DNA from: Comamonadaceae bacterium
GTDB taxonomy: Bacteria; Pseudomonadota; Gammaproteobacteria; Burkholderiales; Burkholderiaceae_C
Assembly (NCBI GenBank): GCA_030528485.1
Contig: JAUMYU010000018.1
Span: 1-36,926, forward strand
Direction: 5' to 3'
DNA length: 36,926 nt
Position numbers and translations under genes: made by a program
The notes under the pieces: model-generated
Seen by the model: the letters and a program-made list of their open reading frames with translations, nothing else
Databases searched by the model: none
Told to the model about the DNA's origin: nothing
Shown: one piece after another, positions 1-36,926 of the stretch
Position numbering within the stretch: position 1 is the first letter of the stretch
How the letters are laid out: every line of letters starts with the position of its first letter

Positions 1-52
1 TGCGGCGGGGTCAGCGCCTTGCACTGCACACGCCGGGGCGCTCTCGCGGGGG

Positions 53-81
53 GCGCAAAGTGCATAACACGCTCTAGGATC
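53..81 (+). promoter_or_regulatory. Promoter-like conserved motif with -10 TAGGAT
   Basis: The stretch GCGCAAAGTGCAT at 53-65 continues to CACGCTCTAGGATC at 68-81. The TAGGAT at 75-80 would be the -10 box. The same 13-mer occurs at 29524-29536, and the CATNACnnGCTCTAGnATC part recurs on the minus strand upstream of the genes starting at 18019 and 24417. Here it runs straight into a truncated reading frame, so it may be a promoter whose original gene was lost. No transcript evidence is available. Confidence 0.4.
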
Positions 82-276
82 ACGCAGGCGAAAGAGAAAT
101 GGGGCGAGTTGTCCGTGAACTACGCGGGCGGCAATACCTACGCGGAGGGACTGATCGACATGGCCGAGGCCCTATCCGCCCACGTCTGCGAGCTATGCGG
201 CAGCCCCGGCATCTTGCAGGAGGGGCCAACGTTGCGCACGCGCTGCGCGGCACACACGGGCCAGCCCATCCCCTGA
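79..276 (+). pseudogene. C-terminal remnant of a phage-type hypothetical protein
   Basis: The frame encodes about 65 residues containing KEKWGEL, YAGG, MAEALSAHVCELCG and a closing RTRCAAH. This matches, from memory, the C-terminal half of a common small phage/prophage hypothetical family (pattern KEKFGGLRFYY, MAEAMS, CExCGxPG, RTxCxxH). The Cys pairs suggest a metal-binding knuckle. No plausible start codon with a ribosome site exists in frame: upstream the frame enters a promoter-like motif at 53-81 and GC-rich sequence. I read it as a 5'-truncated relic, perhaps of a prophage or a recombination event. An intact short protein from an alternative start (TTG at 19) is possible but unlikely. 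Bases 277-494, between this relic and the repeat at 495, hold nothing I recognise. Confidence 0.45.
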
Positions 277-494
277 TCGTCAGGCCGTCGTCGCTTCGGC
301 CTGCTGGACGTGCCCGGCTTGCGGCCGCGCATCGGCGGCGGCGCGGGCAGGCATCGGGAGACCCTGCCAGTCGCTGGGCACGCCCAAGCGCGCTGCCCCG
401 TGGGTCGGCGCTGCGTCAGCGAACTACAGCCGCGCCCTCTGCGGTCCGCCCGGGTGTTCGGGATTTTGGGCCGGACGGCAAGCTGCCATCGCGC

Positions 495-578
495 AATTTT
501 ACAAATCAATAGGAAAAATAATTGCCTTGTTTCGGCTTGATTCGTATTGTTTGAATTTTACTTTTGATTTATAAAATT
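495..578 (-). repeat. Family I AT-rich palindromic repeat, copy A
   Basis: This is an AT-rich island in GC-rich DNA. The core on the minus strand reads CAAGCCGAAACAAGG. The outer arms AATTTTAC+AAATCAA and (reverse complement of the other end) AATTTTAT+AAATCAA pair almost perfectly. It lies 3' of lipB and points in the same direction as lipB. Function is unknown; it could be a terminator-like hairpin or a non-autonomous mobile element. Confidence 0.75.
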
Positions 579-613
579 GCCGCCCAACTACGCCACCCAT
601 TCACGCCGCCCAG

Positions 614-1324
614 CTACGCCGCCAATTGCGCCTGCAATTGCTCGGCCAGGCAGGCGGCCACGGTCTCCCAATCGGCGCTCACGCCCAGCGAGCGCATGTC
701 GCACGTGGCCAGGTGCGCGTAGCCGCAGGGGTTGATCTGGCGGTAGGGCTGCAAGTCCATCGCCACGTTCAGCGCCAGGCCGTGGTAGCTGCACCCCCGG
801 CTGACTTTGATGCCCAGCGCGGCGATTTTGGCCAGGCCCGCAAAACCGGGGGCGGGAGCGTCCGGGGCCAAAGCGGCGGGGCCATGCGCCGCGCCATCGG
901 GGTTTGCCGCGTCGCTGCGGTGTGCTGCATCCGGGCCGGGCCAGGGCACGTACACGCCGGGTGCGCCCGCCACGCGCTGGCCGTGCAGGCCAAAAGCGCG
1001 CAGCGTGGCAATGGCCGCTTCTTCCAGCCGGTGGACGTAATCGCGGATCAGCAGGCCGCGGCGGCGCAAATCCAGCAAGGGGTAGGCCACCACCTGGCCG
1101 GGGCCGTGGTAGGTGACTTGCCCGCCGCGCGTGGTGCGGACGATGGGGATGTCCCCCGCCGCCAGCACGTGGCGCGCATCGCCTGCCGTGCCCAGCGTAT
1201 AGACGCCAAGGTGCTGGCACAGCCATAGCTCATCGCCGGTGTGCGCGCTGCGCGCCTCGGTCCAGGCTTGCATGGCGGCGGCGGTCGAGGGGTAGTCAAC
1301 CAGCCCCAGGTGGCGGATGTGCAT
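614..1324 (-). CDS. lipB: Octanoyl-[acyl carrier protein]:protein N-octanoyltransferase
   Basis: LipB moves the octanoyl group from octanoyl-ACP to a lysine of lipoate-dependent enzymes (pyruvate and 2-oxoglutarate dehydrogenase E2, GcvH), the first step of lipoic acid synthesis in the cytoplasm. The protein is 236 residues. The family signature RGGQVTYHGPGQ is at residues 67-78, the catalytic lysine is in AKIAALGIKV (Lys166) and the catalytic cysteine in NPCGY (Cys200). An Ala/Pro-rich insertion of about 35 residues (127-162) precedes the lysine motif. The ATG at 1324 gives the usual N-terminus (IRHLGLVDY); an upstream TTG at 1384 would overlap the ybeD-like stop but adds an unconserved 20 residues. 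ybeD-like and lipB form a likely operon. lipA, the usual next gene, is absent here; a repeat lies there instead. Confidence 0.95.
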   Translation of the reverse strand: MHIRHLGLVDYPSTAAAMQAWTEARSAHTGDELWLCQHLGVYTLGTAGDARHVLAAGDIPIVRTTRGGQVTYHGPGQVVAYPLLDLRRRGLLIRDYVHRLEEAAIATLRAFGLHGQRVAGAPGVYVPWPGPDAAHRSDAANPDGAAHGPAALAPDAPAPGFAGLAKIAALGIKVSRGCSYHGLALNVAMDLQPYRQINPCGYAHLATCDMRSLGVSADWETVAACLAEQLQAQLAA

Positions 1325-1380
1325 GGTAGGCGGGGCAGATGCGGCAGGGCGTTCGGGCAGCTTGTGCAGGCTGGCTGCCT

Positions 1381-1650
1381 TCAAAACACCATCTTGACGA
1401 GCGGGTGCGCCGTCAATTCCTGGTAGATGCCATCCAGGTGCTCGCGGCTGGTGGCGGTGATGGTGATGGTGACGCTCAAATACTTGCCCTCGCGGCTCTC
1501 GCGCAGCTCGACCGTGGCCGGGTCAAAGCCCGCATCGTGGCGGGCGGCAATGGTTTTGACGGCTTCGACGAACTCGTCGGATTTGAGGCCCATCACCTTG
1601 ATGGGGAATTCCAGCGGGTATTCGATGATGGATTCCTGGGCGTTGCTCAT
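1381..1650 (-). CDS. ybeD: DUF493 (YbeD-like) small protein
   Basis: This 89-residue protein belongs to the DUF493/YbeD family: PLEFPIKVMG near the N-terminus, an alternating hydrophobic strand YLSVTITITATS, then HLDGIYQELTAHPLVKMVF. E. coli YbeD has a ferredoxin-like alpha/beta fold resembling small regulatory (ACT-like) domains, with no known reaction. It lies just upstream of lipB on the same strand, an arrangement common in proteobacteria, so it is probably co-transcribed. The ATG at 1650 is the only start giving the family N-terminus. Family assignment is firm; the molecular role is not known. Confidence 0.9.
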   Translation of the reverse strand: MSNAQESIIEYPLEFPIKVMGLKSDEFVEAVKTIAARHDAGFDPATVELRESREGKYLSVTITITATSREHLDGIYQELTAHPLVKMVF

Positions 1651-1786
1651 GGCGTTTGCGTAAAAAGCGGGGAGGAGAAAAAGGCCGCTTTTCGGCGCGG
1701 CGCAAAGCGCCCCATTGTGCCGTGGTTCGGTCAGGCCGGTTGCTGGGCTGGGGATTTTGCGAAGGCGGCCTGTGCGCCGGACGCTC

Positions 1787-1792
1787 TACACT
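1787..1792 (+). promoter_or_regulatory. Candidate -10 box of the EamA exporter gene
   Basis: TACACT follows CGCTC, matching the CGCTCTAnnAT context seen before several genes in this window. The start codon is 38 bases downstream. No convincing -35 box was found. Confidence 0.35.
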
Positions 1793-1830
1793 CGCGGCCC
1801 CGCGCTTTTTTTCTGCCTTCATTGCTTGTT

Positions 1831-2730
1831 ATGCGTACCACTCTCTCGCCTGTCACAGCGTTTTTGCTGACCTTGCCAACCCTGCTGTGGGCGGGCAATG
1901 CGGTGGTGGGCCGCATCCTGGCGCCACTGGCGCCGCCGCTGACGCTGAACTTGCTGCGCTGGGCGCTGGCGGTCGTGTTGCTGCTGCCGCTGGGCTGGCG
2001 CTTGTGGGGGATGCGCGCCCAGTTGGCGGGTTCGCTCAAGCCATTGGCGCTCATGGGCTTGCTGGGCGTGGGCTGCTACAACGCTTTTCAGTACATGGCG
2101 CTGAAAACCTCCACGCCGCTGAACGTCACGCTGGTGGCGGCGAGCATGCCGCTTTGGATGATGCTGGTAGGCGCGCTGTTTTTTGGCGAGCGTCCCGGGC
2201 TGCGCCAGGGCGTGGCGGCGCTGTGCTCCATCTCTGGCGTGCTGGTGGTGCTCTCCGGCGGGCAATGGCAGCGGCTGGCGGCGCTGCATCTGGTGCCTGG
2301 CGATGTGCTGATGCTCGCCGCCGCTGTGTGCTGGGCAGGCTATAGCTGGTTGCTGATGCGCGCGCAACTGCCCGCCGAGCTGCGTGGCGACTGGGCCGCT
2401 TTTTTGTTGGCGCAAATCCTGTGCGGGCTGGTGTGGTCGGGCCTGTCCACCACTGTGGAGTGGCAGGTGGGGCAGCCGCATATCGTTTGGGGCTGGCCGT
2501 TGCTGCTGGGCTTGGTGTATCTGGCGGTGGGGCCGTCGCTGATCGCCTATCGTTGCTGGGGCCTGGGCGTGCAGCGCGCAGGGCCAACGGTGGCGGCGTT
2601 TTTTTCCAACCTCACGCCCCTGTTTGCAGCCATTCTTTCGGCCGCTTTGCTGGGCGAAACGCCGCAGGCCTACCACGCATTGGCGTTCGCGCTGATCGTG
2701 GCGGGCATCGTGATTTCGGCCCGCAAATGA
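1831..2730 (+). CDS. DMT superfamily (EamA) transporter
   Basis: The 299-residue protein has about ten hydrophobic segments arranged as two EamA halves, each starting with an entry like LPTLLWAGNAVVGR and ending with a short loop such as GERPG or GETPQ. This is the usual length and layout of drug/metabolite transporters of the inner membrane, which mostly export amino acids, nucleotides or other small metabolites. The conserved PTVAAFFSNLTPLFAAILS segment of the second half is clear. The substrate cannot be read from sequence. The ATG at 1831 begins the first membrane helix directly. It is divergent from ybeD-lipB and precedes apaG by about 100 bases, so shared transcription with apaG is possible but not required. 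Confidence 0.85.
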   Translation: MRTTLSPVTAFLLTLPTLLWAGNAVVGRILAPLAPPLTLNLLRWALAVVLLLPLGWRLWGMRAQLAGSLKPLALMGLLGVGCYNAFQYMALKTSTPLNVTLVAASMPLWMMLVGALFFGERPGLRQGVAALCSISGVLVVLSGGQWQRLAALHLVPGDVLMLAAAVCWAGYSWLLMRAQLPAELRGDWAAFLLAQILCGLVWSGLSTTVEWQVGQPHIVWGWPLLLGLVYLAVGPSLIAYRCWGLGVQRAGPTVAAFFSNLTPLFAAILSAALLGETPQAYHALAFALIVAGIVISARK

Positions 2731-2820
2731 TTTTTCTGGGGCGAAGCCTTGCGCCATCTGTGCCCGTGCAAAGGTCGGTGGGCATCGGGGCCAGTGGGCA
2801 GTCGCCTGTCCAAAACGCTC

Positions 2821-2826
2821 TACCAT
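2821..2826 (+). promoter_or_regulatory. Candidate -10 box of apaG (near-leaderless)
   Basis: TACCAT, in the context ACGCTC+TACCATC, ends seven bases before the apaG ATG at 2834, so transcription would begin at or very near the start codon. The -35 region is weak. The same -10 context occurs before other genes in this window. Confidence 0.35.
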
Positions 2827-2833
2827 CACGCCC

Positions 2834-3268
2834 ATGGCCAGCAGCATCCCCTTTCACGTTGACGTGCGCACGCAGTATCTGCCCGAGCAATCCCGCCCTG
2901 CGCAGGGGCTGTACCGCTTTGCCTACACCATTCGCATCACCAACTCCGGCCCGCAGGCCGGACAAGTCATCGCCCGCCATTGGTGGATTCGCCACGGCGA
3001 TGGACAGACTGAGCAGGTGCGCGGCCTGGGCGTTGTGGGCGCGCAGCCCTTGCTCAAGCCGGGCGAGACGTTTGAGTACACCAGCGCCTGTCAATTGCGC
3101 ACGCCTACGGGCGCCATGCGCGGTCATTACCTGTGCGTGACGGAAGAAGGCCAGGTTTTCGAATCCCCTATTGCCGAGTTCACGCTGGACGCCTACGCGC
3201 GCGAGCGCCCGGACGCCGCCCTGGCCCGCGAGCTGTCGTTGCCGCCCGGCCCGCGCGTGCTGCACTGA
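2834..3268 (+). CDS. apaG: Co2+/Mg2+ efflux-associated protein ApaG
   Basis: This is a 144-residue ApaG/DUF525 domain protein with an Ig-like (fibronectin type III) beta fold. Family motifs are visible: YRFAYTIRITNSGPQ, ARHWWIRHGDG, VRGLGVVGAQPLLKPGE, FEYTSAC, TPTGAMRGHY and an acidic-hydrophobic C-terminal strand. Mutants in Salmonella corA-era screens linked ApaG to cobalt and magnesium handling, but its biochemistry is unsettled. Start and length match the family, with about ten extra C-terminal residues. It precedes thiL by 59 bases on the same strand; the pair could be co-transcribed. Confidence 0.93.
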   Translation: MASSIPFHVDVRTQYLPEQSRPAQGLYRFAYTIRITNSGPQAGQVIARHWWIRHGDGQTEQVRGLGVVGAQPLLKPGETFEYTSACQLRTPTGAMRGHYLCVTEEGQVFESPIAEFTLDAYARERPDAALARELSLPPGPRVLH

Positions 3269-3327
3269 TGCCGCAGGGCCGGCCCCATGCCGCACGCGCT
3301 GCCCACGTATTGCCACATGTATTGTCT

Positions 3328-4392
3328 ATGGGCGAGTTTGACCTGATCCGCCGCTACTTCAGCGGCCCTGACTGGCAGATGCGCAGCCGCGCTGTGGTGC
3401 AGGGCGTGGGCGATGACTGCGCCTTGCTGCAACCGGCGGCGGGCATGCAATTGGCCATCTCCTGCGATACCTTGAACGAAGGGCGTCATTTTGTGCCCGG
3501 CGCCGATCCGGCCCGCCTGGGGCACAAGGCCCTGGCCGTCAATTTGAGCGATCTGGCCGCCTGCGGCGCTGCGCCATTGGGCTTTACGCTGGGGCTCAGC
3601 CTGCCTGCCATCGACGAAAGCTGGCTGAGCGCCTTCGCCCAGGGCATGCAGCAACTGGCGCGCGCCAGCGCCTGCCCGCTGGTGGGCGGCGACACCACCC
3701 GCGGCCCGCTGGCCTTGCACATCACCGTGTTTGGCCAAGTGCCGCAAGGCCAGGCGCTGCTGCGCAGCGGCGCGCGACCGGGGGATCGGGTGTACGTCAC
3801 CGGCGCCATTGGCGAGGCCCGCGCCGGGCTGCATGTGCTGCAAAACACGCCGCCCTGGGACGAAGCGGAAGCGCCCGCCGCAGCAATCAAGGCGTCGATC
3901 ACCGCATCGGCTGCCGAACCAGTTGCCGCATGCAAGGCCCGCCTGCTCGAGCGCCTCGAAGCCCCCGCCCCGCGCCTGGTGCTGGGTCAGCGCCTGCGGG
4001 GCGTGGCCAGCAGCGCGATTGATTTGAGCGACGGCCTGCAAGGCGACCTGGGCCATATCCTGCGCGCCAGCGGCGTGGGTGCGCGCCTCAGCGGCCCGGC
4101 CCTGCTGGCCACCGCCCCCAAGCTGTGGCGCGTCCCCGCGCTGGCGGGCTGGAGCACCGCCCGGCGCGTGGCCTTTGCCCTGGCGGGGGGGGACGATTAC
4201 GAGCTGCTGTTCACCGCTCCGCCCGAGCGGCATGCGCAAGTGCTGGCGCTCGGCCAAGGCGCCGATGGCCGGGGCGGCGACCTGCCCATCCACCCCATTG
4301 GCCACATCACCGCAACGCCGGGCCTGACGGTGCTGGACGAAGCCGATGCGCCCATGGCGCTCACGTCGGCCTCGTTCGATCACTTCGCCTAA
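3328..4392 (+). CDS. thiL: Thiamine-monophosphate kinase
   Basis: ThiL phosphorylates thiamine monophosphate with ATP to give thiamine pyrophosphate, the last step of cofactor synthesis. The protein has 354 residues against about 325 in most homologues. Seen motifs: MGEFDLIRRYF at the start, GDDCA (residues 29-33, Mg/ATP-binding), NLSDLAACGAAP, VGGDTTRG, AIDLSDGLQGDL and GGDDYELLFTAP. The extra length is an Ala-rich insertion around residues 172-205 between the two halves. The ATG at 3328 gives the canonical N-terminus. In many proteobacteria pgpA follows thiL; here the gene is followed within a few bases by family I repeat copy B. Confidence 0.95.
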   Translation: MGEFDLIRRYFSGPDWQMRSRAVVQGVGDDCALLQPAAGMQLAISCDTLNEGRHFVPGADPARLGHKALAVNLSDLAACGAAPLGFTLGLSLPAIDESWLSAFAQGMQQLARASACPLVGGDTTRGPLALHITVFGQVPQGQALLRSGARPGDRVYVTGAIGEARAGLHVLQNTPPWDEAEAPAAAIKASITASAAEPVAACKARLLERLEAPAPRLVLGQRLRGVASSAIDLSDGLQGDLGHILRASGVGARLSGPALLATAPKLWRVPALAGWSTARRVAFALAGGDDYELLFTAPPERHAQVLALGQGADGRGGDLPIHPIGHITATPGLTVLDEADAPMALTSASFDHFA

Positions 4393-4396
4393 AATG

Positions 4397-4470
4397 TCAA
4401 ATCAAAGTAAATTTGATTTGAGTATAGAATTGCCGAAATAGGGTGTTTTTATTTCCTATTGATATAGAAA
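4397..4470 (+). repeat. Family I AT-rich palindromic repeat, copy B
   Basis: Left arm AAATCAAAGTAAAT, core TTGCCGAAATAGGG and right arm ATTTCCTATTGAT place this in family I. It begins five bases after the thiL stop and points the same way as thiL. The right arm lies in the leader of the NUDIX gene that follows. Confidence 0.75.
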
Positions 4471-4507
4471 AATCCTTGTATTCCCCTTTGCCAGTCCCGC
4501 CTCTGCC

Positions 4508-5056
4508 ATGCAATCGCGCCACCTCATCCACCACTGCCGCCGCTGCGGCCATGCCGTCGAGCAACGCGTGCCCGACGACGGCGATACCCGCGTGCGCGCC
4601 ATCTGCCCCGCCTGCCACCTTGTGCACTACCTCAACCCGCTCAACGTCGTGGGCACCATCCCCGTGTGGGAAGACAAAGTGCTGCTGTGCAAGCGCAACA
4701 TCGAGCCGCGCATGGGCAAGTGGACGCTGCCCGCAGGCTTCATGGAGCTGGACGAAACCACCGCCGAAGGCGCCGCGCGCGAAACCTGGGAGGAGGCCGG
4801 TATCCACGTGGACATGGGGCCGCTGTTCTCCATCATCAGCGTGCCGCGCGTAGGCCAGGTGCACCTGTTCTACCGCGCCGCCATGCGCAGCCCCGAATTC
4901 GCCCCCGGCCCCGAAACCCAGCAAGCGCGCCTGTACGCCGAGGCCGACATCCCCTGGGCCGAGCTGGCCTTCCAGACCACCCAGCGCACGCTGGAACGCT
5001 TTTTCGCCGACCGCCGCGCAGGGGCTTTCGGCCTGCACGATTTGCGGATTGATTAA
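4508..5056 (+). CDS. NUDIX hydrolase with N-terminal zinc ribbon
   Basis: The 182-residue protein has an N-terminal zinc ribbon (Cys10, Cys13, Cys33, Cys36) followed by a NUDIX domain with a complete box at residues 77-99 (G-x5-E-x7-R-E-x-x-E-E-x-G-I), whose glutamates bind Mg. NUDIX enzymes cleave nucleoside diphosphates linked to another moiety; zinc-ribbon members include NudC-like NADH/RNA-cap pyrophosphatases, but the NudC marker beyond the box (SQPWPFPxS) is not visible, so the substrate is open. The ATG at 4508 starts right before the ribbon. Its TAA stop is directly followed by a family II repeat, a pattern repeated at two other genes here. Confidence 0.88.
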   Translation: MQSRHLIHHCRRCGHAVEQRVPDDGDTRVRAICPACHLVHYLNPLNVVGTIPVWEDKVLLCKRNIEPRMGKWTLPAGFMELDETTAEGAARETWEEAGIHVDMGPLFSIISVPRVGQVHLFYRAAMRSPEFAPGPETQQARLYAEADIPWAELAFQTTQRTLERFFADRRAGAFGLHDLRID

Positions 5057-5220
5057 GAACCTGCTCAAAATCTCTGCACGGCGGTCAAGAGAGCGGATTT
5101 GGGCGGTCTGCTGCGCCCGCAAAGCCTCGCCATAGCGGGCGCTATGGCTGTGTTTTGCGCCTTGCAGCCCATCCCAAACCGCTTCTTGCCCACTCGCGCC
5201 GAGATCTTGAACAGGTTCTA
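5057..5220. repeat. Family II repeat with terminal inverted ends, copy 1
   Basis: The left end GAACCTGCTCAAAATCTC and the reverse complement of the right end TTAGAACCTGTTCAAGATCT are imperfect inverted repeats of about 18-20 bases. The interior holds a smaller palindrome around CATAGCGGGCGCTATG. Sequence between the ends (GGATTTGGGCG, GCGCCTTGC, CCCATCCCAAA, CGCCGAGAT) is shared with copy 2 at 9193-9313. It starts on the base after the NUDIX stop codon. The layout resembles a MITE or a bidirectional hairpin; no transposase is encoded. Confidence 0.75.
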
Positions 5221-5327
5221 ACGCCCGCGTGCAGCCGCACCGTGTCGCCGTCAAAGCGCACTTGCCCCGGCGTTTGGCCGTCGGGGCTTGGGGCGGATTT
5301 CGATGGGGCTGGACGTGCGCGGTTCGA

Positions 5328-5936
5328 TCATTTCTGCCCGGCCAGCAGGGCATCGTCAATGGCATCGGCGCGCAGGCGGGCGGGGCGCTGGCTGTGCGCT
5401 TCTACAAAGGCGAGGAAGGCCGGGCGCGACTCCAGCAGTTGGAATTGCAGATACCAGCCCACGTAGGCGGATACCAGCAGGTCGGCTGCGGTGAAGGTAT
5501 CACCGGCCAGATGGGTTCGGTCTTTGAGGGCGGCTTGCAGGGTGTCGAGCACATCCTGCTCGGTGCCGAAACCGGCGTTTTCCGGCTTGGGCAAGGCGCC
5601 GGTCATTTTGGCGCTGATGAGCTGCTCCAGCGGCGCCATGAAGCTAATCCAGCGGTAATAGCTGCCGCGCTCAGGCGCGCCCACGGGCGGGGCGAGTTTT
5701 TTCTCGGGTACGAGGTCGGCCAGATACAGGCAAATCGCCGCCACTTCGGTGATGACGGTGTCGCCGTGCCGGATGGCGGGCACCTTGCCCATGGGGTTGA
5801 TGGCGCGGTATTCGGGCGCTTTCATGCTGCTGCCGTATTCCAGCAGCACGGTGTCGTAAGGCAGGCCGGTTTCTTCCAGCATCCAGCGCACGACGCGCCC
5901 GCGGGACATGGGGTGGGTGTAAAAGGCCAGAGGCAT
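5328..5936 (-). CDS. Glutathione S-transferase family protein
   Basis: The 202-residue protein has an N-terminal thioredoxin-like GST domain (FYTHPMSRGRVVRWMLEE, then the cis-proline segment MGKVPAI and the glutathione gamma-Glu site TEVAAICLYLAD) and an all-helical C-terminal domain with TAADLLVS. Ser11 in MSRGR sits where the catalytic Ser/Tyr is found in bacterial beta/theta-like classes. Such proteins conjugate glutathione to electrophiles or act as reductases; the substrate is unknown. The glutathione synthetase gene gshB lies at 19902. Start ATG at 5936 fits the family. It is divergent from the psi-like gene, and no partner gene is evident. Confidence 0.9.
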   Translation of the reverse strand: MPLAFYTHPMSRGRVVRWMLEETGLPYDTVLLEYGSSMKAPEYRAINPMGKVPAIRHGDTVITEVAAICLYLADLVPEKKLAPPVGAPERGSYYRWISFMAPLEQLISAKMTGALPKPENAGFGTEQDVLDTLQAALKDRTHLAGDTFTAADLLVSAYVGWYLQFQLLESRPAFLAFVEAHSQRPARLRADAIDDALLAGQK

Positions 5937-6038
5937 GGCGCGCTCCTGTTTGAGTAAAGGCGGCAGTGTGGCACAGGGCCTGTTTCTCGATGAGCGTCAT
6001 CAAACGCCCTGGCTGCATGGCCCTCAAGGCAATGTCTC

Positions 6039-6044
6039 TACAAT
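6039..6044 (+). promoter_or_regulatory. Candidate -10 box of the psi-like gene
   Basis: TACAAT in the context TCTC+TACAATCGGCGG lies 52 bases before the ATG at 6096. It is the best match to a consensus -10 in this interval; the -35 is poor. Confidence 0.4.
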
Positions 6045-6095
6045 CGGCGGCCTTTCTTGCCCTTCGCCAGCCTTGCGCCTTTCGTCTTTCGTCCC

Positions 6096-6917
6096 ATGCT
6101 TGCCTTGTCCCTGGATAGCCGCAGACTCGCCATGCTGAAGGCGATGGGGGCGGATGCGTGGTGGGTGAAGCCGCCTGCGGCCGTTGCAGGGCTTGCGGCA
6201 GCGCCTGAGGCCAAGCCAGCCACCGTGCAGGCCGCGGTGGCCTCGCCCGCAGTGGCCAGGCAAGCGCCGCCGCCGATGCAACCCCAGGCTTCGGAGCGCG
6301 CCCAGGCGCGGCCTTCGCCCGCCAAGCCCTTGCCGCCAGCGCCCAGCGCGCGTGCGGCGCATGCGCCAGCCTCGTCGCCCGCTGCTCGCCAGCGCGCCAG
6401 CGCACCGGCACCGGCCGTTGTGCCCGCTTTGGCGCCGCTGGGCCTGCTGGCCGCCAGCCCGTGGCTGCGCCCCGATGCGCTTGCGGCAGCGCCAGCCGCC
6501 TCGTCACCCTCTTATCTGCTGGTGGTGGACGATCTCCGCGCCCTGGGGCAAGAGCAGGAAACGGCCCGGCGCCTCTTGCACAACATGCTGCATGCCATGG
6601 GCCTGGCACAAAGCCCGGCGGTCTGGTGGAGTCAGGCGCGCCGCCTCGCTCAAGGGGAGCAGGCCACGCCCATTGAGGCGTTGCTCGGCCAGTGCCAGCC
6701 CCGGGTGCTGATTGCCTTGGGGCGCGATGCGGCCCAGGCGGTGCTGGGCGATGAGCGCCCGTTGGGCGTGCTGCGCCGCACGGAGCACCGCATGGCCCAT
6801 GCGCCTGCGGTGCCCGTGGTGGTGACGTACAGTCCAGCCTATTTGCTGCGCGCTGCACATGCCAAGCGTGGCGCGTGGGAGGATTTACAGCGCGCCCTGC
6901 AACTGGCAGCGGCGTGA
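6096..6917 (+). CDS. UDG-fold protein lacking active site; candidate DNA polymerase III psi subunit
   Basis: The 273-residue protein has three parts: a short N-terminal motif (residues 5-26, with SRR, MG and W22/W23 then KP), an Ala/Pro-rich linker to about residue 138, and a C-terminal domain resembling family 4 uracil-DNA glycosylase. Recognisable glycosylase echoes are RRLLHNMLHAMGL, PRVLIALGRDAAQAVLG and VVVTYSPAYLLR followed by AWEDL. Yet the motif A GEAPG region reads VVDDLRAL, the catalytic HPA is SPA, and the Fe-S cysteines are missing, so base excision is very unlikely. Compared from memory with E. coli HolD (psi), the shared order SRR...L..G...W..., LVMVANDLPAL-like, and SPAL..LRA......LW suggests a clamp-loader psi subunit, which bridges the clamp loader to chi. 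The alternative is simply a decayed glycosylase paralogue. tsaB and rimI, frequent neighbours of such genes, are absent. Confidence 0.5.
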   Translation: MLALSLDSRRLAMLKAMGADAWWVKPPAAVAGLAAAPEAKPATVQAAVASPAVARQAPPPMQPQASERAQARPSPAKPLPPAPSARAAHAPASSPAARQRASAPAPAVVPALAPLGLLAASPWLRPDALAAAPAASSPSYLLVVDDLRALGQEQETARRLLHNMLHAMGLAQSPAVWWSQARRLAQGEQATPIEALLGQCQPRVLIALGRDAAQAVLGDERPLGVLRRTEHRMAHAPAVPVVVTYSPAYLLRAAHAKRGAWEDLQRALQLAAA

Positions 6918-6961
6918 TTGCAACAAGGCAACTTTTGCCTACGGAAGAAAAGGAAGCATCC

Positions 6962-7249
6962 ATGCCTTACGGCTACATCGTCGCCAATATCGACACCACC
7001 GACGCGGAAAAAATGGCCGAATACCGCCAGTGGAGCGCCGCTGCTGTGCAGGCCCACGGCGCCGAGTTTCTGGTGCGCGGAGGCCAGCAGCAGGTGCTCG
7101 AAGGGCAGGCGTTTGCGCGCACGGTAGTCATCCGCTTTCCCGACTATGCAGCGGCGCGGCTGTTCTATGATTCACCACAGTATCGCAAGGCGCGTGAAAT
7201 TCGCGAGGGCGCGGGCGTTTTCAATGTGGTCTGCGTTGAGGGCCTGTAA
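6962..7249 (+). CDS. DUF1330 domain protein
   Basis: This is a 95-residue DUF1330 family member, a dimeric alpha/beta-barrel fold of the ferredoxin-like type. Visible family features are YGYIVANIDTTD at the start, the central GGQQQVLEG, VVIRFPDYAAARLFYDSPQY and a short final strand. Proteins of this fold include small monooxygenases and isomerases, but DUF1330 members have no agreed reaction. The ATG at 6962 is preceded by the ribosome-binding sequence GGAAG seven bases upstream. Inverted repeats at about 7258-7318 (CCTCAA/TTGAGG and GGCGGC/GCCGCC) separate it from eno and may act as a terminator, although no T-run follows. Confidence 0.88.
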   Translation: MPYGYIVANIDTTDAEKMAEYRQWSAAAVQAHGAEFLVRGGQQQVLEGQAFARTVVIRFPDYAAARLFYDSPQYRKAREIREGAGVFNVVCVEGL

Positions 7250-7388
7250 CAAACAAGGCAAGGCCCCTCAAGCACTTTGAGGCCCGGCTTGCTGTGGCGG
7301 CTTTTCGCTGCCGCCTTGCACCGCAACGGCGTCGCGCCTTTGCCTACTCCCTTTTCCCCATTCCCCATCCGATTCAAGCTTCAAGTGA

Positions 7389-8684
<1,296 letters not shown>

Positions 8685-8732
8685 GTGCGCCTCTGGCCAG
8701 CGCGCTGATCCATACCCCATTTGCCTCGCCCG

Positions 8733-9026
8733 ATGCCATTTGTGCGATTGCGTTACTTCGCCACGCTGCTGCTGCTGGTCCTGCTGGGCTGGTTGCAGTG
8801 GCAGTTATGGACTGGGCGCGGCAGCTTCCCCACCGTGGGGCTGATGCGCGAGGAAATCCGTGTGCAAAAAGCCTCGAATGAACTCGTACGCCAGGACAAT
8901 GAACGCTTGGCCAACGACATCGCTGATTTGCGCGAGGGACGCGAAAAAATGGAGGAAATCGCCCGGCAAGAGTTGGGCATGATCAAGCCCAACGAGATTT
9001 TCGTGCAGTACACCAAGCCCAAGTAA
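8733..9026 (+). CDS. ftsB: Cell division protein FtsB
   Basis: FtsB is a bitopic divisome protein that forms a coiled-coil complex with FtsL and FtsQ and helps trigger septal wall synthesis. The 97-residue product has a short cytoplasmic start, one membrane helix (residues about 8-24, YFATLLLLVLLGWLQW), and a periplasmic coiled coil (VQKASNELVRQDNERLANDIADLREG) ending in the conserved EEIARQELGMIKPNEIFVQ. The start at 8733 places the helix as in the family. The usual eno-ftsB linkage supports the call. Downstream are family I copy C and family II copy 2. Confidence 0.95.
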   Translation: MPFVRLRYFATLLLLVLLGWLQWQLWTGRGSFPTVGLMREEIRVQKASNELVRQDNERLANDIADLREGREKMEEIARQELGMIKPNEIFVQYTKPK

Positions 9027-9043
9027 GGCGTTGAACGGGATGC

Positions 9044-9119
9044 TTTGCAAATCAAAAGAAAATTAAATTCAAGATGGCCGCGCCAAAATCGGATATTTTT
9101 ATTTCTTTTGGTTTGTAAA
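9044..9119 (+). repeat. Family I AT-rich palindromic repeat, copy C (diverged)
   Basis: The arms TTTGCAAATCAAAAGAAA and, read on the other strand, TTTACAAACCAAAAGAAA pair over nearly their full length, while the core (GCGCCAAAATCGG) has drifted far from the consensus. It starts 18 bases after the ftsB stop, in the same direction. A small hairpin ATGCGG/CCGCAT at 9122-9137 follows. Confidence 0.65.
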
Positions 9120-9192
9120 TATGCGGTTTCGCCGCATGTGGATTCCGCTGGAAGCTGGAGCGCAGGCTTGGTGTGCGCAACAAGGCGGGCGT

Positions 9193-9313
9193 TAGAGCCT
9201 GTTCAAAATCCCTGGGCGGCGGTCAATCAAGTGGATTTGGGCGCTCTGCGCCTTGCGTCCCATCCCAAAAAACTGCTTGTTGCCCATCCACGCCGAGATG
9301 ATGAACAGGCTAT
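9193..9313. repeat. Family II repeat with terminal inverted ends, copy 2
   Basis: The ends TAGAGCCTGTTCAAAATC and (reverse complement) TAGCCTGTTCATCATC are inverted repeats matching those of copy 1, and the interior shares GGATTTGGGCG, GCGCCTTGCG and CCCATCCCAAAA with it. This copy lacks the internal CATAGCG palindrome of copy 1. Its right end abuts the TAA stop of the minus-strand gene at 9313-9750. Confidence 0.72.
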
Positions 9314-9750
9314 TACAGCCGGGAACGTTGCGCGAACCGCTTGGCGCGCTCTGCCATGCGCCAGCCGCGCCAAGCCAGCGGGGCGGCCCACACCGTGAAC
9401 CGGCGCACACGGCGCGGGCCTAGCGCCAGGACAGCGCCCAAGGCCAGGCCAATCGCGATCGGATGGCGGTACACCCTTTCGCGGGCGTTGAGAAACAGCG
9501 ATTGGGCTACGCCCATGGCAGAGAGGGCGGGTTGCGCGTTGCGCTGTTGCGCCCGGGCGGTCAATCGCTTGCCCAGGCGCTGGCGTTGCGCCTGGATGCG
9601 ATGCAGCACACGCGCCGTTTCCTGGCTTGCGAAAGTGACACCACGCTCCTGGCGCAGCTCGCTGGCCGCTTGATCCAGCGCGTGCCTGATGCGTTCGCGG
9701 TGGGCTTTGGATGGGGCAGGGAGGGGGGCGGAGCGGTGTGAGGCGTTCAT
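9313..9750 (-). CDS. YqjK-like small basic membrane-associated protein
   Basis: This 145-residue protein is not strongly characterised. It starts with a polar, Arg/Gln-rich helical region and ends with YRHPIAIGLALGAVLALG, a membrane-span candidate, then a basic amphipathic tail (WAAPLAWRGWRMAERAKRF). The ending resembles E. coli YqjK, and gene order yqjD-yqjE-yqjK on one strand is the same as in enterobacteria, so I infer the YqjK-like identity chiefly from context. The function of the trio is unsettled; YqjD and ElaB bind ribosomes at the inner membrane in stationary phase. The ATG at 9750 is chosen because the preceding in-frame part is Cys-rich and unconserved. The stop codon touches family II copy 2. 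Confidence 0.6.
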   Translation of the reverse strand: MNASHRSAPLPAPSKAHRERIRHALDQAASELRQERGVTFASQETARVLHRIQAQRQRLGKRLTARAQQRNAQPALSAMGVAQSLFLNARERVYRHPIAIGLALGAVLALGPRRVRRFTVWAAPLAWRGWRMAERAKRFAQRSRL

Positions 9751-9839
9751 GGGCGTCTCCAAGGCGCAGCAGCACAACGATTGGCTACTGCTGCGTTTCG
9801 AGGCGCGCCCATGTCAGGAAGCAACAGGGCCGCTGCACT

Positions 9840-9927
9840 TTGCGCGCCTTTTTGATCGTTGTCTCGGCGGGCATCAAGGCGTTGCGCCGATGTGTAGCCC
9901 GCTTGCGCCAAGACTTTCAGCAGGTTC
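9840..9927. repeat. Family II repeat, copy 3 (diverged or partial)
   Basis: On the minus strand the sequence after the TGA stop of the holin-like gene reads GAACCTGCTGAAAGTCTTGG and continues GCGCAAGCGGGC. This matches the copy 1 end GAACCTGTTCAAGATCTCGG with GCGCGAGTGGGC. The far boundary is uncertain; homology fades toward 9840. As at the NUDIX gene, the repeat begins on the base after a stop codon. Confidence 0.5.
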
Positions 9928-10329
9928 TCAGAGGTGCTCACGCAGAGCGTGGAAATCCTCAGCCAATACACGGCGCGTGAGGGCGAAGGGGCTGCCCATG
10001 CGGCGCCAGGCGCGCCAGGCGATCAACCCCGCCACGGCCATGACCGCCAGCCATGCACCCAGCACGGCAAGCCATGCGGCGCCCCATTGCGGGGTTTGCC
10101 AGTAGTGCAGCAACACGATCATGGAGCCGACGAAAAACGCGCCAAAGAAGAACAGCAGCAGCAAGGCGCAGGCTGCCAGCAGCAGCACGGCGGCTGATTT
10201 CTGCCGCTGCCATTCCAGCCGCGCCAGATCCAGCCGATCACCCACGGCCAGGCTGCCTTCGTCGAGCCATAGGCGCGCCGATTCGCGCAGGCGTTGCACG
10301 CCTAAAAGCGATTGCCAGTCCAGGGCCAT
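9928..10329 (-). CDS. Phage holin family (YqjE-like) membrane protein
   Basis: The 133-residue protein has an N-terminal amphipathic region (LARLEWQRQKSAAV) and two strong membrane helices (about residues 46-73 and 83-105), followed by a basic patch WRAWRRMGSPF and a C-terminal helix. This is the layout of the YqjE/holin superfamily III (PF07332-like) proteins found beside DUF883 proteins in proteobacteria. The phage-holin name reflects fold similarity; nothing here suggests a prophage. It sits 50 bases after the DUF883 gene and is probably co-transcribed with it. Its TGA stop directly touches a family II repeat. Confidence 0.8.
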   Translation of the reverse strand: MALDWQSLLGVQRLRESARLWLDEGSLAVGDRLDLARLEWQRQKSAAVLLLAACALLLLFFFGAFFVGSMIVLLHYWQTPQWGAAWLAVLGAWLAVMAVAGLIAWRAWRRMGSPFALTRRVLAEDFHALREHL

Positions 10330-10379
10330 GCGGGGTGTTTTCCTATGTGTGCGTTGTGGCGGAGGGGCTGGCGAGCCAA

Positions 10380-10682
10380 TCAGCGGCGGGCCAACAAAAA
10401 GCCCAGGACGACGCCTGCGGCAGCGGCGATGCCAGCGGTTTGCCAGGGCGATTCGTGCACGTAGCGATCAGCCACTTCAGCATGTTCGCGGGCGCGGCTG
10501 GCGGTTTCGCGGGCGGCGCGCGTTGCGGCGTCGCGGAAGTCCTCTACGCCGTTTTCAAAGCGTTGGCGCAATTGGCGGATTTGGGGGACTTCATCCAGAT
10601 CGCGGCTGGCAAGCGCCTCGCGCAGATCGTCCACCAGTTTTTCAAAATCGCGCGCTTGGGGCTTGCTGGAAAAAAGGCTCAT
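10380..10682 (-). CDS. DUF883 family (ElaB/YqjD-like) membrane-anchored protein
   Basis: The 100-residue protein has a long charged helical region (residues 10-70) and a single C-terminal membrane anchor TAGIAAAAGVVLGFLLARR, the signature ending of ElaB/YqjD/DUF883 proteins. In E. coli these C-tail-anchored proteins bind 70S/100S ribosomes at the inner membrane in stationary phase. The start ATG at 10682 is preceded by AAGGAG eight bases upstream. It is the first gene of a minus-strand trio (10682 to 9313). Regulation by stationary-phase signals is known in E. coli but cannot be read here. Confidence 0.85.
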   Translation of the reverse strand: MSLFSSKPQARDFEKLVDDLREALASRDLDEVPQIRQLRQRFENGVEDFRDAATRAARETASRAREHAEVADRYVHESPWQTAGIAAAAGVVLGFLLARR

Positions 10683-10733
10683 GTCAAAGCTCCTTCAGGG
10701 TGAGTCCCGCCAGAGCGGCGGTGTGAAAAGAAC

Positions 10734-10757
10734 GCCGCGCTACGCAAATAGCGCGGC
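10734..10757 (-). terminator. Perfect hairpin downstream of the ubiM-like gene
   Basis: GCCGCGCTA and TAGCGCGGC form a perfect 9-bp stem with a 6-base loop. On the minus strand it is followed by GTTCTTTT, a short T-rich tail. It lies between the UbiM-like gene and the yqjD-like gene, both minus strand, so it may end ubiM transcription. The T-run is weak. Confidence 0.5.
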
Positions 10758-10933
10758 AGACGGCGCATGATAAGTGTGGACAGTTGCTGCGATTGCAAGA
10801 GTCTGCATGCACTTCTCGGGTTTTGTGGGTGACGGGTGCGTGTGGCTGGCGGGTGCTGCGTCCGCTTGGCTGTTTTGTGTTTGGCTGTTGCGTTTGGTTT
10901 GCTGGATGGGGGCTGCCGGGCAGGCCGAAGCTG

Positions 10934-12121
10934 CTAAGCCTGCGTCAAATGCCGGGCCAGCGCCTTGCGCAAGGGCTGCATGGCCTGGGCCAGGCGCAGT
11001 GCGCCATCGCGCAGCAGGCGCGCGGGCAGGCGCGTATCGCCATAGAGTTGGGCGATGCCGTTGGTAGCCTGGTACAGCGGCCAGGTGGCCAGGCGGTGTT
11101 GGCGCTCGTAGGCGAGCAAAAACGCTTCGTCGCCCAAGGGGCGGTTGCGGCGCCTGGCCGTCCAGAGTTGCGTGGCCAGGCGGTGTTGGCTTTGCAGCCC
11201 GAAGTTAAAGCCATGCGCGGTGATGGGGTGCATGCCGACGGCGGCGTCGCCGATGAGGGCGTAGCGCGGGGCGACGAAGCGTTGCGCGTACACGCCCACC
11301 ATGGGGTAGAGGTGCGGCTGGCCTTCTTTTTTCATTGCGCCCAGGCGGTGGGCGAAGCGGCGGGTGATGTCGGCGGAGATGGCGGCGTCATCTCGCGCCA
11401 GCAGTGTTTGCAGTTCGTGGGGCGGCAGCGTCAGCACCACGTTGCTGCGCAGGCCGTTGAGGGGCAGCAGCGCCAGCGTCTGCTCAATGCCGAACCATTG
11501 CCAACTGATGTGCCCGTGCGGCTTTTCGTGCGCGAAGCGGCACACCATCATGCTGCGGCCAAAGTCGTGCATGGCTGCTCCAATGCCCATCATGCGGCGC
11601 GTTTCGGAGTAGCGGCTGTCGGCGGCGACCACCAGCCGCGCGGCCAGTTCGCTCCCGTCCGAGAGGTGCAGGGTGTGCTGGCGCACGCCTGCCGTGATGG
11701 CTTTGACGCTGCGCTCGCCCAGGATGCGCACATCGCCCCGGCCCTGCTCGCGCCCTTGCTGCACGGCCTCGAACAAGGCTTTGCGGATGAGGTGGTTGGG
11801 CACGAAGTAGCCCAGTTGGTCCACGCCCACCAGTTGCGCGTCGATGCGCAGAGCAAACAGCGAGGGGCCGTTGAAGATTTGCGCATCGCGCAGGGTGGAG
11901 ATGTGCGTGGCGTCGATGCGATCCCACACGCCCAGCTCTTGCAGGATGCGGCGCGAGGCGTGGGTGAGGGCGATTTCGCGCCCGTCGTAGGCGGGCTCGG
12001 CCAGCGCCGCCAGCGGCTGGCGCTCCACCAGCGTCACCGTGTAGCCGCTGCCCTGCATGGCCTGGGCAAAGGCCAGCCCCACGGGGCCTGCGCCGATGAT
12101 GGCGATGTCTGTTTGCTGCAT
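10934..12121 (-). CDS. ubiM: Ubiquinone-biosynthesis FAD monooxygenase, UbiM-like
   Basis: The 395-residue protein is a UbiH/UbiF/UbiM-type flavin hydroxylase. It has an N-terminal FAD Rossmann motif IIGAGPVGLAFAQA, the DGREIALTHASRRIL segment, the central LGYFVPNHLIRKAL, and the second FAD motif YALIGDAAVGMHPITAHGFNFGLQ. Such enzymes add hydroxyl groups to the ubiquinone ring. Among the subfamilies, the GREIALT/LRDA/VPNHLIR combination reminds me most of UbiM, which hydroxylates demethoxyubiquinol in Neisseria and other betaproteobacteria; UbiF or UbiH remains possible. The ATG at 12121 has a GGAGAG ribosome site; a TTG at 12136 is less likely. It is divergent from fmdB across family I copy D. 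Confidence 0.75.
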   Translation of the reverse strand: MQQTDIAIIGAGPVGLAFAQAMQGSGYTVTLVERQPLAALAEPAYDGREIALTHASRRILQELGVWDRIDATHISTLRDAQIFNGPSLFALRIDAQLVGVDQLGYFVPNHLIRKALFEAVQQGREQGRGDVRILGERSVKAITAGVRQHTLHLSDGSELAARLVVAADSRYSETRRMMGIGAAMHDFGRSMMVCRFAHEKPHGHISWQWFGIEQTLALLPLNGLRSNVVLTLPPHELQTLLARDDAAISADITRRFAHRLGAMKKEGQPHLYPMVGVYAQRFVAPRYALIGDAAVGMHPITAHGFNFGLQSQHRLATQLWTARRRNRPLGDEAFLLAYERQHRLATWPLYQATNGIAQLYGDTRLPARLLRDGALRLAQAMQPLRKALARHLTQA

Positions 12122-12220
12122 GGAAGGCTCTCCCAATCAATCCCCAGCGGGGGCAAAACCAGGGCGCAATGCGCGCGCGTGGGCCGATTGTCCACTGGAT
12201 GACAGCCTTCTTTCGGGCTT

Positions 12221-12300
12221 TTCCAATTCTAATTCAAAGGAAAATAAATAACCATATTTAGGCATGATGGTATTCGAACGATTTTTCCTTTGAATTGGAA
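12221..12300 (-). repeat. Family I AT-rich palindromic repeat, copy D
   Basis: On the minus strand: left arm CCAATTCAAAGGAAAAA, core CATCATGCCTAAATATGG, right arm TTTTCCTTTGAATTAG. The ends pair (CCAATTCAAAGGAAA with its complement), and an inner stem ACCAT/ATGGT also forms. It lies between two divergent genes, so it cannot serve only as a 3' terminator. Confidence 0.7.
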
Positions 12301-12364
12301 AGTTGGTGCAGCCGCCTTGCCCGCCGCAGATGCGGTCTGGCAGGCCCTTCCAAGGGCGCGGTTC

Positions 12365-12370
12365 TATAAT
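12365..12370 (+). promoter_or_regulatory. Candidate -10 box of fmdB (TATAAT)
   Basis: A consensus TATAAT sits 38 bases before the fmdB ATG in the context TTC+TATAATGCGCGG. A -35 box is not obvious. Confidence 0.5.
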
Positions 12371-12408
12371 GCGCGGTTTTGCAAATTGCGCCGATTTTTG
12401 CCTGATCC

Positions 12409-12729
12409 ATGCCTATTTACGCTTATTTGTGCAGCCAGTGCGGCTTTCGCAAGGATGTGCTGCAAAAACTCTCCGATGCGGCCTTGACGGTGTGCCCGCA
12501 CTGCGGCGCGCAGGCGTTTGCCAAGCAGCTTTCCGCGCCGAGCTTCCAGCTCAAGGGCACGGGCTGGTACGCCACGGATTTCAAGCACAGCGGCACGGCA
12601 GGCGCGGCCAAAAACACCAGCGGCGATGCAGGCCAGGCGGCCAAAGGCGATGGCAACGCCGGGGGCGATAGCGCCAATTCCGCCCCAGCGCCCGCCCCGG
12701 CCCCCGCCGCCCCGCCAGCGGCAAGCTGA
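12409..12729 (+). CDS. FmdB family zinc-ribbon protein
   Basis: The 106-residue protein opens with the typical FmdB start MPIYAYLCSQCG and has two CxxC knuckles (Cys8/Cys11 and Cys29/Cys32) forming a zinc ribbon, followed by LSAPSFQLKGTGWYATDF, also family-typical. The tail from about residue 63 is a low-complexity Gly/Ala/Pro-rich stretch. FmdB was named for a proposed role in formamidase gene control, but most members are of unknown function. In related genomes fmdB is often followed by a DUF502 gene and aspS; here aspS follows directly after 90 bases and the DUF502 gene is missing. Confidence 0.88.
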   Translation: MPIYAYLCSQCGFRKDVLQKLSDAALTVCPHCGAQAFAKQLSAPSFQLKGTGWYATDFKHSGTAGAAKNTSGDAGQAAKGDGNAGGDSANSAPAPAPAPAAPPAAS

Positions 12730-12819
12730 AGCAAAGCGGCCAAATGGCCCTGGCGGCCCGGTTTTCTCCCCCTTCCCCCTGGCGCACGCGCCAGTTCCCC
12801 CAAGAAACGGATTTTTCAC

Positions 12820-14613
12820 ATGTCAATGCGCACCGAATACTGCGGCCTGGTCACCGAGGCCCTGCTGGGCCAGACCATCACCTTGTGCGGCTGGGTCAAC
12901 CGCCGCCGCGATCACGGCGGGGTGATCTTCATCGACCTGCGCGACCGCGAAGGCTATGTGCAGGTGGTGTGCGACCCCGATCGTCCCGAGATGTTTGCCG
13001 CCGCCGAAACGGTGCGCAACGAGTTCTGCCTGCAAATCACCGGCCTGGTGCGCGAGCGCCCCGAAGGCACGAGCAACGACAACCTCAAAAGCGGCAAGAT
13101 CGAAGTGCTGTGCCATGAGCTGAAAGTGCTCAACCCCTCGGTGACGCCGCCGTTCCAGATGGACGACGACAGCCTGTCCGAAACCACGCGCCTGACGCAC
13201 CGCGTGATGGATTTGCGCCGCCCCTACATGCAGAAAAACCTGATGCTGCGCTACCGCGTCAGCATGGCGGTGCGCCAGTTTCTGGATGCGCACGGCTTCA
13301 TCGACATCGAAACGCCCATGCTGGGCAAGAGCACGCCCGAAGGCGCGCGCGACTACCTCGTGCCCAGCCGCGTGCACGACGGCCAGTTCTACGCCCTGCC
13401 GCAATCGCCCCAGCTCTACAAGCAAATGCTGATGGTGGCCGGCTACGACCGCTACTACCAGATCACCAAGTGCTTCCGCGATGAAGACCTGCGCGCCGAC
13501 CGCCAGCCCGAGTTCACGCAGATCGACATCGAAACCTCCTTTCTGGGCGAGCAGGACATCCGCGATCTGTTCCAGCGCATGATTGCGCAGGTCTTCCAGC
13601 AAACGTTGGGCGTGGACCTGGGCGAATTCCCCGTCATGCCTTATGCCGAGGCGATGGCGCGCTTTGGCTCCGACAAGCCCGACCTGCGCGTCAAGCTCGA
13701 ATTCACCGAGCTGACCGACGTGATGAAGGACGTGGACTTCAAGGTCTTCAGCGGCCCGGCCACCACGCCCGGCGGGCGCGTGGTGGCGCTGCGCGTGCCC
13801 GGCGGCGGCGAGATCAGCCGTGGCGAGATCGACCAGTACACCGAATTCGTCAAGATCTACGGCGCCAAGGGCCTGGCCTGGATCAAGGTCAACGACGTGG
13901 CCGCCGGCCGCGATGGCCTGCAATCGCCCATCGTCAAGAACATTCACGACGCGGCGCTGGCCGAAATCATCCAGCGCAGCGGCGCGCAGAATGGCGACAT
14001 CCTCTTCTTCGGCGCGGACAAGGCCAAGGTGGTGAACGACGCCATCGGCGCGCTGCGCCTGAAGATCGGCCACAGCGACTTTGGCAAGCAGCACGGCCTG
14101 TTCGACGACCGCTGGGCGCCGCTGTGGGTGGTGGACTTTCCCATGTTCGAGTTTGACGAAGACGAGAAGCGCTGGAACGCCATGCACCATCCCTTCACCA
14201 GCCCCAAAGACGGGCACGAAGACTTCATGGACAGCGACCCTGGCCGCTGCGTGGCCAAGGCTTACGACATGGTGCTCAACGGCTGGGAGCTGGGCGGCGG
14301 CTCGGTGCGTATCCACCGCGCCGACGTGCAAAGCAAGGTCTTTGCCGCCCTCAACATCGGCGAGGAGGAAGCGCGCGCCAAGTTCGGCTACCTGCTCGAT
14401 GCGCTGCAATACGGCGCGCCGCCGCACGGCGGCCTGGCCTTTGGCCTGGATCGCCTCATCACCCTGATGACGCGCGCCGAATCCATCCGCGACGTGATCG
14501 CCTTCCCCAAGACCCAGCGCGCCCAGGACTTGCTCACCCAGGCCCCCTCTGCGGTGGACGAAAAGCAATTGCGCGAGCTGCACATCCGCCTGCGCAACCC
14601 GCAGCCGCAATAA
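12820..14613 (+). CDS. aspS: Aspartyl-tRNA synthetase, probably non-discriminating
   Basis: AspRS charges tRNA(Asp) with aspartate. The 597-residue protein has the N-terminal anticodon-binding OB fold ([15 protein letters not shown]), class II motif 2 ([18 protein letters not shown]), the bacterial GAD insertion and motif 3 (GLAFGLDRL). The residue after RRRD is His32, and RPEG follows later; in the Pseudomonas aeruginosa enzyme the equivalent His31 and Gly82 allow charging of tRNA(Asn) as well, with later transamidation by GatCAB. I infer the same here. The ATG at 12820 gives the conserved MRTEYCG start region. A small hairpin CTGGCG/CGCCAG at 12779-12794 lies in the leader. A strong hairpin follows the gene. 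Confidence 0.96.
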
Positions 14614-14644
14614 GCGCCCCGCCGCCGGAGCGGCGCGGGCATAT

Positions 14645-14676
14645 GCAAGAAGGCGGCCTGATGGCTGCCTTCTTGC
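14645..14676 (+). terminator. Stem-loop after aspS
   Basis: GCAAGAAGGC and GCCTTCTTGC form a perfect 10-bp stem that can extend inward with GGCC/GGCT-type pairs. It lies 32 bases after the aspS stop. Only a short AT stretch follows, so it is either a weak intrinsic terminator or an mRNA 3'-end protecting structure. Confidence 0.6.
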
Positions 14677-14699
14677 AATAGCTTCCCGGATTGGTGGTT

Positions 14700-14775
14700 T
14701 TTCATTCAAAGGAAAATCTATTTCATATCTGTTGTGCCATATTGGCGCAATTTTTTTGTCTATTGATTGGTAATA
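14700..14775 (+). repeat. Family I AT-rich palindromic repeat, copy E
   Basis: Left arm ATTCAAAGGAAAAT and right arm GTCTATTGATTGGTA fit family I. The core is changed to TTGTGCCATATTGGCGCAA, itself a near-perfect small palindrome. It lies between the convergent aspS and protease genes, 3' of aspS in the same direction. Confidence 0.7.
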
Positions 14776-14791
14776 ATCGGCGTGGCGTGCC

Positions 14792-16315
14792 CTAAAAACG
14801 GGGCCGTTGGGCCGCTGCCAGATAGTTTTTCATGCCCGCTTCAAAGGCCAGATCCAGCCGGCCGTGGTAGTCGGGGCGGCTTTGCGCCGTGCATGAGGCA
14901 AAACCGCCGTGCAGCACGCCAATGACATGGTTGGAGTAGGAAAACAGCGCCGCGCCGCTGCTGCCGTCCTGCGTGGAGCCCTCATGCCAGACCACCTCGT
15001 AATAGCGGCCATGCGCATCGCCCTGGCAGGTGGTGCGCGAGCAATTGCCGTAGCGTTTGGTCTGGCCATTGGTGATCTTGGCCAGACCGCCCGCAGGGTG
15101 GTGGATGCTGTAAACGTCCTGCCAGATGTTGTGCAGCCGCGCATCCCAGCCGGCCAGATACGTCCCCTCCGGCGCGCTGTCGTTGAGGGCGAGCAAGGCC
15201 ATATCCTGCCCTTGCGAGACGTTGGAGGAGAACAGCAGCGTGGCGCCGCGCACCCGCGTGGTGCGCCGTGCATCGACATAGCTGGCGTTGCAGCTTTCGG
15301 AGCGGAAGAACCAGTCGGTTTGCAACGTGTTGGCCACGGTTTGCGAGCCAACGCAATGGCTGGCGGTCAGCAGGTAGGGGATATCCGTTTCGAGCGCATC
15401 GTTGAGCAGCGTGCCGGTGCACCAATAGCCGTTGCCGTTTTTGATGTAGTGCATGCGGGCCACGGCATCGCGCTGGGCTTGGCCGGTTTTGTAGCAACTG
15501 GCATCCAGCGTGCACCAGCTCGCTTGCGGGATGGGGGCGTACTTTTGCACGCCATGCTCGTCCTGCTCGCCGTCTTGGGCATGCTCGCCAGGTTGCCGGG
15601 CCGCTGCGCCCAAAGCAAAAGTGCTGGGGTCCACCAACCCATGCGAGATGCGCGGCAGCGCCAATTGCAGGGCTTGGGTGGAGAGGCCAGCGGGCAGCGT
15701 GAGATGCAGGGTGACGGTGTCGCCGCCCAAGTCGGGCGACCACCAGGTGCGGCCCTCCTCGCTGTGATCGCCCGCCGCGGCATTGCGCCGCAGCAAGGCG
15801 TTGATATCGGCGCCGCTGAAGCTGTGCACCTGCTGGCCTTGGGGGCTATGGACATGCAGCAGGGCCTGATCGGGCAAGGCGTGCACCAGCAGGCCCAGCC
15901 GGATGCCAAAAGCGTCTGCCGCGTGAATCGTCAGCGCCGCGTGGCTGGCGCCATCGGCACTGCGCACCCACTCCAGCGCCTGGGCCAGCTTGGCGGGGGA
16001 GTCGGTTGGCGCGACGGCCTGCGCCTTGGCCATCAGCATGGCGCCGGGGCCGCTGTCATCGTCCAGCGCGGCTTTGCTCACCGCGTCCAACGCGGGCAAA
16101 TGGATGGTGCGGGCGGGCGTCTGGGGCAGATGCAAGGCGGCTTTGGTGATGGCGGCAGGCGCATCTTTGCCGTGGTGGTAGCGCCCCTGCACTTTGGTGA
16201 TACGGAGCACGGGCGGATTGGGGTGGTTGTCATAGCCATCATCGGCTTCGCCGCCACAGGCCGCCAGCAGCGCCGCGGCCGCAAAGGCCAATAAGCCGGT
16301 TCGCACATCAAGCAT
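14792..16315 (-). CDS. Secreted lipoprotein serine protease, lysyl-endopeptidase-like (S1)
   Basis: The 507-residue precursor has a lipoprotein signal peptide with lipobox LLAAC (Cys20), a pro-region of about 230 residues, and a trypsin-fold domain. The triad is visible: His320 in LLTASHC, Asp371 in DMALLAL, Ser453 in GSSGAALF. Flanking segments (WCTGTLLND, YLLTASHCVGS, AGWDAR, IHHPAGGLAKIT, GVLHGG) resemble Achromobacter/Lysobacter lysyl endopeptidase, which cuts after lysine, so I infer a related specificity with moderate confidence. Numerous cysteines suggest disulfides outside the cytoplasm. A GGAG ribosome site precedes the ATG at 16315. No partner gene is adjacent. The 155 bases upstream to 16470 show nothing distinct. 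Confidence 0.85.
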   Translation of the reverse strand: MLDVRTGLLAFAAAALLAACGGEADDGYDNHPNPPVLRITKVQGRYHHGKDAPAAITKAALHLPQTPARTIHLPALDAVSKAALDDDSGPGAMLMAKAQAVAPTDSPAKLAQALEWVRSADGASHAALTIHAADAFGIRLGLLVHALPDQALLHVHSPQGQQVHSFSGADINALLRRNAAAGDHSEEGRTWWSPDLGGDTVTLHLTLPAGLSTQALQLALPRISHGLVDPSTFALGAAARQPGEHAQDGEQDEHGVQKYAPIPQASWCTLDASCYKTGQAQRDAVARMHYIKNGNGYWCTGTLLNDALETDIPYLLTASHCVGSQTVANTLQTDWFFRSESCNASYVDARRTTRVRGATLLFSSNVSQGQDMALLALNDSAPEGTYLAGWDARLHNIWQDVYSIHHPAGGLAKITNGQTKRYGNCSRTTCQGDAHGRYYEVVWHEGSTQDGSSGAALFSYSNHVIGVLHGGFASCTAQSRPDYHGRLDLAFEAGMKNYLAAAQRPRF

Positions 16316-16470
16316 GGGTTACTCCCTTTTTTCGTGTCATGAATGGCGGGCATTATTGCGGACGCCCATGCCGATCCTGCGAGGCAAGTGCGCTGGCCCG
16401 TGTTTCGGCCGCGCAGCAAAGGCAAGCAAACGCAACAGGAGGGGCCGCGCGGTTGCAGGCGTCTTGGCGT

Positions 16471-17202
16471 TCACACTTGCAACCACTGCTGGCGCACAGC
16501 GGCATCGGCGCGCAATTGAGCGGGGCTGCCCTCGAACACGATGCGGCCGTGCCCCATGACCAGGCAGCGGTCGGCTACTTCCAGCGCGATGGTGAGCTTT
16601 TGTTCAATGAGCAGCACCGCCACGCCGCGCGCGCGCAGCGTGTGCAAAAACTGCGCCACCTGCGCCACCAGCATGGGCGCCAACCCTTCGGTCGGCTCGT
16701 CGATCAGCGCCAGCAATGGCTCGCCCATCATGGTGCGGCACAGCGCCAGCATTTGCTGCTCGCCGCCGGAGAGCACGCCAGCGGGCATATGCTGGCGCTC
16801 GCGCAGGCGCGGAAACAGGCGGTAGGCATCGGCCAATCCCCACGGCGGGCGCTCTGGCGCTGCGGTGTGCGCTGCGCGGCGCTGCTGGCCCAGCAGCAGG
16901 TTTTGCAGCACGCTCAGGCGGGGAAAGATATCGCGGTGCTCGGGCACATAGCCCATGCCCAGGCGGGCGATGGCGTGGGGCGGCAGGCCCGTCAAATCCA
17001 TTTCAGGCGCGCCTGCGCTGGCTTGCCAGCGGATGCGCCCACGGCACGCCGTCAGCCCCATCAGCGCCCGCGCCAGCGTGCTGCGGCCCGAGCCATTGCG
17101 CCCCAGCAAGGCCAGGATTTCCCCGCGCTGCACATGCAAATGCACGCCACGCAACACCGGGCTGGGGCCGTACCAGGCGTGCAAGTCCTCAACCCGCAGC
17201 AT
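16471..17202 (-). CDS. livF: Branched-chain-amino-acid-type ABC transporter ATPase (LivF)
   Basis: The 243-residue ATPase has the LivF layout: LHAWYGPSPVLRGV, Walker A at residues 34-42 reading GRNGSGRST, Q-loop region GMGYVPEHRDIFP, signature LSGGEQQ, Walker B LALIDEPTEGLAP and the H-loop replaced by the LivF-typical LLIEQ. The Walker A lysine is Arg40 (codon at 17083-17085), unusual because the lysine contacts ATP phosphate. The start at 17202 overlaps the end of livG by 14 bases, so the two are translationally coupled. No permease (livH/livM) or binding-protein gene is nearby, so the substrate (branched-chain amino acids, or an aromatic or urea-like compound) cannot be assigned. Confidence 0.85.
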   Translation of the reverse strand: MLRVEDLHAWYGPSPVLRGVHLHVQRGEILALLGRNGSGRSTLARALMGLTACRGRIRWQASAGAPEMDLTGLPPHAIARLGMGYVPEHRDIFPRLSVLQNLLLGQQRRAAHTAAPERPPWGLADAYRLFPRLRERQHMPAGVLSGGEQQMLALCRTMMGEPLLALIDEPTEGLAPMLVAQVAQFLHTLRARGVAVLLIEQKLTIALEVADRCLVMGHGRIVFEGSPAQLRADAAVRQQWLQV

Positions 17203-18019
17203 GGGCCTCCTTTGCGGGGGCGGCGCTGCACACGTTCGACGACGCGCCGAGCTGGCCCAGGTAGGCTTGCTGCACGGCAGGGTGGGCGCGCACGCGCGCG
17301 GGCGTATCGAAGGCAATCACCTGCCCTTGCGCCAGCACGGCAATGCGGTCGGCCAGGCTGAAAACCACCTCCATATCGTGCTCGATGATGAGCAGCGTGC
17401 GCCCGGCCGTAAGCTGGCGGATCAACGCCACGCAGTGCGCCGTTTCATCGCGGCTCATGCCCGCGGTGGGTTCGTCCAGCAGCAGCACCGGCGCGCCCGA
17501 TGCCGCCGCCACGCCCATTTCCAGCGCCCGCTGCTCGGCATAGCTCAAATGCATGGCCAGCACATCACGCCGGTGCTGCAATTGCAAGGCATGCAACAGC
17601 GCCTGCGTGCGGCGGTTCACCTCATGCAGCCGCCCCAGCGCACGCCACCAGCTATAGCTCTGGCCGCTGTGCCACAGCAAGCCGCAGCGCAGGTTGTCGA
17701 ACACGCTCAAGCCCGGGAACAGGCTGCTGATCTGAAAGCTGCGCGCCAGGCCCAGGCGGTTGATGGCAAAGGGCGTTTTCCCCTCAATCGGCTGGCCCTG
17801 CAAAGCGATGGAGCCGCCATCGGGCGCCATGCGCCCGCTGATCAGGTTGAACAAGGTGGACTTGCCCGCCCCATTGGGCCCGATGATGGCCACCCGCTCG
17901 CCCGCGTGCACGGTGAGATCCATGCTGCGCAATACCTCCAGCCCGCCCAGTTTTTTATGCACACCGCGCAACTGCAATGCTGGCGCAGCAGGGGGCCCGG
18001 GCGGTGGAGGGAAGGACAT
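17189..18019 (-). CDS. livG: Branched-chain-amino-acid-type ABC transporter ATPase (LivG)
   Basis: The 276-residue protein matches LivG: LQLRGVHKKLGGLEVLRSMDL, intact Walker A GPNGAGKST, the LivG-specific NLISGRMAPDGGSI and GLARSFQISSLFPGLSV, signature LSYAEQRALEMG, Walker B VLLLDEPTAGMS and switch His in LLIIEHDMEVV. It would pair with LivF as the cytoplasmic engine of a HAAT-family importer. The N-terminus carries a Pro-rich stretch and the C-terminus an extra 20 residues. A TAGAAT -10 box ends only eight bases before the ATG, so the mRNA is probably almost leaderless. It is divergent from the marR-type gene. Confidence 0.9.
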   Translation of the reverse strand: MSFPPPPGPPAAPALQLRGVHKKLGGLEVLRSMDLTVHAGERVAIIGPNGAGKSTLFNLISGRMAPDGGSIALQGQPIEGKTPFAINRLGLARSFQISSLFPGLSVFDNLRCGLLWHSGQSYSWWRALGRLHEVNRRTQALLHALQLQHRRDVLAMHLSYAEQRALEMGVAAASGAPVLLLDEPTAGMSRDETAHCVALIRQLTAGRTLLIIEHDMEVVFSLADRIAVLAQGQVIAFDTPARVRAHPAVQQAYLGQLGASSNVCSAAPAKEAHAAG

Positions 18020-18027
18020 GGTCGCCG

Positions 18028-18049
18028 ATTCTAGAGCGCGTGATGCCGC
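18028..18049 (-). promoter_or_regulatory. Promoter of livG-livF with -10 TAGAAT
   Basis: Minus strand: GCATCACGCGCTC followed by TAGAAT (18033-18028). The start codon of livG begins at 18019, so transcription should start within a few bases of it. The CATnAC..GCTCTAG.AT block is shared with sites at 53-81 and 24451-24473. Confidence 0.5.
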
Positions 18050-18074
18050 CGCTGGCGCAGGCGGGTTGCCGGCA

Positions 18075-18107
18075 TATAATTAGCCATCAAATTAAATGTT
18101 GACTAAT
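18075..18107 (+). promoter_or_regulatory. marR promoter (TATAAT) overlapped by an operator dyad
   Basis: TATAAT at 18075-18080 is a consensus -10 box. Starting inside it, ATTAGCCATCA (18079-18089) and TGTTGACTAAT (18097-18107) form an inverted repeat with 9 of 11 matching positions and a 7-base AT-rich spacer. MarR repressors commonly bind such dyads over their own promoter, so autorepression by the MarR protein encoded at 18125 is the natural reading. Confidence 0.6.
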
Positions 18108-18124
18108 GATTGTCGCTCGCCACC

Positions 18125-18631
18125 ATGCTGGAAGCCAAATACCAATCCTTGCTCCACGAAGCCAGCCAGCGCGGCTGGGCCGACGCGGAGAACCTTGCCC
18201 TGTGCTTTTCGTTGCTCTCGCTGGCTGCGCGCATCGACCGCGATTGCGCTGCCCGGCTGGCGCCAGCGGGCCTTTCCGAGGGGCGCTTTGTGCTGCTGTT
18301 TTTGCTGGCTTGCGCGGATGAGCCGTTGGCGCCGCATGCCCTGGCCAGTCGTGCAGGCATTCGCCGCGCCACCGTCACCGGCCTGCTCGATGGCCTGGAA
18401 CGTGAAGCCCTGATTGAGCGCCTGGCCGATCCGCTCGATCGCCGCGCCCTTCGCATCCAGCTCACGCCCCAAGGCCAACGCCTGGCCGACAGTTTGCTGG
18501 CGCAGCACAGCCAATGGATTGCCAGCCTGTTTGCCGCGCTAAAGCCTGCCGAGCGAAAGCAATTGGCCGCGCTGCTGCACAAGGCGGCCGCCAATTTGCC
18601 GCCCCCCATCACGCCACGGGAGGCCCCATGA
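18125..18631 (+). CDS. MarR family transcriptional regulator
   Basis: The 168-residue protein has the winged-helix MarR core: GLSEGRFVLLFLLACAD, recognition-helix region LASRAGIRRATVTGLLDGLE, the wing LADPLDRRALRIQLTPQG with the conserved DRR, and dimerising helices at both ends. MarR proteins are ligand-responsive dimeric repressors. The ATG at 18125 is chosen; an in-frame TTG at 18110 would add five residues. The dyad at 18079-18107 is the likely operator. Its stop overlaps the next start (ATGA at 18628), so it is translationally coupled to the AlkD-like gene. Divergent livG lies 60 bases away from the dyad and could also be affected. Confidence 0.9.
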   Translation: MLEAKYQSLLHEASQRGWADAENLALCFSLLSLAARIDRDCAARLAPAGLSEGRFVLLFLLACADEPLAPHALASRAGIRRATVTGLLDGLEREALIERLADPLDRRALRIQLTPQGQRLADSLLAQHSQWIASLFAALKPAERKQLAALLHKAAANLPPPITPREAP

Positions 18632-19410
18632 CTTCTGCCAACCCCCGCAAGGGCGCCACCCGCATGGCCGAGATCGCGCCCGATGTGCGGGCCGCGCTCT
18701 CGCGCGGCGAAATTGCCAGCGCCACCTTGACCGAAGGGCTGGCGGTAGATCAGGCCGTTTTGCTGCGCACCGTCTTTCCCGATTTGCCCGTCAGCGCCTT
18801 GCGCGCCGCCCAGGCCATCGTGCCGTTGGGCATCCTCAAGCGCATGCAGGGGCTGGGCGAGCTGCTCTGGCATACCTTGGGCGAAACTGCCTTCGAGCGC
18901 GCGCGCGTGCACACCAGCGACACCGTGCGCGGCTGGGCCTGCTTCATGGTCGGGGCCATGCCCGCGCAGCCGCTGGCCCAGCGATTGCAAACCATCCAGC
19001 CCTTGGCCGACGATCCGCATTTCGGCGTGCGCGAATGGGCCTGGATGGCGCTGCGCCCGCACCTGGCCGCCCAACTGGACGAGGCCATTGCCCTGCTGAC
19101 CGGCTGGACGGGCGCGCCGCAAGACAACCTGCGCCGCTTTGCCAGCGAAGCCCTGCGCCCGCGCGGCGTGTGGTGCGCCCACATCCCCGCCCTCAAGCGT
19201 GCGCCGCAGCAAGCCCTGCCCATACTCACCCCCTTGCGCGCCGACCCGGCCCGTTACGTGCAGGATTCGGTCGCCAACTGGCTCAACGACGCCGCCAAAG
19301 ACCACCCCGATTGGGTGCGCCAGCTTTGCCAGCAATGGCAACAGGAAAGCGCCCACCCCGCCACCGCCTACATCTGCCGCCGCGCCCTGCGCAGCCAGAA
19401 AAACCACTGA
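18628..19410 (+). CDS. DNA alkylation repair (AlkD-like) HEAT-repeat protein
   Basis: The 260-residue protein is built from helical HEAT-like repeats: DTVRGWACFMVG, FGVREWAWMALRPHL, NLRRFASEALRPRGVW, YVQDSVANWLNDAAKDHP and a final YICRRALR. This pattern is that of the DNA_alkylation (AlkC/AlkD) family, whose studied members excise bulky or positively charged alkylated bases such as 3-methyladenine. I cannot confirm the catalytic Asp/Trp of AlkD by alignment, so glycosylase activity is inferred. It overlaps the marR stop by four bases and is followed 27 bases later by a small barrel protein, forming a three-gene unit. Confidence 0.75.
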   Translation: MTSANPRKGATRMAEIAPDVRAALSRGEIASATLTEGLAVDQAVLLRTVFPDLPVSALRAAQAIVPLGILKRMQGLGELLWHTLGETAFERARVHTSDTVRGWACFMVGAMPAQPLAQRLQTIQPLADDPHFGVREWAWMALRPHLAAQLDEAIALLTGWTGAPQDNLRRFASEALRPRGVWCAHIPALKRAPQQALPILTPLRADPARYVQDSVANWLNDAAKDHPDWVRQLCQQWQQESAHPATAYICRRALRSQKNH

Positions 19411-19437
19411 AACCGGCCACACTCTGGAGAAAACCTT

Positions 19438-19791
19438 ATGGCACAGGACAAAGACTTGTACTACCTGGTCGAGCTGTACACCCCAAAAGCCCATTGGCAC
19501 GCCCTGCCTGCCGCAGAGCGCCAGGCTTTTCTGGCTGCCGTGGGCGGTGCGTTGATGGAGCTGGCCGCGTTGGGCGTGCACGTCATCAGCCTGGCCCCCA
19601 CCGAGGCCGGCATTGAGCACGGCAGCCCGCACCGCTTTCTGGGGATCTGGAGTTTTCCCGACCGCGCCGCGCGCGATGCGCTGCTGGCGGGCATTGCCGC
19701 CAGCGGCTGGTACGACTATTTCGATCATGTCAATGCCGCCAGCGCGGCGGGCGACGCGGCCGCGCACCTGGCCGATTTGCAACAGACGTAA
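19438..19791 (+). CDS. Small dimeric alpha/beta-barrel-like protein, unknown function
   Basis: The 117-residue protein is not one I can name. It begins DLYYLVELYTPKAHW, has an Ala-rich helix and a strand VHVISLAPTE, then SPHRFLGIWSFPDRAARDALLAGI and WYDYFDHVNAA. The alternation of strands and helices and the RFLGIWSFPDRAARDAL segment suggest a ferredoxin-like dimeric alpha/beta barrel, as in small monooxygenase or DUF1330/EthD-type proteins. A GGAGA ribosome site lies nine bases before the ATG. Being third in the MarR/AlkD-like unit suggests a role in the same stress response, perhaps handling a reactive small molecule; that is inference. Confidence 0.6.
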   Translation: MAQDKDLYYLVELYTPKAHWHALPAAERQAFLAAVGGALMELAALGVHVISLAPTEAGIEHGSPHRFLGIWSFPDRAARDALLAGIAASGWYDYFDHVNAASAAGDAAAHLADLQQT

Positions 19792-19860
19792 CGCCGCGCC
19801 CGTCCGCCTGGTGGGCCGTTGGCACATGCCCGGCGCCCGCCCCGGGGTGAATGCGTGCAG

Positions 19861-19866
19861 TACAGT
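19861..19866 (+). promoter_or_regulatory. Candidate -10 box of gshB
   Basis: TACAGT in the context TGCAG+TACAGTCGCGCC lies 35 bases before the gshB ATG. A clear -35 box is not evident. Confidence 0.35.
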
Positions 19867-19901
19867 CGCGCCGTTTCGCCCTTTACCGCATTGCCACTGC
19901 C

Positions 19902-20882
19902 ATGAATTTGCTGTTCATCATCGACCCGCTCGAGACTTTCAGAATCCACAAAGACACCAGCTACGCCATGATGCGCGAGGCGCAGCGGCGCGGTCACCGC
20001 ATCGCGGTTTGCCACAGCGCCGATCTGTTCTGGCAACGCGGCGGCCAGGTCAGCGCGCCAGTGCGCGCGATTGAGCTGCTGGATGTCGATGCCCAGCACT
20101 TTCACGCCGAACATCCCGGCGCGCCCTGGTGGGTCGAGCAAGGCCCAAGCGAGGCCGCCCTGGCCAGCTTCGATGCCGTGCTGATGCGCAAAGACCCGCC
20201 GTTTGACAGCGAATACTTCTACGCCACCCACCTGCTGGGCCAGGCCGAGCGCGAGGGCGCCAAAGTCTTTAACCGCGCCGCCGCGTTGCGCGACCACCCG
20301 GAGAAGCTCGACATCCTGGAGTTCCCCGATCTCATCGCCCCCACGCTGGTCACGCGCGATGCCCAGCGCATCCGCGCCTTTCACGCCGAGCATGGCGACA
20401 TCATCCTCAAGCCGCTGGACGGCATGGGCGGCATGGGGATTTTTCGCGTCGGCCAGGACGGGCTGAACCTGGGCGCCATCATCGAGACGCTCAACCAGCA
20501 CGGCCGCACCACGGTGATGGTGCAGCGCCATCTGCCCGCCATTGCGCAGGGCGACAAGCGCATCCTGCTCATTGATGGGGAGGTGGTGCCGCATGCGCTG
20601 GCGCGCATTCCGCAAGGCACGGAGATCCGCGGCAACATGGCCGTGGGCGGCAAGGCCGTGGCCCGGCCCTTGAGCGAGCGCGACCGCGCCATCGCCCAGC
20701 GCCTGGGCCCCACGCTGGCCGCGCGCGGCCTGCTGCTGGTGGGGCTGGATGTGATTGGCGACTGCGTGACCGAGATCAACGTCACCAGCCCCACGGGCTT
20801 TCAGGAAATCACCCGCCAAACCGGCTTTGATGTGGCCGCCATGTTCCTGGATGCCATTGAGCGCCGCCAGCCGGATTGGTAA
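19902..20882 (+). CDS. gshB: Glutathione synthetase
   Basis: GshB joins gamma-glutamylcysteine and glycine with ATP to give glutathione in the cytoplasm. The 326-residue protein shows the prokaryotic GshB pattern: LLFIIDPLETFRIHKDTSYAMM at the start, LMRKDPPFDSEYFYATHLL, the ATP-grasp lysine in ILKPLDGMGGMGIFR, QRHLPAI..GDKRILLIDGE and the Mg-binding VGLDVIGDCVTEINVTSPTG. The ATG at 19902 gives the conserved N-terminus. The usual partner gshA is not in this window. The glutathione transferase at 5328 could use its product. Confidence 0.97.
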   Translation: MNLLFIIDPLETFRIHKDTSYAMMREAQRRGHRIAVCHSADLFWQRGGQVSAPVRAIELLDVDAQHFHAEHPGAPWWVEQGPSEAALASFDAVLMRKDPPFDSEYFYATHLLGQAEREGAKVFNRAAALRDHPEKLDILEFPDLIAPTLVTRDAQRIRAFHAEHGDIILKPLDGMGGMGIFRVGQDGLNLGAIIETLNQHGRTTVMVQRHLPAIAQGDKRILLIDGEVVPHALARIPQGTEIRGNMAVGGKAVARPLSERDRAIAQRLGPTLAARGLLLVGLDVIGDCVTEINVTSPTGFQEITRQTGFDVAAMFLDAIERRQPDW

Positions 20883-20935
20883 GAAACGCCCCGTGCGCCT
20901 GCACGCCCTGCCATGCAGGCGCTTGAACCGCTGGA

Positions 20936-22897
20936 TTAACCCAGCAAGGCGTTGACGCGCCGCACGTAGGCGGCGGGGTCGGCGGGCAGGCCGCCTTCGG
21001 CCAGCAGGGCCTGGTCGAACAGCACGTGGGCCAGATCGTCAAAGCGCGCGCCTTCGGCGGCTTCGAGCTTTTTCACCAGGGCGTGCGCGGGGTTGATTTC
21101 CAGCACGGGGCGGGTGTCGGGCACGGCCTGGCCGGCCTGCTTGAGCAGGCGCGCCAGTTGGTTGCTGATTTGCCCGTCTTGCACCACCAGGCAGGCGGGC
21201 GAATCGACCAGGCGGGTGGTCACGCGCACGTCCTCGGCCTGGCCTTGCAGGCTTTGGCGCAGGCGCTCCAGCAGGGGCTTGAGGTGCTCGGCGGCTTCTT
21301 CGGCGGCTTTGCGCTCGGCTTCGTCTTGCAGCTCACCCAGATCGACGGCGCCTTTGGCGATGGATTGCAGCGGCGTGCCGTCGAATTCGGGCAGAAAGCC
21401 CATGGCCCATTCGTCCACGCGGTCGGTCATGAGCAGCACTTCAATGCCTTTTTGGCGGAACAGCTCCAGTTGCGGGCTGCTCTTGGCGGCGGCGAGGCTG
21501 TCGGCGGTGAGGTAGTAAATGGCCTTTTGGCCGTCCTTCATGCGGGCTTTGTAATCGGCCAGGCTGACGGTGACGGCATCGCTGGCGGTGCTGGCGTAGC
21601 GCAGCAGGCGGGCGATGCGGTCGCGGTGGGCGTGGTCTTCGCCCAGGCCCTCCTTGAGCACGGCGCCGAACTCGGCGTAGAAGTGCTGGTAGCGCGGCCC
21701 GCTTTCGGGGGCGGCGTTTTTGTCCGTCACGTCAGTGACCTCGCTCGCGCCATCCCCGGTGGGGGCTGCACTTTCCTCGGCCAGGCTTTCGAGCAGGGAG
21801 AGCACGCGGCGGGTGTTGCCGTCGCGGATGGCGCGCACATCGCGGCTTTCTTGCAGCAGCTCGCGGCTGACGTTGAGCGGCAAATCGGCCGAATCGACCA
21901 CGCCGCTGACAAAGCGCAGATAAGCGGGCATCAGCGCATCGGCGTCGTTCATGATGAACACGCGCTTGACGTAGAGCTTGATACCCGCCTGCTTGTCGCG
22001 GTTCCACAGGTCGAAGGGGGCCTTGGCGGGGATATACAGCAGTTGCGTGTACTCGGTCGTGCCTTCGACTTTGTTGTGGCTCCAGGCCAGCGGGTCGGTG
22101 AAGTCGTGGCTGAGGTTTTTGTAGAACTCGGTGTACTGCGCGTCGCTGATGTCTTTTTTCGGGCGCGTCCACAGCGCACTGGCTTTGTTGACGGTTTCCC
22201 ACTCGCCGGTTTTGACCATCTGGCCGGGCTGGCCTTCCTGCTCGGCGTCCTGCCACTGCTCTTGCTCCATTTGCACGGGCAGGCTGATGTGGTCGGAGTA
22301 TTTCTGGATCAGCGAGCGCAGCTTCCAGCCGTTGAGGAACTCGCTGGCGTCCTCGCGCAAATGCAAGGTGATGCGCGTGCCGCGCTGGGCGCGCTCGATG
22401 CTCTCCAGCGTGAATTCGCCCGTGCCCGCGCTGCTCCAGCGCACGCCTTCGCTGGCGGGCAGGCCCGCGCGGCGAGTTTCAACGGTGACGCTGTCGGCGA
22501 CGATGAAGGACGAGTAAAAGCCCACGCCGAACTGGCCGATGAGCTGGGCATCGGCCTTGGCGTCGCCGGTGAGGCGGCTGGCGAATTCGCGCGTGCCGCT
22601 TTTGGCGATGGTGCCCAGGTTGTCGATGGCCTCTTGCGCGCTCATGCCGATGCCGTTGTCCTCCACGGTCAGGGTGCGCGCGGCCTCGTCAAACGAGATG
22701 CGCACGCGCAAATCGGCGTCGCCGTCGTACAGGGCGCTGTCGGCCAGCGCCTCAAAGCGCAGCTTGTCGCAGGCATCGGCGGCGTTGGAGATCAGCTCGC
22801 GCAAAAAGATTTCGGGGTGGGAGTACAGCGAATGCGTCACCAGGTGCAGCACCTGCGCGACTTCGGCCTGGAAGGCGTGTTTCTGGGTTGTGCTCAT
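20936..22897 (-). CDS. htpG: Chaperone protein HtpG (Hsp90)
   Basis: HtpG is the bacterial Hsp90 ATPase chaperone. The 653-residue protein has the GHKL ATP domain ([20 protein letters not shown], the Asp of [21 protein letters not shown]), the middle domain with [27 protein letters not shown] and [15 protein letters not shown], and a C-terminal dimerisation domain. A loop insertion of about 20 residues ([20 protein letters not shown]) interrupts the middle domain, as seen in Comamonadaceae homologues I recall. The ATG at 22897 gives [13 protein letters not shown], the family start; upstream in-frame residues are not conserved. A sigma-32-like sequence lies about 80-105 bases upstream. Confidence 0.97.
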
Positions 22898-22975
22898 GAA
22901 AGAAAAAGTGGGGAAAGAAAAAAACGTCCAACGGCGCGCGCGGCAAAGCGCCGCAGCCTGCCGGGCATCGCAGCG

Positions 22976-23003
22976 ATGTAAGGCCATATGGGCGGCTTTC
23001 AAG
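22976..23003 (-). promoter_or_regulatory. Candidate sigma-32 heat-shock promoter of htpG
   Basis: On the minus strand CTTGAAA (23003-22997) matches the sigma-32 -35 box exactly, followed after 13 bases by CCTTACAT (22983-22976), a partial match to the CCCCATnT -10. It lies about 80 bases before the htpG start. The -35 is strong and the -10 is only fair. Confidence 0.4.
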
Positions 23004-23044
23004 CCGAATGCCCGGCAGCGGCCTCACAGATCGGGCGCCAACCC

Positions 23045-23127
23045 AATTTGCATTTCAAAGGAAAATCCACTTTATTGGTATCAAGCCGAAACGGGGTGGT
23101 TTTCATTCGCTTGATCTGGATTTTTCG
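23045..23127 (+). repeat. Family I AT-rich palindromic repeat, copy F (degenerate 3' arm)
   Basis: Left arm TTCAAAGGAAAAT and core CAAGCCGAAACGGGGTGG match family I, but the right arm (CATTCGCTTGATCTGG) has decayed. It is followed after seven bases by copy G in the same orientation, the only tandem pair in this window. Both fill the gap between htpG and the zinc-ribbon gene. Confidence 0.7.
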
Positions 23128-23134
23128 GCTGCAT

Positions 23135-23216
23135 CCAATTTTCATCAAAGGAAAATGAATGCATTGGCAGTCATGCCGAAACAGGGTGATTTTGTTTCCT
23201 TTTGATTGGTAAAAAG
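23135..23216 (+). repeat. Family I AT-rich palindromic repeat, copy G (closest to consensus)
   Basis: Left arm ATCAAAGGAAAAT, core TCATGCCGAAACAGGGTGAT, right arm TTTCCTTTTGATTGGTA. This copy best represents the consensus. It lies opposite in direction to both flanking minus-strand genes, downstream of neither in its own orientation, so it is not simply a 3' terminator. Confidence 0.8.
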
Positions 23217-23226
23217 GGTTGTCCTG

Positions 23227-24417
23227 TCACTGCGGCACATATTGCGACACATGGCCCTCGCTCAGCCACATCAGCACGCCCAGCGCCACCAGCGCGGCCA
23301 GCACCGCCAGCGCAATCTTCACCCAGCTATAAGGCCGCTGGCCTGCCAGTTGGCCGGTGTAGCCGTTAGCGACGATTTGGTACGTTTTGCGCCCGTAGGT
23401 GTAGTGAATCAGCCAGACCGGTGCCAGCACGTGCTTGAAGGTGCGGCCCTCGTACTGCGCCTGCACGTACAGATTGCGGTAGGTGTCGCCTGGCACCTGG
23501 GCGGCGCACAGGCTTTCGAGCTTGGCCTGCATTTGCGCCTGGCCCAGTTGCGCCGCGCGGCGCAGATCGACCTGGTAGCGTTCCACCGTCCAGCCGCGCA
23601 CGTACTCGGGTGCGTAGGGCACCAGATCGCTGGTGGTGGGAAACGGCTCAACCTGGCGCAGCAGCCCGGGCTGGATGCCCACTGTGCCCGGCACCAGCTC
23701 ATCATCGAAAAAATGGCTGAGCTGGCCCGCCGCCGGTTGCCAGCGCACGTGGCGCACCTGGCGCGTTTGCATCTGGCCGTTGCCGTCGCGGTACGTCTCG
23801 GTGGTGTAGTAGTAATAACCCGCCTCGGCGCGCCAGTGGGCGCTGGCATGGGCATCGAACGTCCAGTACGGCAGGTAAATGCCCTTGAGCGTGTCCGTCA
23901 GCGCCGCGCGCCGCAGCCGGTTGGGCGCGAACCAGCGCGAGCCATACCACTGGCGCACGCGCTCGCGCATCTGCGCATCGCTGATTTTGAACGGCAGGAT
24001 GCTTTGCGGCGTGATGGCATCGCGCATCTGCTCGTGCGCCACGATGGCGGGCGAGCCGCAAAAATCGCAACGCTGCGCCACCTTGCCATTAACAAACACC
24101 GAAATGGCATGGCAGCTTTGGCACTGGACCTCGCGGCGCTGCGCGCTCCAGCCGCGCGTGGCCGCCGGATCGTTCAACGCCGCCACCAAGTCTTGCTCGG
24201 CCACGGCGCTGCCATCGCCCGCGCCCGGCGCGGAGGGCCGCCAGGCCGCATGCGTGCCGCAGTACGGGCACACCAGGGCCTGCTTGGCCGCATGCCACTC
24301 CATATCGCCGCCGCATTCGGGGCAGGGATGCTTGCCAATGGCCGTCGTGCGCGCGCCAGCATCCGCCGCAGGGGCCGCTGGCGCGGGAGCAGGGGAGGGG
24401 GAAGGGGTAAAGCTCAC
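23227..24417 (-). CDS. Zinc-ribbon membrane protein of unknown function
   Basis: The 396-residue protein has two N-terminal zinc ribbons: CPECGG with CPYCG (residues 32-54) and CQSC with CDFCG (about residues 98-122). A long central domain rich in aromatic residues follows (KGIYLPYWTFDAHASAHWRAEAGYYYYTTETY, then GTFKHVLAPVWLIHYTYGRKTYQIVANGYTG-like sequence), and one C-terminal membrane helix (about residues 368-387). Homologues are often loosely labelled TFIIB-type zinc ribbon or helicase-like, but no helicase motifs are present. The function is unknown; it may be a membrane-tethered metal-sensing or quality-control factor. The start codon is GTG at 24417, with a TAGGAT -10 box upstream. Confidence 0.75.
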   Translation of the reverse strand: MSFTPSPSPAPAPAAPAADAGARTTAIGKHPCPECGGDMEWHAAKQALVCPYCGTHAAWRPSAPGAGDGSAVAEQDLVAALNDPAATRGWSAQRREVQCQSCHAISVFVNGKVAQRCDFCGSPAIVAHEQMRDAITPQSILPFKISDAQMRERVRQWYGSRWFAPNRLRRAALTDTLKGIYLPYWTFDAHASAHWRAEAGYYYYTTETYRDGNGQMQTRQVRHVRWQPAAGQLSHFFDDELVPGTVGIQPGLLRQVEPFPTTSDLVPYAPEYVRGWTVERYQVDLRRAAQLGQAQMQAKLESLCAAQVPGDTYRNLYVQAQYEGRTFKHVLAPVWLIHYTYGRKTYQIVANGYTGQLAGQRPYSWVKIALAVLAALVALGVLMWLSEGHVSQYVPQ

Positions 24418-24450
24418 GGTGCGGGGAGAAAGATCAAACCAGGGTGGACG

Positions 24451-24473
24451 ATCCTAGAGCATGTGATGGCGCC
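24451..24473 (-). promoter_or_regulatory. Promoter of the zinc-ribbon gene with -10 TAGGAT
   Basis: Minus strand: GCCATCACATGCTC followed by TAGGAT (24456-24451), 33 bases before the GTG start. The CATCAC..GCTCTAG.ATCG block is shared with the livG promoter and the site at 53-81. Confidence 0.45.
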
Positions 24474-24586
24474 TGCGCGAAAGTTGCCAAGCGTGCGTTG
24501 GCCCACCGCTATTTCGGCGCTCGCGCAGGTCAACCCTGTGTGAAGAAAGGTTAATGCGGCTTAGAAGAATAAGAAAAATTCGTATT

Positions 24587-24592
24587 TATAAT
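24587..24592 (+). promoter_or_regulatory. Candidate bfd promoter (TATAAT) in an AT-rich, possibly Fur-responsive region
   Basis: TATAAT lies 44 bases before the bfd ATG inside an AT-rich stretch (24561-24592) in otherwise GC-rich DNA. The segment GAATAAGAAAAATTCGTATT loosely resembles a Fur box, and bfd genes are commonly iron-repressed, but the match is too poor to call a Fur site. Confidence 0.4.
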
Positions 24593-24636
24593 CGCGCGCC
24601 ATATACATATCAACCAGCCAGCCTAGAGGCCAAGCC

Positions 24637-24861
24637 ATGATCGTCTGTGTCTGCCGCCGAGTTTCCGATCGTGAGATTGCGCGTCATGCACACGCGGGCA
24701 TGAACTTTGATGAAATCCAGTTCGAGCTGGGCGTTGCCACCCAATGCGGGCGCTGCGAGTGCACCGCGCGCGACTTGGTGCAACAGTGCCACGCCAGCCA
24801 GCCCGTGGCGTTGATCGACAACGCCGCCGACTGGAGTCCATCGGCAACGGCCAGGGTGTGA
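24637..24861 (+). CDS. bfd: Bacterioferritin-associated ferredoxin
   Basis: Bfd is a small [2Fe-2S] protein that delivers electrons to bacterioferritin to release stored iron. The 74-residue product has the CxC (Cys4, Cys6) and CxxC (Cys37, Cys40) ligand pattern of Bfd, in MIVCVCRRVSDREI and TQCGRCECTARDL. The last 15 residues are unconserved. The ATG at 24637 matches the family exactly. It is next to tonB-exbB-exbD on the same strand, so the neighbourhood is an iron-acquisition locus likely induced by iron limitation. Confidence 0.93.
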   Translation: MIVCVCRRVSDREIARHAHAGMNFDEIQFELGVATQCGRCECTARDLVQQCHASQPVALIDNAADWSPSATARV

Positions 24862-24946
24862 GCCGCAAGCCCGCTGCCCCGGCAGCCGCGCAGCCGCCCG
24901 CCCGTCGCGCCCGGGGCCAGCCAGCCATTTGCAGAAAGCTCAAGGT

Positions 24947-25021
24947 ATGGAACCCATCGTCTCGCTTGCAGCCAGTCTGGTACTCGTACTGGGGTCGGTG
25001 TGGTGGATTTTGCATAAATAG
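24947..25021 (+). CDS. Possible 24-residue single-span membrane peptide
   Basis: The short frame encodes MEPIVSLAASLVLVLGSVWW then ILHK and a stop. Nearly all of it is one hydrophobic helix with a charged residue at each end, as in many bacterial microproteins. AAGG lies a few bases before the ATG, closer than ideal. It lies between bfd and tonB on the same strand. It does not resemble HemP, the small haem-uptake protein often found in such loci. It could be chance; the rest of the interval 24862-25135 shows no feature beyond a partial palindrome TTCATGATTCATGAG before tonB. Confidence 0.3.
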   Translation: MEPIVSLAASLVLVLGSVWWILHK

Positions 25022-25135
25022 AACCCTCCGGAAACGGCCTTTCTCCCATCCTCGCGCGCTTTCGTCCCTTCCCCTTTTTGCAAATCGCGCCAGCCTGCGC
25101 CCGTGGGCTGGCTGGGTTTGTTCGCTTCATGATTC

Positions 25136-25846
25136 ATGAGCAGTTACACCCTTGAGCCTCCATCCTCCCTGGGCAGCAGCAGCTTGGCTGTGGGCGCGGC
25201 CTTGCTGCTGCATGTGGCTGCCCTGTGGGGCATCCAGCAAGCCGCGCAGCGCGCGCCGCAAAAAGAAGAAGTGGTCGAGCCTGCGGCCATTTTGGTGCAG
25301 TTGGTAGCCGCGCCTGCTCCCGAGCCGATGGCCCCGCCCCCTGCGCCCGAGCCACCGCCGCCCAAACCCAAGCCCAAGCCCAAGCCAGCGGTCAAGCCCG
25401 TCGTCAAACCCACGCCGACGCCCGCGCCCGAGCGCGCGCCGTTGGTGGAGGCCGATCCTGAACCGGCACCGCCGCCGCCTGCTCCCCCGGCCCCTCCTGC
25501 GCCGCCTGCAGCGCCCGTGGCCGCACCCGCGGGCCCGCCAGCGGGCGCGCCTGTAGAGGTGCGCGCCGTGTCGCACAACATCGCTGCCGTCAGTAACGCG
25601 GGCATCACCTACCCCGCGCAAAGCCTGCGCTTGCGTGAAGAAGGCATCGTGCGCGTGCGCGTGCTCATTGGCGCCAATGGCCGCGCCAAAGAGGCCACCA
25701 TCGCCCAGTCCAGCGGCTCCAGCCGTCTGGACAACGCCGCCATCGAGGGCATTTTGCGCAACGGCCGCTTCATGCCCACCAAGCGCAACGGCCAGCCGGT
25801 GGACGATTGGTACATCCTGCCCGTGAATTTCAAACTGCCCCGCTAA
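25136..25846 (+). CDS. tonB: Energy transducer TonB
   Basis: TonB transmits proton-motive energy from ExbB-ExbD to outer-membrane siderophore and haem receptors. The 236-residue protein has an N-terminal membrane anchor (about residues 15-35), a Pro-rich spacer of about 90 residues with PKPKPKPKP and EPAPPPPAPP runs that spans the periplasm, and a C-terminal TonB domain (ITYPAQSLRLREEGIVRVRVLIG, SSGSSRLDNAAIEGI, W and PVNFKL at the end). exbB follows after 38 bases and exbD after that. The start ATG at 25136 lacks a strong ribosome site. Confidence 0.95.
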   Translation: MSSYTLEPPSSLGSSSLAVGAALLLHVAALWGIQQAAQRAPQKEEVVEPAAILVQLVAAPAPEPMAPPPAPEPPPPKPKPKPKPAVKPVVKPTPTPAPERAPLVEADPEPAPPPPAPPAPPAPPAAPVAAPAGPPAGAPVEVRAVSHNIAAVSNAGITYPAQSLRLREEGIVRVRVLIGANGRAKEATIAQSSGSSRLDNAAIEGILRNGRFMPTKRNGQPVDDWYILPVNFKLPR

Positions 25847-25884
25847 TTCTTTTTTTCATTTCGCCCCTAGGAGCTTTACTCACC

Positions 25885-26595
25885 ATGCACTCCGGTTTCA
25901 ATCTGATGCACGCCTGGCAACAGGCCGATAGCGTAGGCCGCAGCGTTGCGGTCATCTTGCTGCTGATGTCCGTTGCCACCTGGATCGTCATCCTGATCAA
26001 AGGCCTGAACCTGATGCGCTACAAAGGCATGGTCAAAGCCAGCAAGGACTTTTGGCACTCCGAAGACCTGGCCGCAGGCATCCAGCGCCTGGGCAACCGC
26101 GCCGACAACCCCTTTTTGCGCCTGACGCTGGAAGGGCGCGACGCCGTCAACCACCACCGCCAGACGCAGGCGCACCTGCACGACACGCTGGATATCAGCG
26201 ACTGGATCACCCGTAACCTGCGCTACACCATCGAGGGCTTTACCGCGCGGCTGCAATCGGGCCTGTCCATCCTGGCTACCGTCGGCTCCATCGCCCCTTT
26301 CGTGGGCCTGTTCGGCACCGTCTGGGGCATCATCAACGCGCTGATGGCCATCAGCGCCGAAGGCCAGGCCACCATGGCCACCGTGGCCGGCCCCATTGGC
26401 GAAGCGCTGGTGATGACTGCCGCTGGCCTGGCTGTGGCCATCCCCGCCGTCATTGGCTACAACGCGCTGGTGCGCGGCAATAAATCGCTGCTGCTGCAAG
26501 TGAGCGCCTTTGCCCACGACCTGCACGCCTACTACGTCACCGGCGCGCGCGTGACGCACGGCGAAGGCAAGGTGCTGCAACTGAAAAGGGGTTGA
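25885..26595 (+). CDS. exbB: TonB-system proton channel subunit ExbB
   Basis: ExbB forms the inner-membrane pentamer that, with ExbD, couples proton flow to TonB. The 236-residue protein has three membrane helices: near the start (SVAVILLLMSVATWIVILI), and two later ones around SGLSILATVGSIAPFVGLFGTVWGIINAL and ALVMTAAGLAVAIPAVIGYNAL, the MotA/TolQ/ExbB core with the APFVGLFGTVWGI signature. A GGAG sits 11 bases before the ATG. Spacing to exbD is 5 bases, so the three genes form an operon. Confidence 0.95.
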   Translation: MHSGFNLMHAWQQADSVGRSVAVILLLMSVATWIVILIKGLNLMRYKGMVKASKDFWHSEDLAAGIQRLGNRADNPFLRLTLEGRDAVNHHRQTQAHLHDTLDISDWITRNLRYTIEGFTARLQSGLSILATVGSIAPFVGLFGTVWGIINALMAISAEGQATMATVAGPIGEALVMTAAGLAVAIPAVIGYNALVRGNKSLLLQVSAFAHDLHAYYVTGARVTHGEGKVLQLKRG

Positions 26596-26600
26596 GCGCC

Positions 26601-27074
26601 ATGGCCTTTTCCAACCTGGAGGACAGCGCCGGCGACGTGATGAGCGAGATCAACATGGTGCCGCTGATCGACATCATGCTGGTGCTGCTCATCATCTTCA
26701 TCATCACCGTGCCTGCCATCAACGAAACCATCAAGGTCAACCTGCCCGAGGCCGCCTCGCAGGAAAAAGAGGAGGAGCCCGACAAGCCGGTGAACCTGAG
26801 CATCGACCTTCAAGGCGTGTTCTACATCGACAAAACCCCGCTTACGGACGACCAGCTCAAAGCCCGCCTGGCCGAAGAAGCCAGGAAAGAGCCAGCTCCT
26901 GCGCTCTACATCAACGGCGACAAGGACGTGAACTACGGCCGCATCATCAACGCCATGGACTTGGCGCGCCAAGCCGGGCTGAGCAAAATCGGCTTCGTGA
27001 CCGACCCCAATGGCGAAGCAGGCACCGTCAACCCCGGTGAAGACAAGCCCGCCGAGGCTGCGGCAGGCGGCTGA
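26601..27074 (+). CDS. exbD: TonB-system subunit ExbD
   Basis: ExbD has one membrane helix carrying the proton-relay aspartate, here in NMVPLIDIMLVLLIIFIITVP (Asp24), and a periplasmic domain. The 157-residue protein shows the ExbD/TolR pattern: short cytoplasmic start ending in MSEIN, the helix, a charged linker (EKEEEPDKPV), then LSIDLQGVFYIDKTPL and YGRIINAMDLARQAGLSKIGFVT. About 15 extra Ala/Glu-rich residues end the protein. Family I copy H and a bidirectional terminator lie just downstream. Confidence 0.95.
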   Translation: MAFSNLEDSAGDVMSEINMVPLIDIMLVLLIIFIITVPAINETIKVNLPEAASQEKEEEPDKPVNLSIDLQGVFYIDKTPLTDDQLKARLAEEARKEPAPALYINGDKDVNYGRIINAMDLARQAGLSKIGFVTDPNGEAGTVNPGEDKPAEAAAGG

Positions 27075-27086
27075 GGGTTTTTGCTG

Positions 27087-27167
27087 AAAATGCATATCAA
27101 AGGAAAATAGATGTATTGACCATCATGCCAAAACAAGGCAATTTATTTTCCTTTTGATTGATAAAAA
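27087..27167 (+). repeat. Family I AT-rich palindromic repeat, copy H
   Basis: Left arm ATCAAAGGAAAAT, core TCATGCCAAAACAAGG, right arm TTTTCCTTTTGATTGATAAA. It starts 13 bases after the exbD stop in the same direction and runs directly into the GC-rich terminator at 27167. Confidence 0.8.
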
Positions 27168-27189
27168 CGGGGCCTGCCAGCCCCGTTTT
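27163..27189 (+). terminator. Bidirectional intrinsic terminator after exbD
   Basis: ACGGGGC and GCCCCGT form a 7-bp stem with loop CTGCCA, preceded by AAAAA and followed by TTTT. It can terminate exbD on the plus strand and, in reverse, the minus-strand gene ending at 27280. Its A-run is the last part of family I copy H. Confidence 0.8.
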
Positions 27190-27279
27190 GTCGTGATGGC
27201 GTCTGGCCATCTGCTCATCTGGCCGTTGGGCGATGCCGTGCGCCGCTACCTGTTCCTTCAGCGACAGCCCGCTCCGCAT

Positions 27280-28014
27280 TCACGGCGCAGGCGCCATGCC
27301 CTCGCGCTGCTTGAGCGCCGCCGTTTGCGGCCCGGCCATGAACGCCAGCAGCCGCTCGGCCTGCTCGGTCTGGGCGCAGGCTTGACCAATCGCGCCGGAA
27401 AACACCGTGCGAATCGCCACGCTCTCGGGCAACAGCCCCAGCAGCGTGATGCCGGGCACATGGATCAGCTCGCTGAGCTGCTGAAACCCCAGCGCCACCT
27501 TCCCCTGCGCCACCAGCTCGCCCACCGGCACGCCCGGCGGGGCCTGCACCGTTTTGGCCGCCACGGCCCCGCTCACCCCCCAATGCGCAAACAGCGCCTG
27601 CAAAGCCACGCCGCTGGGGCCGGTGGAATAGCCGATGGAGGGCGCGGCCGCAATCGCCTGGCGCAAGTGCTGCTCGTCGCCTATCTCCACCGCCGCAGCG
27701 CCCTGGGGCACGGCAGCGGCCACCAGCGAAAGCGCCAGCGCCCGCTGGCTGCCCGGGCGCAACCAGCCGCCTTGGCCGAGCCTGTTCAGCGCATCGTCGG
27801 CCAGAAAAACCAGGTCAAAAGCCTCGCCCGCCTGCACGCGCCGGGCGGCATCGACGCCGCCGACCGATTCGATCTGCACCGGCGCGCCGCCCTGGGCATG
27901 CCAAAGCGCCAGCATTTCGCCCAGCAGGCGCTTGGTGGCCATGGAGGAAATGGCGCGCAGGGGCGCTGGCGCGGCGGCGCTGGCAGAGCAAGTGGCGGAG
28001 GAGGTGGCGTGCAT
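27280..28014 (-). CDS. Signal-less periplasmic-binding-protein homologue (ModA-like)
   Basis: The 244-residue protein resembles a type 2 periplasmic-binding fold of the molybdate-binding (ModA) superfamily: LRAISSMATKRLLGEMLALW, VQIESVGGVDAARRVQAGEAFDLVFLADDAL, APSIGYSTGPSGVALQALFAHWG and KVALGFQQLSELIHVPGI. Unlike true transport proteins it has no signal peptide, so it should remain in the cytoplasm. The same family, also without a signal, is found beside aromatic-acid catabolic genes in other betaproteobacteria, from memory. A ligand sensor or substrate-binding helper is possible; the function is unknown. It follows the aldehyde dehydrogenase gene by 17 bases on the same strand, so the two are likely co-transcribed. 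Confidence 0.75.
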   Translation of the reverse strand: MHATSSATCSASAAAPAPLRAISSMATKRLLGEMLALWHAQGGAPVQIESVGGVDAARRVQAGEAFDLVFLADDALNRLGQGGWLRPGSQRALALSLVAAAVPQGAAAVEIGDEQHLRQAIAAAPSIGYSTGPSGVALQALFAHWGVSGAVAAKTVQAPPGVPVGELVAQGKVALGFQQLSELIHVPGITLLGLLPESVAIRTVFSGAIGQACAQTEQAERLLAFMAGPQTAALKQREGMAPAP

Positions 28015-28031
28015 GCGGATCAAAATGGGGC

Positions 28032-29492
28032 TTAAAAGGGATAGTGGCGCGGCGAGGTCTGCATCGTGACCCAGCGCAGCTCGGTAAAGGCTTCGATGCC
28101 TGCGCGGCCGCCAAAGCGGCCAAAGCCCGATTCTTTCACGCCGCCAAAGGGCATTTGCGCCTCGTCGTGCACGGTGGGGCCGTTGATGTGGCAAATGCCC
28201 GATTCGATGCGGCGCGCCACAGCCCAGGCTTTGCCCAGATCGCGGCTGAACACGGCGGACGAGAGGCCATAGGCGTTGTCGTTGGCGCAGGCGATGGCTG
28301 CCTCGGTATCGGCCACGCGCACGATGGGTTTGACCGGGCCGAAGGATTCTTCGCGGTAAATCGCCATCTCGGCGGTGACGTGATCCAGCACCGTGGCAGG
28401 CATCAGGGTGGAGTCGGCCTTGCCGCCGCACAGCAGCTTGGCGCCTTTGGCCAGCGCATCGTCGATCAGGCGGTTGCAGCGATCGACGGTGGTCATATCC
28501 ACCACCGAGCCGAGCACGGCAGGCCCTTGGCGCGGATCGGCCAGCGGCAGGGCCTGGGCGCGCGCGGCGAATTTCTGCGCAAACGCATCGGCAATCTTTT
28601 CATCCACCACGATGCGCTCGGTGGACATGCAAATCTGCCCCGAGTTGGCAAATGCGCCAAAGATGGCCGCATCCACGGCGGCGTCCACATCGGCATCGTC
28701 GAGCACCAGCAGCGGCGCTTTGCCGCCCAGCTCCAGCACGCTGGGCTTGAGGTATTGCGCGCACAGGCTGGCGATGACCTTGCCCACGCGCGTGGAGCCG
28801 GTGAAGTTGACGCGGCGCACAGCGGGGTGGGCAATCATGGCCTCGACCACCGAGGGCGCGTCCTCAGGGCGGTTGGTGACGAAATTGACCACGCCCGGCG
28901 GCAAGCCCGCTTCGGCCAGGCAATCGACGATCAGGCCATGCGTGCGCGGGCACAGTTCCGAGCCTTTGAGCACCACGGTGTTGCCGCAAGCCAGCGGCAC
29001 GGCGATGGCGCGCACGCCCAGGATGACCGGGGCATTCCACGGCGCCATGCCCAGCACCACGCCAGCGGGCTGGCGCACCGCCATCGCCAGGCTGCCGGGC
29101 ACATCCGAGGGGATGAGATCGCCGTTGATTTGCGTGGTCAGCGCCGCTGCCTCTTGCAGCATGCCAGCGGCCAAATGCACGTTAAAGCCTGCCCACAGCG
29201 CCGATGCGCCCGTCTCGGCAGCCATCGCCTGGGCAAACGCTTGCTCTTTGGACTCCAGCACTTGCGCGGCCTTGAGCAAATAAGCGCGCCGCGCACTCGG
29301 CCCCAGGGCGGCCCAGGCAGGGAAAGCCTCTTGCGCCGCGGCCACCGCCGCCACGGCGTCCGCCGCAGTCGCCGCTGGCGCCACTGTCGCCACGCTGCCA
29401 TCGAGCGGATTGCGCCGCTCAAAGCTGGCGTCGCCCTGGGCCTGGCGGCGCTGGCCGCCGATCAAAAGGGAAATGGAAGAAGTCGTCGTCAT
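28032..29492 (-). CDS. vdh: Aldehyde dehydrogenase, vanillin dehydrogenase-like
   Basis: The 486-residue protein is an NAD(P)-dependent aldehyde dehydrogenase with the general base Glu254 in LELGGKAP and the nucleophile Cys288 in FANSGQICMS. Its divergent neighbour encodes Ech, which yields vanillin or 4-hydroxybenzaldehyde, so this enzyme probably oxidises that aldehyde to vanillate or 4-hydroxybenzoate (vanillin/salicylaldehyde dehydrogenase branch). That specificity is inferred from context and general similarity. The ATG at 29492 has an AGGAG ribosome site about ten bases upstream; the in-frame upstream part is unconserved. The divergent promoter region with ech is 29493-29701. Confidence 0.85.
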   Translation of the reverse strand: MTTTSSISLLIGGQRRQAQGDASFERRNPLDGSVATVAPAATAADAVAAVAAAQEAFPAWAALGPSARRAYLLKAAQVLESKEQAFAQAMAAETGASALWAGFNVHLAAGMLQEAAALTTQINGDLIPSDVPGSLAMAVRQPAGVVLGMAPWNAPVILGVRAIAVPLACGNTVVLKGSELCPRTHGLIVDCLAEAGLPPGVVNFVTNRPEDAPSVVEAMIAHPAVRRVNFTGSTRVGKVIASLCAQYLKPSVLELGGKAPLLVLDDADVDAAVDAAIFGAFANSGQICMSTERIVVDEKIADAFAQKFAARAQALPLADPRQGPAVLGSVVDMTTVDRCNRLIDDALAKGAKLLCGGKADSTLMPATVLDHVTAEMAIYREESFGPVKPIVRVADTEAAIACANDNAYGLSSAVFSRDLGKAWAVARRIESGICHINGPTVHDEAQMPFGGVKESGFGRFGGRAGIEAFTELRWVTMQTSPRHYPF

Positions 29493-29523
29493 AGGTGGTG
29501 TGCTCCTGTGTTCCAAGAAGGTT

Positions 29524-29545
29524 GCGCAAAGTGCATTACGCGCTC
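29524..29545. promoter_or_regulatory. Conserved motif in the vdh/ech divergent region
   Basis: GCGCAAAGTGCATTACGCGC repeats the first part of the motif at 53-73 with only two changes, but the TAGnAT -10 part is absent (CCAAAC). It could be a decayed promoter or a binding site for a regulator shared with the other occurrences. Confidence 0.35.
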
Positions 29546-29601
29546 CAAACCCGAGATTGGATGGGCAAGCCGCGCCGAAGGCAACTAGGGGAAGCCCCAA
29601 C

Positions 29602-29631
29602 TTGTTATGAACCAGAACCTTTAACTAAGAT
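29602..29631 (+). promoter_or_regulatory. Candidate ech promoter (TTGTTA, 18 bases, TAAGAT)
   Basis: TTGTTA (29602-29607) and TAAGAT (29626-29631) are separated by 18 bases. The ech start codon is 70 bases downstream. No clear regulator-binding dyad stands out, and no regulator gene is adjacent. Confidence 0.4.
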
Positions 29632-29701
29632 AAACATTTTGCGAAAGCATCAAAACCCCAAGCCCACGCTTGTCCCATCCCCCTTGCCAGGAGAATCTTT
29701 C

Positions 29702-30544
29702 ATGAGCATCGATCGCACTGAAGAACAAACCGTTGCCTACACCGTTGCCGATGGCATTGCCTGGGTGCGCTTTAACCGCCCTGAAAAACGCAATGCCATG
29801 AGCCCGGCGCTCAACCGCCAAATGATGCGGGTGCTCGATGCGCTGGAGTTCCGTGACGATGTGGGCGTGCTGGTGCTCACCGGCGAAGGCTCGTCCTGGA
29901 CGGCGGGCATGGACTTGAAGGAATACTTCCGCGAAACCGAAGCCCAGGGCCTGGCAGGCACGCGCCAGGCGCAGCGCGAGAGCTATGGCTGGTGGCGCCG
30001 CCTGCGCTGGTACCAAAAGCCCACCATTGCGATGGTCAACGGCTGGTGCTTTGGCGGCGGTTATGGGCCGCTGTTTGCCTGCGATCTGGCCTTTGCCGCT
30101 GAAGAAGCGCGCTTTGGCCTGTCGGAAATCAACTGGGGCATCCTGCCCGGCGGCGGCGCGTCCAAAGTGGCGGTGGAGCTGCTGTCGTTTCGTCGCGCCA
30201 TGTACCACGCGCTCACGGGCGAGAGCGTCGATGGCAAAACGGCGGCCGAGTGGGGCCTGGTCAACGAAGCCTTGCCAGCCCAGCGCCTGCAAGAGCGCGT
30301 GACCGAAGTGGCCAAAGTGCTGCTGCAAAAAAACCCCGTGGCGCTCAAGGCCACCAAGGACGCCATCCGCCGCGTGCGCGAGATGAGCTACGACAACGCC
30401 GAGGACTTCCTGGTGCGCGCCCAGGAAGCGGCCAACAGCTTTGACAACGAGGGCCGCAAAGAGGGCATTCGCCAGTTCATCGACGAGAAAACCTACAAGC
30501 CCGGCCTGGGCGCGTACGACAAATCCAAACAAGGCCAGGCTTGA
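29702..30544 (+). CDS. ech: p-Hydroxycinnamoyl-CoA hydratase/lyase (feruloyl-CoA hydratase/lyase)
   Basis: Ech hydrates feruloyl-, caffeoyl- or coumaroyl-CoA and cleaves the product to an aromatic aldehyde and acetyl-CoA. The 280-residue protein matches HCHL closely: NRPEKRNAMSPALNR, WTAGMDLKEYFRE, YQKPTIAMVNGWCFGGGYGPL, ACDLAFAAEEARFGLSEINWGILPGG and the C-terminal DEKTYKPGLGAY. These details separate it from ordinary enoyl-CoA hydratases. An AGGAG ribosome site precedes the ATG. The downstream acyl-CoA ligase and the divergent aldehyde dehydrogenase complete a CoA-dependent, non-beta-oxidative ferulate pathway. Confidence 0.95.
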   Translation: MSIDRTEEQTVAYTVADGIAWVRFNRPEKRNAMSPALNRQMMRVLDALEFRDDVGVLVLTGEGSSWTAGMDLKEYFRETEAQGLAGTRQAQRESYGWWRRLRWYQKPTIAMVNGWCFGGGYGPLFACDLAFAAEEARFGLSEINWGILPGGGASKVAVELLSFRRAMYHALTGESVDGKTAAEWGLVNEALPAQRLQERVTEVAKVLLQKNPVALKATKDAIRRVREMSYDNAEDFLVRAQEAANSFDNEGRKEGIRQFIDEKTYKPGLGAYDKSKQGQA

Positions 30545-30569
30545 GCGCCAACGCACCAGGAGACAGCCC

Positions 30570-32756
30570 ATGACCGCCCTGCCCGAAACCGCCCCCGCCC
30601 CGCTCACAGGCGACATTGCCCGCCTGCTGCGCCCCCGCTCCGTTGCCATCGTTGGCGCATCGGCCACGCCTGGCGCGCTGGGCGCGTCGCTGCTGGATAA
30701 CCTTGAGCGCAATGGCTTTGCGGGCGAGATCCACCTCATCAACCCCAAGCGCGCCGAGATTGGCGGCCGCCCCTGCCTGGCCTCGGTCGAGCAGCTCCCG
30801 CCGGGGGTGGATGTGGCTGTGCTCGCCATCCCGCAACCGGCTGTGCTGGAAACGGTGCGCGCCCTGGCCGCGCGGCAGGTGGGCGCGGCCATCATCTTCT
30901 CCGCCGGTTTTGCCGAGGCGGGGGAAGAAGGGCTGGCCCAGCAGCGCGAAATCGCCGAGATCGCCCGCCGCGCCGGCATGGTGATCGAAGGCCCCAACTG
31001 CCTGGGCTGCATCAACTACGCCGCGCGCACGCCGCTGACCTTTGTGCAGGTGGACATCGATGTCGCCAGCGCAACTGCCAACGCGCCTGCCAGCGCCAAT
31101 GCCGCGCCCGCACGCGCAGGCATCAGCGTCGTCTCCCAAAGCGGCGCCATGATGACCGTGCTGTGCACCACCCTGGCCAGCCGCAAGCTGCCGCTGCGCT
31201 ACGCCGTCTCCACCGGCAACGAAGCGGCCAGCCATGCGGAGGATTACGTTCACTACCTGCTCGACGACCCCGAAACCCGCGTCATCGCCATGATCGTGGA
31301 GCAATTTCGCCAGCCCGCGCGCATGCTGCAAGCCGTGGCCCGCGCCCGCGCGCAAGGCCAACTCATCGTGCTGCTGCACCCGGGCAAAAGCAGCGCCGCG
31401 CGCGCTTCAGCCGCCACCCACACCGGCGCGATGGCGGGCGACTATGCCCTGATGCGCACCAAAATGCAGCGCGCGGGCGCCGTTTTTGCCGAAACGCTGG
31501 AGGAGCTGGGCGACATCGCCGAAATCGCCGTGCGCTGCCCGCGCCTGCCCGCCCCCGGCGTGGCCGTGCTGGGCGAATCGGGCGCCTTCAAGGCCCTGAC
31601 GCTGGACTGGGCCGAAGAACTCGGCCTGCCCCTGCCTGCCATTGGCGATGCCGACTCACCCGCGCTGCGCCAGGCCCTGCCGCCCTTTGTCGGCGTGAGC
31701 AATCCGCTGGATTTGACGGCCCAGGGCCTGGTCGATCCCGATTTGTACGAGCGCGTGCTGCGCGCCCTGTGTGACGACGCGCGCTTTGACACCATCCTGG
31801 TGGGCCTGATCCAGGGCGATCCCCTCACCTGCGGCATCAAAATGCCCCCCGTGCTGCGCGCCGTGCGCGAAGGCAAGCCCGGCAAACCCATCATCTGCGC
31901 CGGCCTCGACGAAGGCGCGCAAGTGCCCGCCGCCTTTATCGACGACATGCGCGCCCTGGGCATCCCCTACTTCCCCAGCACCGAGCGGGCCTTGCGCGCC
32001 GTGCAACGCCTGTGCGCATTCGCCCAGCGCCAGCCGCAGCCCAGCGCGCTGGCGCCGCAGCCGCTGGCCTTGCCCGCCGGGCGCACCGTCGTGCCCGAGT
32101 ACGAAGCCAAACGCCTGCTGGCCCCGGCCGGCATCCCCTTTGGGCCGGGGCGGCTGGCCACCAGCGCCGATGAAGCCATTGCCATCGCCGCCGAGCTGGG
32201 CTACCCCGTCGCCCTCAAAGCCCAGGCGGCCCGGCTCAGCCACAAAAGCGATGCGGGGGGCGTGCTGCTCAACCTGGGCGACGAGGCCGCCCTGCGCGCC
32301 GCCTGGGCGCAACTGCATGCCAACGTGGCGCAGTACGACGCCAGCCTCCAGCTCGAGGGCGTGCTGGTCGAAGCCATGGGCCAGCGCGGGCTGGAACTCA
32401 TCATCGGCGCGCGCAACGACCCGCAATGGGGCCCGGCCATCCTCATCGGCCTGGGCGGCGTCACCGCCGAAGTCATGCGCGATGTGCGCCTGATCGATGC
32501 CGACCTCTCCCACGCCGATATCCTGGCCGAGATCAACCAGCTCCAGGCCGCCGCCCTGCTGCACGGCTACCGGGGCGCGCCCAGGCTGGATGTGCACGCG
32601 CTGGCCGACGTCGTGCTGCGCCTGGGCCAAATCCTGCGCGGCACGCCTGCCATCCGCGAGATCGACCTCAACCCCGTCGTGCTCTACCCCCAGGGCCAGG
32701 GCGCCATCGCGCTGGACGCCTTGATGCTGCTCGATGACGGCACGCTGAAAGCGTAA
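30570..32756 (+). CDS. NDP-forming acyl-CoA ligase, probable feruloyl-CoA synthetase
   Basis: The 728-residue protein is an ADP/NDP-forming acyl-CoA synthetase: CoA-binding Rossmann domain (LLRPRSVAIVGASATPGALG), succinyl-CoA-ligase-like domains (EGPNCLGCINYA, SVVSQSGAMM, the HTGAMAG segment with the likely phospho-histidine) and an ATP-grasp domain at the end (VPEYEAKRLLAPAGIPFGPG, VALKAQAARLSHKSDAGGV, EIDLNPVVLYP). It is the same family as Sphingobium FerA, a feruloyl-CoA synthetase, so with Ech next door (25 bases) I infer activation of hydroxycinnamates. Most characterised Fcs enzymes are of the unrelated AMP-forming class. Its stop codon overlaps the outer arm of family I copy I. Confidence 0.85.
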   Translation: MTALPETAPAPLTGDIARLLRPRSVAIVGASATPGALGASLLDNLERNGFAGEIHLINPKRAEIGGRPCLASVEQLPPGVDVAVLAIPQPAVLETVRALAARQVGAAIIFSAGFAEAGEEGLAQQREIAEIARRAGMVIEGPNCLGCINYAARTPLTFVQVDIDVASATANAPASANAAPARAGISVVSQSGAMMTVLCTTLASRKLPLRYAVSTGNEAASHAEDYVHYLLDDPETRVIAMIVEQFRQPARMLQAVARARAQGQLIVLLHPGKSSAARASAATHTGAMAGDYALMRTKMQRAGAVFAETLEELGDIAEIAVRCPRLPAPGVAVLGESGAFKALTLDWAEELGLPLPAIGDADSPALRQALPPFVGVSNPLDLTAQGLVDPDLYERVLRALCDDARFDTILVGLIQGDPLTCGIKMPPVLRAVREGKPGKPIICAGLDEGAQVPAAFIDDMRALGIPYFPSTERALRAVQRLCAFAQRQPQPSALAPQPLALPAGRTVVPEYEAKRLLAPAGIPFGPGRLATSADEAIAIAAELGYPVALKAQAARLSHKSDAGGVLLNLGDEAALRAAWAQLHANVAQYDASLQLEGVLVEAMGQRGLELIIGARNDPQWGPAILIGLGGVTAEVMRDVRLIDADLSHADILAEINQLQAAALLHGYRGAPRLDVHALADVVLRLGQILRGTPAIREIDLNPVVLYPQGQGAIALDALMLLDDGTLKA

Positions 32757-32839
32757 AATATTCCAAATCAATAAGAAAACAAATTCATTGCCCAGTATGC
32801 CAAAACAAGGTGATTTTGTTTCCTTTGATTGGTATATTT
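32756..32839 (+). repeat. Family I AT-rich palindromic repeat, copy I
   Basis: The outer ends AAATATTCC and (reverse complement) AAATATACC pair, continuing into ATCAA arms. The core reads GTATGCCAAAACAAGGTGAT and the right arm TTTCCTTTGATTGG. The first base overlaps the TAA of the preceding acyl-CoA ligase gene. It separates that gene from the acyl-CoA dehydrogenase on the same strand. Confidence 0.8.
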
Positions 32840-32881
32840 GGGTATTTTCGGCATTTTTCGGGAAGACATTGAGATTGCCCC

Positions 32882-34690
32882 ATGAGCGCCCAAGCCCTTT
32901 TGTACCAGCCGCCGCTGCAAGACATGCACTTCGTCATCGAGCACTGGCTCGACGCCCCCGCCCACTGGCGCCGCATGCCCGCCTTCCAAGCGATTGATGG
33001 CGAAACCCTTGCCCTGAGCACCCAGGCGATGGGCCGCTTTTGCACCCAGGTGCTGGCCCCGCTCAACCACCCCGGCGATGCACAGGGCTGCACGCTGCAA
33101 GACGGGCGCGTGCGCACGCCCGAGGGCTTTGCCGCCGCCTACCAGACCTTTGTGCAAGACGGCTGGCCCACCCTGGCCTGCGATCCCGCCTGGGGCGGGC
33201 AGGGCCTGCCCCAACTGTGGGACGCCGTGCTCCACGAAATGCTCCCTGCCGCCAACCACGCCTGGGCCATGTACCCCGGCCTGCTGCACGGCGCCTACGC
33301 CTGCCTGCGCGCCCACGCTAGCGACGAACTGCGCCAGGCCTACCTGCCCCACATCGTCAGCGGCCGCTGGCTGGCCACCATGTGCCTGACCGAGCCGCAA
33401 GCGGGCAGCGACCTGGGCCTGCTGCGCACCCAGGCCCTGCCGCACGGCGATGGCAGCTTCACCCTGCACGGGCAAAAAATCTTCATCACCGGCGGCGATC
33501 AGGACATGAGCGAAAACATCGTCCACCTCGTGCTCGCCCGCCTGCCCGACGCCCCGGCGGGCAGCAAAGGCCTCTCGCTCTTTCTCGTGCCCCATCGCCT
33601 GGGCGACGACCTGAAGCAGGCCAACGGCGTGTTTTGCGACGGCATCGAGAAAAAAATGGGCATCAAAGGCAGCGCCACCTGCGCCCTGCGCTTCGAGCAT
33701 GCGCGCGGCTGGCTCATCGGCCAGCCCAACAAGGGCCTGGCGGCCATGTTCGTGATGATGAACTCCGCCCGCCTGCACGTCGGCCTGCAAGGGCTGGGCC
33801 ACACGCAAATGGCCTGCCAGCTCGCCCACGCCTACGCCGCCGAGCGCCGCCAAATGCGCGCCCAGCCCCGGCCCGGCGGCACGCAAGAAGCGGCCGACCC
33901 CATCGCCCTGCACCCGCCCGTGCAACGCATCCTGCTGGATTTGCGCGTCTGGAGCGAGGGCATGCGCGCCATCGCCTACTGGGCCGCGCACCAGCTCGAC
34001 ATCGCCGAGCACGCCCCCGATGAGGCCGAACGCGCCCAGGCCCGCGCCCAGGCCGCGCTGCTCACGCCCATCATCAAATCCCTGTTTACCGAGCGCGGCT
34101 TCGCCCTCGCCAGCGATGCCCTGCAAGTCTTTGGCGGCTACGGCTACATCCACGAATACGGCATTGAGCAAACCGTGCGCGACAGCCGCATCCCCATGAT
34201 TTACGAAGGCACCAACCAAATCCAGGCGCTGGATTTGCTGCAACGCAAAGCTCTGGCCAGCCCAGATGCCCTGGCGCCTTTGCTGGAGGTATTCGATCAG
34301 GAGGCCGCCGCCAGCGCCTCGCAGCCCCAGGCCGCGCCGCTGGCCCAGGCCCTGCGCCACTGGTGTGACAAGCTGCAAGCCCTCACCCACACACTGCACG
34401 AACGCGCCGCGCAACCCGATGGCCCCGGCGCTATCGCTACCGCTGCCGAGGATTACTTGCGCCTGGCGGGCCTGGTCTGCCTGGCCTGGGCCTGGACGCG
34501 CAGCGCCCGCATCGCTGCCACACAGCCGGCTGTGCCCCCCCAGCTTGCGCAGGCCAAACAAGCCAGCGCCAGCCACTTCCTGCACCACATCCTGCCCGAA
34601 GCCGCCTACCGGCTGCACCGCATCGAGGCCGCGCTGGCCGCGCCCATCCTGTGCGCCCCGGCCCCGGCACCCACTGCGGCAGGCGGTTGA
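32882..34690 (+). CDS. Acyl-CoA dehydrogenase with C-terminal extension (DmdC-type)
   Basis: The 602-residue flavoprotein belongs to the long acyl-CoA dehydrogenase subgroup (about 580-600 residues) with an N-terminal helical domain, the beta domain (TMCLTEPQAGSDLG, KIFITGGDQD), the helical catalytic domain ending in FGGYGYIHEYGIEQTVRDSRIPMIYEGTNQIQALDLL (YEGTNQIQ holds the position of the catalytic Glu), and a C-terminal domain of about 150 residues. Members include DmdC and assorted acyl- or aryl-propionyl-CoA dehydrogenases. Being downstream of ech and the CoA ligase, it may make a cinnamoyl-CoA from a phenylpropanoyl-CoA; fatty-acyl-CoA is equally possible. Copy I of family I lies between it and the ligase gene. 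Confidence 0.85.
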   Translation: MSAQALLYQPPLQDMHFVIEHWLDAPAHWRRMPAFQAIDGETLALSTQAMGRFCTQVLAPLNHPGDAQGCTLQDGRVRTPEGFAAAYQTFVQDGWPTLACDPAWGGQGLPQLWDAVLHEMLPAANHAWAMYPGLLHGAYACLRAHASDELRQAYLPHIVSGRWLATMCLTEPQAGSDLGLLRTQALPHGDGSFTLHGQKIFITGGDQDMSENIVHLVLARLPDAPAGSKGLSLFLVPHRLGDDLKQANGVFCDGIEKKMGIKGSATCALRFEHARGWLIGQPNKGLAAMFVMMNSARLHVGLQGLGHTQMACQLAHAYAAERRQMRAQPRPGGTQEAADPIALHPPVQRILLDLRVWSEGMRAIAYWAAHQLDIAEHAPDEAERAQARAQAALLTPIIKSLFTERGFALASDALQVFGGYGYIHEYGIEQTVRDSRIPMIYEGTNQIQALDLLQRKALASPDALAPLLEVFDQEAAASASQPQAAPLAQALRHWCDKLQALTHTLHERAAQPDGPGAIATAAEDYLRLAGLVCLAWAWTRSARIAATQPAVPPQLAQAKQASASHFLHHILPEAAYRLHRIEAALAAPILCAPAPAPTAAGG

Positions 34691-34711
34691 ATGGGGGCGG
34701 TGCGGCGGCGA

Positions 34712-34790
34712 AATTGCCAATCATTTGGCAAAAAAATACCCTTGTTTCGGCAATACAGGTATCAAATAACTTTTACTTTGAGTTGGAAAT
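34712..34790 (-). repeat. Family I AT-rich palindromic repeat, copy J
   Basis: Minus strand: left arm ACTCAAAGTAAAAG, core TATTGCCGAAACAAGGG, right arm with TTTTTTTGCCAAATGATTGG. The ends TTTCCAA and TTGCCAA partly pair. It lies between convergent genes, three bases beyond the MBL-gene stop and in that gene's direction. Confidence 0.7.
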
Positions 34791-34792
34791 AG

Positions 34793-35893
34793 TCAACCGT
34801 GTGGCAGCGGCGGGCCGTCGTGCCCGGCCAGGCTTTGGCGCACCAGCGCATCGCCATCCAGCCCCCATTGGGGGTGCAGCCGCGCCAGGCGCTGCACGTG
34901 CGCCAGCAGCGACAGCCGCGCCACGGGCCAGAGGGCCACGGGCGTATCGGCATAGGCCAGGGCCAGCCAATCGTCCACCCCGCCGCCGGGGCGCTGCTGC
35001 ATGGCCTGCTGCACTTTGGCCTCGCGCGCCAGGCGGTGCGCCTTGAGTCGGGCGATGACTTGCCGCGGCTGCGCCAGCGTGGGGCCGTGCGCGGGCAGGA
35101 TGTGGGCGATATCCCAGCGCAGGCAGGCGGCGTCCAGCGCATCCAGCGAATCGAGAAACGCCTGCATGCAGCCATCGGGCGGGAGGATGACGGTGGTACT
35201 GCCGCCCAGGATGTGGTCGCCGCTGAGCAGCAAGCCATCCTCCTCCAGCACAAAGCACAAATGGTTGAAGGTGTGGCCGGGCGTGTGCAGCGCGTGCAGC
35301 GTGTGGCGCACGGCCTGCATTTGCCCCTGCGCATTGGCGCGCGTGCCGTGCAGCGCCAGCGTGTCACCCGTGGCAAGGGCGCGCTCGGGCGCAAAGCGGC
35401 TGTCGCTGCGCGCGTGGGGGCCGCTGGCCATACCGGCGATGACCGGGCGCGGCCGGCCGCTGGCGGCCACGGCCGCTTGCAGCGGCGCGGCGGCGGGCGA
35501 GTGGTCGGGGTGGGAGTGGGTGCAGAGGATGTAGCGCACATCGCCGCCGGTGTGGGCGAGGATGCGCTCGATGTGCTGCCGGTGCTGCTGCTGTGGGCGC
35601 GCCGCGTCGTTGGCATCCGCCGGGCCGGGGTCGATCACGGCATAGCCCGTGGCGGCCTCGCCGATCAGGTAAGTGTTGGTGCCCGGCCCCGTCATGGCGC
35701 TGGGGTTGGCGGCGGTGAGGCGGTGCACGTGGCGCAGCAGGGCCTCGGGGCGCTCGTGCTGCCAGGCAGGGCGCGCGCTGCCCTGGGCATCGCTGCGCAC
35801 GCCGCCATCGCCGCCGTCGCCCTCGGCAGCATGCGGGGACAAGGCGGCAGCGCCCCCTTCGGCGGGGGCCAGCAGGTATTCGGCGCGCATCAT
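34793..35893 (-). CDS. MBL-fold metallo-hydrolase (LACTB2/RNase-like branch)
   Basis: The 366-residue protein has the metallo-beta-lactamase fold with the di-zinc motif HSHPDH (His126, His128, Asp130, His131), a later HTPGHTFNH, SGDH with the bridging Asp, and a final PAHGP. The TGPGTNTYLIG start of the domain is typical of the LACTB2-type subgroup, which includes endoribonucleases and thioester hydrolases; the substrate cannot be told. The first 50 residues are a low-complexity Gly/Ala/Asp-rich stretch, and two adjacent ATG codons (35893, 35890) make the exact start uncertain. Family I copy J follows it and copy K precedes it. Confidence 0.82.
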   Translation of the reverse strand: MMRAEYLLAPAEGGAAALSPHAAEGDGGDGGVRSDAQGSARPAWQHERPEALLRHVHRLTAANPSAMTGPGTNTYLIGEAATGYAVIDPGPADANDAARPQQQHRQHIERILAHTGGDVRYILCTHSHPDHSPAAAPLQAAVAASGRPRPVIAGMASGPHARSDSRFAPERALATGDTLALHGTRANAQGQMQAVRHTLHALHTPGHTFNHLCFVLEEDGLLLSGDHILGGSTTVILPPDGCMQAFLDSLDALDAACLRWDIAHILPAHGPTLAQPRQVIARLKAHRLAREAKVQQAMQQRPGGGVDDWLALAYADTPVALWPVARLSLLAHVQRLARLHPQWGLDGDALVRQSLAGHDGPPLPHG

Positions 35894-35906
35894 GGGCTAC
35901 AAGATG

Positions 35907-35987
35907 TTTTACAGATCAATATGAATGTGGTTTATTGCATATCATGCCGAAACAAGGGTATTTTGTTTCTTTTTGATATGTAATTAT
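35907..35987 (+). repeat. Family I AT-rich palindromic repeat, copy K
   Basis: Left arm TTACAGATCAATATGAA, core TCATGCCGAAACAAGGG, right arm TTTCTTTTTGATATGTAA; the ends TTACAGATCA and (reverse complement) TTACATATCA pair. It directly abuts the rpe stop codon at 35988 and lies 5' of the MBL gene, opposite in direction to both. Confidence 0.78.
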
Positions 35988-36677
35988 TTATGCCAGCTCC
36001 GCCCGCATGCGGGCAATCACCTCGGCGTAGCTGGGGGCGTTGAAGATGGCGCTGCCCGCCACGAAGGTATCCGCCCCCGCATCGGCAATGCGGCGGATGT
36101 TCTCGGCTTTGACGCCGCCGTCGATCTCCAGGCGGATGTCCTTGCCGCAGGCATCGATGCGCTTGCGCGCCTGCTCCAGCTTGCGCAGGGCCGAATCGAT
36201 AAAGCTCTGGCCGCCAAAGCCGGGGTTGACGCTCATGATGAGGATCAGGTCCAGATCGTCGATCACCCAATCGAGCACATCCAGCGGCGTGGCCGGGTTG
36301 AACACCAGCCCGGCCTTGCAGCCCTTGGCGCGAATGGCCTGGATGCTGCGGTGCACATGGCCGCTGGCCTCGGGGTGGAAGCTGATGTAATCGGCCCCGG
36401 CGGTGGCAAACTCCGCCGCCAGGGCATCGACCGGGGCAATCATCAAATGCACATCAATGGGCACGGGCGTGCCATCGGCCTGCCTGGCGTGCGGGCGCAG
36501 CGCCTGGCACACCATCGGGCCGAAGGTCAGGTTGGGCACGTAATGGTTGTCCATCACATCGAAGTGAATCCAGTCCGCGCCAGCGGCGATCACCTCGCGC
36601 ACCTCCTCGCCCAGGCGGGCGAAATCGGCCGAAAGAATGGAAGGGGCAATGCGAAAAGGGGGGCGTTGTTGGGGCAT
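35988..36677 (-). CDS. rpe: Ribulose-phosphate 3-epimerase
   Basis: Rpe interconverts ribulose 5-phosphate and xylulose 5-phosphate in the pentose-phosphate pathway. The 229-residue TIM-barrel protein has [16 protein letters not shown] at the start, metal and active-site segments [17 protein letters not shown] and DVHLMI, the loop [12 protein letters not shown], and the phosphate-binding EIDGGV and AGSAIF. Start ATG at 36677 gives [19 protein letters not shown]; a longer frame upstream is low-complexity. gph (phosphoglycolate phosphatase) often follows rpe, but here a family I repeat does. The 5' region 36690-36760 is rich in GGGGCC/CTTT runs of no clear meaning. Confidence 0.96.
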
Positions 36678-36926
36678 GTTGCAGGGGGAGCTGTGGGTGG
36701 CCTTTGGGGCCTTTTTGGGGGCCTTGGGGGCGTCTTTGGAAGCGTTTTGCAGGGCGTTTGCAGGCGCGAATGGCTGCCACGCCCGCATGGGCGGCGATTG
36801 TCGCAAAGGAACGCCCCGGCCGCAGCCGCCCCACGGCAGCCCCCACAGACCGGGGAACTTTGCGCCCCCGCGATGACCGATACCGCGCACCTATACTTGG
36901 CGCCCTTGCACGCATTGCCCCTGCCC

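Follow-up and report, generated by a model that had tools for sequence, protein, structure and literature searches.

The open reading frame at 6096..6917 of the window (the whole stretch of 36,926 nucleotides analyzed here) is most probably the gene for the DNA polymerase III psi subunit (HolD function) in this comamonad, as an unrecognized and very divergent branch, a reading that we place at a probability of roughly 0.8. By these profiles, the N-terminal tail and the C-terminal core of the protein are both related to psi, and the core is also related to family-4 uracil-DNA glycosylases (UDG4s). The initial annotation had proposed psi from comparisons made by eye; that finding was right and, if anything, understated.

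The features of the gene, and the segments referred to below, are as follows.

6096..6917, plus strand: coding sequence of a psi-like protein with a degenerate UDG4 core, 273 aa plus stop (ATG at 6096, stop at 6915-6917)
6096..6173, plus strand: N-terminal tail, residues 1-26 (LDSRRLAMLKAMGADAWWVKP), candidate peptide for binding the DnaX collar of the clamp loader, from the match of window-family tail profiles to HolD tails
6174..6509, plus strand: Ala/Pro-rich linker, residues 27-138, 57% Ala+Pro
6510..6914, plus strand: core, residues 139-273, apparently UDG4-derived and psi-like, candidate chi-binding domain (PF03167; HolD-core profile match)
6516..6545, plus strand: LLVVDDLRAL strand, residues 141-150, in the place of GE(A/G)PG in UDG4 and of the first core strand in HolD
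6696..6722, plus strand: QPRVLIALG, residues 201-209, strand common to UDG4 and HolD in the alignment
6831..6839, plus strand: SPA, residues 246-248, replacing the catalytic HPA of UDG4 in the alignment with UDG4 relatives
6864..6884, plus strand: C-terminal motif K257-x3-W261-x-D263, its K and W also invariant in 12 HolDs

The frame is a real gene under purifying selection, because dN is far below dS in pairs from the same genus: 0.017 vs 0.144 for the gene in comparison with the sister species (L002), and 0.058 vs 0.249 for the core in the pair L004-L005. In the latter pair the linker drifts faster than the core (dN 0.191, dS 0.419), and it is the fastest-evolving part in the pair L001-L003 as well; its composition bears out the Ala/Pro linker assigned to residues 27-138 in the initial annotation. 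The ATG at 6096 is the start used in relatives, and an in-frame TTG at 6057 is likewise open. Within the tail lie SRR (8-10), MG (17-18), W22-W23, and KP (25-26), and M1, R9, L14, G18, and W22 are invariant among 23 window-family tails. G209 is invariant across 32 aligned sequences and aligns with lG of HolD. The gene is preceded by a glutathione-transferase-like gene on the minus strand and followed by a short ORF that had no NCBIfam match and then enolase. An antisense open frame of 430 aa (5671-6963, minus strand) spans the whole gene and is probably a high-GC shadow, and a 216-aa ORF at 10053-10703 on the plus strand had no NCBIfam match at E ≤ 1e-5.

The core and its glycosylase relatives

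The UDG superfamily model (PF03167) matched residues 157-265 with 39.5 bits, above the Pfam gathering score of 24.3, in agreement with the glycosylase-like C-terminal scaffold that had been claimed, and the C-terminal half of the window-family profile aligned with the UDG 1ui0_A at E 4.5e-8. Scores for NCBIfam UDG family 4 (TIGR00758) and UdgX (TIGR03914) were 40.1 and 31.6 bits, below the cut-offs of 125.3 and 189.95, respectively. A phmmer search of the PDB with the window protein returned no psi; its best match was an unrelated one to the linker (E 0.098), and UDG-type chains appeared at E of at least 0.53.

Compared with its UDG4 relatives, the window protein lacks GE(A/G)PG, the His of HPA, and all four Fe-S cysteines, C200 being its sole cysteine. 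The losses read from the single sequence (GEAPG, the catalytic His with SPA for HPA, and the Fe-S cysteines) are therefore visible in the alignment, and intact glycosylase residues were likewise absent elsewhere in the fold. It is highly improbable that the protein is an active family-4 uracil-DNA glycosylase that has merely diverged: the superfamily match does exceed the Pfam gathering score, but GE.PG, HP, and C..C were found at these positions in none of the 15 aligned degenerate-type orthologs (the window protein and 14 others), so that the active-site and Fe-S residues are missing in 15/15, and most of the named loci described below lack the corresponding patterns. Judged by its sequence, the window protein is a psi-like, divergent branch and no longer a family-4 UDG.

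Searching with the window protein gave matches in 54 of 60 related genomes. Among the best 30 relative frames, with the window counted, 17 were degenerate and 13 intact, the latter keeping GE(A/G)PG, HPA, and the C..C pair, with Ser for the third Cys in L027; the window and the nine further genomes of its genus all belong to the degenerate kind. The tail was present in both kinds, the exceptions being L014, which lies at a contig start, and L025, in which the tail is not in frame; both are left out of the 15-sequence window-family alignment. In a set of 79 named loci, biased toward the degenerate kind by the choice of the degenerate family as query, 67 were without GE.P(G/N) and C..C.L, 6 were mixed, and 6 were intact; the genera represented included Acidovorax, Comamonas, Curvibacter, Polaromonas, Diaphorobacter, Lampropedia, and Vandammella. 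The nearest named genome was that of Allofranklinella schreckenbergeri, at 97% identity, in a search from which records very close to the window were possibly excluded.

Profile comparisons with psi

A PF03603 (DNA_III_psi) search of 274 genomes of the class provided the psi set. Its 18 matches comprised 12 short proteins, five matches in the N-terminal tail of UDG4-type proteins (four of them over the Pfam cut-off), and one weak, stop-broken sequence. We regard the 12 short proteins as psi (HolD) because all of them match PF03603 (12/12) and their profile finds the E. coli psi chains 8giy_F and 3sxu_B in the PDB at about 1e-16; the peptide 3gli_O followed at 0.0027. The window protein itself scored 14.1 bits with PF03603, below the Pfam threshold of 22.2. 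When the 15 window orthologs were scanned against the Pfam library, DNA_III_psi was the second commonest family (7/15 at E ≤ 1, best 0.0065).

Comparison of the cores with hhalign matched the 12 HolDs to the 15 window orthologs with a probability of 97.0 and a score of 71.3, the best of 60 column shuffles reaching 15.0. The HolD core matched the class UDG4 cores at similar strength (probability 97.3, score 73.4, best shuffle 20.0) and the 13 UDG4s of the relatives search at a probability of 95.8 and a score of 57.9 (best shuffle 16.2), while an unrelated RimI profile, used as a control, scored 9.9, with a maximum of 16.2 in 20 shuffles. Both the HolD and the UDG families thus match by profile, in keeping with the glycosylase-derived psi first proposed, and the pairings of LLVVDDLRAL and SPA..LLRA....AW with HolD segments, originally made by eye, were recovered in the alignment of HolDs with orthologs. 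When the HolD set was cut to its six strongest members, the probability of the core match dropped to 37 for the window family (score 31.2, shuffles ≤17.4) and stood at 91 for the class UDG4s; the match thus depends in good part on HolDs of intermediate type (L039 and L040, for example), in which (F/H)HPSHL...SDKRHAWEALKR is retained. From the HolD side, the Pfam library scan found PF03167 in 2/12 proteins (best 0.0016), and the NCBIfam scan found UDG family 4 in 3/12 (best 0.0039), the sole non-psi family in more than one HolD.

The tails alone were also matched: window-family tails aligned with HolD tails at a probability of 95.0 and a score of 33.3, compared with 10.4 for the best of 60 column shuffles and a maximum of 18.0 in 40 rounds of a looser shuffle, which reproduces the tail pairing made by eye. 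A tail model built from the 12 HolDs matched 9/15 window-family members and, at E<0.01, 30/30 of the best class UDG4s (10.6 to 36.3 bits), where the best of 1240 shuffled sequences reached 7.3 bits. At 3.9 bits (E 0.14), the tail of the window protein itself was not above those best shuffled sequences. The proposed psi identity accordingly holds at the level of family profiles, in that both tail and core exceeded 60/60 shuffles, and less clearly for the single sequence, which misses the Pfam threshold and has a weak tail of its own.

UDG4s were chosen by the catalytic-domain model only, which matched 222/274 class genomes, 195 of them over the cut-off; L051-L080 and L193-L212 are the basis for what is said here of UDG4 tails, whereas L044, L046, L047, and L048 came from the psi model. 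In the 30 best class UDG4s, GE.PG, HPA, and three of the four cysteines were invariant, and the fourth was at least 90% conserved. For 20 further UDG4s, mostly lower in the list and including five from genomes without a chi match, the tail was found at E<0.01 in 15, at 0.01 in one, and above that in four (best of 400 shuffled sequences, 3.4 bits). The rule that the tail occurs only with chi was considered and fails, the tail being at E<0.01 in four of the five chi-negative UDG4 genomes and at 0.01 in one; chi may be undetected in those five, or lost to incomplete assemblies. The Pfam scan of the 30 class UDG4s again gave DNA_III_psi as the second commonest family (13/30 at E ≤ 1, best 0.00038), with three tails cut off. 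The tailed class UDG4 profile meets 1ui0_A only from profile position 61 onward, so this solved enzyme has no counterpart of the tail.

Against 177,635 PDB sequences, a profile of the 30 tails had the psi peptide 3gli_O as its top match (E 0.015), followed by psi 9oyg_J (0.021), nucleoside deoxyribosyltransferase chains (0.06), and full-length psi (0.33 and 0.45); psi is ranked first, yet the E-values are modest. 3GLI is a clamp loader with a bound psi N-terminal peptide (PMC13213242). A tail profile of the 15 window-family members and eight same-family UDG4s found no psi in the PDB, and a full-length class UDG4 profile, with the tails of L051, L071, and L080 mostly or wholly cut off, found UDGs and no psi. 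It could be argued from the single-sequence searches, in which the window protein is a UDG-superfamily member with a weak tail, that it resembles UdgX or a UDG, has lost catalysis, and acts apart from the clamp loader, for instance in DNA or uracil binding, and that its tail resembles psi by chance or convergence. We consider this quite unlikely, given that tail and core each match HolD, that the class UDG4 tails rank a clamp-loader-bound psi peptide first, and that the rimI neighborhood described below is held in common.

Several tail variants were noted. The UDG4 of genome G176 (L203) has two consecutive tail-like copies in its N-terminal region, YFAQMGIDIWL and YSHLALMGIQVWQ. Four intact UDG4s from Acidithiobacillus (L125, L126, L128, and L131) begin with a tail-like EQRQFLQLL(R/G)(L/M)PVPG that is without the Trp and was missed by the tail model. 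In L044, L045, and L048, which are UDG4-type and tailed, the active-site motifs are altered (GEMPN, GEAPN) and may represent steps of decay; Ung was also present in the genomes of L044 and L045. A phylum-level UDG4 sample held 30 loci, six of which were dropped by a frame filter. Within it, 16 loci from another class of the phylum (L083-L109 minus L084, L085, L088, L095, L098-L100, L102, L103, L105, and L108) share the N-terminal motif YLR(E/Q/R)IGV, which scored 18.4 against HolD tails, with shuffles to 11.5; this match, weak but above shuffles, is suggestive. Five other UDG4s of the phylum, of the LL.FY.EAGVD type with an (A/I)GVD motif, which we take to be alphaproteobacterial, scored 7.6 against HolD tails and were indistinguishable from shuffles (to 8.7).

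A separate HolD had been named at the outset as what would speak against psi. The Pfam model detected none in the window's own genome (80.5% complete), where the PF03603 search gave nothing at E ≤ 10 and neither a second HolD nor a second UDG4 was seen, nor in G283, a genome of the same family in one contig and 100% complete.

Distribution of UDG4, Ung and chi, and the rimI locus

In the class sample of 274 genomes, for which counts and Fisher p-values are uncorrected for phylogeny, strong UDG4 was present in 0/12 short-HolD genomes vs 195/274 overall (p 1.7e-7, kinship ignored). Ung was detected in 16/195 strong-UDG4 genomes vs 62/79 others (p 1.4e-30, kinship ignored): 16 genomes had both, 179 had UDG4 only, 62 Ung only, and 17 neither. 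Family-1 Ung and strong family-4 UDG are thus largely mutually exclusive in this sample. Ung was present in 9/12 short-HolD genomes and, among the relatives, in 16/17 degenerate-form genomes; for the intact form it was found in 8/8 genomes of the same family (two below the Ung cut-off) and 0/5 outside it.

Chi was identified in the window's own genome (PF04364, 3.8e-31), in 60/60 relatives, and in 183/195 strong-UDG4 genomes of the class sample, but in only 6/12 short-HolD genomes. For the other short-HolD genomes (G096, G161, G194, G278, G307, and G330), the missing chi match (E ≤ 0.001) may reflect loss, divergence, or a missed gene. Another 45 genomes have chi without a detected short HolD or strong UDG4, and some of these, like the window's, hold the degenerate form, which the class-sample models miss or score low.

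These distributions bear on whether the window protein might be the remnant of a replisome-tethered UDG rather than psi, with a tail that docks on DnaX, a core that does not bind chi, and chi reaching the loader directly or through another protein. In favor of such a remnant, functional precedent is clearest for the tail, UDG4s with tails are also present in genomes where chi was not detected, and direct binding of chi to tau is given as an option where psi is missing in a 2012 review (PMC3290774). However, the core matches the HolD core and is under selection, and no short-HolD genome of the class sample has a strong UDG4 (0/12), so that we judge such a remnant unlikely and favor psi.

The rimI gene was located by running on the locus flanks a RimI model trained on 16 pattern-selected flanking genes; in an NCBIfam check of flanking genes, 10/10 were over the rimI cut-off. 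It lies directly downstream of 10/12 HolDs and 26/30 class UDG4s; through much of the class sample, the place of holD is taken by tailed UDG4s with active-site motifs. It lies directly upstream of 27/30 genes found in the relatives search, among them L003-L010 from the window's genus, the three exceptions being L002 and L014, both at contig starts, and the window gene. For the 79 named loci, rimI was directly upstream in 51 and placed otherwise in 14; in the remaining 14, many of which are cut by contig ends, it was not found. In the window's own genome rimI is on a different contig, and the two genes have therefore separated.

Proposed role, origin and comparison with known systems

In E. coli, domain III of the three tau/gamma subunits is contacted by the N-terminus of psi; psi also binds chi, which in turn attaches to the C-terminus of SSB (PMC3290774, PMC3197488). 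Extra ssb is reported to rescue the slow growth of E. coli holD mutants (PMC4199511). By analogy with E. coli psi, whose N-terminal peptide docks in this way, the tail of the window protein would bind the DnaX collar of the clamp loader, and the dead UDG fold would bind chi. With chi bound to the SSB C-terminus, the protein would link the clamp loader to SSB-coated DNA, the flexible-looking linker giving it reach.

The ancestor of these proteins may have been an active UDG4 beside rimI that already bore the tail. Where family-1 Ung was present, catalysis would have been free to be lost, giving rise to the comamonad protein here and to short HolD elsewhere; we infer this course of decay from the Ung and UDG4 genome counts. 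More broadly, it seems likely that psi as such originated as a family-4 uracil-DNA glycosylase and that many Gammaproteobacteria (in the wide sense, including Burkholderiales) keep a motif-intact, tail-docked UDG4 as their psi, wiring uracil removal into the replisome, with the E. coli-type HolD and the comamonad protein as two decayed forms, mostly alongside Ung. E. coli psi, too, probably descended from a uracil-removing repair enzyme with a clamp-loader tail. The arrangement may be wider still, as hinted by a similar tail (YLREIGV.TP) carried by UDG4s from another class of the phylum.

A published puzzle is that chi occurs in alpha-, beta-, and gammaproteobacteria, while its partner psi is seen only in gammaproteobacteria (PMC3290774), and in several genomes psi could not be found although chi seems to retain its psi-binding site (PMC3197488). 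The statement in the initial annotation that psi is not routinely annotated in Burkholderiales agrees with the former, the 2012 review. A search of mainly freely accessible literature, some of it covered in part, found no link of psi/HolD, chi/HolC, the clamp loader, or rimI to uracil-DNA glycosylase, and no paper on a clamp-loader psi subunit in Betaproteobacteria. The window protein is thus a concrete candidate for the missing psi that would account for its divergence and proposes an ancestor for HolD. A further prediction is that many proteins matched by the UDG family-4 model beside rimI would be subunits of the clamp loader, so that a coupling of uracil repair to replication in bacteria can be put to a direct test.

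Among known systems, the window protein resembles UdgX (TIGR03914) only in a weak match within the UDG superfamily, far below the cut-off. With family-4 UDGs (TIGR00758; 1UI0, 4ZBX) it shares the superfamily, and its nearest intact relatives share the tail and the rimI neighborhood, but it is without the catalytic and Fe-S residues and scores far under the family cut-off. With HolD (PF03603; 1EM8, 3SXU, 3GLI) it has in common the tail and core by profile, the C-terminal K...W, rimI in relatives, and chi in the genome; it differs in being twice the length of E. coli psi, in its 112-residue linker, in being more clearly UDG-like, and in lying away from rimI. The psi of Pseudomonas aeruginosa was recognized through an HHpred match to E. 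coli psi, in an account (PMC3197488) whose text does not contain the word glycosylase. As described there, that protein is roughly double E. coli psi in size and has a disordered N-terminal part before the psi core, features in which the window protein is alike.
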